DNA of 64,000 nt, from assembly GCF_018409545.1 (NCBI RefSeq), contig NZ_AP024563.1, positions 478,501 to 542,500 on the forward strand. Reading direction: 5' to 3'. The translations under genes and the position numbers were made by a program. Source of the DNA: Allochromatium tepidum. Its GTDB lineage: Bacteria; Pseudomonadota; Gammaproteobacteria; Chromatiales; Chromatiaceae. The notes under the pieces are model-generated. The model was not told the DNA's origin, did no database searches, and saw only the letters and a list, made by a program, of their open reading frames with translations. How positions within the stretch are numbered: position 1 is the stretch's first letter; each line of letters opens with the position of its first letter. Below, piece after piece: positions 1 to 64,000 of this stretch.

Positions 1-1431
1 GTGCTCATTGGGGATGAGCAGGATCTCGACCTCCTGACGCTGCTCGATGTCGAGAATGGCGCGGCGCTTCTCGTTGAGCAGGAAGGTCGCCACGCTCACC
101 GGCAACTGGGCCTGGAGACGCTGGGTGCTCTCCTTCATCGCCTCCTCTTCGAGGATGCGCAGGATCGAGAGCGCGAGCGATTCGACACTGCGAATGGTGC
201 CCTGGCCCTTGCAGCGCGGGCAGATCTGCTGGCTCGACTCGCCGAGCGAGGGACGCAGACGCTGGCGCGACATCTCCAGCAGCCCGAAGCGCGAGATGCG
301 CGCCACCTGCACCCGCGCCCGATCCTGCTTGAGCGCCTCGCGCAGCCGGTCCTCGACCGCGCGCTGATTCTTCGGCGGCCCCATGTCGATGAAGTCGATG
401 ACGAACAGTCCGCCGAGGTCGCGCAGACGCAACTGGCGCGCGATCTCGTCGGCGGCCTCCAGATTGGTGTTGAGCGCCGTCTCCTCGATATCCGCGCCCT
501 TGGTGGCGCGCGCCGAGTTGATGTCGATCGAGGTCAGGGCCTCGGTGTGATCGATGACGATCGAGCCGCCCGAGGGCAGACGCACCTCGCGCTGGAAGGC
601 CGACTCGATCTGGGTCTCGATCTGATAGCGCGTGAACAGCGGCACCTCGTCCTGATAGAGCCGCAGTTTCTTCAGATTCTGCGGCATCACCTGACGGATG
701 AAGTTCTCGGCGCGCTCGTAGACCGTGCGGTCGTCGATGACGATCTCGCCGATGTCGCCGCGCAGATAGTCGCGGATCGAGCGGATGATGACGTCGCTCT
801 CCTGATAGATCAGGAACGGCGCCTTGCGGCTCTCACCGGAGTGGACGATCGCCTGCCAGAGCTGGAGCAGATAGTCCAGATCCCATTGCAGTTCCTCGAC
901 GTTCTTGCCGACGCCGGCGGTGCGCACGATCAGCCCCATGTCCTCGGGGATCCGGAGCCGGCTCATGGCGTCGCGCAGTTCGGTGCGGTCCTGGCCCTCG
1001 ATGCGCCGCGACACCCCGCCGGCGCGCGGGTTGTTGGGCATCAGCACCAGATAGCGCCCGGCCAGCGAGATGAAGGTGGTCAGCGCCGCGCCCTTGTTGC
1101 CGCGCTCCTCTTTGTCGATCTGGACCACGACCTCGCGGCCTTCCCTGACCGACTCCTTGATGCTGACGCGCGAGCCGGGCTTGACGCTGTCCGGCTCGAA
1201 ATAGGCGCGCGCGATCTCCTTGAGCGGCAGGAAGCCGTGACGCTCGGCGCCATAGTCGACGAAGGCGGCCTCCAGGCTCGGCTCGACGCGGGTGATGACG
1301 CCTTTGTAAATATTCGCTTTTTTCTGTTCGCGTCCCGGTGATTCGATATCGAGGTTATACAGCAACTGTCCATCGACAGTGGCCACGCGCAACTCTTCCG
1401 GCTGAGTCGCGTTGATGAGCATTCGTTTCAT
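1..1431 (-). CDS. rne: Ribonuclease E, N-terminal catalytic half (partial)
   Basis: The frame is open from ATG at 1431 to the window edge, giving 477 residues; the C-terminal scaffold region lies outside. RNase E makes the main endonucleolytic cuts in mRNA decay and in rRNA/tRNA processing, and anchors the degradosome. The start [17 protein letters not shown], the S1 domain (about residues 35-125), the DNase I-like segment with the Mg-binding [12 protein letters not shown] motif (about 301-312) and FIDFIDM, and the Zn-link cysteines in [10 protein letters not shown] (about 402-411) are all present. The gene is divergent from rluC, as in many gammaproteobacteria, with a long leader expected for autoregulation. 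Identification is secure; only the 3' part is missing. Confidence 0.97.
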
Positions 1432-1662
1432 GTTGTTCCTGTCCTACGCACCACGGCGCGTGACCCGTGGTTGGGCGCCTCGCCCCAGGGGTCTCAATCG
1501 GAGACCCGTGCAGGCGGATCGGCGCATCGCCGTTCGACGCTCGAGTGATGCGAGCACGGCGTCGGCACAGTCCGTTCAGTCGACGACAGTGGGTCGGACT
1601 GGAACGGGCACGCGCATATGAACCATCGTTATACGGGGCCTCTATGGGCTCCCGCGTCTGTT

Positions 1663-1692
1663 CGGGCGGTCTATCGATCGATAAACCGCCCG
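1663..1692. repeat. 30-bp palindrome in the rne leader
   Basis: Left arm CGGGCGGT and right arm ACCGCCCG enclose the self-complementary core TATCGATCGATA, leaving one C/A mismatch. The whole 30 bases can form a single long hairpin. It lies about 230 bases upstream of the rne start codon on the minus strand, so it may be a leader stem-loop or a protein-binding site. Confidence 0.55.
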
Positions 1693-1965
1693 CTTCGGAG
1701 CGGTTGATACGGCACCGGCGGCGCCGGCGGCCTCGACACGCACCTCAGGAAAGCGCTGGGTGTAGAATTCGGCCTCGCTCGACGTCGCGAGCGGGCTGGA
1801 CGCACGGCGCGGCCCCGCGAGGCGGCCTGGTCAGGTGTCGGATGCCGGTCTTGGGTCCGTGGGTCGGACTGGCGCCTGTTGGATGGGCGTTGGGTGCGAA
1901 CCCCTGGATGCACTTGCCGCTCCGGAAAAATTCCGCATTTCACTCGGCCGGCGCAAGGCGTCAAT

Positions 1966-1980
1966 GGTATCAGTGATACC
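1966..1980. promoter_or_regulatory. Perfect inverted repeat GGTATCAGTGATACC upstream of rluC
   Basis: Two 7-base arms separated by one base, immediately upstream of the rluC start and far upstream of rne. The size and symmetry suit a dimeric transcription factor operator. No regulator is identified. Confidence 0.4.
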
Positions 1981-1993
1981 CTATTAGCAGCAA

Positions 1994-3064
1994 TTGAGCC
2001 AAACACTCGGATTCAGATCCAAATTGAAATCCTCAGCTTCAGTCACGAACTCCAGGACCACCGACCGCCCAGCACGCGAGGCCGATCGACCGCTCGCGTC
2101 TCTTCAAGGTGGGGATGGGTCGAAAGCGCCACAATATCTCCGGATCGATGAACAGACCGATGGTCAGCGCATCGACAACTTCCTGCTGCGCGTCCTCAAG
2201 GGCGTGCCGCGCAGTCATCTCTACCGGCTGCTGCGGCGCGGCGAGGTGCGCGTCAACAAGGGGCGGATCAAGGCCGAGTACCGGCTGCGCGCCGGGGATG
2301 TGGTACGCATCCCGCCGATCCGGCTCGGCGAGTCGGCACCGCCGGGACGCGCGCCCGAGTCGCAACTGGCGCGGCTGGAGCAGGCGATACTTTACGAAGA
2401 CGAGCGGTTGCTGGTCATCGACAAGCCCTCGGGGCTGGCGGTGCATGGCGGCAGCGGTCTGAGCTATGGCTTGATCGAGTCGCTGCGCCGGTTGCGTCCG
2501 GGGCGCGAGCTGGAGCTGGTGCATCGGCTCGATCGCGACACCTCCGGCTGTCTGGTCCTCTGCAAGCGCCGTAGTGCCTTGCGCGAGCTGCATGCCCTGA
2601 TCCGCGAAGGCCGCATGGACAAGCGCTATCTGGCGCTGATCCTGGGCGAGCTGCCGCGTGCCGAACTCCTGGTCGATGCGCCGCTCAAGAAGAACGTCCT
2701 GAGCAGCGGCGAGCGCGTGGTGCGGGTCGAAGCGCACGAGGGCAAGGAGGCACGCACCCGGTTTCGGCGTCTGAAGCGCTTCGCGATCGACGGTCAGGCG
2801 CTGACCCTGGTCGAGGCGGAGCTACTCACCGGCCGCACCCATCAGATCCGGGTCCATGCCGCCCATCTGGGGACGCCGCTGGCGGGCGATCCCAAGTATG
2901 GCGACGAGGCAGCCAACCAGCGGCTCAAGGGCTATGGTCTGAAACGGCTGTTTCTGCATGCGGCGGCGCTGAGTTTCAAGCTCGAATACATGGCCCGTCC
3001 ACTGCGTCTGGAGTGCCCCCTGCCGGACGAACTGCAACAGGTGCTCGCTGCCCTGGAGAACTGA
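1994..3064 (+). CDS. rluC: 23S rRNA pseudouridine synthase RluC
   Basis: RluA-family enzyme that converts uridines 955, 2504 and 2580 of 23S rRNA to pseudouridine. An N-terminal S4 RNA-binding domain (GQRIDNFLLRVLKGVP, then GEVRVNKGRIKAEYRL) is followed by the catalytic domain with HRLDRDTSGCLV, in which the first Asp after HRL is the catalytic residue, and TGRTHQIRVHAAH near the end. The long frame gives 356 residues from TTG at 1994, but homology only begins about 45 residues in (near LRIDEQTDGQRIDN). No ATG is in frame there, so the start is uncertain. It is followed after 4 bases by the HAD phosphatase gene. Confidence 0.93.
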   Translation: MSQTLGFRSKLKSSASVTNSRTTDRPAREADRPLASLQGGDGSKAPQYLRIDEQTDGQRIDNFLLRVLKGVPRSHLYRLLRRGEVRVNKGRIKAEYRLRAGDVVRIPPIRLGESAPPGRAPESQLARLEQAILYEDERLLVIDKPSGLAVHGGSGLSYGLIESLRRLRPGRELELVHRLDRDTSGCLVLCKRRSALRELHALIREGRMDKRYLALILGELPRAELLVDAPLKKNVLSSGERVVRVEAHEGKEARTRFRRLKRFAIDGQALTLVEAELLTGRTHQIRVHAAHLGTPLAGDPKYGDEAANQRLKGYGLKRLFLHAAALSFKLEYMARPLRLECPLPDELQQVLAALEN

Positions 3065-3068
3065 TAGC

Positions 3069-3728
3069 GTGAATTTCGAACTGATCGTTTTCGACTGGGA
3101 TGGAACCCTGATGGATTCCGAGGCGCTGATCGTCACCTGCATCCAGGCGGCCTTCCGCGACCTGGGACTGCCCGAGCCGGTGCGCGAAGTGGCCCGCGAC
3201 GTCATCGGACTGGGCCTGGATGAGGCCATGGAGCGTCTGCTGCCCACGGGGGATGCGGGACTCCGTGCCGAAGTGGTATTGCAATACCGTCGTCACTTCC
3301 TGGGCGGCGACCAAGTGCCGGCCGTGCTTTTCCCGGGCGCGCGCGAAACCCTCGACTGGATGACCGAGCAGGGGTATCGGCTGGCGGTGGCCACCGGCAA
3401 GAGTCGGGCGGGGCTGAACAAGTCGCTCACCGAAAGCGGGCTGCACGGCGTCTTCCATGCCACGCGCACGGCTGATGAAACCTTCTCCAAGCCGCATCCG
3501 CAGATGCTGCTGGAACTCATGGACGAGCTGGGCGCGCGCGCCGATGAGACGCTCATGATCGGCGATACCGAATACGACCTGCAGATGGCCAACAATGCCG
3601 GTGTGCGTTCGCTGGCGGTCTGTTACGGCGTCCATGAACCGGGTCGGCTGCTGGCCTGCGGGCCGCTCGCCTGTCTCGACTCGCTGTGGGCGATCCGCGA
3701 CTGGTTGAGCGCCGGACAGGCCGACTGA
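3069..3728 (+). CDS. HAD-superfamily hydrolase (phosphoglycolate phosphatase-like)
   Basis: 219 residues from GTG at 3069, four bases after the rluC stop, so probably co-translated with it. Motif I, FDWDGTLMDSE, supplies nucleophile Asp9 and acid/base Asp11. The conserved Thr (VATGKSRAGL) and Lys (TFSKPHPQM) follow, and motif IV is MIGDTEYDLQMA. This is the HAD-IA fold with a helical cap, typical of small phosphatases such as Gph or YjjG. The rluC-HAD-sppA order recurs in gammaproteobacteria. The physiological substrate cannot be told from sequence. Confidence 0.9.
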   Translation: MNFELIVFDWDGTLMDSEALIVTCIQAAFRDLGLPEPVREVARDVIGLGLDEAMERLLPTGDAGLRAEVVLQYRRHFLGGDQVPAVLFPGARETLDWMTEQGYRLAVATGKSRAGLNKSLTESGLHGVFHATRTADETFSKPHPQMLLELMDELGARADETLMIGDTEYDLQMANNAGVRSLAVCYGVHEPGRLLACGPLACLDSLWAIRDWLSAGQAD

Positions 3729-3761
3729 TTTCAGCCGTATCCTCTGTGTCCGAGAACTGTC

Positions 3762-4772
3762 ATGAACTGGAAATTTTGGAAGAAACGCCGTGAGCCGATG
3801 CCCGCGCCCGGCCAACCGGACTGGGAGCGCGCCCTGATCAACCGGCTCGCCGCCGAGTATCTGGACGACCAGCGCAAGCGCCGACGTTGGGCGACGGCCT
3901 TCAAGCTGCTGATCCTGGTCTATCTGATCGGCGTGCTGATTGCGGCCAACAGCCAGGGACTGTCCGACGCGGTCAAGGTCGGCGAGGACCATACGGCACT
4001 GATCGAGGTCAAGGGCGTCATCGCCCCCGACTCGGATGCGAGTGCCGATCGCGTCATCACCGCGTTGCGCGCCGCCTTCGAGGCCAAGCACGTCAAGGGC
4101 ATCATCCTGCGTATCAACAGCCCCGGCGGCAGCCCGGTCCAGGCCGGCTATATCAACGACGAGATCAAGCGTCTGAAGGAGAAATACAAGAAGGACCACG
4201 ATGGCAAGGACATGCCGGTCTATGCCGTGGCCGTCGATCTCTGCGCCTCGGGCGGCTATTACATCGCCGTCGGCGCCGATGCCATCTATGTCGACAAGGC
4301 CAGTCTGGTCGGTTCCATCGGGGTACGTATCGACAGCTTCGGCTTCCAGAAGGCGATGGAGGAGCTGGGCATCGAGCGCCGTCTGCTGACGGCCGGGGCC
4401 AACAAGGGCATCCTCGATCCCTTCTCGCCGCTGGATCCGTCACAGCGGGACTTCATCCAGGGTGTGCTCGACCGGCTGCACGCTCAGTTCATCGATGCCG
4501 TGAAGCAGGGACGCGGCGACAGGCTCAAGGGCGGGGACGAACTCTTCAGCGGACTGTTCTGGAGCGGTCAGGAAGCGGTCGAACTCGGGCTGGCCGATGG
4601 TCTGGGCAGTTCCAGCCAGGTGGCGCGCGAACTGATCAAGGCCGATAAGATCGTCGAATACACCAAGAAGCGCGATCTGCTCGAATCCATCGCCAAGCGT
4701 TTCGGCGCGCTGGTCGGTGTCGGGATGCTGGAAGGGCTGGGCGTCTCGACCGGTTTGAGCCTGCCGCACTGA
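3762..4772 (+). CDS. sppA: S49 family signal peptide peptidase (SppA, short form)
   Basis: Membrane-bound serine protease expected to degrade cleaved signal peptides. 336 residues: a basic N-terminus, one membrane segment (about residues 46-62, FKLLILVYLIGVLIAAN) and a single S49 domain. The probable catalytic dyad is Ser163 in DLCASGGYYIA and Lys215 in GANKGILDP. INSPGGSPVQAG is the conserved glycine-rich motif. It has one domain like the 36-kDa type, not the duplicated 67-kDa E. coli form. Third gene of the rluC-HAD-sppA run. Confidence 0.92.
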   Translation: MNWKFWKKRREPMPAPGQPDWERALINRLAAEYLDDQRKRRRWATAFKLLILVYLIGVLIAANSQGLSDAVKVGEDHTALIEVKGVIAPDSDASADRVITALRAAFEAKHVKGIILRINSPGGSPVQAGYINDEIKRLKEKYKKDHDGKDMPVYAVAVDLCASGGYYIAVGADAIYVDKASLVGSIGVRIDSFGFQKAMEELGIERRLLTAGANKGILDPFSPLDPSQRDFIQGVLDRLHAQFIDAVKQGRGDRLKGGDELFSGLFWSGQEAVELGLADGLGSSSQVARELIKADKIVEYTKKRDLLESIAKRFGALVGVGMLEGLGVSTGLSLPH

Positions 4773-4791
4773 GGCGACCGCCTTCCTGAGT

Positions 4792-4827
4792 CGAGTCACG
4801 GCCGTGGGCAAACCGCGCCGTGGCTCG
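4792..4827. terminator. Hairpin between convergent genes
   Basis: Arms CGAGTCACGG and CCGTGGCTCG (one mismatch) are separated by 16 bases, between the 3' ends of sppA and the convergent gene at 4840-5445. There is no T-tract on either side, so termination is only a guess from position. Confidence 0.35.
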
Positions 4828-4839
4828 ATGCCTCATGAC

Positions 4840-5445
4840 TCAGTGTGTGAGAGCCGTTTGGATGGCCTCCAGATCCAGCTTCTCGAAATAGGCCTCGATC
4901 GGCTTGCTGTCGGCCAGCCGGCTGCCCTTGCCCTGGATCACCAACCGATTACCGACCATGAGCGTGACCTCGTAGTCGGCGCTGTCGGCGGCGTGCTCCA
5001 GCATGCCGCGATAGCCCTTGAACGAATAGGTTTTCATGGCCGGATTGTTCTGCATCACGAAGGGCATGGACATGGCCATCGTCAGCATGGGCATCAGCGG
5101 CGAGTCGGCCATCAGGCTGAGCGTGATCTCGGCACCGTCCTCACGCCGATAGCGCCGGGTCAGGGTGGTGCCCGTGATCATGGCCGCCATGCCGCCGGCC
5201 TGCGATTCGGGCGCATCGGCCGTCCAGCCGGGGAGCGGTTCGGGCAGGAGCTTGACCAGATTGGCCGTCATCTGTTCCTGGATCTTGGCCACCGCGAAGT
5301 TGAGCGTCTCGATGGCGTTTCTCAGCTCACCGGACTCGTAGGCTTTGCGGGCGGCCGCGATCTGATCGCTGACCTCGTCGGCCCGGATGGAGCCGGCCAG
5401 ACAGAGACCGGCGGCGAGCGCTAGCAGTGGGTTGCGTCGGATCAT
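4840..5445 (-). CDS. Secreted protein of unknown function
   Basis: 201 residues from ATG at 5445. A Sec signal peptide (MIRRNPLLALAAGLCLAGSIRADE, listed in two parts: basic MIRR, then a hydrophobic stretch ending near AGSIRA) predicts export to the periplasm. The mature part begins with a helical stretch (SDQIAAARKAYESGELRNAI) and continues with a mixed region containing PLPGWTADAPES and many Met residues (LMADSPLMPMLTMAMSM). The longer frame upstream reads through a repeat hairpin and gives a low-complexity start, so ATG 5445 is preferred. No family recognised. Confidence 0.75.
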   Translation of the reverse strand: MIRRNPLLALAAGLCLAGSIRADEVSDQIAAARKAYESGELRNAIETLNFAVAKIQEQMTANLVKLLPEPLPGWTADAPESQAGGMAAMITGTTLTRRYRREDGAEITLSLMADSPLMPMLTMAMSMPFVMQNNPAMKTYSFKGYRGMLEHAADSADYEVTLMVGNRLVIQGKGSRLADSKPIEAYFEKLDLEAIQTALTH

Positions 5446-5465
5446 CGTGTTCCCCTCTCCCCAAC

Positions 5466-5490
5466 CCCCTCTCCCGCGAGGGCAGAGGGG
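5466..5490. repeat. Palindromic intergenic hairpin with GNRA loop
   Basis: CCCCTCTCCC and GGG-C-AGAGGGG pair over ten base pairs with one bulged C around a GCGA loop. The sequence type (CCCTCTCCC...GGGAGAGGG) is a very common dispersed intergenic repeat in GC-rich bacteria. It lies between the minus-strand genes at 5522-6979 and 4840-5445 and could end or attenuate the upstream message. Confidence 0.6.
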
Positions 5491-5521
5491 CTGAGATGGA
5501 TCAGTTGTCATCGAACGGTGG

Positions 5522-6979
5522 CTAGAGATCGAACTCCTGCCGCAGCCGCCCCTGAATCCGGCGTGCCTGCTTGAAGGCCTCCTTGAGCATCAGACGATGC
5601 AGCTCGTTGAGATCGTCCGGATCGACCCGGTTGACGGCGTCCGGATCCTGGGTCTGGAGCTGCTGCTCGATGCGGAAACGCTGGATCAGATGGAAGGACT
5701 CGATCTCGGCGGCGATGTCCTCGGGCCGGCGCCGGCGCAGATGCCCGACGGCGCGCAGACGCTCGGCGGTATTGGTCGCCCACACCCCCTCCTTCAAGGC
5801 CCAGAGCCGGGCGGCGTCCATGAAGAAGCGCGCGCCCTGGAGCTTGAGGTCGATGGTGTGCGGGTAGTCGCGATGGCGGTCGAAGCTGAACTGACCGGCC
5901 CAGCCCAGGGGCGGACCGACCTCCAGGCTCTGGGCGGCGAGTGCATGGAAGAAGCGCGTCTGTTCGGGCGCGGCGCGGATGAGCCAGGCGCGCAACTGGT
6001 CGACCGGCTCGCTGTTGCCGTAGAGCGGACGGAAGTCGAAGAAGATGGCGCCGTGCAGCACCGCCTCGGGGTCGGGAACCTGCAACCAGTCGCTGAAGCG
6101 TCGACGCCATTCGTCGGCGCTCAGACACCAATCCGGGTTGCCGGCCATGATCCCGCCCCGACAGCGCTCGAAGCCGCAATGGTGCAGGGCCTCGTTGACG
6201 GCGTGCGCGAAGGGCAGGAAGCGCTCGCGCAGTGCCGGCGTGCTCTCGGCGTCGGGCGGGACGAACAGCAGCCCGTTGTCCTGATCGGTGACGAAGGTCT
6301 GCTCCAGTCGGCCCTCGGAGCCGAAGACGATCCAGCACCAGGGCACGGCCGGCAGGTCGAACTCGTCCTCGATGAGTTCGATGATGCGCATGGTGATGAG
6401 GTCGTTGAGTCCGGACATCCACTGACAGAGCGACTCCACCCCCATGCCGGCACGGAACAGCTCGGCTCCACGGCGTCTGACACGGTCGACCGCCAGGGTC
6501 ATGGCGTGCAGGTCGCGTGCGCCGCCGATACCGGCGATCAGGGATTCGGCCCCGCCCGCCTTGAGTCCCAGCAGATCGGCCTGAGTCACCAGACCGAACA
6601 GGCGCCCGTCCGGCTCGGTCAGGATCAGATGGCGCGCGCCGCGCTTGGCCATCATGACCTTGGCGCGGTGCGTGGGGGCATCGGCGGCGAGCGTCAATGG
6701 TGCGCCGACCATGTGATTGGCGACCGGGTCGTCGAGTTCGGCGTTCTCGAAGCTGACGACGTGCAGGATGTCGCGCAGTGTCACCAGTCCGAGCGGTAGT
6801 TCGCTGGCGGCGTCGGCGATCACCGCCGCGTCCTCTTCGTCCTGACTGAAGCGGTAGAGCACCTCGCGCAGCCGGGTCTCGGGCGGGACCACCAGCGGCT
6901 CGCGACGCGACAGGGAACGCAGCGGCGCCTGTTCGGTGCCGTTGTCGCTGGATACGGTTTCGATCTCGATCTCAGGCAT
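5522..6979 (-). CDS. CBS-domain / DUF294 nucleotidyltransferase regulator
   Basis: 485 residues. A CBS pair occupies about residues 28-150 (LGLVTLRDILHVV; LFGLVTQADLLGL). A GlnD-like nucleotidyltransferase domain (DUF294) follows, with the motif FGSEGRLEQTFVTDQDNGLL (about 243-262), whose Gly-Ser and Asp-x-Asp residues are typical of active transferases. A DUF294 C-terminal substrate-binding domain completes it. Family members often carry an N-terminal cAMP-binding domain, which is absent here. Such proteins are presumed cytoplasmic signal-transducing nucleotidyltransferases; the target is unknown. It lies next to a response regulator and a symporter-kinase on the same strand, a grouping seen around acetate/carboxylate uptake systems, so a role in sensing carbon supply is plausible. 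Confidence 0.85.
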   Translation of the reverse strand: MPEIEIETVSSDNGTEQAPLRSLSRREPLVVPPETRLREVLYRFSQDEEDAAVIADAASELPLGLVTLRDILHVVSFENAELDDPVANHMVGAPLTLAADAPTHRAKVMMAKRGARHLILTEPDGRLFGLVTQADLLGLKAGGAESLIAGIGGARDLHAMTLAVDRVRRRGAELFRAGMGVESLCQWMSGLNDLITMRIIELIEDEFDLPAVPWCWIVFGSEGRLEQTFVTDQDNGLLFVPPDAESTPALRERFLPFAHAVNEALHHCGFERCRGGIMAGNPDWCLSADEWRRRFSDWLQVPDPEAVLHGAIFFDFRPLYGNSEPVDQLRAWLIRAAPEQTRFFHALAAQSLEVGPPLGWAGQFSFDRHRDYPHTIDLKLQGARFFMDAARLWALKEGVWATNTAERLRAVGHLRRRRPEDIAAEIESFHLIQRFRIEQQLQTQDPDAVNRVDPDDLNELHRLMLKEAFKQARRIQGRLRQEFDL

Positions 6980-7012
6980 GTCCGATCCCCTCGTCCTGGT
7001 GTGGCCCGGCGC

Positions 7013-7387
7013 TCAATCCAACGCGGCGAGCAGTTCCTTGACCCTGTCGACCAGCTCGCGGGTCGAGAAGGGCTTGGGCATATAGGCGTCGGCGCCCAGG
7101 GCCAATCCCTTCTCGCGCTCGGCCTCGCGTCCCTTGGCCGTCAGCATCAGCACACGGGTGTGGGCGAGATCGGGATCGGCACGGATCGACGCCAGCACCG
7201 AGAAGCCGTCGAGCTTGGGCATCATCACGTCCAGCACCACCAGATCCGGTCGATGTTCGCGGACGGCGGCCAGACCCGCCTCGCCATCGCGGGCGACCCG
7301 CACTTCATGGCCCTCGCGCATCATCAGGAATTCCAATGAGATGACGATATTGGGCTCGTCGTCGACGATCAGGATGCGCTTGCTCAT
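7013..7387 (-). CDS. Receiver-only response regulator (CheY-like)
   Basis: 124 residues, one REC domain and no output domain. The acidic pair is in ILIVDDEPN (Asp9, Asp10), the phospho-acceptor is Asp53 in VVLDVMMPKLDG, Thr83 lies in MLTAKG, and Lys105 in MPKPFSTREL. Its start lies 12 bases after the stop of the symporter-kinase gene, so the two should form a cognate pair transcribed together. With no DNA-binding domain it must act by protein contact or phosphotransfer, possibly on the adjacent DUF294 protein (an inference from context). Confidence 0.93.
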   Translation of the reverse strand: MSKRILIVDDEPNIVISLEFLMMREGHEVRVARDGEAGLAAVREHRPDLVVLDVMMPKLDGFSVLASIRADPDLAHTRVLMLTAKGREAEREKGLALGADAYMPKPFSTRELVDRVKELLAALD

Positions 7388-7398
7388 GGTCTATCCCT

Positions 7399-10128
7399 TC
7401 AATCCTGGGTGTCTGGGGTGTGAGCGGGCAGCTCGAAGCAGAGGTTAGCACCTTTTTGGGGCCGGTTTTCGGCCCAGATGCGCCCGCCGAGATTTTCGAT
7501 GATCTGACGGCTGATCGGCAGTCCCAGCCCGGTTCCGGACGGTTTGGCGTCACCGATCAGGCTCTGACGAAACTTCTCGAAGATGAGTTCCAGCGCCTCT
7601 TCCGGGATGCCTGGGCCATTGTCGGCGACATTCACATGCCAGTCCGTTCCGACCCGCGCCAGCCCGATGTCCAGACATCCGGTCTGGGGCGGGGCGAACT
7701 TGACGGCGTTGGCGATCAGATTCTCCAGCACCTGCACCAGCCGGTCGCGGTCGGCCCAGACCAGCGCCGGTTCCGACGGCAGGTCGAGCCGGACCCGGAT
7801 CTCGCGGTCCTTGACCAGTTGGCCGGTCACGGCCACGGCCTGATCTATGACCTCCTGGAGACTCACGCACTCGTTGCGCCAGTCGGCGTGTCCGGATTCG
7901 ATCTTGGCCAGATCCAGCACCTGATTGACCAGCCGCGACAGACGCTCGGTCTCGCTGACCAGGATGCCGAGGAAGCGTCGGCGCTGGGCGAGATCGATCC
8001 TGGGGTCGTCGTGGAGGATCTCGGAGAAGGCGCGGATGGAGGCCAGCGGGGTGCGCAGTTCATGCGTGACCGAGGACATGAAGTCGTCCTTGAGCCGGTC
8101 GAGTTCCTGGAGCCGTTCGTTGGCCGCGCGCAGCTCGTCCGTGGCCGCCTCCAGTGCGCGCGACTTCTGCTCCAGTTGATAGCTGTAGGCGCGTACCTGC
8201 GAGGCCTCGTCGAGGATGTCGAGCACCTCGTCGAGTCCCAGCGGCTCCTCCTGAGTGACCGAGGCCACCATCAGGCGTGCCGAGGCGCTTCCGATCGCGC
8301 CCGAGAGCAGGGTTTCGGCGAAGCCCACGGTCTCGGCATCCGCCGGCAGCGTGGCGGGTGAGTCGGCGCCGCGCGAGTGGGCATATTGGGCGAAGGCGTC
8401 GCGGGTGCGTGCGACCCCGAGGAAACGCTCGGCCAGCGCCATGAGTTCGCGGATGTCGGCCCGTCCGCGCCACAGGGCCGCGCCGGCGCGGCGTGGATAG
8501 CGCAGCGCATCGACGAACAGGCGCGCCTGTGCCGCCTCGATCGCGTTCGGCGCGCGCCACGAGGACACCAGCAGAAAGGCGCCGACATTGGCCGTCAGGC
8601 TCCAGAACAGCCCATGCGTGATCTCGTTCCAGCCCGTGAGCCCGAAGAGTGCGAGCGGCGCCAGAGCATCGAGTCCGCCGGGTCCGGACTCCATGAAGGC
8701 CGGCGGCAGCCAGCCGGATTTGGCGAAGGAGGGCAGCAGCAGGGTGTAGGTCCAGACCAGGAAACCGGCGATCAGTCCGGCCAGAGCGCCGTCGCGGGTG
8801 CCGCCGCGCCAGTAGAGCCCGCCGATGACCGCCGGTGCGAATTGAGCCACGGCCACAAAGCTGATGAGTCCGATGCTGATGAGCGCATAGGCCTCGCCGG
8901 CCAGCCGGTAATAGAGATAGCCCAGGATCAGTACCAGCACGATGGCCGCACGCCGCACGGCCAGCAGCAGGCGTCCCAGCTCGGCGGGCGGCTGACGGTG
9001 CCGCCAGAACCGCATCAGCACCGGCAGCACCAGATCGTTGCTGACCATGGTCGAGAGCGCGATGGTCTCGACGATCACCATGCCGGTCGCCGCCGACAGC
9101 CCGCCGATGAAGACCAGCAGCGCCAGCCAGGGACGCTCGAAGGCGATCGGCAGGGTGAGCATGAAGGTGTCGGCGTCGACCGAGCCGCCCGGAAAGGTCA
9201 GGAGACCGGCGAGCGCGATCGGGATCACGAACAGATTGATCAGGAACAGATAGAGCGGAAACAGCCAGATGGCGCGCCGGATTTGACGCTCGTCGCTGTT
9301 CTCGACCACCGCGACCTGGAACTGACGCGGCAGCAGCATCACCGCCAGCGCCGCCAGAAAACTGATGGCGAACCAGTCCTGCACCGGTGAGAGACTGGGT
9401 GACAGCAACGGCAGGAGCCGTGGATCTTGGCTCGCACCCGTCAGTTCGGGACCATCCAGGCCGAGCAGGCCCCAGGTGACGAAGAGCCCGAGCGCCAGGA
9501 AGGCGACCAGCTTGACGATCGACTCGAAGGCGATGGCCGCGACCAGCCCTTCGTGACGCTCGCTGACGTCCAGTTGGCGGGTGCCGAAGAGGATGGTGAA
9601 GGCCGCCAGCAGCAGGGCGATGATGAAGGCCGAGTCGTGCCAGAGGGGCAGGGCGGTCGGTCCGGGCATCCGCACTTCCGGGTAATGACGCAGGATCTCG
9701 AAGCTCCAGGCGATCGCCTTGAGCTGGAGCGCGATATAGGGCACGACGCCGACCACGGCGATGATCGTCACCAGTCCGCCCAGGAGCTGACTCTTGCCGT
9801 AGCGCGAGGCGATGAAATCGGCGATCGAGGTGATGCGTTCGGCCTTGCCGACGCGCACCATCTTGAGCAGCAGCGATCCCCAGAGCAGGGCGATCAGGGT
9901 CGGTCCCAGATAGATCGGCAGGAACCCGATCCCGTTCTCCGCCGCCCGACCGACGCTGCCGTAGAAGGTCCAGGCCGTGCAGTAGACGGCGAGCGACAGG
10001 GCATAGATGGTCGGACGGGCGATGACCGAGCGGCCATGATCGGCCCGGCGGTCGGCCCAGTGGGCGATGGCGAACAGCAGTCCGAGATAGGTGAAGGAGA
10101 CCGCGATGATGAGCGCGCCCGGGATCAT
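7399..10128 (-). CDS. Sodium/solute symporter-histidine kinase fusion sensor
   Basis: 909 residues. The N-terminal half (about 1-500) is a sodium:solute symporter fold with many membrane helices (SFTYLGLLFAIAHWADRRA at the start; FAPAVIGGLYWRGGTRDGA further on). A linker with a coiled coil (LEQKSRALEAATDELRAANE) follows. Then come HisKA with VTHELRTPLASIRAF (phospho-His about 690), the N box NLIANAVKFAP, and G boxes DNGPGIPEEA and GTGLGLPISR. The architecture is that of CbrA/CrbS-type sensors, which couple sensing to a transporter-like module for histidine or acetate. The kinase should phosphorylate the receiver encoded just downstream. Confidence 0.92.
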   Translation of the reverse strand: MIPGALIIAVSFTYLGLLFAIAHWADRRADHGRSVIARPTIYALSLAVYCTAWTFYGSVGRAAENGIGFLPIYLGPTLIALLWGSLLLKMVRVGKAERITSIADFIASRYGKSQLLGGLVTIIAVVGVVPYIALQLKAIAWSFEILRHYPEVRMPGPTALPLWHDSAFIIALLLAAFTILFGTRQLDVSERHEGLVAAIAFESIVKLVAFLALGLFVTWGLLGLDGPELTGASQDPRLLPLLSPSLSPVQDWFAISFLAALAVMLLPRQFQVAVVENSDERQIRRAIWLFPLYLFLINLFVIPIALAGLLTFPGGSVDADTFMLTLPIAFERPWLALLVFIGGLSAATGMVIVETIALSTMVSNDLVLPVLMRFWRHRQPPAELGRLLLAVRRAAIVLVLILGYLYYRLAGEAYALISIGLISFVAVAQFAPAVIGGLYWRGGTRDGALAGLIAGFLVWTYTLLLPSFAKSGWLPPAFMESGPGGLDALAPLALFGLTGWNEITHGLFWSLTANVGAFLLVSSWRAPNAIEAAQARLFVDALRYPRRAGAALWRGRADIRELMALAERFLGVARTRDAFAQYAHSRGADSPATLPADAETVGFAETLLSGAIGSASARLMVASVTQEEPLGLDEVLDILDEASQVRAYSYQLEQKSRALEAATDELRAANERLQELDRLKDDFMSSVTHELRTPLASIRAFSEILHDDPRIDLAQRRRFLGILVSETERLSRLVNQVLDLAKIESGHADWRNECVSLQEVIDQAVAVTGQLVKDREIRVRLDLPSEPALVWADRDRLVQVLENLIANAVKFAPPQTGCLDIGLARVGTDWHVNVADNGPGIPEEALELIFEKFRQSLIGDAKPSGTGLGLPISRQIIENLGGRIWAENRPQKGANLCFELPAHTPDTQD

Positions 10129-10138
10129 GCGGTCCGAC

Positions 10139-10339
10139 TCAATCGCGGCCGCGGATCGCGATCCAGGCCGCCAGCGCGATCACGCCGGCCCAGACGCCAT
10201 AGAGATAGAGGAACAGCGGCGGGAGACCGAGCCGGCGCTCCCAGGACTCGGGCAGCAGGGCGAGCGGCGAGAACAGCAGCAGCAGGGCGATGAGGAACAG
10301 GGTCAGCAGACGCTGCCGGAAGAGGGTCGAGCGTGGCAT
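10139..10339 (-). CDS. Small two-helix membrane protein next to the symporter-kinase
   Basis: 66 residues: a basic N-terminus, hydrophobic segment LLTLFLIALLLLFSPLALL, a short loop (ESWERRLGLP), a second segment (PLFLYLYGVWAGVIALAAWI) and a basic end. It ends 10 bases before the symporter-kinase start on the same strand, so the two are probably translated together. Small two-helix partners are often found beside symporter-family genes; a role as accessory subunit is inferred from position only. Confidence 0.7.
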   Translation of the reverse strand: MPRSTLFRQRLLTLFLIALLLLFSPLALLPESWERRLGLPPLFLYLYGVWAGVIALAAWIAIRGRD

Positions 10340-10415
10340 CCCGTGGACTCGCGGTCGGCTCGGTCGCGGCGCGCCGGCGGGGGAACCGGGCCGGCGCTCG
10401 CGGTGGTTTCAGGGA

Positions 10416-10787
10416 TTATTGGACACTGCCGAACGACTTGTCGAGCGCGCCCGAGGGGGCTGTCAGACCGGCGAAGCGGCAGCCCTGGGCGACCGGGCCG
10501 CCCGGAAAGAGGCCATAGAGATACTTGAGACCGCCTTGGGCGTGGAAGGCCTCGTCGAGTGCGTCATGGAGTTCGCGGACATTGGGGCGTGCGTGGCGCG
10601 CGAAATAGTCCTGCAGGGCCTGGAGCGTGCGCCAGTGATCCGCGGTCAGTTCGATTCCGTCGTGCCGGGCCGCCTCTTCGGCGATCGATCGGTTCCAATC
10701 GATTGGGGCCTGTGGAAAATCCGGGTCGACGGCGCTGATCGCGCCCGGATTCAGGATCTCGCTCATTGTCTGGGTCTTGGTCGCCAT
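10416..10787 (-). CDS. DsrC/TusE-family protein lacking the terminal cysteine
   Basis: 123 residues from ATG at 10787, chosen because GGAGGA precedes it; the frame is open further upstream but without homology. The core LTADHWRTLQALQDYFARH, KYLYGLFPGGPVAQGCRFAGL is a clear DsrC match. DsrC carries sulfur on a C-terminal arm ending in PTGCV, with CysB 11 residues before CysA. Here CysB is kept (Cys103), but the tail reads PSGAL followed by DKSFGSVQ: CysA is replaced by Ala114 and the arm is extended by nine residues. It therefore cannot form the DsrC intramolecular disulfide or trisulfide, and does not match TusE (CysA only) either. A regulatory or sulfur-binding role is possible. Confidence 0.88.
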   Translation of the reverse strand: MATKTQTMSEILNPGAISAVDPDFPQAPIDWNRSIAEEAARHDGIELTADHWRTLQALQDYFARHARPNVRELHDALDEAFHAQGGLKYLYGLFPGGPVAQGCRFAGLTAPSGALDKSFGSVQ

Positions 10788-10915
10788 GTTCGTCCTCCGA
10801 GGATGTGGTGTCTCTCGTACTGTCGGGCCGGCCCGGAGGCCGGGAATGGACGCAGATCGCGTCCATGACGTCATCCGGTCGTCATCCTGGAGTGTCGAGC
10901 CTTTCACCGATGAGT

Positions 10916-11518
10916 TCAAGGTGAACCGGCTATTCCTCGGGTGCGGCGTCTGTAGTCCCAGGGTTTCTGATGCTCACCGCGACGGCTCCAGATGCCGCGC
11001 TTGGCGGCGCGCGCCTCGCGTTCGGCACTGGGGTAGCGCGGGTTGTCGCAGAACTGCTCGTAGACGGCGGCCTGACCGGCGGCGACCTGCTCCAGATTGA
11101 GCAGACGCGGCTCGGCGTCCGTGGTGTAGACCTCGCCGACCGTGCGCCCGTATTGGTCCTGGTCGATCTTGAGCAGTTTGACCGTCGGTGTCGTGATCGA
11201 CTGGAGATGTTCGCGCGAGCGCGTGCCCCAGGGCTTCTGGGCCATCTCGGGCGCGTCGATGCAATAGAGGCGCACCTTCACCAACTGGGTGCCGCAGCGC
11301 AGATTCATGGTGTCGCCGTCGCTGATCTTCTCGACGCGGCAGTCCTTGCCGCTCAGACCCAGCTTCCAGGCGTTCGGGATCAGATCGCCGCCCCAGCGCT
11401 CGACTCCCCAGAGCGCGAGCACGGCCAGGGCGATCCCGCCGACCGAACGCGCCGAGAGCCGTCCAGGGTTTCTGAGTTTCGAGCTTAGATAGTGCTTGAG
11501 GAAGGTTTGCGGTCGCAT
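10916..11518 (-). CDS. Membrane-anchored thermonuclease-family protein
   Basis: 200 residues. A basic N-terminus and one hydrophobic segment (about 28-40, GIALAVLALWGV) anchor or export it; a staphylococcal nuclease-like (SNase) OB-fold domain follows. EKISDGDTMNLRC and VKVRLYCIDAPEMAQ contain the family Arg, Asp and Glu, and DQYGRTVGEVY supplies the second conserved Arg. The ending EREARAAKRGIWSR is also typical. A Ca-dependent nuclease acting in the periplasm is the likely function; substrate unknown. It lies 12 bases after ppk1 on the same strand. Confidence 0.87.
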   Translation of the reverse strand: MRPQTFLKHYLSSKLRNPGRLSARSVGGIALAVLALWGVERWGGDLIPNAWKLGLSGKDCRVEKISDGDTMNLRCGTQLVKVRLYCIDAPEMAQKPWGTRSREHLQSITTPTVKLLKIDQDQYGRTVGEVYTTDAEPRLLNLEQVAAGQAAVYEQFCDNPRYPSAEREARAAKRGIWSRRGEHQKPWDYRRRTRGIAGSP

Positions 11519-11530
11519 GTGAATCCGGTC

Positions 11531-13753
<2,223 letters not shown>

Positions 13754-13840
13754 GGCGATCTCGATCCTCGTCGGCGTGGATGCTTGGATTCTAACCCAAC
13801 GCCTGTCGATGTTCTGTTACCGAGTGCATAGGGCGAGAGC

Positions 13841-13869
13841 CGAACAGCTCGGCCCGTTCGTTATACAAT
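13841..13869 (+). promoter_or_regulatory. Putative sigma-70 promoter of cmoA
   Basis: TACAAT at 13864-13869 (5 of 6 to consensus) lies 17 bases after CGAACA (13841-13846, matching TTGACA in its last three bases). The expected transcription start falls on or within a base or two of the cmoA ATG at 13877, and no Shine-Dalgarno sequence is visible, suggesting a leaderless message. Confidence 0.45.
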
Positions 13870-13876
13870 CTCGCCG

Positions 13877-14614
13877 ATGAAAGACACTGTGATCGATGAC
13901 CTGTTCGACCGCGCCGCCGGCCCGGTCCGTCCCTTCGAGTTCGATGCCGATGTGGCGCGCGTCTTCCCGGACATGGTGCGCCGCTCGGTGCCGGGCTATG
14001 CCGAGTTGGTCGGTCTCAGCGGGCTGATCGCGCGGCGTGTGGCCGGGCCGGGGACACGTTGTTATGACCTGGGCTGTTCGCTGGGCGCGGTGACGCGCTC
14101 GATCCTGCGCCAGACCGGGCCGGATGTCTCGGTGGTCGCGGTCGACAATGCGCCGGCGATGATCGAGGGCTTGCAGGCGCGTCTGGCGGCCGAGGCCGAA
14201 ACCGATGTGACGCGGGTCGAGACGCTGTGCGCCGACATCCGGTCGATCGCCATCGAAGGGGCGAGCCTCGTCGTCCTCAATCTGACGCTCCAATTCGTCC
14301 CGATCGAGGAGCGGCTCGGACTGCTGCAACGCATCCGCGCCGGACTGGTTCCCGGTGGCGTACTGATCCTGGCCGAGAAGTTCGCCGGCCCCAAAGGGCG
14401 CGCCGGCGATTGGCTGACTACCCTGCACGAGGACTTCAAGCGCGCCAACGGCTACAGCGAACTGGCCATCGCTCGCAAGCGAACCGCACTGGAGCAGGTG
14501 TTGATCCCGGAAAGCCTCGAAGAGCACGAGCGACGGCTCGCCGAGGCCGGTTTCGCCGGTTCGGTGCGCTGGTTCCAGAGCCTCAACTTCGTGGCCTGGC
14601 TGGTATGGATCTGA
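13877..14614 (+). CDS. cmoA: Carboxy-S-adenosylmethionine synthase CmoA
   Basis: 245 residues. CmoA turns SAM and prephenate into carboxy-SAM, used by CmoB to modify the wobble uridine of certain tRNAs (cmo5U34). SAM-fold motif I is CYDLGCSLGAVTRSIL; VVAVDNAPAMIEG (acidic loop), LNLTLQFVP and VLILAEKF follow, all family-typical, and it ends SLNFVAWLVWI as CmoA does. It overlaps cmoB by 10 bases, so the two are co-translated. Confidence 0.96.
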   Translation: MKDTVIDDLFDRAAGPVRPFEFDADVARVFPDMVRRSVPGYAELVGLSGLIARRVAGPGTRCYDLGCSLGAVTRSILRQTGPDVSVVAVDNAPAMIEGLQARLAAEAETDVTRVETLCADIRSIAIEGASLVVLNLTLQFVPIEERLGLLQRIRAGLVPGGVLILAEKFAGPKGRAGDWLTTLHEDFKRANGYSELAIARKRTALEQVLIPESLEEHERRLAEAGFAGSVRWFQSLNFVAWLVWI

Positions 14615-15582
14615 CGGCCTTTCGCCCCTTTCTGGAGCATCTGACTCAGACCAGGCTCGCGCCCTGGGTCGAGCCGTTGTCGGATGCCGTGCGCGAGCGC
14701 CTTGGACCGCGTGCGCATGGCGATCTGGCGCGCTGGGAAGCGGCACTGGCCGCGCTGCCCGAGTTGCCGCCTGCGCGAGCCGTACTCGATCGGTCCGGCG
14801 TCGGCCTCCATTCGGACCGGCCGCTCCCGCCCGAGATCGCCGCCCGTCTGCGTGCGGCCCTGATGGCACTGCATCCCTGGCGCAAGGGGCCGTTCCGTCT
14901 GCATGATCTGCACCTCGACACCGAATGGCGCTCGGACTGGAAATGGGACCGGCTCGCCGACGCCATCGACCCGCCGGCCGGACGGCTGGTGCTGGATGTC
15001 GGTTGCGGCAACGGCTATCACGCCTGGCGGATGCTGGGCGCGGGCGCGCGGCTGGTCATGGGCATCGACCCGACCCAGGTGTTCCTGTGCCAGTTCCTCG
15101 CCATCAACCGCTATCTGGCGCGCGACGAACTGGCCGTGCTTCCGCTCGGCATCGAGGATCTGCCGCCGGGACTGACCGGCTTCGACACCGTCTTTTCGAT
15201 GGGCGTGCTCTATCATCGCCGCTCGCCGATCGATCATCTGGCCGAACTGCGCGCCCTGCTGCGACCGGGCGGCCAGCTCGTCCTGGAGACCCTGGTGCTG
15301 GAGGACGAGGCGCAACGGGTACTGGTTCCGCCCGACCGCTATGCCGGTATGCGCAACGTCTGGTTCATCCCGAGCGTCGAGGCGCTCGCCGTCTGGATGG
15401 GACGTGTCGGGTTCAAGGACATCGAAGTCGTCGACGTCAGCCGCACCAGGATCGAAGAACAGCGCCCGACCGACTGGATGCGCTTTCAGTCCCTGCCGGA
15501 TCATCTCGATCCGGCAGACCCGAGCCGCACCATCGAGGGCCATCCGGCCCCGGTGCGGGCGATCCTCATCGGCCGAGCCTGA
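14605..15582 (+). CDS. cmoB: tRNA U34 carboxymethyltransferase CmoB
   Basis: 325 residues from ATG at 14605, inside the end of cmoA; a much longer frame upstream is only the cmoA antisense-free shadow. CmoB transfers the carboxymethyl group of carboxy-SAM to 5-hydroxyuridine 34 in tRNA. The N-terminal helical part includes LHPWRKGPFRLHDLHLDTEW, and the SAM fold begins VLDVGCGNGYHAWRML. FSMGVLYHRRSPIDHL and YAGMRNVWFIPS are CmoB signatures. Confidence 0.96.
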   Translation: MDLTAFRPFLEHLTQTRLAPWVEPLSDAVRERLGPRAHGDLARWEAALAALPELPPARAVLDRSGVGLHSDRPLPPEIAARLRAALMALHPWRKGPFRLHDLHLDTEWRSDWKWDRLADAIDPPAGRLVLDVGCGNGYHAWRMLGAGARLVMGIDPTQVFLCQFLAINRYLARDELAVLPLGIEDLPPGLTGFDTVFSMGVLYHRRSPIDHLAELRALLRPGGQLVLETLVLEDEAQRVLVPPDRYAGMRNVWFIPSVEALAVWMGRVGFKDIEVVDVSRTRIEEQRPTDWMRFQSLPDHLDPADPSRTIEGHPAPVRAILIGRA

Positions 15583-15617
15583 GCGCGCATGAACGCCACT
15601 CCAGCGGTGAGTCGAGC

Positions 15618-15720
15618 AGGGTCGGGTGACGGCGGGCGGGGGACGCCGTGAATCCATCCCTGGAGGCTTGACGACCGCATCCATGCGGTCGACACTCCCG
15701 CCCGCCGTCACCCCGACCCT
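15618..15720. repeat. Large imperfect palindrome between cmoB and crcB
   Basis: A 23-base arm (15618-15640, AGGGTCGGGTGACGGCGGGC plus GGG) is matched by its reverse complement at 15697-15720 with a single extra base. The 56-base centre holds a smaller palindrome (GACCGCATCCATGCGGTC, 15673-15690). The centre also contains CCATCCCTGGAGG, a phrase I associate with a dispersed intergenic repeat of GC-rich gammaproteobacteria. It fills nearly the whole cmoB-crcB gap and could act as a terminator or a REP-like mobile element. Confidence 0.75.
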
Positions 15721-15742
15721 GGCACAAACCGAGAATCCATAG

Positions 15743-16126
15743 ATGAACGCTGTCCTAGCCGTCTTCACCGGCGCCGGTCTCGGCGCGCTGCTGCGCTGGT
15801 TCCTCGGGCTGCGGCTCAACGCCATCATCCCGAGCCTGCCGCTGGGCACACTGGCCGCCAATCTGCTCGGCGGACTGCTGATCGGTCTGGCCATCGCCTG
15901 GACCGGACGTCACCCCGGCCTGCCGCCCGAAATCCGCCTGCTCGTCATCACCGGCTTTCTCGGCGGACTGACCACCTTCTCGACCTTCTCCGCCGAAGTC
16001 GTCACCCTCTTGTCCAAAGGCGAGTTGCTCTGGGGCCTGACCGCAATCGGGACACATCTGATCGGCTCCCTGACCATGACGGCCCTGGGCATCTGGCTCG
16101 TGCATCTGCTGCTGGCGCGCGCTTGA
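15743..16126 (+). CDS. crcB: Fluoride channel CrcB/Fluc
   Basis: 127 residues with four membrane helices. CrcB exports fluoride as a dual-topology dimer. Signature segments are [34 protein letters not shown] and [20 protein letters not shown]; the TTFSTF Phe/Thr cluster lines the fluoride path. It is followed by a DUF190 gene, a frequent pairing. No fluoride riboswitch is seen upstream, where the large palindrome lies. Confidence 0.96.
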
Positions 16127-16181
16127 ACAGCGACGCCACGGACGCCATCACTTCGATCTCAACCCCTGGAGACCTCGAACC

Positions 16182-16511
16182 ATGTCGAGCTGCTTCCTGA
16201 AATTCTACGTCGCCGAAAGTCGCCGCCATCATCACAAGCTGATCTACGAATGGCTGCTGGAAGAAGCCAAGTCGTTCGGATTCCAGGGCGGCTCGGCCTT
16301 CCGCGCCCTGGCCGGTTTCGGCCGCCACGGCCGGCTGCACGAGGAGCGCTTCTTCGAACTCTCGGGCGACCTGCCGGTCGAGGTCGGTTTCGTGGTCAGC
16401 GAGGACGAAGCCAACCGCTTTCTCGATCACCTCGGCCAGGAGGGGCTGGATCTCTTCTATATCAAGCTGCCGGTCGAGGCCGGCGTGACCGGCCCGCGCC
16501 GCCGGTCTTAG
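16182..16511 (+). CDS. DUF190 family protein
   Basis: 109 residues. The pattern [40 protein letters not shown] and [20 protein letters not shown] is that of DUF190, a ferredoxin-like-fold small protein commonly encoded beside crcB. The family is related to the PII/CutA fold and is thought to modulate the channel, but its function is not established. It lies 55 bases downstream of crcB and probably in the same transcript. Confidence 0.88.
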
Positions 16512-16530
16512 GCAAAGCGAAAAAGTCAAA

Positions 16531-16536
16531 TATAAT
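16531..16536 (+). promoter_or_regulatory. Perfect -10 box upstream of sufB
   Basis: TATAAT within an AT-rich patch (AAAGTCAAATATAATCC), about 100 bases before the sufB ATG. The -35 position has only a weak match (TTAGGC at 17-base spacing). A strong -10 with poor -35 is what an activator-dependent promoter such as an IscR-controlled suf promoter would show; no IscR site is claimed. Confidence 0.5.
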
Positions 16537-16633
16537 CCAGCGCTCATCGAGCCGTTCAGGGGTGTTGATTCCAAATCCTAGCGGTCGCATATCGAAAACC
16601 AAGAAAATCACTCAAGAACGCGGAGCCAGGACC

Positions 16634-18079
<1,446 letters not shown>

Positions 18080-18162
18080 TCGCGCGTCTCGGTTCCAAAC
18101 CCAAATTCAGTCGATCTGTGTCGTCGAGCCGGGCGCCCGACGCGGTTCAGGAGTCATGAAAG

Positions 18163-18914
<752 letters not shown>

Positions 18915-18918
<4 letters not shown>

Positions 18919-20216
18919 ACGCGCCACTGCCCAATGGTCTGGAACACTGGTTGAGCGCGCCGGACGACAGCCCGGCTCCCGACTGGCTCCTGGAACGCCG
19001 CCGCGCGGCACGCACGCGGTTGAGCGCGCGGCCGCTGCCGCATTCCAAGGAGGAAGCCTGGCGCTACACCAGCCTCAAGGGCCTGCTCGAACAGCAGTTC
19101 ACCGCCATCGACGAGCCATTGAGCGCGCTCCAGCCCGAGGATCTCGACGCGGTCCTGATCCCAGGGTTCGACGCCCATCGCGTGGTGCTGGTCAACGGCC
19201 GTTTCGCGCCCGAACTCTCGGCGCTGGGCGAGCTGCCGGCGGGCGCGCGGGTCGGCGGACTGCGCGACTGGCTCGGGCGTGATCCCGAGTCGTTGCGCAG
19301 CCGGCTCGACGCCACGCGCGGCGATTCGGAGACCTTCTTCGCGTTGTTCAACACCGCCGGGCTGGACGATGGGCTGGTGGTGTGGCTGGAACGCGGCGTG
19401 ATGCTCGAACACCCGATCGAACTCATCCATCTCTCGGTCGGGCTGGACGAGCCGCGCGTGGCTCAGCCGCGCCATCTGGTGCACCTGGAGGCCGGCGCTC
19501 AGGCGACCCTGGTCGAGCGCTATGTCAGCCTGGGCGAGTCGCTCTACTGCACCAATGCGGTCATGGAGGTCGCACTCGGGCGTGATGCCGTACTCAAACA
19601 CGAGCGCTTGCAGATGGAGAGCCGCAACGCCTTCCATCTCACCGGCTTCTATCTGGTGCAGGATGAAAACAGCCGCTACTCGGGCATCAACATCGGCCTG
19701 GGCGCACGCTGGGCGCGGACCGATCTCAATACCCGCTTCCGGGGCGAGCAGGCCGAGTGCGTGCTTCAGGGACTCTATCTGGCCGGCGACGGACAGTTGC
19801 TCGACTATCATCTCGACGTCGAGCACGCCGTCCCGCACTGCCGCAGCGAGGAGAACTTCAAAGGTCTGCTCACCGGGCAGGGGCGGGCGGTGTTCGACGG
19901 TCGGGTGCTGGTGGCTAAGGATGCGCAGAAGAGCGACGCGGCCATGTCCAACCGCAATCTGATGCTCTCCGAACAGGCCGAGATCGACACCAAGCCGCAG
20001 CTCGAGATCTATGCCGATGACGTCAAGTGCAGTCACGGCACCACGGTCGGCCAGATCGAACCCGAGATGCTGTTCTATCTGCGCTCGCGCGGCATCGATG
20101 CGGTGCAGGCGCGGCGGATGCTCTGTCTCGGGTTTGCCGGCGAGATCATCGACCGGCTCGGCGCCGAGGCCGTGCGCGAGCATGTGGCCGAGGCGGTCGG
20201 ACAACGGCTGGCCTGA
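18915..20216 (+). CDS. sufD: Fe-S assembly protein SufD
   Basis: 433 residues. SufD pairs with SufB in the scaffold and is needed for iron entry. PLPHSKEEAWRYTSLKGLLE is the N-terminal family signature; the beta-helix ends with KSDAAMSNRNLMLSEQAEID, KPQLEIYADDVKCSHGTTVG and LFYLRSRGID, including the conserved Cys-His of DDVKCSHG. ATG overlaps the sufC stop. Usually sufS follows sufD; here sufT follows instead. Confidence 0.97.
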
Positions 20217-20282
20217 AGGCGGCGATCGGAACGAATTGAAGCGATTGACTCAAACCGCGTGCAGCTTCTCGCGGAGGAATCG

Positions 20283-20708
20283 ATGAACAGACTGGCCCGC
20301 TTTGCCGGTTTCGGCCGGCGCAAGCAAGAACCGGACGCACAGGATGGAGGCACGGCCGTCCTCCACGAGGAGGAGGTCGAGGTCGCGGTGGAGCGCATGG
20401 ACCCCGAAGAACTGCGCGAGCCGATCATCGCCTCGCTGCGCGGCGTCCATGACCCCGAGATCCCGGTCAACATCTACGACCTGGGTCTGATCTATCGCAT
20501 CGACATCGCCGGCAATGGCGATGTGTCGGTCGACATGACGCTGACCGCGCCCGGCTGTCCGGTCGCCGGCATGATGCCGCTGATGGTGAAGAGCGCGGTG
20601 GAACGGGTCGAGGGCGTCGGTCAGGTCAGCGTGCAACTGGTGTGGGATCCGCCCTGGAGCGCCGACAACATGAGCGACGAGGCGCGCTTGCAGCTTGGAC
20701 TGATGTGA
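20283..20708 (+). CDS. sufT: SufT-like DUF59/MIP18 family Fe-S assembly factor
   Basis: 141 residues from ATG at 20283, preferred over an in-frame GTG at 20259 because GGAGG stands seven bases upstream. The DUF59 domain covers about 38-135: IIASLRGVHDPEIPVNIYDL, MTLTAPGCPVAGMMPLMVKS (with the conserved Cys) and VQLVWDPPWSADNMSDEAR. SufT-type proteins help mature Fe-S proteins. The N-terminal 35 residues are variable. It ends the suf gene run. Confidence 0.9.
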   Translation: MNRLARFAGFGRRKQEPDAQDGGTAVLHEEEVEVAVERMDPEELREPIIASLRGVHDPEIPVNIYDLGLIYRIDIAGNGDVSVDMTLTAPGCPVAGMMPLMVKSAVERVEGVGQVSVQLVWDPPWSADNMSDEARLQLGLM

Positions 20709-20749
20709 GCTCGGAGAGCCATTGAACACGAGCAGCCGTCAAGCAGAGA

Positions 20750-21061
20750 TCGCTGTTCCTCCAGGGCCTTGCGCTCGCTGATGTCGGTCAGCGCCAGTCG
20801 GATCCCGCCCGCGAGTTTGGGTTTGGCGAGGGCGGCCTCGGCCGGCACCCGGCAGGCGGGGCGATGCTCGATCACAAGGTCCAGATCACAGCGCAGTCGG
20901 CGCCCATCCGACCGGACATCGGTCAATAGCGTGTTGAAGGCGGGGCGCGTGTCCTCGCTGATCCAGAGCCCCAGGCGCCGGCCGATGAGCGTGGAGCGAG
21001 GTTCGTCCAGCAGGGCCGCCGCCGACTGGTTGGCCTCGCGGATAGTTCCATCCTCGCTATC
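20750..21061 (-). pseudogene. PAS-domain remnant of a signalling gene
   Basis: About 104 residues of a PAS domain are readable on the minus strand, from EDGTIREANQSAAALLDEPR through LIGRRLGLWISEDTRPAF to RLALTDISERKALEEQ. The phrase before it has no homology, there is no start codon with a ribosome site, and the frame beyond EEQ runs antisense into sufT before stopping. PAS domains ending in DISERK-x-x-E normally continue into a kinase, GGDEF or chemoreceptor output, which is absent. It looks like a decayed fragment. The rest of the 20709-21171 gap shows nothing else. Confidence 0.75.
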
Positions 21062-21171
21062 GGTACCGGCGGATCGACCTGGCCATGGGCGCGGAAATGC
21101 CATTGCAGATGGATTGCAGGCGTAGTGCCGGTATGCCTGCCTGTTCCGGCCGCCAAAACTCACCGAGCGGC

Positions 21172-22368
21172 CTACAGCGTAAACAGACACAGAGGCACCC
21201 GCAGTTCCGATTCACTCAGCCCCCCATGCACGCCGATATGGACGTGCGGTTCCTCGAAGGGCAGGGTCTGGCGCAGGACATGCCGGGCGCGCGGCAGCAG
21301 ACAGTAATCGCCCACCCGATCGCGGATGCGCGGATGCGCCGGTCCCGGACCGAGCAGACCGTCGGCGATCACCTGCCGGCTCGGGATCAGCTCGACCACG
21401 TCCCCCAGCTCGCCGGTGCAATAGTCCTCGAAACGCCGTGCACTGTCGGCGTGCACCGTGGCCCAGGACGCGCGCGGCTCGCCGCACAGCGGCAGCGTCA
21501 GACATTCGGTCAGATCGGGATGCTGGGCAAGATCGATGACGTCCTCGGGCCGGATGTCGATCTGACCGTGATCGGCGCATACCAGCAACACCGTATCCGT
21601 CCCCGCCGCTGCGCTCAGAAACGCCTCCAGCGCCTGTTCGATCTCGGCCAGATGGGCGAGCGCCGCCGCACTCTCCATGCCGTGCTCGTGCCCGATGCGG
21701 TCGAGTTCCGACCAGTAGAGATAGAGATAACGCCGCTCGGGCGTCGCCGACGAACGCCCCCAACGTCGTCGAGGTCGAAGCGCGCGCAGTGTCTGCTGGA
21801 ACATCTCCGGCAGCGACTCGAACGGTCGCACCTCGCCGCGTCCCAGGTGTGCGCGATTGAAGTCCGAATAGGCGATGAAGCGCGGCGAGACGGCGATGCC
21901 GCGCGTACCGATGCGGTCGAAGATCGAGCGGCTGTCGAAGAGCCGGCGCGGATCGATCCCGGCGGCACGATACGAGACCCCGCCATAGCGCGGACGGCCG
22001 GGCAGGACCGCCATCACCGATCCCAACTCGCCGAAATAGGTGAACCAGCCGGTCAGCCCATGCTGGAGCGGCGACAGCCCGGTGAGAAAGGTCGGGATCG
22101 CCGAGGCCGTGGTCGATGGAAACACTGAACTGATCGCCTGCCGGCGCGCCCGACTCAGCAAGCCATCCGGCGCCTGTCGCTCCAGCCAGTCGGCGCCCAG
22201 CCCGTCGACGACCAGCAGTACCAGATTGGTCGCGTGCGTCAGATCGTCCAGCGCCAGTCCGGCCAGCGGCGGATGCTCGCACCGCCCGCCGCGCGCCTGG
22301 ATGACGGTGCTCATCAGATTCAGCAGGCCGCCGCCGCTGTAGTCGGGTGTGGTGTGCTTGGTTTCCAT
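21172..22368 (-). CDS. Alkaline phosphatase-superfamily phosphodiesterase
   Basis: 398 residues from ATG at 22368. A type I phosphodiesterase/nucleotide pyrophosphatase fold: the first metal Asp in LVLLVVDGLGADWL, the nucleophile Thr in SSVFPSTTASAIPTFLTG, a second metal Asp in YLYWSELDRIGHEHG, and the final Asp-His in LLVCADHGQID with a late His in HVHIGVHGGLSESE. All expected metal ligands are present. No signal peptide is visible, so it should act in the cytoplasm. It is divergent from the molybdopterin oxidoreductase gene. Substrate unknown. Confidence 0.85.
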   Translation of the reverse strand: METKHTTPDYSGGGLLNLMSTVIQARGGRCEHPPLAGLALDDLTHATNLVLLVVDGLGADWLERQAPDGLLSRARRQAISSVFPSTTASAIPTFLTGLSPLQHGLTGWFTYFGELGSVMAVLPGRPRYGGVSYRAAGIDPRRLFDSRSIFDRIGTRGIAVSPRFIAYSDFNRAHLGRGEVRPFESLPEMFQQTLRALRPRRRWGRSSATPERRYLYLYWSELDRIGHEHGMESAAALAHLAEIEQALEAFLSAAAGTDTVLLVCADHGQIDIRPEDVIDLAQHPDLTECLTLPLCGEPRASWATVHADSARRFEDYCTGELGDVVELIPSRQVIADGLLGPGPAHPRIRDRVGDYCLLPRARHVLRQTLPFEEPHVHIGVHGGLSESELRVPLCLFTL

Positions 22369-22439
22369 GAATCGGGCGTCATGTTGGGGACCATCCGGCA
22401 TGAAACCACGAACCCCCATCGTCGCGCGAGACCATCGAG

Positions 22440-24518
22440 ATGCACACCAAGCCCAGCACCTGCTACGAATGCGATGCCAACTGCCCGATCCAGGTCGAGT
22501 TCGACGATAGCGGCGAACCGGTCGCCGTCAAGGGGCCGGACTGTCCGCGCTGCTATGCTCAGCTCGACCGGCGCAACCATCCCGACCGTCTGCTCTATCC
22601 GCTCAAACGGGTCGGACCCCGTGGCAGCGGCCAGTTCGAGCGCATCTCCTGGGACGAGGCGCTCGATACCATCGCCGAACGGCTCAGCGCCACCCGTGAC
22701 GAACACGGCGCCCCGGCGGTCGCCTTCTTCGCCGGCTACACCAAGGAGGCGCGTCCCCAGCTCCAGCGGCTCGCCCATGCCTTCGGCTCGCCCAACTATC
22801 TGACCGAGAGCGGCTGCTGCTTCTCGGCGACCATGGTGGCCGAGAAAGTGACCTTCGGTTACAAGATCAAGACCACCTCGACCGTGGTCTCACCCAAGAC
22901 ACGCTGCCATCTGATCTGGTCGACCAATCCGCGCGGCTCGATCCCGCCGTTCGACACCCATGGTCTGGTGACGCTCAAGCCGGGACGGCGCATGATCGTG
23001 GTCGACCCGCGCCGCACGCCCATGGTCGATCAGGCCGACATCCATCTCCAGATCCGTCCCGGCACCGACGGCGCGCTGGCGCTCGGTTTCCATCATCTGA
23101 TCTTCGCCAACGGTTGGCAGGATCAGGCCTTCCTGGATCAATGGGGCTCGGGTGTCGACGCCTTCCGGGACTATGTGGCCGAGTTCGGGCCCGAGCGGGT
23201 CGCCGCCATCTGCGGCATCGATGAAGCCGACCTGCGCGCGGCGGTCGAGCTCTTCGCCACCACGCCGCCGGCCCAGATCACCCTGTCGCCGACCGCGACC
23301 GTCCAGCACAGCAACGGCTTCCAGAACCACCGCGCGCTCATCCTGCTCTCGGCTGTGACCGGCAATCTGGATCGCGAGGGCGGCAACCGCTTCTTCAACG
23401 ACAAGGTGCTGCCCAAGCCGATCGATCTGTTCGACTATTGTCGCAGCAGCCTGCCGCCGCGCATCGGCGACGAGGTCTATCCGGTCTGGACCAAATATTG
23501 GCCGGCGGGGCAGAGCATGTTGCTGCCCGACTGCATCCTCGACGGGCGTCCGCAGCGGGTGCGCGCGCTCCTGGCGATGGGCATCAATACGGCCATGTGG
23601 CCCAACTCCAAGCGCATGGAACGGGCGCTCGGGTCGCTCGATTTCTTCGCCGCGACCGATTTCTTCCATAACCCGGCCACGCTCCAGGCCGACATCGTGC
23701 TGCCGGCGGCGACCAGTCTGGAGCGTCCGGCGCTGATCGCCTATCCGGGCTGTGCCTATCAGGGCGAGCTGCGCTATCGGCGTCCGGTGGTCGCGCCGCG
23801 CGGCGAGGCGCGTCCGGATGGCGAGATCTTCCTGGAACTCGGCGTGCGGCTGGGGATGGCCGATCAGTTCTGGAACGGCGATCTGGAAGCGGCCTGGGCC
23901 GAGGCCGCCGAGGGCATCCCGGAGGAGATCCGCGAGGAGGTCTACAACAATCCCGATGGCGTCACGGTCTATGCCCAGGCCATCGAGGATCTGGTCGAGC
24001 ATGGCTTTCTCGACGCCGACCGGCTCTATCGGCTACGCGGCTTCCCGACCGCGAGCGGCAAGGTCGAGTTCGATTCGTCCGAACTGCGCGCGGCCGGCCA
24101 CGACGGTCTGCCGGTCTATCGCGAACCGGCCGAGAGTCCGCTCTCGACGCCTGAGATCGCCCGCGACTATCCGCTGGTCCTGACCAGTGGGGCGCGCACC
24201 AAGTTCGACACCCATTCACAGCATCAGTACATCCAGCGGATGCGCCGGGCGATCCCCAACCCCCTGGTCGAGATCCATCCCAGCGATGCCGAGCCGCGCG
24301 GCATCCGGGACGGCCAAGCGGTGGAGATCCGCTCGCCGCGCGGGGCCGTGCGTTTCGTCGCGCGCGTCACCGAGCGCATCAAGCCCGGCGTGGTCCACTG
24401 TACCCACGGTTGGAACAGCGCCAACGTCAACGAGCTGACCGACGACCGGCATCTCGACCCGATCAGCGGGTTTCCGCCGTTCAAGTCGAGCCTGTGCGAG
24501 GTCGCGCCCGTGACCTAA
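22440..24518 (+). CDS. Molybdopterin oxidoreductase (DMSO reductase family)
   Basis: 692 residues. The N-terminus CYECDANCPIQV gives the Cys8-x2-Cys11-x3-Cys15 part of a [4Fe-4S] site, with Cys35 or Cys38 as fourth ligand. GQFERISWDEALDTIAERL is the family signature. ESGCCFSATMVAEK (Cys126/127) occupies the position of the Mo ligand, suggesting Cys coordination as in formate dehydrogenase- or thiosulfate reductase-like enzymes. LVLTSGARTKFDTHSQHQ and IRDGQAVEIRSPRGAVRF belong to the C-terminal dinucleotide-binding domain. There is no twin-arginine signal, so it is cytoplasmic, and no electron-transfer subunit is adjacent. Substrate not predictable; the next gene is probably its partner. Confidence 0.9.
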   Translation: MHTKPSTCYECDANCPIQVEFDDSGEPVAVKGPDCPRCYAQLDRRNHPDRLLYPLKRVGPRGSGQFERISWDEALDTIAERLSATRDEHGAPAVAFFAGYTKEARPQLQRLAHAFGSPNYLTESGCCFSATMVAEKVTFGYKIKTTSTVVSPKTRCHLIWSTNPRGSIPPFDTHGLVTLKPGRRMIVVDPRRTPMVDQADIHLQIRPGTDGALALGFHHLIFANGWQDQAFLDQWGSGVDAFRDYVAEFGPERVAAICGIDEADLRAAVELFATTPPAQITLSPTATVQHSNGFQNHRALILLSAVTGNLDREGGNRFFNDKVLPKPIDLFDYCRSSLPPRIGDEVYPVWTKYWPAGQSMLLPDCILDGRPQRVRALLAMGINTAMWPNSKRMERALGSLDFFAATDFFHNPATLQADIVLPAATSLERPALIAYPGCAYQGELRYRRPVVAPRGEARPDGEIFLELGVRLGMADQFWNGDLEAAWAEAAEGIPEEIREEVYNNPDGVTVYAQAIEDLVEHGFLDADRLYRLRGFPTASGKVEFDSSELRAAGHDGLPVYREPAESPLSTPEIARDYPLVLTSGARTKFDTHSQHQYIQRMRRAIPNPLVEIHPSDAEPRGIRDGQAVEIRSPRGAVRFVARVTERIKPGVVHCTHGWNSANVNELTDDRHLDPISGFPPFKSSLCEVAPVT

Positions 24519-24545
24519 AGATCTGCAAACCACAGGCCTGAATCC

Positions 24546-25412
24546 ATGTTCATCGGAGTCCTGCCCGAACGTGCGCACCTCTTCCAACCCGAGCCGAGAT
24601 CCGAGGTCGCGGTCAACGACGCCGCCGCCTGGCGGCTCAATCCAGCCCATCGCTCCGTCTACGACAAGCTCGGCGTGGCGCTTGCCGCCGGACTGCGCGC
24701 CGCGCCCTGCGGCGTCGATCCGCTCGCCTTCGGCCTGGAGCCGGACGATTGGGTCTTCGTCAAACCGATCGTCAATCTGGCCGGCATGGCGCTCCAGGCG
24801 CGTGCGGTGCGCGCCGACGCCGTCCCCAACGACCCCGGACTCTTCTGGTGCGAACGGCTGGAGGGCGAGCACACCAGCACCGACTGCCTGGTGCGCGAGG
24901 GCGAAGTCGTCTGGCTGACCCACACCAGCGCCTCGGAGCGCAAGGATCGCGCGCGTCCGCTCTACTGGGACGTGGGCGTCGAGCGGCCCGAACTCGACGC
25001 GCGCGTCCGCGACTGGGTCGGGCGCCATCTGGCCGGCTATACCGGACTCTGCAATCTGGAGATGATCGGCGGACGACCGATCGAGGCCCATCTGCGCGGC
25101 TCCAACGGCTTTCTCGAACTCTATGGCCCGGCGTTCGTACCGGCCTGGGTCGCGCTCATGGACGGCGAGTCGTTCCAGGCGCCGCCGCCGGTGCCGGGCG
25201 GGCTGGTACTCTCGCTCTTCGGCGCCGGGTCGCTCACCGATGCACAGACGGCGCTGATCTCAGCCGCCGGTGCCGTCAGTCGCCTCGACCCGCACACCTC
25301 CGACCGTATCGCCGTGATCCTCTGCCCCGACAAGGCACGCGGCCTGGAACTGATCGAACGGCTTGGCTCACTCGGGTGCACTCCGAGCGTGCCTGCTCCA
25401 GAAACGCCGTGA
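24546..25412 (+). CDS. Uncharacterised protein with ATP-grasp-like features
   Basis: 288 residues, 27 bases after the molybdopterin oxidoreductase and surely co-transcribed. I do not recognise a named family. WVFVKPIVNLAGM resembles the nucleotide-binding Lys strand of ATP-grasp enzymes, ERLEGEHTSTDCLVREGEVV the central sheet, and NLEMIGGRPIEAHLRGSN the metal-binding Glu/Asn strand. The last 70 residues (LVLSLFGAGSLTDAQTALI onward) look like a separate alpha/beta piece. A ligase or a cofactor-tailoring role linked to the oxidoreductase is only a guess. Its 3' end overlaps the decayed SBP-EAL gene on the other strand. Confidence 0.65.
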   Translation: MFIGVLPERAHLFQPEPRSEVAVNDAAAWRLNPAHRSVYDKLGVALAAGLRAAPCGVDPLAFGLEPDDWVFVKPIVNLAGMALQARAVRADAVPNDPGLFWCERLEGEHTSTDCLVREGEVVWLTHTSASERKDRARPLYWDVGVERPELDARVRDWVGRHLAGYTGLCNLEMIGGRPIEAHLRGSNGFLELYGPAFVPAWVALMDGESFQAPPPVPGGLVLSLFGAGSLTDAQTALISAAGAVSRLDPHTSDRIAVILCPDKARGLELIERLGSLGCTPSVPAPETP

Positions 25413-26124
25413 TCTCCGCCACCGGCAGCGGTCGGCTGATCAGATAGCCCTGGATGGATCGCACCCGAGCGCGCGCAGATACTCGGTCTGCTCGGTCGAC
25501 TCCACGCCCTCGGCGATGACCGCGAGCCCGAGACTGCCTCCGAGCGCGATGATGGCGCGCACGATCGAGGCATTGCCGCTGTTGGTCGTCACGTCGCGCA
25601 CGAAGGACAGATCGGGCGAGAAGAAACGCAGTAACCCGCGCCCCTGCCGCTTGGCCCTGCTGGATGCCGCCCTGGAGGACGGCCACCCGCTTGCCCGCGA
25701 GATCGTTGATGGTGTGGATCGGCAACTCGGGGCGGCTGTAGATCTGCGACCAGCTACTGGCGACCGAGACCTGATGGAAGTCGAAACGTTGCGCACGCTC
25801 GCCGGAAAAGGCCACGTCCGGCATCGGATCGAGTTCTCCACGCTCCAGCCGGTCGAGACACTCGGCCCACTGACAGGGCTCATAGCTCAGGCGCCAGCCC
25901 TCGGCGCTCGCCATGGCCTCCAGGAGTTCGACGAAGAGTCCGGTCGGGCGGCCGTCGGCGTCGGAGTAGACCTTGGGTGCATTCTGATAGAGACCGACCC
26001 GCACCAGCCGATGATCGCCGCCGTCGAGTCGGGGTACCGGCCAGTTCCAGGCGAGACCGGCCGCCGGCAGCACGGCGGCCAGTGACAGGACGGCGCGTCT
26101 GGGTGTCTTCGGTCCTTGAAACAT
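25384..26124 (-). pseudogene. Broken SBP_bac_3 / EAL signalling gene
   Basis: The first 160 or so residues (from 26124) are a normal periplasmic solute-binding domain: a signal-like N-terminus, VRVGLYQNAPKVYSDADGRP, GLFVELLEAMASAEGWRLSY and INDLAGKRVAVLQGG. Near 25640 the reading jumps frame to the last third of an EAL domain (DLSFVRDVTTNSGNASIVRA, LAVIAEGVESTEQTEYLRAL). Near 25460 a one-base shift returns to the first frame for IQGYLISRPLPVAEITAFL. The rest of the solute domain, membrane helix, any GGDEF and the catalytic EAL core are missing. The original gene, a ligand-sensing c-di-GMP phosphodiesterase, is inactivated by a large internal deletion plus frameshifts. Confidence 0.85.
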
Positions 26125-26151
26125 GGTGGGCGTCCAGGAGGCTGTGATGAC

Positions 26152-26781
26152 TCAGGCCGGTCGTTGGAGTCGGCCGATCGGTCCGCCGAACGACTCGGTG
26201 GCATAGCGGGCGACGCGCAGACTGTCGGACCAGTGGCCCATGGGCAGCCCGGCCTTGCGCTTGAGGTGTTCGAGGAAGTCGCGCGGATCGGGCAGTTGCT
26301 CCCAGACCGAGGGCAGGAAGGTGCCGCGCCGGCCCCGGTCGCTCAGGATGAGTCCATCGACGCCCGGCCGGATCTGTGTCAGTAGCTCGGCTTCGGAGCC
26401 GAAGGCCATTGGCTCGGCGGGCGTGAGGACCGAGATCTTGAGGCTCAGCTCGGGATACTCGTCCGCGCGCAGCGGCGGGAAACGCGGATCCTCGAAGGCG
26501 GCGGCGAAGGCGTTCTGAGCCACGTCCAGCACCAGCGGGCGGAAGGCGTCCAGCACGCCGATGCAGCCGCGCAGATCGGCGTGGCGCTCCAGGGTGACGA
26601 AGGTGGCGCGGATGGCGCGCAGCGGCTCGGGATACTCGGCTAGGTCGAGATCCAGCGGACGCCGGTACTCCAGCCCATGCGCGATCGAGCGCGCGGCGAT
26701 GTCGAGCAGGATCGCGCGCTCGGTCGAGTCATAGATGGCCGGCCGCTCGCCCGCCGTCTCAATGGATGGCATAGGCGCCAT
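26152..26781 (-). CDS. amrA: AmmeMemoRadiSam system protein A (AMMECR1 domain)
   Basis: 209 residues with the AMMECR1 signature FVTLERHADLRGCIGVLDAF, in which LRGCIG is the invariant motif, plus AFEDPRFPPLRADEYPELSL and GTFLPSVWEQLPDPRDFLEH. It overlaps the MEMO gene by 23 bases on the same strand. The family occurs with MEMO and a radical SAM protein; no reaction is firmly assigned. The radical SAM member is not in this window. Confidence 0.92.
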   Translation of the reverse strand: MAPMPSIETAGERPAIYDSTERAILLDIAARSIAHGLEYRRPLDLDLAEYPEPLRAIRATFVTLERHADLRGCIGVLDAFRPLVLDVAQNAFAAAFEDPRFPPLRADEYPELSLKISVLTPAEPMAFGSEAELLTQIRPGVDGLILSDRGRRGTFLPSVWEQLPDPRDFLEHLKRKAGLPMGHWSDSLRVARYATESFGGPIGRLQRPA

Positions 26782-27562
26782 AGCCCACCACCTGATCGCG
26801 TGATCCGGCCGTATCCCCCGAGTTGCGCAGATCCAGGGTCTCGGCCTGGAGTCCGCGCCGTCGCGCCAGGGTCAGCAGTCCGTTCAAGGGAGCGCGACCG
26901 CACGCCTGGTCATAGCCGATCGCCTCGGGACGCAGCGCCTCGATGGCCTCGGAGGTTTGCGCGTCGATGCGCCGCGCGGTGCGGTAGTCCAGATAGTGCG
27001 TCAGGTCCGAGCTGATGAGGATCAGGGTCTCGGGTCCGCCCCAGAGCAGATCCAGCACCTCGGCCACCGACTCGGGCGCGGCCTCGCCGACGACCAGGGG
27101 AACCAGACTGAAGTCGTCGAGCACCCGTTGCAGGAAGGGCAACTGGACCTCCAGACTGTGCTCCTGGGCGTGTGCGGCATCGAGCAGCCGGACCTGCGGC
27201 AGCGTCAGGGCGCGCTCGACGGCGGCGCGATCGATGGGAACCGGACCGAGCGGGGTGGCGAAGACGTCCGCGCCGGTCGCCGCCAGCCCCATGAAGGGCA
27301 GCCGATGCGACGGACCCAGCAGCACGACCCGCCGGATCCGGTCGCGCACCGGCGCCAGCGTGGCATAGGCGGTCGCCGCGATGGGGCCGGAGTAGATGTA
27401 ACCGGCATGAGGCACGATCAGCGCCTTGGGCGGCGTCGTGCCGGCTCGGGATGAGGCCGACGGAGGCGATTCGGCAAGCAGGGCGTCGAGCATCCGGCCC
27501 AGCTCGGCGGGATCGCCCGGATAGAATTGATCGGCCACGGCGGGCTGTCGAATCGTTGGCAT
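26759..27562 (-). CDS. amrB: AmmeMemoRadiSam system protein B (MEMO family)
   Basis: 267 residues from ATG at 27562, chosen because AGGAGG lies eight bases upstream; an in-frame GTG five codons earlier is less likely. MEMO is a metal-binding fold related to extradiol dioxygenases. The probable ligands are His in LIVPHAGYIYSGP, His in AQEHSLEVQLPFL, and others around ISSDLTHYLDY. The end DQVVGYGAYAIH is also typical. It overlaps the AMMECR1 gene, so the two products probably work together. Confidence 0.92.
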   Translation of the reverse strand: MPTIRQPAVADQFYPGDPAELGRMLDALLAESPPSASSRAGTTPPKALIVPHAGYIYSGPIAATAYATLAPVRDRIRRVVLLGPSHRLPFMGLAATGADVFATPLGPVPIDRAAVERALTLPQVRLLDAAHAQEHSLEVQLPFLQRVLDDFSLVPLVVGEAAPESVAEVLDLLWGGPETLILISSDLTHYLDYRTARRIDAQTSEAIEALRPEAIGYDQACGRAPLNGLLTLARRRGLQAETLDLRNSGDTAGSRDQVVGYGAYAIH

Positions 27563-27667
27563 GGGGCGCCTCCTCACGCATCACGGTTTGGAGTTTGAGC
27601 GTCGGTCCCTAAGTATAACCCGATGCGGTGTCGGCAACCTCGAACGGTTGCCGACACGGCCCGGGCC

Positions 27668-27979
27668 TCATTGGTCGAGCTGCTCGACCAGCTTGGTGCA
27701 GCCGGCGGCGTTTTGGACCCACTCGATCTCGGCTTGCAGCGGCACCGAGGAACCCTTGGAACGGATGTGCTCGACGCTGGCGGCGACCAGGGCATCCAGT
27801 TTGGCCTCGTCCATCCCGCCCTGGCGGCGCGCGGTCTCGACGGCGAGGCAGACACCGGCCTGGGTTCCCATCAGCATCCCGCTCGCCGCGCCCATGCCCC
27901 AGCCGAAGCCGAGTGTCATGATGCCGCCGAAGGAGGCACCGACCAGGAGTGAAATGATGACTACAATGGTCGTTCGCAT
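27668..27979 (-). CDS. Small membrane protein of unknown function
   Basis: 103 residues from ATG at 27979. One long glycine-rich hydrophobic stretch (TTIVVIISLLVGASFGGIM followed by TLGFGWGMGAASGMLMG) could form one or two membrane helices. The soluble tail has AVETARRQGGMDEAKLDALV and a Cys (NAAGCTKLVEQL). It is divergent from slt with a 29-base gap. No family recognised. Confidence 0.65.
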   Translation of the reverse strand: MRTTIVVIISLLVGASFGGIMTLGFGWGMGAASGMLMGTQAGVCLAVETARRQGGMDEAKLDALVAASVEHIRSKGSSVPLQAEIEWVQNAAGCTKLVEQLDQ

Positions 27980-28008
27980 GTCTGAGGTTCCCCAATAGGC
28001 CAAATCCG

Positions 28009-29982
28009 ATGAGTCCGTCACTGTCGAAGCGGTCACGGCGTCCGACCGCTTTCCCGGTCATGCTAACCCTTGCGCTGTTCGCCGTCTCCTGCTTCGTGGC
28101 GCTGGAGACCCGCGCCGACGCCCGCGCGGACTTCCTCGCTGCCGAGTCGGCGCTCGAACGCGGCGATCAGTCGGTCTTTCAGACACTGGCCGACGGCTTG
28201 CGCGATGACCCGCTCTATCCCTATCTGCTGTTCGCGGAGCTGACGCGCGATCTGGCTCAAGCGCCGGATGCACGCATCGAGTCCTTTCTCGCCGACTATG
28301 CCGACACCCCGCTGGCCGAGCGGCTGCGTCCGGCCTATCTGCGCCGGCTAGCCGACGCCGGACGTTGGGCCGATTACGCGCGCCTCTATCGGCCGGACGA
28401 CTCGGTCGAGCGCCGTTGTCTCTATCTGCGCGCCCTGATCGAGACCGGACGCACCGAGGAGGCACTGCCCGAGGTCGAGTCGATCTGGCTATCGGGCCAG
28501 TCGCGACCAAATGCCTGTGATCCGGTGTTCGCGCACTGGAGCGAGGCGGGACATCTGACCACCGAGCTGGTCTGGGCACGCATCCGGCTGGCGCTGGAGG
28601 CCGGAAGGACCGGACTGGCGCGTCATCTCGGTCGGCGGCTGCCCGAGTCCGAGCGGCCCTGGCTGGATCTCTGGCTCGCCGTCGACCGGACTCCCGAACG
28701 TATCCTGGAGGCCGGTCCGTTCCAGGAAGCCCACCCCATGCGCGCAGCGATCCTGGCGCATGGCATCGTGATGCTGGCGCGGAGCGATCTCGAACGCGCG
28801 GCGCTGGCGTTGCAGCGTCTGGAACCGGCCCTGGCGGACGATCGGTCGGCGCGCGAACGGGCGCATGTAGCTGTCGGACGCGCGTTGGCCGAGTCCGGTG
28901 ATCGCCTGGGTCTGCTCCATTGGGACGTCATAGAGCCGAGCGCGGACAACCTGCCCGAGCAGGAACGCCGTCTGCGCGCGGCCATCAACCTCCGCGCCTG
29001 GGATTGGCTGGCCAAATGGATCGAACGGATGCCCGAGGGCGAGATCAAGCGCGAACGCTGGCTCTACTGGCTGGGCGTGGCCCAGGAGTTCCTGGGACAG
29101 TCCGAAGCCTCACAGGCGACACTCGCTGCCGCCGCGCGCGAACGCAGCTTCTGGGGCTTCATGGCCGCCGATCGTCTGGATCGGCCCTACAACCTGGAGC
29201 ACCGCCCGGTGCCGGTCACGCCCGAGCAGCTCCGGACGCTGGCCCGGGATCCGGCCTACAGGCGCATCCTCGCGCTCGATCAGCTCGGGCGTGAAGTCGA
29301 TGTGCGGCGTGAATGGCGCACGCTCGCCCGTCGCCTGGACAGCGATGGACTCATGGCCGCCGCCCGGCTGGCGCACGATCGCGGTTGGCACGATCAGGCC
29401 ATCGTCATGCTCGCCCGTTCGGGTTACTGGGACGATCTGGAGATCCGTTTTCCGCTCGCCTATCAGGATCTGGCCGCCGAGCAGGCCTGGCAGATCGGGA
29501 TCGAGCCGGAATGGATCCAGGCCTTGATGCGTCAGGAGAGCGTCTTCGCCCGCACCATCGCCTCGCCGGCGGGGGCCGTGGGTCTGATGCAGCTCATGCC
29601 CGCGACCGCCGGCGAGGTCGCCGCCGAGCTGGGGCTGCCCCAGCCCTCGCGCTGGAGCCTGCTCGACCCCGATCTCAATATCAGGCTCGGCAGTGCCTAT
29701 CTGACCCGAATGCGTGATCGCTTCGGCCATGCGGCCCTGGCGACGGCGGCCTACAATGCCGGCCCGGCTCGTGTGAGAAGCTGGCTGCCGGAGGAGTGCA
29801 TGAGCGCCGATCTCTGGATCGCCGCCATCCCCTTCGCCGAGACGCGCGGCTATGTCGAGCGCGTCCTGAGCTATCGGATCATCTATGCCGCGCGTCTGGG
29901 GCTGGAGCCGAAACGTCTGCGCGAATTCCTGCCGCCGGTGCCCGGACGCGCGTTCCGGGACGAGCCCCCCATGCAATTCTGA
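28009..29982 (+). CDS. slt: Soluble lytic murein transglycosylase (Slt70 type)
   Basis: 657 residues. A signal peptide (hydrophobic FPVMLTLALFAVSCFVAL) sends it to the periplasm. A long helical superhelix (about 40-480) is followed by the lysozyme-like domain: ALMRQESVFARTIASPAGAV with catalytic Glu near residue 508, GLMQLMPATAGEVAAELGL, NIRLGSAYLTRMRDRFG, ALATAAYNAGPARVRSWLP, and IPFAETRGYVERVLSYRIIY. It cleaves the MurNAc-GlcNAc bond of peptidoglycan to give 1,6-anhydro ends. Confidence 0.96.
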   Translation: MSPSLSKRSRRPTAFPVMLTLALFAVSCFVALETRADARADFLAAESALERGDQSVFQTLADGLRDDPLYPYLLFAELTRDLAQAPDARIESFLADYADTPLAERLRPAYLRRLADAGRWADYARLYRPDDSVERRCLYLRALIETGRTEEALPEVESIWLSGQSRPNACDPVFAHWSEAGHLTTELVWARIRLALEAGRTGLARHLGRRLPESERPWLDLWLAVDRTPERILEAGPFQEAHPMRAAILAHGIVMLARSDLERAALALQRLEPALADDRSARERAHVAVGRALAESGDRLGLLHWDVIEPSADNLPEQERRLRAAINLRAWDWLAKWIERMPEGEIKRERWLYWLGVAQEFLGQSEASQATLAAAARERSFWGFMAADRLDRPYNLEHRPVPVTPEQLRTLARDPAYRRILALDQLGREVDVRREWRTLARRLDSDGLMAAARLAHDRGWHDQAIVMLARSGYWDDLEIRFPLAYQDLAAEQAWQIGIEPEWIQALMRQESVFARTIASPAGAVGLMQLMPATAGEVAAELGLPQPSRWSLLDPDLNIRLGSAYLTRMRDRFGHAALATAAYNAGPARVRSWLPEECMSADLWIAAIPFAETRGYVERVLSYRIIYAARLGLEPKRLREFLPPVPGRAFRDEPPMQF

Positions 29983-30079
29983 ATCTGGGTTCCCGGCTCT
30001 GTTACACTGCGCCGCCTGTGGAAAATCGCTTCCAGCCTTCATCACTCGGTCGACACCCGCATCGTGCGCCCTGCGCCTC

Positions 30080-30637
30080 ATGTCAGTCATTCACACCAGA
30101 TCCAGCATCCTGCGTCCGCGCATCGGGCGAGTCCTGATCATGACGATGATCCTCGGCGTGCCGCTGCTCCAGCCTGCCGTCGCTCAACAGACGGCGGCCG
30201 AGGCTATGGCGCACGCCATCGCGCGCATGATGGAGAGCATGGGCTTCACAGCCACGATCGATCAGGGGCGCGGAGCGCCGCTGCCGCCGACCGATCCGAT
30301 GGGGATGTCGTCCTGGCCCTCGGCGCTGGGGCAGATGCCCGGCGCCTTGGCGACCAAGCCTTGGACGGGCTCCTCGCTGGAGGGACTCTGGGAGGACAAT
30401 CAGGGCGGACTCCTGATCGTTCAGGGTGGGTTCTACCGTCTCTATTCGGCCTGCCGGGGTTACATCGAAGGCGAGATCCGGGTCCGGACCGATCGGGTCG
30501 AGCTGAGCAATCGCACCGAGAACTTCACCCAGACCTTCGAGTTCGCTTTGGATCAGGGGCGGCTGGCGCTACGCGATCAGAACGGCCGGCTTTATCTCTA
30601 TCGACGACTGATCCTGAATCCGAGCACAGCGCGCTAG
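30080..30637 (+). CDS. Exported protein of unknown function
   Basis: 185 residues from ATG at 30080; upstream codons of the same frame overlap the slt tail and carry no homology. A Sec signal (RVLIMTMILGVPLLQPAVAQ) predicts export. The mature part has a helical start (QTAAEAMAHAIARMMESMGF) and a beta-rich end (SLEGLWEDNQGGLLIVQGGF, YRLYSACRGYIEGEIRVRTD, RLYLYRRLILNP) suggesting a small barrel or lipocalin-like domain. No family recognised. Confidence 0.7.
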   Translation: MSVIHTRSSILRPRIGRVLIMTMILGVPLLQPAVAQQTAAEAMAHAIARMMESMGFTATIDQGRGAPLPPTDPMGMSSWPSALGQMPGALATKPWTGSSLEGLWEDNQGGLLIVQGGFYRLYSACRGYIEGEIRVRTDRVELSNRTENFTQTFEFALDQGRLALRDQNGRLYLYRRLILNPSTAR

Positions 30638-30653
30638 CCGATCGGCAAGCGTC

Positions 30654-31499
30654 TCAGGAGAAGGCCAGACGCGCGGCGATCAGCAGCAACAGCACGCCGA
30701 AGAGCCGTTTGAGCAGGGGCACCGGCAGACTGTGCGCGAGCCGGGCGCCGAGCGGAGCGGTCGGAATGCTGGCGAGCAGCATGGCCAGCACCGCCGGCCA
30801 GTAGACGAAACCGCTGCTCCAGTCCGGCAGTCCGCTCCGCCCCCAGCCGACCAGCACGAACCCCAGCGCACCCGCCACCGCGATCGGCAGTCCGCACGCC
30901 GCCGAGGTGCCGACCGCTTGGCGCATCCCGATCCCGCAGCTGCTCAGGAAGGGAACCGTGAGCGTTCCGCCGCCGATGCCGACCAGTGACGACAGAAGCC
31001 CGATCCCGCCGCCCGTGGCGGCCAGTCCCGCGTGTCCCGGTAGCGGGTGCGGTGCCGAGACGGCTTTCGTGGACGTCATCAGCAGACGCACGCCGACATA
31101 GGCGAGAAAGACCGCAAAGATCCGTTGCAGCCAGAGGCTGGGAATCCAGCCGGCCAGGGCCGCTCCGGCCAGGGCGCCGATGACGATGCCGGGCGCCAGC
31201 GGCCGGACGATGTCCCAGCGCACCCCGCCGCGCCGATGGTGCGCCAGCGTGGAGGCCGCACCCGTGCCGATGATGGTCGCCAGTGAGGTTCCGACCGCCA
31301 GATGGGCCAGCCAGTCGCCGCCGATGCCGCCGAGCGCGCCGAAGAGCAGGATCAGGGCCGGCACTATGACGGCGCCGCCGCCGACGCCGAAGAGTCCGGC
31401 CAGCACGCCGGAGAGTGCGCCGATGGCGAGATAGGCGATGAGTTCGATCACGAGCACAGGGGACGGAGTCTGTTCGACATGGCGGCTATGATACGCCAT
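30654..31499 (-). CDS. TSUP (TauE/SafE) family anion transporter
   Basis: 281 residues and about eight membrane helices in two repeats. GALSGVLAGLFGVGGGAVIV and LLSSLVGIGGGTLTVPFLSS are the duplicated glycine-rich motifs of the sulfite/organosulfonate exporter family. The first 15 residues before VIELIAYLAIG look poorly conserved, so a GTG near the hydrophobic start is an alternative. In sulfur-oxidising bacteria TSUP proteins often move sulfite or organic sulfur anions, but the substrate cannot be told here. Confidence 0.88.
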   Translation of the reverse strand: MAYHSRHVEQTPSPVLVIELIAYLAIGALSGVLAGLFGVGGGAVIVPALILLFGALGGIGGDWLAHLAVGTSLATIIGTGAASTLAHHRRGGVRWDIVRPLAPGIVIGALAGAALAGWIPSLWLQRIFAVFLAYVGVRLLMTSTKAVSAPHPLPGHAGLAATGGGIGLLSSLVGIGGGTLTVPFLSSCGIGMRQAVGTSAACGLPIAVAGALGFVLVGWGRSGLPDWSSGFVYWPAVLAMLLASIPTAPLGARLAHSLPVPLLKRLFGVLLLLIAARLAFS

Positions 31500-31532
31500 T
31501 CCATCCGGGGTACCCGCCGGACCATTGCCGCC

Positions 31533-31964
31533 TCATTCGTGACGATCCTCTTGCGCCTCACGCCGCTCGATCGCATCCGTGCTGAACTGCTGACTGAAGC
31601 GGATGACCAGGATGGCGAGACTGATGATCAGGATGGCGCCGCTCTCGTAGAGCAGCCCCTCGGAGCCGTTCTCCTTGCCCTGGAGCACGATCAGACGCGA
31701 GAGTGCGGTGACGGCGATGAACATGGGATAGGTGAAGGGCACGCTGCGTCTGAGAAAATAGACGTTGGCCATTGCCATGATCTCGATGAAGATGAAGATC
31801 ATCAGCAGATCTTCCAGCCGGATATCACGTAGCTGATAGATTTTCCAGATCAGCTCCCCGATACCGATCAGGGCGAGTCCGCCGACGATGACGAGCACCA
31901 GCTTTTCGGTGTAGAGAAAAAGGGTCGAGAGCCATTTGTCCAAGCGGGTATGCGGTTCATGCAT
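31533..31964 (-). CDS. psiE: PsiE-family membrane protein
   Basis: 143 residues, four membrane helices. LYTEKLVLVIVGGLALIGIG, LEDLLMIFIFIEIMAMANVY and VPFTYPMFIAVTALSRLIVL match the phosphate-starvation-inducible E family. The role is unknown; in E. coli expression is PhoB- and Crp-controlled. No Pho box was recognised upstream. Confidence 0.85.
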   Translation of the reverse strand: MHEPHTRLDKWLSTLFLYTEKLVLVIVGGLALIGIGELIWKIYQLRDIRLEDLLMIFIFIEIMAMANVYFLRRSVPFTYPMFIAVTALSRLIVLQGKENGSEGLLYESGAILIISLAILVIRFSQQFSTDAIERREAQEDRHE

Positions 31965-32069
31965 CGTTTTAGCTCCGGGGCGCGATGGTGGAAGTGGGCG
32001 TTTCGCCGTCGACGGTAGGACGCGAAAGTCTTGAATACAACTCCGAACCTTGAAATCCTAGATGAGGTC

Positions 32070-32804
32070 ATGATGCCGAGACAGATGATACAGACCGACC
32101 CCAAAGGTTACCTGACGTGCGACGAGATCCGGATCGTCGAGGACTTGGTCGAGGTCAAAGGGCACCGGGTGCTGGAACTGGGCTGCGGCGCGGCCTGGAT
32201 GACCCGGCTGCTCGCTACGCGCCTGGGTGCGCGCCGGGTGACGGCGACCGAGGTCGACCGTATCCAGCACGCGAAGAATCTCGCTATCCGGGATCTGCCC
32301 ACTGTCGAGTTCCGGTTCGGCGGCGCCGAGTCGATCGCCGACCCGGATGCGATCTATGACGGCGTCTTTCTGTTCAAGTCGCTCCATCATGTGCCGGTCG
32401 AACTCATGGATCGCGCGTTTGCGGAGATCGAGCGTGTGCTGGCGCCGGGCGGTTACGTCTATGTCTCGGAACCCGTCTACTGGGGGCCGTTCAACGAGGT
32501 CATGCGGCTGATCCATGACGAGCGTGTCGTGCGCACGGCGGCCTATGCCGCCATCGAGCGCGCGGTCGATTCCGGACGTTTCACCTGGGAGCGTCAGGTG
32601 TTCTACCAGTCGGAAGGCGTCTATCCGAGCTGGGACGCCTTCGCCGAGCGCTTCATCCAGGTCACGCATACCGAGCATGATCTCGACGCGGCGCGGCTCG
32701 CCGAGGTTCGTGCGGCCTTCGAGCGTCATTTGACTCCCGAGGGCGCGCGTTTCCTCAAGCCCCATCGGGTCGATCTGCTGCGCGTCAGACACTCGACGAC
32801 ATAA
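32070..32804 (+). CDS. Class I SAM-dependent methyltransferase
   Basis: 244 residues from ATG at 32070 (or 32073, spaced better from GAGG); the frame also opens at TTG 32031. SAM-binding motif I is HRVLELGCGAAWMTRLLA, the acidic loop is ATEVDRIQHAKNL, and YDGVFLFKSLHHVPVELMD and RVLAPGGYVYVSEPVYWGPF are motifs IV-VI of the Methyltransf_11 type. The substrate is not predictable. Its end overlaps the convergent CysZ-DnaJ gene by 20 bases. Confidence 0.85.
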   Translation: MMPRQMIQTDPKGYLTCDEIRIVEDLVEVKGHRVLELGCGAAWMTRLLATRLGARRVTATEVDRIQHAKNLAIRDLPTVEFRFGGAESIADPDAIYDGVFLFKSLHHVPVELMDRAFAEIERVLAPGGYVYVSEPVYWGPFNEVMRLIHDERVVRTAAYAAIERAVDSGRFTWERQVFYQSEGVYPSWDAFAERFIQVTHTEHDLDAARLAEVRAAFERHLTPEGARFLKPHRVDLLRVRHSTT

Positions 32805-33987
32805 GCACCCGCTTGGCCTCGTTGACCTTGGCGGCCAGATAGTCCGAGCCGCCGCGATCCGGGTGCAGACGCTGGATCAGGCGTCGATGGGCGGCCTGGA
32901 TCTCATCGTCTGTCGCATCGGGTGCAAGGCCGAGGATGGCGCGTGCCTCGCTTTCGTCCATGCCGGGGCGATCGGGTGACGGCGGCGGCGGCGTGCGTTC
33001 GGCGTCCGGGCGCGGCGGGGGTTCCCGGAAACGCTGACCGCGCTCATGGGTCAGATAGGCTTCCAGCGCCTCGGCCGACTCGGCGTCGGTGCGATAGCAG
33101 AGATCGAGCAGACCGAGCAGCTCGCCGGTTTCGGTCGCCTCGAGCATGCGTCCGGTGAGCGGTCCGGCGAGGATCTCGCCATCCATGCGTCCCGAGAGAT
33201 GATCGATGGTCAGCAGGATGTAGTGCGTGGCCACGCGCGACTGATGCGGCCCCTGATAGCCGTTGGGTGAGCGGAACTCGCGCACCCACATAGCCGTGGC
33301 GCCGGCCACCGCGACCGGCATCAGCAGAAAGTTGAACACCGGCACCATCGCCATCCCGGCCGTCGCCGCGCCGAAGCCGAGACTGAGTAGGCGCCGCTCG
33401 CGCAGTCGGCGCCGTATCTCGGCGAAGCGCAGACCGTGATTGCCCATCGGATAGTCGCTGTACTCGACCGCCAGCATCCAGGCCGTATAGAGGAACCAGA
33501 GCACAGGCCCGACCAGCGGCACGAACAGCAGGAACAGAAAGGGAATCGCCCACAGCAGGGCATAGGCGAGCTTACGCAGTTCGTCGAGCAGAGTCGGCCC
33601 CAACTCGGCGAGCAGCCGGGCGTAGTCGCCTTCCTGCTCAATGGGGCGGCCGGTCAGCAGCCGCTCGACCTTCTCGGCCAGCAGTCCATTGAAGGGCGCG
33701 GCGATCAGGTTGGCGAGCAGGCCGAAGGTATAAAAGACGAAGACGAACAGCAGCAGGATGAACAGCGGCCAGATGAGCCATTCGAGCCACCCCAGCCAGG
33801 TCGGCAGCCTGGACTCCATGAGCTGCATCAGTCCCTCGAATTGACTGATGCCGACATAGATGGCCGCTGAGAAGATCAGCAGATTCAGCAGCAGGGGGAC
33901 GGCGATGAAGCGTTTGATTCCGGGCCGGATGATGAGCCTCAGGCCCTGAAAGAGATAACCGGCCCCGGCGATGGGATGGCTGGACAT
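32785..33987 (-). CDS. CysZ-like membrane protein fused to a C-terminal J domain
   Basis: 400 residues. About 1-245 is CysZ/EI24-like: GYLFQGLRLIIRPGIKRFIA, FGLLANLIAAPFNGLLAEKV and PLVGPVLWFLYTAWMLAVEY with four or more helices; CysZ of E. coli (about 250 residues) imports sulfate. A soluble linker (about 250-325, HLSGRMDGEILAGPLTGRML) resembles the middle of membrane-anchored single-J proteins. A proline-rich stretch follows, then a J domain (about 342-398: ARAILGLAPDATDDEIQAAH, HPD at 375-377). The sequence is uninterrupted, so this is a true fusion. It may recruit DnaK to the membrane at the transporter. Confidence 0.88.
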   Translation of the reverse strand: MSSHPIAGAGYLFQGLRLIIRPGIKRFIAVPLLLNLLIFSAAIYVGISQFEGLMQLMESRLPTWLGWLEWLIWPLFILLLFVFVFYTFGLLANLIAAPFNGLLAEKVERLLTGRPIEQEGDYARLLAELGPTLLDELRKLAYALLWAIPFLFLLFVPLVGPVLWFLYTAWMLAVEYSDYPMGNHGLRFAEIRRRLRERRLLSLGFGAATAGMAMVPVFNFLLMPVAVAGATAMWVREFRSPNGYQGPHQSRVATHYILLTIDHLSGRMDGEILAGPLTGRMLEATETGELLGLLDLCYRTDAESAEALEAYLTHERGQRFREPPPRPDAERTPPPPSPDRPGMDESEARAILGLAPDATDDEIQAAHRRLIQRLHPDRGGSDYLAAKVNEAKRVLMSSSV

Positions 33988-34072
33988 AGGGTTTGGGGTG
34001 TGGGCAAATTTGAAACAGGTGGGGATTCGAGTTCAGTGGGAAAGGCTCTTTTAACCTGGATTCCGATGGATT

Positions 34073-35230
34073 TCAGCGCTCTGATTCCTCGGATGCAACC
34101 GGCATCAAGACGAAGGATTCAATCGTGCTATTTTTGTCGTCTACAGAAATACTGCGAACTGATGGGTTGCTCTTAGGTAGAACCGCAGCCCCACTACCCT
34201 TGTTTTTTGGTTTTACCTTGCGCACCCTACCTCCATCCTCATCAAGCGGCTCTTCGCGTCCGTTCCAAAGCAGACCTGGGCGAGGAACGCGATAATAGGA
34301 CGAATCGCTCTCTGGCTTAGGACGTTCGACCTGCGCACTTCCGACGAATCGCCCCAGGGCTCCGACGAGGTATTCCTCGACGAGGTCACAGCACGTCCAG
34401 CGTCGATTCAAGCGTTCGGCCACTTCGCCGGTCATGCAACTGCCGCCGAAGGGATCGAACACGGTATCGCCTTCGTTGGTCAAGAGACGAATGAAATATT
34501 CCGGCAGATCGGATGGATAGCGCGCCGGATGGGCCTTGATTCCGTGTTCCTGACAATACCGTAAATAGGCGCTATTGCTCTCAGTGTTCGGAATCGCAAT
34601 GAGGTTCGGCGGAATTGCAGCGCCATTGTCGACGCTGAATTTATCGCTAATGTCATGCCCGCTCGGTCGCTTCTTGGCTTTGTAACCTTTCTCCAGCAAT
34701 TCCATCATACTGGGACTATAGGGTTGCAAGACCCTCCGGTTGCTGGCTTTCGGCCAGGGTGTTTTCGAGAGCCACCAAACGGTATTGATTGCATCCTTGA
34801 CGCGAATCCGTCGCACTGTGACCCATTCGGCGGGTGTCGGCAAACGCGACGGATTCCACCAGAAAAAGTCCTGGGCCAAGTGGAAACCGAATTCCTCACA
34901 CAGCATGATCAGCAACTTGTAGTGATAGAGACTGCGTGTTGGTGTGCCTGGATTCCAGGCACCGCCAATGTCGATGACCAGACTGCCGCTGGTCTTGAGT
35001 ACACGATGAAACTGTTCGGCAAAGGGTTTGAACCAATCGAGGTAAGCAGGTGCCTCGGCGTTGCCATATTCTTTCTTTCGTACCAACCCAAAGGGCGGAC
35101 TGGTCATGATGAGATCAATGCTGTTGTCTTCAGTCGTGCGCAGCACATCGAGCGAATCACCCAGATAGATATGCCCGTGCTTGGTTCGATGGAAGATCCT
35201 TGGCATGGATGTAACGTCTTGATTGGCCAT
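34073..35230 (-). CDS. DNA methyltransferase of a restriction-modification pair
   Basis: 385 residues. The catalytic motif TSPPFG (43-48) comes first and the SAM-binding motif VFDPFGGSCMTGEVAERL (about 255-272) later, the beta-class order; TSPPF/Y is typical of N4-cytosine methylases, though N6-adenine is not excluded. The C-terminal 80 residues are lysine- and serine-rich and variable. The gene starts 13 bases after the endonuclease gene, on the same strand. Both are visibly richer in A and T than their neighbours, as expected of transferred DNA. Confidence 0.92.
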   Translation of the reverse strand: MANQDVTSMPRIFHRTKHGHIYLGDSLDVLRTTEDNSIDLIMTSPPFGLVRKKEYGNAEAPAYLDWFKPFAEQFHRVLKTSGSLVIDIGGAWNPGTPTRSLYHYKLLIMLCEEFGFHLAQDFFWWNPSRLPTPAEWVTVRRIRVKDAINTVWWLSKTPWPKASNRRVLQPYSPSMMELLEKGYKAKKRPSGHDISDKFSVDNGAAIPPNLIAIPNTESNSAYLRYCQEHGIKAHPARYPSDLPEYFIRLLTNEGDTVFDPFGGSCMTGEVAERLNRRWTCCDLVEEYLVGALGRFVGSAQVERPKPESDSSYYRVPRPGLLWNGREEPLDEDGGRVRKVKPKNKGSGAAVLPKSNPSVRSISVDDKNSTIESFVLMPVASEESER

Positions 35231-35243
35231 TCGGTGTTCTCCC

Positions 35244-36431
35244 TCAGAGTTCCAACTGTTTCAGCGCCATCGTGGCGCGGGCCTCTCGGTCGAAAGCGTC
35301 GACGATATGCACTGGATTTTGACGAATGGCGTTCAGGTCGGTGCGATCGATCATCACGATGCAGAGATTCGAGTCCGTCATGATTTTGTTGGCGTAGCGG
35401 CGGGCTTCCGAGCCGATATCGCCCGTGCTGACGATCACGATGACGTTCGATTTCAGGAAATGCGTCAGCCCAACCTCCTTTGCGACATCCTCCAAAGACA
35501 CGCGATCCGTGTTCTTGCATTGGATCTGCCAGCGTGAGAAGACGAGCCTTGCCGACTCGAAGATCAAGTCCACTTCCGCGCCGCCCGTGGCCTGTGCCCG
35601 CAGACGGGTCGCCGCATAGTCCATGCCCAGCAGTCGCATGAGCTTGAAGGCCAGTGCTTCCAGCGCCAGTCCGCCGATATAGCGGTCGTCGGAGTCGATC
35701 TCGATCAGGATCTCATCAAGCGGTTTGCATAGCAGATCCAGCAGCTTCGAATCGATCTGATCCTTGAGTTGGTCCAGCAGCGGCATGAGCACATCGGTTT
35801 CCAGCTTTGCGGTTGGCGTGACCATAAGGGGCTTGGCACCCCGGCCGCCGGTGGTCTTGGTGACGGTGATATAGCCGGCATCGTCCAGTGCCTTGAGTAC
35901 CTGCTTTGGCAGGCTTTTTTCAGGGAACTTGACCCCATAGGTCACGGAGGCAAGCCGGGCAACGGCATTCGACGGCTGCGGCTCGGTGAGGCCGGTATTC
36001 GCCGGAGCTTGCAGAAAAGCCCGTTGTTCGGGCGTGAAGCGGGCGAGCACGCCGAACTCATCCGGATGGGTTCCCAACACCTTTTGCAGCCGGATATCGT
36101 CGATCTGCCAACGTCCGCCCACGAAAATTCCGGCCTTCTCCAGCCAGAGTCTCATGATGCTTGGATGTTTACCGCCACTCGGATAGCTGATGCCCCGCAT
36201 CGCCAGTGCCTCGCGCAGGTTGGTCAAATTGACCACCTCGCCGGCCGCCGTCATGTCGCGGATGCACTGCACCAACCCCATGCCGTGGCGATTCAGGAGG
36301 ATGTGACGAGCCGGGGTTTCGTGCAGCCTTGCTTCGTCATCCTTGATGGCGATGAGGTCGCGGCCGAAGTCGGTTAGAACGGCCTCCCCATCGATAAGAC
36401 CATAGGCCTTCATGCCAAGACGGCAGTTCAT
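35244..36431 (-). CDS. Restriction endonuclease, 5' end interrupted by an RNA element
   Basis: 395 residues from the first ATG. The C-terminal third looks like a PD-(D/E)xK nuclease of the Mrr type: YIGGLALEALAFKLMRLLGM, then GGAEVDLIFESARLVFSRWQ and QIQCKNT supply Glu, Asp and Lys of the site (about 280-305). The N-terminal part contains winged-helix-like stretches. The frame stays open upstream of 36431 with protein-like sequence (ARFFSTHGGGDAGNQNKLAM) up to the repeat element ending at 36527, so the true start was probably on the far side. The enzyme may be truncated or silent, while the methylase remains. Confidence 0.78.
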   Translation of the reverse strand: MNCRLGMKAYGLIDGEAVLTDFGRDLIAIKDDEARLHETPARHILLNRHGMGLVQCIRDMTAAGEVVNLTNLREALAMRGISYPSGGKHPSIMRLWLEKAGIFVGGRWQIDDIRLQKVLGTHPDEFGVLARFTPEQRAFLQAPANTGLTEPQPSNAVARLASVTYGVKFPEKSLPKQVLKALDDAGYITVTKTTGGRGAKPLMVTPTAKLETDVLMPLLDQLKDQIDSKLLDLLCKPLDEILIEIDSDDRYIGGLALEALAFKLMRLLGMDYAATRLRAQATGGAEVDLIFESARLVFSRWQIQCKNTDRVSLEDVAKEVGLTHFLKSNVIVIVSTGDIGSEARRYANKIMTDSNLCIVMIDRTDLNAIRQNPVHIVDAFDREARATMALKQLEL

Positions 36432-36526
36432 AGCGAGCTTGTTCTGATTGCCGGCGTCGCCCCCGCCATGCGTGGAGAAAAAACGCGCTTGGATAGACTG
36501 TTGCAGCGCCTTGGGATCTCCTTCAT
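36428..36526 (-). CDS. Short leader ORF created at the element junction
   Basis: ATG at 36526, preceded within the repeat element by GGAGG five bases upstream, opens a 32-codon frame (MKEIPRRCNSLSKRVFSPRM...) in a different phase from the nuclease. Its TGA overlaps the ATG at 36431 (ATGA), which would allow re-initiation on the truncated nuclease frame. It is unlikely to encode a functional peptide; it is listed because the arrangement may keep the nuclease translated. Confidence 0.35.
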   Translation of the reverse strand: MKEIPRRCNSLSKRVFSPRMAGATPAIRTSSL

Positions 36527-36924
36527 CAGTTCCTCCGCGAGAAACCCCGTCCTTCAGGGCGGGGAGGGATAGCGGCTACGACCGTGCAGCCGCCGGAAAC
36601 AGATGCAGGCTTTCCACCTGCCGGGCCGTGCGGCTCTGCCCGTAAGGGCCTGGTGACGGACGACGCCTCGCGGCGTGGTCGCTCCCCTCGCCAATGTGTG
36701 CCACCGGCTCCCGCCTGACGGCGGCGACCCGAACCTTCGACGCTTTGCCTTTCGTCAGCGTGATCCGGGCCTTTCAGAGCGGCGGACTGAGGAAGCATCC
36801 GCCGGTGAGTCTTAACGACCTGTGGCACACGTAGCCCCTTTCGACCTTCCCGGTCAGGCGGGCTGAGGCTGGTCAACCCAGCTTGCTCTCACAAGCTCCG
36901 CCCTTCAGGGCGGGGTAGTTGACC
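36527..36924 (-). ncRNA. HEARO-like (IscB omega-RNA) element, copy A, no ORF
   Basis: 398 bases, about 90% alike to 47524-47923 by eye. On the minus strand it begins GGTCAACTACCCCGCC and ends GGAGGAACTG directly before ATGA. Stems seen: GGTCAAC with GTTGACC closing two hairpins; a long-range stem (36822-36830 with 36696-36704, GTGTGCCAC/GTGGCACAC); a hairpin GACG/CGTC (36753-36756 with 36739-36742); ACGCC-GCGA-GGCGT (36663-36676) with a GNRA loop; and the terminal CCCCG/CGGGG hairpin. Each differs from copy B by paired changes. HEARO RNAs, known to guide IscB nucleases, are this size and insert before ATGA. No iscB is present. It follows menH on the same strand. Confidence 0.8.
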
Positions 36925-36984
36925 TTTTGCTCCGTTTTTCCGCACAAGCCGAGAACAACATTCAAGTCTGGATCTGCAAGCATT

Positions 36985-37752
36985 CTAAGCGATCGAGATC
37001 CTGTGTGCGTTGCGCGTCGGTCCGGTCGACCGCTCCAGACAGAGACGCAGGTGCTCGGGGGCTTCCAGCAGCGGATTGTGTCCCACATCCTCCAGGATAT
37101 GTAGCCGGGTGGCGGGACGATGGGCCAAGACCTCGTGCGCGATCGCCTGGAAGCGCCGATCCTCACCGCCGACGATCCAGTCGAGCCGTCCGTGATAACG
37201 CGCGAGCGCCTCCCAGGTGCCGGGCATCTCGCCCAGTCCGAGCCGTTCGAGCGCGCCGGCCAGTCCCTCCGGACGCTGACTCAGACGCTGCGCGCGCTGA
37301 CGTGCCAGGATCTCGGGTGCGAGCCGTGCCTGAGTCTGAAACAGCGGCTGATGCTCCCAGGCCGCCACGAAGGCCTCGATCCCCTGATCGCGCAGCAGAC
37401 GAATCCAGGACTGATCGGCCAGTCTCCGCTGTTCGCGCAGGGCCGGATCGAGCAGACCTGGGTGGGCTGAGATGATCGCCGCCGAGCGAAAACGCTCGGG
37501 TGCGAGCTGGATGAGGCTGAGCGCGATCCGCCCGCCGAGCGAATAGCCGATGACCCGGTCGATGCTCGGCGGCAGCCTGTCGAGCAGTGCCCGGATCACA
37601 TCGAGATAATCGCTCGTCGGATCGGGGCCGGTCAGATGGCCGGGCAGATCGATCGCCAGCCGCTCCGGATCCTCGGGGAAGACGCTCGACCAGTCGGCCC
37701 CGCCGCCGGTGAAGCCATGCAGCAGCAGACAGCGGGGGGCGACGGACTTCAG
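36985..37752 (-). CDS. menH: Alpha/beta hydrolase, MenH/BioH-like, probable CTG start
   Basis: 255 residues if translation starts at CTG 37752, where GGAGG lies seven bases upstream and CTGA overlaps the folE2 stop. The first ATG/GTG/TTG alternative, at 37599, would remove the oxyanion motif [13 protein letters not shown] and strand [13 protein letters not shown]. The nucleophile is Ser71 in [14 protein letters not shown]; Asp ([10 protein letters not shown]) and His ([10 protein letters not shown]) complete the triad. Sequence resembles MenH (SHCHC synthase of menaquinone synthesis), but other esterases look alike. No other men gene is in the window. Confidence 0.75.
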
Positions 37753-38585
37753 AGCGTTGCCTCCGTTGTCTTGTCGCGCTCGATCAGCGCATAGGCCGAG
37801 TGGTTGTGGATCGACTCGAAGTTCTCGGCCTCGACCGTATAGGCGAGGATGCGCGGATCGTCATTGAGCCGCTTGGCCACGTCGCGCACCAGATCCTCGA
37901 CGAACTTGGGGTTGGTGTAGGCGCGCTCGGTGACGAACTTCTCGTCCGGACGTTTGAGCAAACCATAGAGTTCGGACGAGGCCTCACGCTCGACCAGATC
38001 GATCAGCTCCTCCAGCCACATGAAGCGCTCCATGCGCACCTGGACCGTGACGTGCGAGCGCTGATTGTGCGCGCCAAACGCCGAGATCTCCTTGGAACAG
38101 GGGCAGAGGCTGGTGACGGGCACCATGACCTTGAGTTCCAGATGCGGCCGGCCGTCGCGGATCTCGCCGATGAAGGTGACTTCGTAATCGAGCAGGCTTT
38201 CGACCCCGGAGACCGGCGCCTTCTTATTGATGAAGAAGGGGAAGCGCATCTCGATGTGACCGGCCGCGGACTCCAGACGCTCGGACATCTCGCTGAGCAT
38301 GGTCTTGAACGAGGAGACGCTGATCTCGCGTTCGTGGCGGTTGAGGATCTCCACGAAGCGCGACATGTGCGTGCCCTTGAAGTCGTGCGGGAGATAGACG
38401 TACATGTTGAAGGTCGCCACCGTGTGCTGCTCGGTGCCGCAGCGCTCGAGTACGCGCACCGGATGGCGGATGTCCTTGATGCCGACCTTGTCGATGGCGA
38501 TGCGGCGGGTGTCCGCGCTCCCCTGGACGTCCGCGATCTCGCAGGCGGCGGTGGTCGAACGGGGGGATGTGGTCGATGGCTCCAT
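37749..38585 (-). CDS. folE2: GTP cyclohydrolase FolE2 (type IB)
   Basis: 278 residues from ATG at 38585; the longer upstream frame has no homology. It makes 7,8-dihydroneopterin triphosphate, first step of folate and queuosine synthesis, and does not need zinc. [60 protein letters not shown] (with the metal-site Cys) and [20 protein letters not shown] are family signatures. It lies between ispA and menH on one strand. Confidence 0.96.
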
Positions 38586-38748
38586 GAGAATCGTGTCGTC
38601 GTCGGAATGGATGGCTGGAAGGTGGGGGCGACCGGCGGCTCGGCCAAGTCGGGTTGAGCGACCGGGCCGAGCGCGAGTGCTGAGGTTAGAGTGGTTCAAG
38701 GGGCGGCGGTTCGATGCCGCCGTGGTCCCCTTCTCCCGCGTGTTTGAG

Positions 38749-39642
38749 TCAGTTCTTGCGTCCCAGGAGGGCGTTGGCGATCCAGACCAGCGGCTGGGCA
38801 CGCTCGCCGAAGATCGACACGGATTCGATGGCCTCGATGATGAGCTGATTGGCCATGGCCTTGGCCTCGGCCAGACCGACCAGCGCCGGATAGGTGGCCT
38901 TGTTGAGTGCTTGGTCGCGGCCGGCGGTCTTGCCGATCTGGGCGGTGTCGCCCTCGACGTCGAGCACGTCGTCCTGGATCTGGAACGCCAGACCCAGACA
39001 TTTGGCGTAATGATCGAGTCGCTCGGCCTGATCCGCGTCGAGTCCGCCATGGGCCAGCACGCCCATCTGCACCGAGACGCGAATCAGGGCGCCGGTCTTG
39101 TGGATGTGGATGTTCTCAAGCTGCACCAGATCGAGCGGCGTGCCCTCGGCTTCCAGATCCATCGCCTGACCGCCGACCATGCCGCGTGCCCCGCTGGCGC
39201 GGGCCAGTGCCGCGACCATGCCGACGCGCGACTCGGCGCTCAGTCCGGGCGCCTCGGACAGCGCCTGGAAGGCCAGTGTCTGGAGCGCGTCACCGGCCAG
39301 GATCGCCGTGGCCTCATCGAAGGCGCGATGACAGGTCGGACGGCCGCGACGCAGGTCGTCGTCGTCCATCGCCGGCAGATCGTCGTGGATCAGCGAATAG
39401 GCGTGGATCATCTCCACAGCGCAGGCCGGGCAGTCGAGCAGGGCCGCGTCGAGTCCGAGCGCCTCGCCGGCGGCATAGGCCAGCAGCGGACGGATACGCT
39501 TGCCGCCGGCCAGCACCGTGTAGCGCATGGCCTCGTGCAGGCGCGACGGCTGCACGCTCACGGGCGGCAGGATCCGGTCGAGCGCGGTCTCGACGCGCGC
39601 ACCACAGCGCGCGCGGAAGTCATCCAGGGTGTGATCAGTCAT
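38749..39642 (-). CDS. ispA: Farnesyl/geranyl diphosphate synthase IspA
   Basis: 297 residues. It condenses IPP with DMAPP and GPP to make farnesyl diphosphate. The first aspartate-rich motif is [20 protein letters not shown], with small residues upstream setting chain length; [18 protein letters not shown] binds the pyrophosphate; the second motif is [20 protein letters not shown]. It overlaps xseB by eight bases. dxs, often next in such operons, is not here; folE2 and menH follow. Confidence 0.96.
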
Positions 39643-39877
39643 GGGCGTCGAATGGCTCTGGCTCGGCGTCCGGCCGGGCGTCGGTGAGGATCCGCACCCG
39701 CTGCTCGGCCGTCTCCAGCGCCTGCCGACAGACGCGGGTCAGGCCGATGCCGCGTTCGAAGGCCGCGAGCGAGTCTTCGAGCGTCATCTCACCCTTCTCC
39801 AGGGCGTCGACGACGGCTTCCAGTTCGGTCAGGGATTGCTCGAACGAGGGTGGGGGCGGGGTCTTGGGTTGTTTCAT
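39635..39877 (-). CDS. xseB: Exodeoxyribonuclease VII small subunit
   Basis: 80 residues. [20 protein letters not shown] and [20 protein letters not shown] are the XseB signature: a short helical hairpin that wraps the large subunit XseA. It overlaps ispA, the classic arrangement. Confidence 0.96.
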
Positions 39878-39925
39878 CTGGGTTTGAATCCGGGTTTGCA
39901 GGTACGGTACCGTAGCCCGCTTTGA

Positions 39926-41905
<1,980 letters not shown>

Positions 41906-41918
41906 TTCGGTCCGATTC

Positions 41919-41950
41919 GATGATGGGCAGAGCTTGCGATGCCCATCATC
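41919..41950. terminator. Hairpin between convergent parE and murJ
   Basis: Perfect 11-base arms GATGATGGGCA and TGCCCATCATC with a 10-base loop. It starts 14 bases after parE and its right arm includes the murJ stop codon. There is no U-tract; a shared terminator for both genes is inferred from position. Confidence 0.55.
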
Positions 41951-43481
41951 GACACTCGCGCAGATCGCGCAGTCTCAGCCCGGCGATGAGCAAGAGCGTT
42001 ACATAAACCAATCCGCCCGCCAGAATCCAGCCTGTCAGCTCCAGGATCCGCGTCCAGGCGTCCGCCGGCATCCAGTCGGCGCGCTCTCCAAGGCCCCAGT
42101 GCAGCGCAAGCCCCATCCCCAAACCGGCCGGCAACGTCTGAGCGAACAGGCGCGTCCAGCCGGGATGCCGTCGATAGATGCCCGATCGCCTCAGTCCGTG
42201 CAGCAGCAGGACGGCATTGAGTGCAGCCGTGAGCGACGTTGCGAGCGCCAGTCCGGCATGTCCCAGCGGCGCCATGAGCAGCAGATGCAGCGCCAGCCCG
42301 ACACCGAGCGCAATCAGCGCCAGTCGCACCGGCGTGCGCACATCCTGCCGGGCGTAATAGCCGGGCGCCAGCACCTTGATCGCCAGAAAGGCCGGGATGC
42401 CGAGCGCATAGGCCATGAGCGAGTACGCCGCCTGGGTGACATCATCCGCGCCGAACTCGGACGACAGAAAGAGCGTTGCCATCACCGGCTCGGCCAGCAC
42501 CAGCAGTCCGACCGCCGCCGGCAGACCGAGCAGCAGCGCCAGCCGTAAGGCCCAGTCCAGCGTGTCGGAGAAGCGCTCGGGCTCCCGCGCCGCTTCACGC
42601 TGCGACAGACGCGGCAGGATCACCGTGCCCAGCGCCACGCCCAGCAGCCCGAGCGGCAGTTCCATGAGCCGATCCGAGTAATAGAGCCAGGAGATGCTGC
42701 CGGTCACGAGCACCGAGGCGAGCAGGGTGTCGAGCAGCAGACTGATCTGGCCCACGGACACGCCCAGCACCGCCGGCCCCAGACGCCTGAAAACAGTGAT
42801 CACACCCGGATCGCGCGGTTTGAAGCGCGGTCGCGGCAACAGCCCGAGCCGTGCCAGAAAGGGTAGTTGAAACGCCAGTTGCACCAGTCCGGCGACGAGC
42901 ACGCCCCAGGCCAGCGCCAGGATCGGCGTCTCCAGCAAAGACGCCGGCCACAGCGCGCAACCGATCAGGACGATGTTGAGCAACGCCGGCGTGAAGGCCG
43001 GCACCCCGAAACGCTCATAGGTGTTGAGCAGGGCGCCGGCCAGCGCGGCGAGCGTGATGAAGAACAGATAGGGCAGGGTGAGCCGCAGTAGCCGCGTGGC
43101 CAGTGTGAACTGATCGGCATCCGCGCCGAAGCCGGGCGCGAAGGCCAGGATCAGCAGCGGCGCGGCCAGAATGCCGAGTGCGGTGATCAGGAGCAGTGCG
43201 GCGGCCAGTGTGCCCGCCAGGTCGTCGACGAAGGACTTGAGCGCCGGCAGTCCCTGTCGCTCGCGATAGTCGTTGAGCACCGGTACCAGCGCCATCGAGA
43301 AGGCGCCCTCGGCGAACAGCCGGCGCGCGAAGTTGGGGATCTTGAAGGCGACGAAGAAGGCATCGGTCGCCGCATCGGCGCCGAACACGCGCGCGATGGT
43401 CAGATCCCGCACGAATCCCAGAATACGCGACGACAGCGTTCCGCCGCCCACCTTGGCGAACGAGGCAACCAGCGAGGCCAT
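41946..43481 (-). CDS. murJ: Lipid II flippase MurJ
   Basis: 511 residues, 14 expected membrane helices of the MOP fold. The N-terminus ASLVASFAKVGGGTLSSRIL, GFVRDLTIARVFGADAATDA and FFVAFKIPNFARRLFAEGAF are typical of MurJ/MviN, including the early Arg residues of the central cavity. It moves lipid II across the inner membrane for peptidoglycan synthesis. It is divergent from rpsT, as in many gammaproteobacteria. Confidence 0.96.
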   Translation of the reverse strand: MASLVASFAKVGGGTLSSRILGFVRDLTIARVFGADAATDAFFVAFKIPNFARRLFAEGAFSMALVPVLNDYRERQGLPALKSFVDDLAGTLAAALLLITALGILAAPLLILAFAPGFGADADQFTLATRLLRLTLPYLFFITLAALAGALLNTYERFGVPAFTPALLNIVLIGCALWPASLLETPILALAWGVLVAGLVQLAFQLPFLARLGLLPRPRFKPRDPGVITVFRRLGPAVLGVSVGQISLLLDTLLASVLVTGSISWLYYSDRLMELPLGLLGVALGTVILPRLSQREAAREPERFSDTLDWALRLALLLGLPAAVGLLVLAEPVMATLFLSSEFGADDVTQAAYSLMAYALGIPAFLAIKVLAPGYYARQDVRTPVRLALIALGVGLALHLLLMAPLGHAGLALATSLTAALNAVLLLHGLRRSGIYRRHPGWTRLFAQTLPAGLGMGLALHWGLGERADWMPADAWTRILELTGWILAGGLVYVTLLLIAGLRLRDLRECR

Positions 43482-43523
43482 GGATCGGAGGCGGCTCCGG
43501 ACAGGAAAAGGCGCTGATTATAA

Positions 43524-43552
43524 TTGACAATCGTGCTCCGATCCGAAATACT
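43524..43552 (+). promoter_or_regulatory. Sigma-70 promoter of rpsT
   Basis: Perfect -35 TTGACA (43524-43529), 17-base spacer, -10 AATACT (43547-43552, four of six). It would give a leader of about 105 bases before the rpsT start. Strong promoters of this kind are expected for a ribosomal protein gene. Confidence 0.75.
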
Positions 43553-43664
43553 GCGCCGTCCGAAACCGCGTTCGGTGCGGCCCGCTTGCTGCCGGTCGAC
43601 CCTCCACGCGGTTTCATCGTTTTTACCTCGACCGCGTCAGACATCGAATTCTCGGGAGACTCAG

Positions 43665-43928
43665 TTGGCTAATTCACCTCAAGCGCGCAAGCGTGCCCGT
43701 CAGGCGGAAGACCGTCGTCAGCGTAACATGGCTCAGCGCAGCACCCTGCGCACCTTCATCAAGAAGGTGATCAAGGCGATTCGCGCCGAGGACAAGGAAG
43801 CGGCCGTGCAGGCGTTCAAGGACGCCGTGCCGCGTATCGACCGCGCCGCTCGCAAGGGCCTGATCCACGCCAACAAGGCCGCGCGTCACAAGAGACGTCT
43901 GAACGCCCATATCAAGGCCATGGCCTGA
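43665..43928 (+). CDS. rpsT: 30S ribosomal protein S20
   Basis: 87 residues from TTG at 43665, with GGGAG seven bases upstream; S20 begins ANSPQARKRARQAEDRRQRN as in other bacteria, so the TTG is well placed. The basic helical protein binds 16S rRNA early in 30S assembly. E. coli rpsT also uses UUG, which is needed for its autogenous control, so the same regulation may apply here. An intrinsic terminator follows. Confidence 0.97.
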   Translation: MANSPQARKRARQAEDRRQRNMAQRSTLRTFIKKVIKAIRAEDKEAAVQAFKDAVPRIDRAARKGLIHANKAARHKRRLNAHIKAMA

Positions 43929-43954
43929 TCGCGAAGACGCTCACGCGAAGACAC

Positions 43955-43982
43955 AAAAAACCGGCCTTTGAGCCGGTTTTTT
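43955..43982 (+). terminator. Intrinsic terminator after rpsT, bidirectional
   Basis: AAAAAACCGGC, loop CTTTGA, GCCGGTTTTTT: a GC stem flanked by A and T tracts, so it can stop transcription from rpsT on the plus strand and from lgt on the minus strand. Confidence 0.9.
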
Positions 43983-44001
43983 GTTGCCTGCCAAATCGCG
44001 C

Positions 44002-44832
44002 TCAGGCCGTCTTTCGCGGACGATAGGCCAGGGCGAGCAGCAACGCGCCCGCGAACACCATCGGCAGCGACAGGATCTGCCCCATGGTCAGCCAGTCGAA
44101 GGCCAGATAGCCGATATGGGCATCGGGTTCTCGCACGAACTCGACCAGGAAGCGGAAACCGCCGTAGCCCAGCAGGAACAGCCCTGAGACCGCCATCATC
44201 GGACGCGGACGGCTGGAGAAGATCCAGAGCACGACGAACAGCACCAGTCCTTCGAGCGCGGCCTCGTAGAGCTGGGAGGCGTGTACGGCGGGACTCAGCA
44301 GGGTGTCGGTCGGCTGGTCGAGACACTGACGCGGAAAACGCTCGCAGGGGAGCCGGACACCCCAGGGCAGTTCGGTGCGATGCCCCCAGAGTTCGCCGTT
44401 GACGAAGTTGCCGATGCGCCCGGCCAGTAGCCCGGTCGGCACCAGGGGCGCGAGGAAGTCGCCGACCTGGAAGAAGTGCAGACCATGACGGCGCGCAAAC
44501 AGTCCGATCGCGACCAGGACGCCGATCAGCCCGCCGTGGAAGGACATGCCGCCTTCCCAGACCTTGAGCAGGTTCAGCGGACTCGCCAGGATCTGATCGA
44601 AGCCGTAGAACAGCATGTAGCCGAGCCGTCCGCCGACGATGACGCCGAGGACGCCGTAGAAGATGAGGTCGTCGACCATCTCGGTCGTCCAGCCGGACTC
44701 GGGGCGGCGCGCGCGCCGGCGCCCGAGCCACCAGGCCAGCGCGAAGCCGATCAGATACATGAGTCCGTACCAATGGACCTTGAGCGGGCCAAGGGCGAGG
44801 GCGACGGGGTCGATGTCGGGATAGGTCAGCAT
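44002..44832 (-). CDS. lgt: Prolipoprotein diacylglyceryl transferase
   Basis: 276 residues from ATG at 44832; the longer frame upstream is antisense to other coding sequence. Seven membrane helices. Lgt moves diacylglycerol from phosphatidylglycerol to the lipobox Cys of prolipoproteins. [40 protein letters not shown] and the signature [20 protein letters not shown] (with the essential Arg) are present. A gene-end terminator shared with rpsT lies downstream. Confidence 0.96.
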
Positions 44833-44848
44833 ATGGGCGCGGATGGTA

Positions 44849-46816
44849 TCACGGTGCCGTGGTGGTGAAGGAGTGGGCCAGGGCGGCGAAATCGAGGTCC
44901 GGCAGCTTGGGGAAGAACTGTCCCTCGAAGGCTCCGTTCCAGCGCACGCCGACGGGTCGCTGGGGTGCGAGCCGGGAGCCGGGCGCGATCTCGTCGGAGT
45001 GCTGCAGCGGCGGTCGTAGCCCTGAGACGCCACTGTAGCCGAAGAGTCCGTAGTTGGCTTCGGCGCCATAGGGACCGGAGCGGCCGAGTAGGGCGCGTCC
45101 GGCTGCCGACGCATCAGCGGGAAGGTTCGGTGAGGACTTCCAGGGTTCGTCGAAGGCTTCGAACAGATGGATCTGCACACCAGTGGCCTGCGACCAGACG
45201 ACGGCCTCGCGCACGAAGGCGCTCGCCAGGGCCGGGTTGAGATAGCGCCGAGCGATGGCCAGACCGCCATCATCGAGCCGTGCGCCGGCCGTATCGAGCC
45301 GATCGGCGATCGCGGCGAAGGCTGTGTCCGGACGGATCGGCGCTCCGTCCTCGACATAGCCGGGCAGATTGAAGGCGATGCCGTCGGTGGGATGGCCGAT
45401 CTCGCCGATCATGGTCTCGATCGGCCGCTCGCCGGCCAGTGTCCGGATCGTCCGTTCGAGCTGGCGCCACTTCCGGCTGAGTTCACCCTGTTCGGGATCG
45501 AAATAGACCGACCACTGCCCGCTTTGGGCAGCCGCTTCGACCGCCTCCGGACTGGGATAGAGATTCTCCATCACGACATCCGACTCCGCGAGCAGGGCGG
45601 CGACCTCGCGACCGAAGCGGGCGAGTACCGGATCGTCCGCGTTCGGGTCCGCCGGCCGAAAGCGATGTCCGCGCGCACCGAGCCGCAGATCGAGTCCGGC
45701 GAAGGCCGCGCCCGGCGCCATCTGCGCTCTGGCGTACTTCAGCATGGCGGTGATCTGTTCGGTCGGACTCGGCTGTTCGTCCGGCCCGCTCCAGGGCTGG
45801 GCATATTCGTTGGACAGGATCAGATGGGTGACGGTCCCCGGAAAGCGTGCGTTGGCGACCTGGGCCTGGGCGAGTGCGGACAGGATCGCAAAACGCATCC
45901 GGTCGTTCACCAGGGTGCCGGCGACCCGGATGTTGTCCACGCCGAGCTTGATCGTCAGCAGACGCCGACCGGCCTGGGCGTTGATCTCAGCCGCCGCGAG
46001 TGCGATCTGAGCATTGGCGTCACCGGCGAAGAATCCGGGATTGAGCCGAGCCTCCGGGTCGGTCGGACTCGTCGGCTCGAACAATGCCTGATGGATGGCG
46101 ACCACGCGCAGATCCTGTCCGGGCGTGCCGGCGGTCTCGACCCGAATGCGCTCAGGCACGGGTCTGACATGGACGGCCGTCGGCGGAAAGAGAAAGACCA
46201 CATCGGTGGTCTCGCGTCTCTGATAGGGCGTGGTCTCCGTGGGACGGAGTTCGAGGAGGCGACGGTCGGTCCAGACCGGCAGGGCGACAGAGTCCCGTCC
46301 GTCGACCTGACGCCAGTAGCCGGCCTGAAAGCCCGTGCCATAGGTCGCGAGTGTCAAGGGTGCTCCGCCGGCGGCTCGTCGCAGGACGTCGAGCTGCCGA
46401 TAGACCGAGGCGGCGTGATCGACGTGGCTCACGGCCAAGGGCGTGCGATCCTCGAAGAAGCGCGTCTGGGTGCGGCTCCAGGCGACGGCGTCCTGTCCGC
46501 GCAGTGCCTCGGGCTGGAAGGCCAGCGAACCTTCGGCCGAGACGTCCTGGAGCCGTCCCGCTTCGTCGAACGTCAGACGCAGGGTCTGGGTCGCCGCCCA
46601 CAGCGAGCGGGCCGGATGCTCGACATCGATGCCGCCGACATAGCTGTTGAAGGCCGGCACATGGAAGTCTCCAGGCGCATAGGGATTGTCCGGCCGCGCG
46701 CTCCAGTGTCCGACATAGGGCTGATAGGCCAGCCCCAGGATCGGTGCGTCCGCCGGCACGCCTCCGGTTGCAGCGAGACTCAGGGTAAGCAGCGCCATCG
46801 AGCGTCGAAGCCACAT
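44849..46816 (-). CDS. GH17-like glycoside hydrolase, exported
   Basis: 655 residues from ATG at 46816. A short signal ([20 protein letters not shown]) leads into [20 protein letters not shown]. The second half looks like a family 17 TIM barrel: [14 protein letters not shown] supplies the acid/base region, [13 protein letters not shown] the nucleophile Glu, and [20 protein letters not shown] is typical of bacterial GH17 glucanases. Residues 40-260 (MTFDEAGRL-like strands, [20 protein letters not shown]) are a separate domain I do not recognise. It may process periplasmic or extracellular beta-glucan. It ends 16 bases before lgt. Confidence 0.72.
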
Positions 46817-46835
46817 GCCGAGCCACCGTCCCCGC

Positions 46836-47387
46836 TCAATCCATGCGCGCCCTGGACGCCTTGTTTGGATTGCGCAGCAGCACATAGACCGCCCCGGTTC
46901 CGCCATCGCGACGGGTCGCCGAACAGAAGGCCAGCACCTGATCATAGAGTCTGAGCCAGTAGTTGACCTTGCTCTTGAGTACGGGCGCCCGTCCGCTGGA
47001 ACCATAGCCCTTGCCGTGGATGATGCGCGCGCAACGCACCCGCCGATGGGCGCATTCTGTGAGGAACTCGGCCAGGATCTGACGCGCGTGTTCGGCCTGG
47101 AGTCCATGCAGATCGACCTCCAGCCCGACCGGAAAGGCCCCGCGCTGGAGATCGGCGAGCACCCGATTCTGGACGCCGGGGCGCGCGAAGAGCAGATAGT
47201 CGTGGGTCTCGACCTCGGATTCGGCGAGCGCGACCCGCTCATCCTCCGGAGCCTCGATCGGACGCGGACGCGGCACCGGCGGCGGACGGCGGCGAAAGGG
47301 CTCGGCGCTCTCGAACGACAATGGCTCGGCATCCTCGACCTGTTCGCGGAAGAGCTGGCGGTCGGCGTCCTGGAGTGTGGGTTTCAT
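46836..47387 (-). CDS. Smr-domain protein (SmrA/YfcN-like)
   Basis: 183 residues from ATG at 47387; an in-frame GTG at 47414 is possible, about 10 bases after a TATACT box. A proline-arginine-rich N-terminus precedes the Smr domain (about 95-180): VGLEVDLHGLQAEHARQILA and CARIIHGKGYGSSGRAPVLK, the DLHG and HGKG motifs of the MutS2-type nuclease domain. Stand-alone Smr proteins include mRNA-cleaving SmrB, which acts on collided ribosomes; which paralogue this is cannot be told. Confidence 0.87.
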   Translation of the reverse strand: MKPTLQDADRQLFREQVEDAEPLSFESAEPFRRRPPPVPRPRPIEAPEDERVALAESEVETHDYLLFARPGVQNRVLADLQRGAFPVGLEVDLHGLQAEHARQILAEFLTECAHRRVRCARIIHGKGYGSSGRAPVLKSKVNYWLRLYDQVLAFCSATRRDGGTGAVYVLLRNPNKASRARMD

Positions 47388-47523
47388 CGGCTGGATTCGG
47401 GGCTGTCTGGGCACGCTTGGGGAGCGAGTATAGCCGTCCCACGATCGGTCGACGATGTCGGGATGCCCGATCGGCGTCCATGGAGTATGATCCCCGGCGA
47501 TACCAAGAGACGCTCAAAGAAAC

Positions 47524-47923
47524 GGTCAACTACCCCGCCCTGAAGGGCGGAGCTTGTGAGAGCAAGCTGGGTTGACCAGCCTCAGCCCGCCTGACCGGGA
47601 AGGTCGAAAGGGGCTCCGTGTGCAACAGGTCGTTAAGACTCACCGGCGGATGCTTCCTCAGTCCGCCGCTCTGAAAGGTCGAGATCATGCAGGCGCAAGG
47701 TAAAACGCCGAAGGTTCCGATCGCCGCCGCGAGGCGGGAGCCGGTTGCACACATTGGCGAGGGGAGCGTGTCGCGTCGTGAGACGCCGCACCGTCACCAG
47801 GCCCTTACGGGCAGAGCCGCACGGCCCGGCAGGTGGAAAGCCTGCACCCGTTTCCGGCGGCTGCACGGTCGTAGCCGCTCTCCCTCCCCGCCCTGAAGGA
47901 CGGGGTTTCTCGCGGAAGAACTG
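47524..47923 (+). ncRNA. HEARO-like (IscB omega-RNA) element, copy B, no ORF
   Basis: 400 bases, the partner of 36527-36924. Stems: GGTCAAC (47524-47530) with GTTGACC (47571-47577), enclosing CCGCCC-TGAA-GGGCGG (47535-47550) and AGCTTG/CAAGCT (47551-47568); long-range GTGTGCAAC (47618-47626) with GTTGCACAC (47744-47752); CGGCGGA/TCCGCCG (47644-47668); GGCG/CGCC (47692-47709); GCGTC-GTGA-GACGC (47773-47786); and the terminal CCCCG/CGGGG hairpin (47886-47905). It ends at the ATGA that starts surE and supplies GGAAG as ribosome site. In IscB systems the guide is the sequence just 5' of the scaffold; here that is ACGCTCAAAGAAAC (47510-47523). Confidence 0.82.
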
Positions 47924-48673
47924 ATGAAAATCCTTGTCAGCAACGACGACGGCTATCAGTCACCCGGTTTGATCGTGTTGGCCGAGGCCCTGACGGCCCT
48001 GGGCGAGGTGGTGGTGGTGGCCCCGGATCGTGACCGCAGCGGAGCGAGCAACTCGCTCACGCTCGACCGACCCCTGCGCGCCAAACGCATGCCCAACGGT
48101 TTCATCCAGGTCGACGGCACGCCGACCGACTGTGTGCATCTGGCGCTCACCGGACTGCCCTCGATCGAGCCGGACATCGTGGTCTCCGGCATCAATCATG
48201 GCCAGAACCTGGGTGACGACGTGCTCTACTCGGGCACGGTCGCCGCCGCCACCGAGGGGCGCTTCCTGGGACTGCCCTCGATCGCGGTCTCTATGGCTTC
48301 GAGTGCGCCCCAGCACCTCGACACCGCCGCGCGCGTGGCGGTCCGGTTGGTCGAGCGTCTGCGTCAGAACCCGCTCGAATCCAACATCATCCTCAACGTC
48401 AACGTCCCGGATCGGCCCTATGCCGAACTCCAGGGCTTCAAGGCCACGCGGCTGGGACATCGGCACAAGGCCGAGTCGGTGGTCGAGGCCCGCGATCCGC
48501 GCGGCCGGCTCATCTACTGGATCGGGCCGGCCGGTCCCGAACAGGACGCCGGACCCGGCACGGACTTCGAGGCCGTGCGCTCGGGCTTCGTCTCGATCAC
48601 GCCGCTACAGGTCGACCTGACCCGCCATTCCGCCCTGGAGTCGCTCGGTTCCTGGCTGATCGGATGCGTATGA
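47924..48673 (+). CDS. surE: 5'/3'-nucleotidase SurE
   Basis: 249 residues. SurE is a stationary-phase survival phosphatase acting on nucleotides and polyphosphate. [15 protein letters not shown] carries the metal Asp8-Asp9; [18 protein letters not shown] and [20 protein letters not shown] supply the Ser and Asn ligands. The ATG is the first base after the RNA element, so the natural leader was replaced by it. It overlaps pcm by 10 bases. Confidence 0.97.
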
Positions 48674-49341
48674 TGACCGCGACCCTGCTCGATCCGGGCA
48701 TCGGCATGACCTCCAGACGCACGCGCGAGCGTCTGATCCGGCGTCTGATGGACGCCGGGATCGACTCGCCCGAGGTGCTGCGCGTGATGCGCACACTGCC
48801 GCGCCATCTGTTCGTCGACGAGGCGCTCGCCAGCCGTGCCTACGAGGACTCGGCGCTGCCGATCGGACATGGTCAGACCCTCTCCCAACCCTATACCGTG
48901 GCGCGCATGACCCAGGCCCTGCTGGAGCACGGCACGCCCGACACCGTGCTGGAGATCGGCACGGGGTCGGGGTTCCAGACCGCCGTTCTGGCTTCGCTGG
49001 TGCGGCGCGTCTACACCGTCGAGCGTGTCGGCGAGCTGTTCGAGCGTGCCCAGGAACGGCTCGGCGCGCTGAAGATGCGCAACGTCCGCTATCGCCACGG
49101 CGACGGCGCCCAGGGCTGGCCCGAGTACGCGCCCTATCGCGCCATCATGGTGACTGCCGCCCCGCGCGGCATCCCGCGTGCGCTCGCCGAGCAGCTCGCG
49201 CCCGGCGGGATCATGGTGCTGCCGATCGGCGAGGGGCCGCGCCAGAGTCTGGTGCGGCTGGTGCGGCTGGCGCGCGGCGGCTTCGGTCACGAGATCCTGG
49301 AGCCGGCCAGCTTCGTGCCCCTGCTGGCTGGGGTCGCTTGA
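48664..49341 (+). CDS. pcm: Protein-L-isoaspartate O-methyltransferase
   Basis: 225 residues. It methylates isoaspartyl residues so that damaged proteins can be repaired. [20 protein letters not shown] and [20 protein letters not shown] are the family signature, [20 protein letters not shown] is SAM motif I, and [20 protein letters not shown] follows. Start overlaps surE; alternative Met codons lie at positions 3 and 15. The expected next gene, nlpD, is missing and rpoS follows after 75 bases. Confidence 0.96.
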
Positions 49342-49416
49342 CAAGTGTGAACATGGACGCCACGAATAGGGTAAACCGTATCATCGTCTAGCTTCGTCCC
49401 GTGCCGGAGGATGTGG

Positions 49417-50430
49417 ATGTCGAGCGCCAAAGACCGCGAGACCCCTGAAAACCTGTCCGATGTCGATAGTGAATCCTTCCTGATGATGGGCGAGGACTCG
49501 GAGCCGATCGAGTCCGGCCCCGACTCGGACGAGATCAAACTGCTCGACGGCGACTCGCCCGACGCGGCGGGCGAGCGTCTCATTGAGGCCTCCGAGGCCG
49601 ATTTCGATGCCACCCGGATCTATCTCAACGAGATCGGCGAGTCCAGGCTCCTGACCGCCGAGGAGGAGATCCGGTTCGCCCGCCTCGCCCAGGCCGGCGA
49701 CAACGCGGCGCGTCAGCGCATGATCGTGTGCAATCTGCGGCTGGTGGTCAAGATCGCGCGTCGCTATCTCAATCGCGGTCTGCCGCTGCTGGATCTGATC
49801 GAGGAGGGCAATCTCGGCTTGATCCGGGCGGTCGAGAAGTTCGACCCCGAGCGCGGCTTTCGCTTCTCGACCTATGCGACCTGGTGGATCCGCCAGACCA
49901 TCGAACGCGCGATCATGAATCAGACGCGCACCGTGCGCCTGCCCATCCATGTGGTCAAGGAGATCAACATCTATCTCAAGGCGTCGCGCCAGCTCGCGCA
50001 GAGCCTGGACCACGATCCGACCTCCGAGGACATCGCCCAGTTGCTCGACCGTCCGATCAACGAGGTCAAGCGGATGCTGGGTCTCAACGAGCGCATCACC
50101 TCGGTCGACACGCCCTACAGCAAGGACGCCGACAAGCCGCTGGTCGACATGCTCCAGGACGACGGCTCCAGCGACCCCACCGAGCGCATCCAGGGCGACG
50201 ACATCCACGTCAACATCGAGCACTGGCTCGGTCTGCTCAACGAGAAACAGCGCGAGGTGGTCGAGCGGCGTTTCGGTCTGCACGGCTATGAGAACTCGAC
50301 GCTCGAAAGCGTCGCGCGCGAGTTGGGCGTCACCCGCGAGCGCGTGCGTCAGATCCAGATGGATGCACTGCGCCGGCTGCGCGATATCCTCGAAAGCGAA
50401 GGGTTTTCGGTCGAGTCTTTCTTCAAATGA
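49417..50430 (+). CDS. rpoS: RNA polymerase sigma factor RpoS
   Basis: 337 residues from ATG at 49417, seven bases after GGAGG; the ATG at 49411 sits directly on it. RpoS directs the general stress and stationary-phase response. Region 1.2 ([20 protein letters not shown]), region 2 ([40 protein letters not shown]), region 3 and region 4 ([20 protein letters not shown]) are complete. The acidic N-terminus ([20 protein letters not shown]) is longer than in E. coli. It completes surE-pcm-rpoS. Confidence 0.96.
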
Positions 50431-50469
50431 CCATTGACGTTCCCTAGTTGACTTTCCGCCCGCGATCCA

Positions 50470-50483
50470 TTGAGATTCGTCAA
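50470..50483 (+). promoter_or_regulatory. FNR/Anr-type box upstream of ccoN
   Basis: TTGAGATTCGTCAA matches the TTGA-N6-TCAA core of the FNR site, 100 bases before the ccoN ATG. cbb3 oxidase operons are regularly activated by FNR/Anr under low oxygen, so the position fits. No clear -10 was assigned. Confidence 0.65.
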
Positions 50484-50569
50484 TCGGCGCCGCCGGATCG
50501 ATACGCGCCAGTTCCAGGCCGGATGGCCTCCTTGCCTTCATGCTGTGTCCAACGGTTTCGGGAGGGTCC

Positions 50570-52003
50570 ATGCAAGCCAGTCTGGAGCAGAAGTACAATT
50601 TCGACATCGTGCGCCGGTTCACGATCATGGCCGTGGTCTATCTGGTCCTGGGCGCGGGCTTCGGTGTCTATATCGCCTCGGAACTGGCCTGGCCGTTCCT
50701 GAACTTCGACAGTCCCTATCTCTCCTTCGGGCGGCTGCGACCGCTGCACACCAACACCGTCATCTTCGCCTTCGGCGGCTGTACCCTGATGGCCACGGCC
50801 TTCTATTCGGTCCAGCGCACCTGCGGGGTGCGGCTCTGGAGCGACAAGCTGGCGCGCTTCACCTTCTGGGGCTGGAACGCGGTCATCGTGCTGGCGGTGC
50901 TGACGCTGCCCTTCGGTCTGACCCAGTCGAAGGAATACGCCGAGCTGGAATGGCCGATCGACATCCTGATCGCCGTGGTCTGGTTGGCCTTCACCTTCAA
51001 CTTCATCATGACCATCGCCAACCGGAAGTCCTCGCACATCTATGTGTCGAACTGGTTCTTCCTCGGCATGATGATCATGATCGTCTATCTGCATGTCGTG
51101 AATAGTCTGGCGATCCCGGTCGGACTCTTCAAGTCCTACTCGATCTTCTCCGGGGTGCAGGACGCGATGATCCAGTGGTGGTGGGGACACAACGCGGTCG
51201 GCTTCTATCTGACCGCCGGCTTCCTCGGCATCATGTACTACTTCGTGCCCAAGCAGGCGGGGCGTCCGGTCTATTCCTACCGGCTGTCGGTGATCCACTT
51301 CTGGGCGCTGATGTTCGGCTATGTCTGGCTCGGCGCGCACCATCTGCAATACACGGCGCTGCCGGACTGGACCGGCTCGCTGGGGGCGGCGATCTCGCTG
51401 GCCATGATCATTCCGTCCTGGGGCGGCGCGGTGAACGGCATGATGACGCTGTCCGGCGCCTGGGATCGGCTGCGCACCGACTATGTGCTGCGCTTCCTGA
51501 TCATGGCGCTGGCCTTCTATGCCATGTCGACCTTCGAGGGGCCGGTGATGGCGCTCAAGAGCGTCAACGCACTCTCGCATTACACCGACTGGACCATCGG
51601 CCATGTGCACTCGGGTGCGCTCGGCTGGGTGGCCGGGATCTCGATCGGCGCCATCTATCATCTGATGACGCGGCTCTATCACACCGAGATGTTCTCCGAG
51701 CGCCTGATCAACCTGCATTTCTGGACCGCGACCATCGGCACCGTGATCTACATCGTCGCCATGTGGGTGTCCGGGATCATGCAGGGCCTGATGTGGCGCG
51801 CCTATGACGAGTACGGCACCCTGGCCTATACCTTCGTCGAATCGGTCGATGCCATGCATCCCTATTACGCCATGCGCGCCGTCGGCGGCGGACTCTTCCT
51901 GTTCGGCGCGGCGGTGATGCTGTTCAACGTGCTCATGACCGTGCGCAAATCCGTCGTCGAGGGTCGCCTGCAACAGGCGCGCACCCTCCCGTCCATGGCC
52001 TGA
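50570..52003 (+). CDS. ccoN: cbb3-type cytochrome c oxidase subunit I
   Basis: 477 residues from ATG at 50570, preceded by GGAGGG; a Met ten codons earlier lacks one. Twelve membrane helices hold heme b and the heme b3-CuB site. [20 protein letters not shown] carries a heme b His, [20 protein letters not shown] a CuB His, [20 protein letters not shown] the His pair, and [20 protein letters not shown] the heme His residues. It is the catalytic subunit of the high-affinity oxidase. Confidence 0.97.
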
Positions 52004-52020
52004 AGCGGGGAGTATCGACA

Positions 52021-52821
52021 ATGAGCGACAGAGCCAAGGTTCGCGTCAAGAGCTTTCAGGAATGGCTGGAGGTCAACATCTGGGGCCTGCTGATCGCCAC
52101 CGCGCTGGTGCTCTCGGTGGGCGGACTGGTCGAGATCGTGCCCCTGTTCTATCTGAAGAACACCATGGAGCACAATGCCTTCCCCGAGATCGTCTGGGAC
52201 AAGGCGGGCAAGGAACCCATCGTCACCCTGGATGACGCCGGCAAGGTGCAATGGAACTGGCAGCCGGGCGACGGGGTGCGGCCCTACACGGCGCTGGAGC
52301 TGGCCGGACGCGACATCTATCAGCGCGAAGGCTGCTATCTCTGTCATTCGCAGATGATCCGGCCCTTCCGTGACGAGAAGGAACGCTACGGGCATTATTC
52401 GCTCGCCTCCGAGTCCATGTTCGATCATCCCTTCCAATGGGGCTCGAAGCGCACCGGCCCGGATCTGGCGCGCGTCGGCGGCAAGTATTCCGACGACTGG
52501 CAGCGCCGGCATCTGTACGACCCGCGTTCGTTGGTGCCCGAGTCGGTGATGCCCAGCTATCCCTGGCTCGACGAAACGGCGGCCGATCCGGACATGTCGC
52601 TGCGGGTCTTCGGCTTCACGATCTGGCCGGCGGGCACAGGCTCGCGGATGCAGCGTCACATGCGCGGCATGCGACAGGTCGGCGTGCCCTATACGGAGGC
52701 CGACATCGCCGCCGCCGAGTTCCTGCTCGAAGGTAAGACCGAGATGGACGCCCTGGTCGCCTATCTCCAGGTGCTCGGCACCATGGTCAAGCTCGATGAC
52801 GCCAAGGCCTATCGTGAATAG
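52021..52821 (+). CDS. ccoO: cbb3 oxidase monoheme subunit
   Basis: 266 residues. One N-terminal membrane anchor ([20 protein letters not shown]) and a periplasmic cytochrome c domain with [20 protein letters not shown] (CxxCH); the distal Met is probably in [10 protein letters not shown]. The terminal segment is longer than usual but in frame. Passes electrons from CcoP to CcoN. Confidence 0.96.
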
Positions 52822-53032
52822 CCTCGTCGAGTATTTCGCGACCGACTGGGAGGCGATGACGGTCAACGACTGGATCGGCACCATCCTGACCGTCCTCATC
52901 TTCCTGCTGATGATCCTGGCCTATTTTCAGGTCTTTCGTCCCAAGAACCGGGAGTCGCTCGAATCCAGGAAGCACATCCCGTTCGAGGACGAGGACGACG
53001 CGCCCTCCGGAGATCACGATGGCCGACCATAA
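52814..53032 (+). CDS. ccoQ: cbb3 oxidase small subunit CcoQ
   Basis: 72 residues from GTG at 52814, which overlaps the ccoO stop (an ATG at 52796 is the alternative). One membrane helix ([20 protein letters not shown]) and the tail [20 protein letters not shown] are CcoQ-like. It stabilises the complex. It overlaps ccoP by 14 bases. Confidence 0.85.
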
Positions 53033-53918
53033 TCCCTTTCCAGGCGAGAACAACACCGGGCATGTCTGGGACGACAACATCCGCGAGCTCAAGAATCCGC
53101 CGCCGCGCTGGTGGATGCAGGGGTTCCGGCTGTCGATCATCTGGGTCGTCGGCTATTCGATCCTCTATCCGACCTGGCCGATCGGCGAGGAGCCGAATCG
53201 CGGTCTGCTCGGCTGGACCCAGATCAAGGAGTACGAGAAGGGCGTCGAGCGCATCGAAGCCAAGCGCGCCGAGTTCGAGGACCGGATTCGCGAATTGAGT
53301 GCCGATCAGATCCTGGCCGATCCGGGGCTGAAGCAGTACACACTGGCCTCGGCCAAGGTGCTGTTCGGCGACAACTGCGCCGCCTGTCACGGCAGCGGCG
53401 GGCAGGGCAATCCGGGCTATCCGGTGCTCGCCGACGACGACTGGCTCTATGGCGGCACCACGGCCAAGCTTACCGAGACCATCACGGGCGGGCGTCAGTC
53501 GCTGATGCCGGCGCACAAGACCATGCTCACCGAGGCGGAAGTCGACACGCTGGCTCACTGGGCGGTCGCGATGGCCGAGACCGGCGGCGAGGGCGGGAGC
53601 GAGGAGGGCTGGAATCTGTTCCGGACCAAGGGGTGCGTGGCCTGTCACGGTCAGACCGCCAATGGCCATGTGGTCGATCTGCCCGACGGCGACTTCATCG
53701 GCGTGGGCGCGGCCAATCTGCGTGACGGCATCTGGCGCTTCGAGCCGGGCGGTTTCGAGAGTGCGCGACACACCATCCTCTATGGCGTCAACCGGAAGGA
53801 CGTCCCCGAGAGCCGTAGCGCCGTGATGCCGGCCTTTGCGCAACCGGCCGGCAAACTCAGCGAGCAGGACATCAAGAAGCTGGTCGTCTATGTCCACTCG
53901 CTCGGCGGCGGGATGTGA
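53019..53918 (+). CDS. ccoP: cbb3 oxidase diheme subunit
   Basis: 299 residues. ENNTGHVWDDNIRELKNPPP is the family N-terminus, one membrane helix follows (FRLSIIWVVGYSILYPTW), then two cytochrome c domains with DNCAACHGSGGQGNPGYPVL and KGCVACHGQTANGHVVDLPD. It accepts electrons from soluble cytochrome c and passes them to CcoO. Confidence 0.96.
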   Translation: MADHNPFPGENNTGHVWDDNIRELKNPPPRWWMQGFRLSIIWVVGYSILYPTWPIGEEPNRGLLGWTQIKEYEKGVERIEAKRAEFEDRIRELSADQILADPGLKQYTLASAKVLFGDNCAACHGSGGQGNPGYPVLADDDWLYGGTTAKLTETITGGRQSLMPAHKTMLTEAEVDTLAHWAVAMAETGGEGGSEEGWNLFRTKGCVACHGQTANGHVVDLPDGDFIGVGAANLRDGIWRFEPGGFESARHTILYGVNRKDVPESRSAVMPAFAQPAGKLSEQDIKKLVVYVHSLGGGM

Positions 53919-53927
53919 TGTCCGGAT

Positions 53928-55376
53928 GTGGCCCAATTGAACACCGATCCTGAATCGATCGAGCCGGTCTCGGTCGATGCGCTCTATGCCGAGGCCGACG
54001 ACCGGCACGTCAATGCCGGCGGCCAGACCATCCATGCCAAGCGGATTCCCGGCCGCTGGCGGACGATCAAATGGGCGCTGTCCTCGGTCTGGCTGATCTA
54101 TCTGCTCGGCCCCTATCTGCGCTGGGATGGCCGGCAGGCGGTGCTGTTCGACATCCCCAACCGTCAGTACCATCTGTTCTCGGTGACGGTGCTGCCGCAG
54201 GACTTCTGGATGCTATCGCTGCTGCTGCTGTTCTTCGCCATTCTGCTGGCGGTGATGACGGCGCTCGTCGGGCGGGTCTGGTGCGGATTTTTCTGCTTCC
54301 AGACCGTCTGGACCGATGTCTTCACCTGGATCGAGGAGCGGCTGGAAGGTCCGCCGGCGGCGCGGCGCAAGCTCGACGCGGCGCCGATGTCCCTGGAGAA
54401 GCTCAAACTGCGCGCAATCAAACATAGTCTGTGGCTCCTGATCGGCTTTTTGACCGGATTCAGCTTCGTGGCCTGGTTCACCGACGCGCCGACGCTGTGG
54501 TGGACCTTCTTCACCGGTCAGGCCAATGGCGCGGCCTATATCACGGTCGCACTCTTCACGGCCGGCACCTATGTCCTGGCCGGTTTCCTGCGCGAGCAGA
54601 CCTGTTTCTGGCTCTGTCCCTATGCGCGCATCCAGGGCGTGATGCTCGACCGCTCGACCATCGTGCCGACCTATGACGAGCGGCGCGGTGAGCCGCGTGG
54701 TCGGTTCAAGCGCGAGGATGAAGGCGAGCGGACGACGGGCGATTGCGTCGACTGCAATCAGTGCGTGGCCGTCTGTCCGACCGGGGTCGACATCCGGCGC
54801 GGTCAACAGGAGGGCTGCATCACCTGTGCGCTCTGTCTCGATGCCTGTGATCAGGTCATGGACAAGGTCGGTCGACCGCGCGGACTCATTCGCTATGCCT
54901 CGCTCGACGAACTCGAAGGGCGTTCGACCAGTCGGTTGTGGCTCAGGCCGCGCGTCTGGGTCTATGTGCTCATCCTGGGGTTGTCGCTGTCCGGCATCCT
55001 CTATGGATTGACCTCGCTCGACCCGCTCGAACTGCGGGTGCTGCACGAACGCGCGCCGCTGTTCGTGCTCCAGAGCGATGGCTCGATCCAGAACAAATAC
55101 ACCCTCAAGATCCTCAACAAGACCCATGAGCCGCTGGCCGTGACCGTTCGCGCCACGGGGCATGACGACTTGACGCTCATGGGCGCCGATCAGCCGATCG
55201 AGACGACGCCCGGTGGCGTGACGCCGGCGACCGTGTTCGTCCGTATCCCGCGCGAGGCGCTCGAAGCCGAGCAGCAGCCGATCGTCTTCCGGATCGAGGC
55301 CGAACGTGCCGCGGGCGAGCCGGCCGTGACCGAGCGTGAGAGCGTCTTCGTCGGTCCCGAACCGCGCTCCGATTGA
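53928..55376 (+). CDS. ccoG: cbb3 oxidase assembly/Cu reductase protein CcoG (RdxA/FixG)
   Basis: 482 residues from GTG at 53928. Membrane helices at the N-terminal half and end; two [4Fe-4S] sites, GDCVDCNQCVAVCPTGVDI and GCITCALCLDACDQVMDKV. GRVWCGFFCFQTVWTDVFTW and EQTCFWLCPYARIQGVMLD are typical of the FixG family. CcoG is thought to reduce Cu(II) for delivery to the oxidase. The C-terminal Ig-like domain (KYTLKILNKTHEPLAVTV) is present. Confidence 0.96.
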   Translation: MAQLNTDPESIEPVSVDALYAEADDRHVNAGGQTIHAKRIPGRWRTIKWALSSVWLIYLLGPYLRWDGRQAVLFDIPNRQYHLFSVTVLPQDFWMLSLLLLFFAILLAVMTALVGRVWCGFFCFQTVWTDVFTWIEERLEGPPAARRKLDAAPMSLEKLKLRAIKHSLWLLIGFLTGFSFVAWFTDAPTLWWTFFTGQANGAAYITVALFTAGTYVLAGFLREQTCFWLCPYARIQGVMLDRSTIVPTYDERRGEPRGRFKREDEGERTTGDCVDCNQCVAVCPTGVDIRRGQQEGCITCALCLDACDQVMDKVGRPRGLIRYASLDELEGRSTSRLWLRPRVWVYVLILGLSLSGILYGLTSLDPLELRVLHERAPLFVLQSDGSIQNKYTLKILNKTHEPLAVTVRATGHDDLTLMGADQPIETTPGGVTPATVFVRIPREALEAEQQPIVFRIEAERAAGEPAVTERESVFVGPEPRSD

Positions 55377-55413
55377 GCGGCGGAAACTCCGAGCCACACG
55401 AGGCCCAGTGCCG

Positions 55414-55941
55414 ATGATGACCCACATCCAAACCCGTTTTCAGGCTCATCTCCAGCCCAACGCGGCCCTGCGCAATCCCTGGGTGCTCGGCTGGATCGGG
55501 CTCATCGTCGTAGTGCTGGCCGTCAATCTGGTCATGGTCTATCTGGCCTTCGCGACCAATCCGGGGCTGGTCAACGCCGATTACTACGAGCGCGGGCGGA
55601 ACTATGAGCGCACCGTCCTGACCCGTCAGGCACGCGATCCGGGCTGGCTGATCCGGGCCGACATCCCGGCGGCGCTGCACGCCGGTCAGACCGAAGCCAT
55701 CCGCGTCTTCTTCGTCGACAAAGCCGGTCAGCCGGTCGATCCCGAGGCCGTGACCTTCCATGCCTATCGGCCCTCGGATGCCGCGCGCGACTTCACCCTG
55801 AGCATGAACCGCGAGGATCGCGGGCGCTATGTGGTGGAGACCGCTTTTCCGCTGATCGGCGTCTGGGACACCCTGATCGTCGCGCGTCTGGGCGAGGACG
55901 AGTTCAGCGTCGGCGAACGTCTGACGGTCGGGACGCGCTAG
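55414..55941 (+). CDS. ccoH: FixH/CcoH family assembly protein
   Basis: 175 residues from ATG at 55414 (a second Met follows). One membrane helix (GWIGLIVVVLAVNLVMVYLA) with AFATNPGLVNADYYERGRNY, the FixH signature, and a beta-sandwich (FHAYRPSDAARDFTLSMNRE). Needed for cbb3 maturation. It ends three bases before ccoI. Confidence 0.9.
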   Translation: MMTHIQTRFQAHLQPNAALRNPWVLGWIGLIVVVLAVNLVMVYLAFATNPGLVNADYYERGRNYERTVLTRQARDPGWLIRADIPAALHAGQTEAIRVFFVDKAGQPVDPEAVTFHAYRPSDAARDFTLSMNREDRGRYVVETAFPLIGVWDTLIVARLGEDEFSVGERLTVGTR

Positions 55942-55944
55942 CGG

Positions 55945-58476
55945 GTGGATGGCGAGCACTGTTTCCACTGCGGTCTGCCGATCGCCGCCGGCGCGCCTGA
56001 GACGGCCACGGTCGCCGGCGCCGAGCGCGCCTTCTGCTGCACCGGCTGCAAGTCGGTCTGTCTGGCCATCCATGCGGCGGGGCTGGAAGGCTTCTACCGC
56101 CGCACGCCTGAAGGCGTCCTGCTCGGCCCGCCGCCCGAGCCGCCCAAGGATCTGGCGCTCTTCGATCTGGACGCGGTGCAGGAGGAGTTCACCGACGTCG
56201 CCGCCGCAGACCGCGAGATCAACCTGCTGGTCGAGGGCATCCACTGCGCCGCCTGTGTCTGGCTGATCGAACGCGGACTCCAGTCGCTCCCCGGCGTCGA
56301 GGAGGCGCGGGTCAATCTCACCGGACGCCGATTGCGGGTGCGCTGGGACAACGGCCGGCTCCAGCTCTCGCGCATCCTGCGCCGGCTGGCCGATCTGGGC
56401 TATGCCGCCACGCCTTTCGATCCGGATGCCTCCGAGGGCGCCGTCGCACGCGAGAATCGCGCCCTGCTGTTCCGGCTCGCCTGGGCCGGATTCGCCATGA
56501 TGAACCTGCTGTGGATCTCGATCGCGCTCTATAGCGGCGCGGATCAGGGCGAGTTCCGCGATCTCTTCCACTGGCTCGGCTTTCTGCTCGCCACCCCGAC
56601 CATTCTCTATTCGGGTACGCCCTTCTACCGGGGCGCCTGGTCGGGTCTGCGCTCGGGTCATCTGAGCATGGACCTGCCGATCGCCATCGGGGTCAGTGTC
56701 ACCTATGGTTATTCGCTCTATGTGACGCTCGGCGGCTCCGAGATCGGCGCGGTCTACTGGGACACGGTGGTCAACTTCCTGTTCGTGATCCTGGTCGGGC
56801 GCTATCTGGAGGCGATCTCGCGCCGACGCGCGGTGGCGGCAACCCAGCGACTGTTCGATCTTCAACCGAAAGTGGCCACCCGACTCCAGGACGACGGCGG
56901 CGAGGCGGTGGTGCCGATCCGCTCGCTCATTGTCGACGAATGGGTGCTGGTGCGTCCCGGCGAGCGTATCCCGGTCGACGGCGAGATCCTGGACGGACGC
57001 AGCAGTGTGGACGAGTCGATGCTGACCGGCGAGTCGCGTCCGGTGCCCAAGAACGCGGGCGACCGGGTCTCGGCCGGCACCATCAATGGGGCAGGTGTGC
57101 TCCGGGTCCGGGTCACGGGTCTGCTCGCCGAAACCACGCTCGGGCGCATCATCCGGCTGGTCGAGGAGGCGCAGGCCAGCCGCGCACCGATCCAGCGGTT
57201 GGCCGACCGCATCGTGCCCTGGTTCGTTGCCGCGACCCTGGGTCTGGCGACCCTGACCTTCCTGATCTGGGTGCGAACCGATCTGGAACTGGCGCTGACC
57301 GCCGCGACCGCCGTGCTCATCATCACCTGTCCCTGCGCCTTCGGCATGGCCACGCCGATGGCGGTCGCGGTCGCGTCCGGCGTGGGCGCGGCGCGCGGCA
57401 TCCTGATCAAGAACGGGGCGGTGCTGGAGCGGTTGTCGAGCATCCGACATCTGGTCTTCGACAAGACCGGCACCCTGACCGAGGGGCGTCCGGCCGTGGT
57501 GGCGATCGCCGGGGCCGGAGCCGATTGGCGCGCGCTCGATCCGGAGTCGCCGGCGCTGAGCGACGTACAGCGCGTCGATCTGCGTCTGATCGGGGCGCTG
57601 GAGCGGCTGTCGGAGCATCCGGCGGCAACGGCGGTGCTGGATCTGTGCGAGCGGGCTGGGATCGATCCAGGGGGGCTGACGGTAGAGGCGGTCGAGGTCG
57701 AGCCGGGCCTGGGCATCGCCGGGCGGGTCGCGGGTCGAGCCGTCGCCATCGGGCGCCCGGAGTGGCTCGCGCGTCAGGGCGTTGCCTTGCCGTCCGATCC
57801 CGAGTCGACCGCCGAGCCGGCCAGCCGGATTCTGTGCGCCATCGATGGTCGTCTGAGCCTGAGCCTGGGCCTGGAGGACCGGCTGCGACCGGGCGCCGAA
57901 TCCGTGGTTGCACGTCTGCACGACCAGGGGCTTCGCGTCACACTGCTGACGGGCGACCGGCGCGCCGCCGCCGCGCTCATCGCCAAACGGCTCGGCGCGG
58001 TCGAACTGATCGCCGAGGTGCTGCCCGAGGACAAGGCCCGCGTCATCGACGATCTCCAGCGCGCCGGCGAGCCGGTGGCCATGATCGGCGACGGCGTCAA
58101 CGACGCCCCGGCCCTAGTGCGCGCCGATGTCGGCATCGCCATGGGCAGCGGCACGGATGTCTCCATCGCTAGCGCCGATATCGTGCTCATGTCGAGCGAG
58201 CTGGAACGGGTGCTGGAAGCCGCCGAACTCTCGCGCCGCACACTGGCGACCATCCGCCAGAACATCGCACTCTCCATCCTCTACAATCTGATCATGGTGC
58301 CGCTGGCCATGGCCGGCGTCATCACACCGCTGATCGCCGCCGTCTCCATGCCGCTGAGCAGTTTGGCGGTGATCGGCAACTCGGCGCGTCTCGGCGCGCT
58401 CTTCAAGTCTTCCGGTGAACGATCGTCCCCGATCCGATCGACTTCGGATTCGCGGTCGACTCCAATCCCATCCTAA
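55945..58476 (+). CDS. ccoI: Copper-translocating P-type ATPase for cbb3 assembly
   Basis: 843 residues from GTG at 55945. The N-terminal [11 protein letters not shown] and [14 protein letters not shown] cysteines form a metal-binding segment, then an HMA domain with [20 protein letters not shown]. The transport core has [20 protein letters not shown] (CPC), [14 protein letters not shown] with phosphorylated Asp, [11 protein letters not shown], and [20 protein letters not shown]. CcoI/FixI exports copper to the periplasm for CuB insertion. A long antisense frame over this gene is a GC artefact. Confidence 0.97.
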
Positions 58477-58490
58477 GTGAGCGCCTCCCG

Positions 58491-58715
58491 ATGGAAGTCA
58501 TCTATGGCCTGATCCCCGGAATGCTGATCCTGGGGCTAGCGGCGGTCGCCGTGCTGTTCTGGGCCGCGCGCAGCGGTCAGTTCGACGACCTGGAGGGTGA
58601 CGGACAGCGCCTCCTGCTCGACGAGGACGAGATCCTCGATCGCGACCGGAGCGATACCCGCAGCCCGCCCGGCGCCGAGCCTGAGACCCGCTCCGATGAA
58701 GCGTCGCCGGGTTGA
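58491..58715 (+). CDS. ccoS: cbb3 oxidase maturation protein CcoS
   Basis: 74 residues. One N-terminal helix (LIPGMLILGLAAVAVLFWAA) and RSGQFDDLEGDGQRLLLDED, the CcoS signature, then a charged tail. Required for heme b and Cu insertion in CcoN. Last gene of the run. Confidence 0.92.
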   Translation: MEVIYGLIPGMLILGLAAVAVLFWAARSGQFDDLEGDGQRLLLDEDEILDRDRSDTRSPPGAEPETRSDEASPG

Positions 58716-58827
58716 AACCAGCCGGATGCGTGCCTGCAACGGGGCGGCTACAATCATAAGTGTCATAACAAGGAACGCATTAAACCAGGAACCCCATTTT
58801 TATTGCCAACCAAGCTGGTGACCCCCC

Positions 58828-60483
58828 ATGTGGAAGAATCTCACTATCCGCGCCCGGCTCGCAGTCACCGCCATCCCCGGTATCCTGCTGATCGGCACCG
58901 CGCTGGTCCTGATTGCCTATCTCACGGCCTCCTCCATGGCCGAAACGCTCGTACATCAAACCTTGCTCACCAAGGCCGATGGTGATCTGCGCGCCTCCAA
59001 GCTCTATCTCGAGCGTGACTTCGGTCAACTGAGTCTTCAGGGCGGCAGGCTGATCGACGCCCAGGGCCGCTCGGTCGAGGGCAATACGGAGATGCCCGAT
59101 GTCATCAGCCGTGATCTGAGTCTGGTCTTCAGTCTCTTTGCCCGCGATGGCACGGATTTCGTGCGGGTTGCCACCAGTGTGCGCGATGCCGACGGGCGGC
59201 GTCAGCTCGGCACCCGGCTCGGCGCCTCGGCAGCCGCCCATGATCCATTGTTACGGGGCGAGCGCTATGTGGGCGAATCCGATGTACTGGGCGAACCGCA
59301 CCTGACAGCCTATGAACCCGTGTTCGATGCCGCCGGTCAGGTGATCGGCACCTTCGGACTCGGCATCCCCAAGACACGGGCCAAGGCCATCGTCGCCGAG
59401 GGCATGACCGAGATGCTGCTGGGAATGGGGGTGGCGCTTCTGGCTGTGGTCGCAGTCGGTATCCTGGGCGTCCTCGGGATCTCCGGCATGATCACCGGTC
59501 CCATCCTCCAGGTCACCGCACGCCTGCGGGAGATCGCCGAGGGTGAGGGTGACCTCAGGCAGCGATTGACCGCCGAGGGTCGCAACGAGCTGGCCGATCT
59601 GGCACGAACCTTCAACCTCTTCGTCGAGCGCATCCACGAGATGGTCAAGGAGTCCGCCGGTGTCTCGACGCATCTGGCGGCTGCAGCCGAGGAGTTGTCG
59701 CTCACCAGTAACGAGACCAGCGAGCAGGTTCGCCATCAGCTCTCCGAAACCGATCAGGTCGCCACCGCCATCCATGAGATGACGGCTACGGTCGAGGAGG
59801 TCGCGCGCCATGCCGCCGAGGCCGCGCGCGCGGCCCAGGAGACCGACCGCGAGGCCGAGGCCGGTTCCCGGGTTGTCGAGCAGGCCATCGCCGCCATCGA
59901 GGCGCTCGCCAACGAAGTCGAGACGGCCGGCCAAGTCATCACCCGCCTGTCGGACGACAGCCGCGAGATCGGCGCCGTGCTCGATGTGATCCGGGGCGTG
60001 GCGGCCCAGACCAACCTGCTGGCCCTGAATGCCGCCATCGAGGCCGCGCGCGCCGGTGAGCAGGGACGCGGTTTCGCCGTGGTCGCCGACGAAGTGCGGA
60101 CCCTGGCCAGCCGCACCCAGGACTCGATCCAGGATATCCAGGGCAAGATTGAGCGCGTACAGTCCGGATCGTCCGGCGCGGTGGACGTCATGGATCAGGG
60201 ACGCGCCCGGGCCGGCGAGGGCGTGGCCCAGGCACGTCAGGCCGGTGATTCACTGCGTGCCATCGCGGCCGCCATCGCGCGCATCAATGATATGAACACA
60301 CAGATTGCGAGCGCCGCCGAGGAGCAATCGGCCGTGGCCGAGGAGATCAACCGCAACATTCAGTCGATGTCGCAGAGTGTGGGCCAGATCTCGGATGGCG
60401 CGATGCAGGCGGCCGCCGCCAGCGGCGAACTGGCCAGGCTCGCAGCGAACCTCCAGGAAAGCTCGGGACGATTCAAGATATGA
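58828..60483 (+). CDS. Methyl-accepting chemotaxis protein with Cache-type sensor
   Basis: 551 residues. Membrane helix 1 ([20 protein letters not shown]), a periplasmic Cache-like ligand domain (about 40-195: [40 protein letters not shown]), helix 2 ([20 protein letters not shown]), HAMP and a signalling coiled coil whose hairpin reads [20 protein letters not shown] and [20 protein letters not shown]. No pentapeptide tether for CheR. Single-Cache receptors of this type sense small metabolites or redox-linked signals. Ligand unknown. Confidence 0.92.
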
Positions 60484-60533
60484 TCCGCGGGCGATTCCTG
60501 TTGAGACATCACGCATAGAGGAGGAAGTGCCCC

Positions 60534-60827
60534 ATGCTCACCAATGACGAACGCCGAGGATTCAGGCGCCTGGAGACCGAAACCGATGTCGTCATCACCC
60601 GGCTGGCGACGGGTGAGTCCATGCTCGCCGCCCTGATCAACCTGAGTGCCTCCGGATGTGCTTTTCGCTCCGAACGGCCGATCGTGCCCGATGAGGAACT
60701 GGATATCCTGGTCAGCAGCCCGAATCCGAGGATCGAACCGCTGCGCCGGCGCGCGCGCGTGGCCCGCGTGAGCCAGGACGAAGAGGGACGGCTGGTCGCA
60801 GTCGAGTTCGTGCTCGACCGAGATTGA
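60534..60827 (+). CDS. PilZ-domain protein
   Basis: 97 residues, a single PilZ domain. RRGFRRLETETDVVI gives the RxxxR c-di-GMP motif and INLSASGCAFRSERPI the (D/N)xSxxG motif, so ligand binding is likely. It lies 50 bases after the chemoreceptor and may link it to c-di-GMP, which the neighbouring broken EAL gene region no longer serves (an inference). Confidence 0.88.
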   Translation: MLTNDERRGFRRLETETDVVITRLATGESMLAALINLSASGCAFRSERPIVPDEELDILVSSPNPRIEPLRRRARVARVSQDEEGRLVAVEFVLDRD

Positions 60828-60877
60828 GGACTCGCTCGCGTCCATGCCCATCGTGCCTGTTTGCAACCGGCCCAGCC

Positions 60878-61096
60878 ATGCATTGCTTCTATTTCAGCCT
60901 GAACATTCCGCGCACCGAGTACCTGCGTTATTACCAGGGCTCGGCCGCGCGTGTGGTCGTGCGCGCCCATGACGGGCGCACATTGTCCATTCCGGCGATC
61001 AACCTGCGTCAGTTCGTCACCCATGCCGGTATCCAGGGCCGGTTTCGCGCCACGATCGATCAGAACAATCGGCTGGTCTCGCTGGATCGCCAGTGA
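60878..61096 (+). CDS. DUF2835 family protein
   Basis: 72 residues from ATG at 60878. FSLNIPRTEYLRYYQGSAAR, VVVRAHDGRTLSIPAINLRQ and FVTHAGIQGRFRATIDQNNR match DUF2835 over its whole length, a small beta-rich protein of unknown function. Its 3' end overlaps the convergent RND pump gene by 37 bases. Confidence 0.87.
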   Translation: MHCFYFSLNIPRTEYLRYYQGSAARVVVRAHDGRTLSIPAINLRQFVTHAGIQGRFRATIDQNNRLVSLDRQ

Positions 61097-64000
61097 ACGG
61101 CACTCGGCGCCGACAGCTCCTGAGACGGCTCCCGGCGTCTCTCCTTGGCCAGCAGCACATAGAGCGCCGGTACCGCGAACAGTGTGAACAGGGTGCCGAT
61201 GGCCATGCCGCCGACCAGCACCAGTCCGATGGAGTTGCGCGCCGCAGCCCCGGCGCCCGTGACCAGCACCAGCGGGAAGTGACCGGCGATGGTGGCGATA
61301 CTGGTCATCAGAATCGGGCGCAGCCGGATCATGGCCGCCTGATGCACGGCGTCCAGCTTGCTCAGGCCCTGCTCCTGGAGCTTGCCGGCGAATTCGACGA
61401 TCAGGATGCCGTTCTTGGCGATCAGCCCGACCAGCGTGACCAGACCGACCTCGGCATAGATGTTCATGGTCGTGGTCCAGCCGCTGGTCCAGTGCGGCAT
61501 GTTGGGATCGGGCATCTTGAGGACGGTGAAGATCAGGGCGCCGAACAGCGCCAGCGGCACCGAGCCGGCCAGGATGACGACTGGATCACGAAAGGAATTG
61601 AACTGTACGGACAGCACCAGATAGATCATCAACACCGCCAGCGAGAAGGCGGGCAGGAACTTGTTGCCCTCGGTGCGTAGCTGGCGCGATTCGCCGGTGT
61701 AGTCGATGCCGTACCCCGGCGGCAGGATCTCGCGCGCGGTCTTCTCCAGGAAGCCGAGCGCCTCGTCCAGGGTGCGGGCGCTCATGCCCGAGAGCTTGAC
61801 CGCATTGAGCTGCTGAAAGCGATTCAGCGAGCGCGCCACGACGCCGTGCTCGATGTGCGCCACGGCCGACAGTGGGATCATCCGACCGTCCGGACCTGTG
61901 ACATGAATCGCGCCGAGCTGCTCGCTGGTGAGCCGATCGATGCGCTTGATCATCGGGATCACCTTGTAGCTGCGATCGGCCATATTGAAGCGATTGACGA
62001 AGTCGCCGCCGGTGGCGACAGCGAGGTCGGCGCCGACCTGGGCCAGGTTCATCCCCAGCGCGGCCAGTTTGTCGCGGTCGAAGACCAGGGTCGCCTGGGG
62101 TTGATCGAGCTTCAGGTCGATATCGGGCGGGAAGAAGAACAACCCGCTCTGCGCGGCGCGTTCCTGTAGCTCCTTGGCCAGCTCGAGCAGTCGCTCGACA
62201 TCGCCGGTCGAGGTGATAAGGAACTCGATGGGGAAATTGCTCCCGCCCGGCAGGGCAGGGGGAGTGGTCATGAAGACCTGGATGCCGGGGATCTTGGAGA
62301 CCTCGGCCTGGACGTCGGGGAGCATCTGCGAGACCGTGCGGGTGCGCTCGCCCCAGGGCTCGACCACCATGCCGCTGAAGCCGTCGGCACCCACGGTGGC
62401 GCCGATGGATGGCGGAAACAGCAGTTGAAAGGTCAGCTCGGTCTCCGGCACGTCCAGCATGATCCGTTCGGCGGCTTCGGCATAGACGGCATTGTGATCG
62501 GTCGTCGCGTTGGCCGCCGTGTTGATGATGCCGAACAGCACGCTCTGGTCTTCGATCGGCGCCAGCTCCTTGGGCGAGAACATGAACATCGGCACGGTGC
62601 ACAGACTCACCACCACCCACACCAGATAGACCGCCGGCCGGGCCTCGAGCGTGGCGCCCAGGGCGCGTCCATAGGCTGCGCGCAGGGCGTCGAAGCGCCG
62701 GTTGAGCCAGCCGGTCAGACCGCGCTCTTCGTCCTGCGCGCTACGCAACAGCTTGGCCGACAGGGTCGGCGACAGCGTCAGCGCCACCACGCCGGAGATG
62801 GTCACGGCGCCGGCCAGCGTGAAGGCGAATTCGCGAAACAGCGCCCCGGTCAGCCCGCCCTGCAGACCGATGGGCACATAGACCGACACCAGCGTGACCG
62901 TCATCGCGATGATCGGCGACACCAGCTCGCGCGCGCCGAGCAGGGCCGCCTCGCGCGGGGTGCGTCCCTCGCGCAGATGGCGCTCGACGTTTTCGACCAC
63001 CACGATGGCATCGTCGACCACCAGACCGACCGAGAGCACGATGGCGAGCAGGGTCAGCAGGTTCAGGGTGAAGCCGAACAACTGCATCAGAAAAATGCCG
63101 CCGATCAGCGACACCGGGATGGCCAGCACCGGCACCAGCACCGAGCGCACCGACCCCAGGAACAGGAAGATCACCAGGATCACGATCAGCAGGGTGTCGA
63201 CCAGAGTGCCCGTGACCTCGTGGATGGCGTCGCTCACATAGGCGGAAGCATCATAGCCGATGCTCGCCTCCAGGCCCGCCGGCATGTCCTGCTGTAACTG
63301 GTCCAGTTCCGCGCGCACCCCGCGCATCACCTCGATGACGTTGGCATTGGGTTGCGGAAAGACGCCGGCGAAGACCGCCGTCTGCCCGGAATAGCGCACC
63401 AGGGTGTCGTAGTCCTCGGCGCCCAGCTCGACATCGGCGATGTCTTCCAGACGCACGATGGTGTCGCCCTGCCGGTAGACCACCAGGCGGCGGAAATCCT
63501 CCGCGCTGCGCAGATCGGTGTTGGCCGCCAGGGTGGTTTGCACCAGGGCGCCTTTGGTGCTGCCGATGGCGGCCAGATAGTTGTTCGCGGCCAGCGCCTC
63601 GCGCACCTGCGCCGGGCTGATGCCCAGTGCCGCCAGGCGCTCGGGCTTGAGCCAGACGCGCATCGCGAAGGTGCGCGCGCCGAAGATCTCGATGCGCTGC
63701 ACGCCCGCGACCGAGGCCAGCCGCGGCTGCACCACCCGGCTCAGATAGTCGGTGATCTGCTCCGGCGACAGGATGTCGGAGGCGAAGCTGAGATAGGCGG
63801 CGGCGAACTCCGAGTCGGCCGATTGCACGCTGATCGCCGGCACCTGGGCCTCGACGGGCAGTTCGTTGCGAACCTGATCGACCTTGGACGAGATGTCGGT
63901 CAGGGCCTTGGTCGAGTCGTAGTTGAGCTTCAGGCGGGCGGTGATGATCGAGATGCCCTGCAGGCTCTTGGACTCGATGTAGTCGATGCCCTCGGCCGCC
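61060..64000 (-). CDS. RND efflux pump inner-membrane transporter (AcrB/MexB type, partial)
   Basis: The frame runs off the window, so the start is missing; about 980 residues are visible. It belongs to the HAE-1 multidrug exporters. IVLSVGLVVDDAIVVVENVE carries the Asp pair of the proton relay, LIAKNGILIVEFAGKLQEQG the Lys partner, and MTSIATIAGHFPLVLVTGAG, AAARNSIGLVLVGGMAIGTL the end of the C-half. The periplasmic porter parts are present. Partner membrane-fusion gene should lie just beyond 64000. It overlaps DUF2835 convergently. Confidence 0.95.
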   Translation of the reverse strand, partial: AAEGIDYIESKSLQGISIITARLKLNYDSTKALTDISSKVDQVRNELPVEAQVPAISVQSADSEFAAAYLSFASDILSPEQITDYLSRVVQPRLASVAGVQRIEIFGARTFAMRVWLKPERLAALGISPAQVREALAANNYLAAIGSTKGALVQTTLAANTDLRSAEDFRRLVVYRQGDTIVRLEDIADVELGAEDYDTLVRYSGQTAVFAGVFPQPNANVIEVMRGVRAELDQLQQDMPAGLEASIGYDASAYVSDAIHEVTGTLVDTLLIVILVIFLFLGSVRSVLVPVLAIPVSLIGGIFLMQLFGFTLNLLTLLAIVLSVGLVVDDAIVVVENVERHLREGRTPREAALLGARELVSPIIAMTVTLVSVYVPIGLQGGLTGALFREFAFTLAGAVTISGVVALTLSPTLSAKLLRSAQDEERGLTGWLNRRFDALRAAYGRALGATLEARPAVYLVWVVVSLCTVPMFMFSPKELAPIEDQSVLFGIINTAANATTDHNAVYAEAAERIMLDVPETELTFQLLFPPSIGATVGADGFSGMVVEPWGERTRTVSQMLPDVQAEVSKIPGIQVFMTTPPALPGGSNFPIEFLITSTGDVERLLELAKELQERAAQSGLFFFPPDIDLKLDQPQATLVFDRDKLAALGMNLAQVGADLAVATGGDFVNRFNMADRSYKVIPMIKRIDRLTSEQLGAIHVTGPDGRMIPLSAVAHIEHGVVARSLNRFQQLNAVKLSGMSARTLDEALGFLEKTAREILPPGYGIDYTGESRQLRTEGNKFLPAFSLAVLMIYLVLSVQFNSFRDPVVILAGSVPLALFGALIFTVLKMPDPNMPHWTSGWTTTMNIYAEVGLVTLVGLIAKNGILIVEFAGKLQEQGLSKLDAVHQAAMIRLRPILMTSIATIAGHFPLVLVTGAGAAARNSIGLVLVGGMAIGTLFTLFAVPALYVLLAKERRREPSQELSAPSAVHWRSSETSRLF

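Follow-up and report, generated by a model that had tools for sequence, protein, structure and literature searches.

A CysZ-type membrane protein fused to a Tim14-like J domain in Allochromatium tepidum and members of its family

The stretch of DNA analysed, hereafter the window, comprises 64,000 nucleotides of the Allochromatium tepidum genome (contig NZ_AP024563.1, positions 478,501 to 542,500) and carries a fusion gene (32785..33987, (-)) whose uninterrupted frame encodes 400 amino acids from an ATG start to a stop. Its product is composed, in order, of a CysZ/EI24 part (residues 1-240; 33268..33987, (-)), a middle domain (residues ~249-316; 33040..33243, (-)), a proline-rich hinge (residues ~319-343; 32959..33033, (-)) and a Tim14-type J domain that ends with helix III (residues ~345-399; 32791..32955, (-)). 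The HPD tripeptide was read in the translation at residues 375-377 (32857..32865, (-)). A convergent methyltransferase-like gene, assigned by Pfam (32031..32804, (+)), overlaps the 3′ end of the fusion gene by 20 nt with its own 3′ end.

PF07264 (EI24/CysZ) matched residues 11-224 of the protein with 186.7 bits against a cut-off of 32 (E 6.9e-55, profile positions 1-199 of 199), and the NCBIfam model 'sulfate transporter CysZ' (NF003433) matched residues 6-240 with 275.2 bits against a cut-off of 140. PF00226 (DnaJ) matched residues 351-397 with 32.3 bits against a cut-off of 27.8 (E 1.1e-7, profile positions 5-55 of 63). EI24 and DnaJ were the only Pfam matches at E 0.01; the zinc-finger and C-terminal client domains of class A/B were absent at this threshold, by which the protein belongs to class C. 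None of the family models searched covers the combination of CysZ and J. Open reading frame, PF07264, NF003433 and PF00226 agree in confirming the first-pass annotation, which had described one frame joining a CysZ-like part to a complete J domain with HPD at 375-377. The AlphaFold model (mean pLDDT 84.4, pTM 0.61) displayed CysZ helices, a compact middle unit, a floppy stretch and the three helices of a J domain, the last consisting of helices I-III with the HPD loop and ending there. Ten-residue means of pLDDT were 81-94 in the middle unit and 63 in the block with the HPD loop, and values were low in the hinge, with the minimum at 328-337. Three solved CysZ proteins match residues 5-239 (E 1e-52 to 1e-55), and Foldseek aligned the CysZ part to 6d9z_A with a TM-score of 0.87 by target length.

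Two adjacent genes or a frameshift were ruled out, as the fusion is a single ORF in the independent assemblies of five named species, Allochromatium humboldtianum, A. palmeri, Thiorhodococcus drewsii, Thiobaca trueperi and Imhoffiella purpurea, and of the MAG 'uncultured Chromatium'. These six carriers came from the 80 loci kept of 140 found in a named scan; two further long matches of that scan (L066 and L094) were suspected as fusions and rejected, no ORF in either having both parts. A frameshift or chance joining was also ruled out by a search of the order, in which 42 of 210 genomes, distributed over 10 of 61 genus groups as counted by hand from the rows, gave a single match that begins at residues 1-6 and reaches 396-400; checking 29 of the 42 confirmed them as single ORFs, and all 210 rows carry the family code of the window's own genome. 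We conclude that the fusion is real and conserved and that its J parts are of one origin.

Beyond this search, the fusion was found in 0 of 368 genomes besides its own in a class sample of 369, at least three of the 368 being in the same family, and in its own genome only in a phylum sample of 398, in both cases among the matches listed; these lists run best first, and a very divergent fusion could be missed. Fifteen loci from the two samples were inspected: seven show the motif used and end 150-166 aa after it, thus without a J part, and the other eight lack that motif. The CysZ-J combination is found in one family, which includes many purple sulfur bacteria, and in no other sampled bacteria. 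The earlier statement that this is no standard architecture is borne out, given that it is not widespread; restriction to Chromatiaceae, which had also been raised, holds for the samples searched, with the qualification that the fusion is present in just 10 of the 61 genera in this family group. No such fusion was described among the matches listed for literature on CysZ with DnaJ/J domain or Chromatiaceae; the survey of prokaryotic J-protein domains by Barriot et al. (2020), to which PMC8215388 refers, may list it.

The C-terminal half has relatives among standalone membrane J proteins. Alignment of 20 fused and 25 standalone sequences over the middle and J domains (alignment A2) revealed a middle domain followed by a Tim14-type J domain as common to both groups. 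The window protein aligned throughout these parts with all 25 standalones at 42-55% identity, in keeping with the linker like that of membrane J proteins that had been noticed at first. Standalones that share the middle and J domains are spread through the family and, among the matches listed, are also found in other members of the phylum (36-46% identity). Their open frames are mostly 230-310 aa long, and their N-terminal half displays several hydrophobic stretches as judged by eye. This N-terminal anchor is absent from the fusion, CysZ stands in its place, and kinship is limited to the C-terminal half; the proposal that CysZ replaces the usual single anchor is therefore right about the position and doubtful about the word 'single'.

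Conservation is unequal along this half. Identity in the J core (366-392) is 88% between the 20 fusions and 25 standalones and 92% within each group, and over the whole J domain 68% between and 73-74% within groups, whereas in the middle domain it drops to 37% between groups from 64-65% within them. HPDRGGS is kept in all 29 fusions checked. As these identities read, the Hsp70-facing part is almost unchanged after fusion and the middle domain next to CysZ has diverged. The middle domain has a predicted beta-beta-beta-alpha-alpha fold in AlphaFold models and is conserved in the 45 family sequences, yet has no Pfam family: scanning these 45 members at E up to 1 gave no convincing match, MLLE appearing in three of them with a best E of 0.083. 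When a model of the middle and J domains was submitted to Foldseek, the best 50 rows were J-domain proteins except for a few of low probability, and VIA-align covered residues 98-158 only.

A short J protein with a strong match in its J part only was found in 14 of 146 genomes. It possesses the anchor and J domain of the standalone and lacks the middle domain, as seen in the 12 of 14 that were aligned (ten rows shown; G140 and G131 left out). Nine of these 14 genomes, the window's included, also contain the fusion, and in 9 of the 29 fused genomes the CysZ-borne copy is the only middle domain found; the remaining 20 retain a full standalone. Among the five unfused genomes with a short J protein, G026, G091 and G114 sit among fused rows in the CysZ tree, and G019 and G131 do not. 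The link between fusion and loss of the middle domain from the standalone is thus suggestive rather than strict. The short J protein of A. tepidum itself (L149:1174-1686, (+); C1:1646397) is 171 aa long and consists of anchor and J domain with the middle domain missing, as in several relatives.

In a tree of the middle and J domains, the 29 fused sequences formed one clade (100/100) against 29 standalones, which are a subset of the many found in the family. Upon addition of 20 more standalones, the fused clade was retained at 100/100 and was nested among standalones on a long stem (0.91), its sister being unresolved. Since all 29 fused middle and J parts fall in one clade, the tree points to a single fusion event. 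The CysZ tree has a different shape. Five unfused sequences (G026, G091, G114, G028 and G076) lie in three groups among the fused ones, and four fused rows (G142, G035, G127 and G107) are separated from the remaining 25 by an open fork. The fused rows made up one side of a branch in no bootstrap tree of CysZ. The fused label needs five changes on this tree (4-6 over bootstraps, at least three by starred branches), a count that has no power to separate gain from loss. Because the J parts point to one fusion, the unfused CysZ nested among fused ones are read as later losses, and it is the two trees combined that suggest that the J part was gained once and lost at least three times. The J part thus seems dispensable in some lineages, namely the three unfused groups. 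The clearest case of loss is Allochromatium warmingii, whose CysZ ends in VREFRPTSPT and is followed by psiE: the genes around it are those of fused relatives, and no J remnant was seen between CysZ and psiE. Where the J part is present it appears constrained. Nei-Gojobori dN/dS in 11 close, partly overlapping pairs was 0-0.24 for the J domain, 0.04-0.27 for the middle domain, 0.09-0.21 for CysZ and, where defined, 0.09-0.42 for the hinge, and the 28 fusions in alignment A1 are as little as 53% identical to the window protein over the whole protein.

The surroundings of the gene were analysed in Pfam, and no sulfate-assimilation gene was detected among the nine neighbouring genes in the window. 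The only sulfur hint is a gene of the TauE/SafE ('sulfite exporter') family (30654-31499, (-)). Homologs of these nine genes, and of no others, were sought at 25 fused and 22 unfused loci, some of them incomplete; those recurring near the fusion, with the window's own locus counted, were the alpha/beta hydrolase (13/25), the convergent methyltransferase (12/25), PsiE (8/25) and TauE/SafE (6/25). A TauE/SafE homolog also lies near the CysZ gene of A. warmingii. A sulfur operon around the fusion is unsupported by the recurring neighbours, and no client candidate is indicated among them. Just upstream of the fusion gene, a DNA methylase (PF01555) and an Mrr-type nuclease (PF04471) (34073-36431, (-)) separate it from the alpha/beta hydrolase, which in relatives is its direct neighbour; homologs of the two were not found at the 24 other fused loci, and the pair looks like a restriction-modification insert.

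Of four HSP70-family matches in the A. tepidum genome one is full-length, which makes DnaK the natural partner of the fusion. A second HSP70 match (L250:1480-2964, (-)) does not cover the first 138 positions of the profile, and its start is overlapped in another frame by a J-like fragment that has no HPD (L007:1456-1638, (-)); the two, at C1:964341-965832, look like a decayed J/Hsp70 pair. The first-pass annotation had suggested that the fusion may bring DnaK to the sulfate-uptake or sulfur machinery. Its first half is plausible in view of HPDRGGS in 29 of 29 fusions and the full-length HSP70. The tie to sulfur was not upheld: no sulfate-assimilation gene lies among the nine neighbours, TauE/SafE recurs at 6 of 25 loci, SulP is encoded elsewhere, and the CysZ of some relatives is without J.

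The sequences show the architecture, a shared descent of the fused J parts, the conservation of these parts and a J core that hardly changed. Our favoured interpretation, which we hold to be somewhat better than evens, is that the fusion is a class C, Tim14-like membrane J co-chaperone in which a whole CysZ channel has taken the place of the N-terminal anchor and which acts on the cytosolic side via DnaK. Both termini would lie on the cytosolic side, the J domain there would switch DnaK to its client-holding state, and the middle domain together with CysZ would select the site and the client of DnaK action. That DnaK is recruited to the membrane is inferred on good grounds. The likeliest client may be CysZ itself, as it assembles, opens or is turned over, or a protein next to it; this is a guess more likely wrong than right.

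Where PMC5967866 describes the GLR(R) sulfate-binding motif, alignment to PdCysZ and IlCysZ put GIKR (residues 23-26; 33910..33921, (-)), a conservative form; 24 of the 29 fusions have GLR or GIR and five have GIK. PdCysZ R23K retained 50% of uptake according to the same paper, which names R129, R133 and D183 (PdCysZ) as a conserved core and reports impaired uptake by R129E/Q (PMC5967866). P/D/G occupies these three places in the window protein and in the majority of 50 aligned family CysZ, fused or unfused, and we dropped the idea that fusion caused a loss of sulfate function, given that unfused relatives display the same changed residues. Positions 129, 133 and 183 vary also in seven CysZ from elsewhere, and are thus neither universal nor a strict mark. 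All 29 fusions retain N98, E106, Y177 and N184. In the rest of the A. tepidum genome, no second CysZ was found; five sulfate ABC permease matches were obtained, none above the cut-off, the best of which (L253) adjoins an ATPase that reads as molybdate-type without use of a profile; and the SulP family has two long matches and one short, away from the fusion.

The P/D/G core, considered with the effect of R129E/Q (PMC5967866), would suit the view that CysZ of this family is no longer a sulfate carrier and serves as a platform for a J protein in general membrane-protein quality control, as would the two SulP genes that could supply sulfate and the standalone J protein that is devoid of this domain's middle part in nine of the 29 fused genomes, where it lacks the middle domain. 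We nevertheless regard this view as rather unlikely: the same core changes in unfused family CysZ are not tied to fusion, R129 varies in the seven outside proteins, the four invariant residues and GLR, GIR or GIK at the sulfate motif have been maintained, dN/dS of the CysZ part is 0.09-0.21, and relatives without the J part retain CysZ. Some residual transport of sulfate or a similar oxyanion by the CysZ part is probably likelier than none.

The co-chaperone reading also bears on membrane topology. In PMC5967866, both termini of CysZ lie in the hydrophilic head, and assemblies are antiparallel in three species, with which crosslinks in membranes agree. We counted K/R in the loop between the two membrane-spanning helices (residues 48-72) and in head segments chosen from that topology (PMC5967866), the head being about five times longer than the loop. 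The means for loop and head were 1.03 and 17.9 in 29 fusions, 0.67 and 16.9 in 21 unfused proteins, and 0.67 and 17.1 in nine others including the Pd and Il proteins. From this excess on the head side the C-terminus is predicted to be inside; the same charge bias predicts termini inside for the solved CysZ proteins, where it conflicts with the experiments and does not overturn the crystals. A J domain works only where DnaK is, so all working CysZ-J subunits would have the C-terminus in, and an antiparallel assembly would strand half of the J domains away from the cytosol. A J domain in the cytosol and the strong charge bias of CysZ thus fit badly with the published antiparallel assembly and argue against it here, the charge bias not being decisive. 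It is conceivable, and we propose it only tentatively, that CysZ of these bacteria is parallel, that the antiparallel crystal assembly is not its form in the cell, and that the fusion is a natural topology reporter. If so, CysZ-J would be a channel with an Hsp70 dock built into the mouth that faces the cytosol, and a bacterial counterpart of Tim14 at the import channel of mitochondria.

Should CysZ instead insert both ways, as antiparallel crystals and crosslinks (PMC5967866) could suggest, cytosolic J domains would recruit DnaK and outside ones would be idle. We think this very improbable, since about 160 soluble residues must then cross the membrane in half the copies, and since the head-side K/R excess is about 16 to 17 in fused, unfused and outside CysZ, whereas single SMR genes of dual topology have a K/R bias centred on 0 with 3% beyond 2 (PMC9574504). 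Slightly less probable still is a J part attached once by accident without a specific role, which its apparent repeated loss and patchy spread (10/61 genera) might suggest and against which stand purifying selection on the J and middle domains in the 11 pairs and the constancy of HPDRGGS in 29 of 29 fusions despite whole-protein identity as low as 53%.

Compared with the CysZ sulfate permease (PF07264; 6d9z, 6d79, 3tx3), the co-chaperone proposed here has the same predicted fold over residues 5-239 with a sulfate motif conservatively changed in Allochromatium, and differs by 160 extra residues of middle and J domains and by the replacement of R129/R133/D183, which its unfused relatives share. 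The published antiparallel model of CysZ can be tested simply and naturally through a C-terminal domain that needs the cytosol. With the standalone membrane J protein it shares the middle and J domains and the J core, the N-terminal anchor being gone and the middle domain 37% identical; the fusion draws attention to this conserved domain without a Pfam family in widespread bacterial Tim14-like proteins. DjlA, DjlB and DjlC of E. coli are class C J proteins like the fusion, with anchors and domain orders other than its own. The DjlA equivalog model gave 18.4 bits on the window protein against a cut-off of 162, and DjlB and DjlC are tail-anchored (PMC8215388). J proteins set where Hsp70 works, and permanent joining of one to an ion channel suggests either that DnaK is wanted there or that the channel is a good platform. 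Mitochondrial Tim14/Pam18 (2guz) was the best J-domain match by sequence (E 2e-7; 2.5e-14 with a profile), and 2guz_A was the first J-domain row in Foldseek, with a weak E of 0.024, a probability of 1.00 and an rmsd of 1.4 over 60 columns. Tim14, which has an anchor of its own, acts at a protein translocase. The fusion is without a protein-translocating channel, and is like Tim14 in carrying its J domain on a membrane protein.
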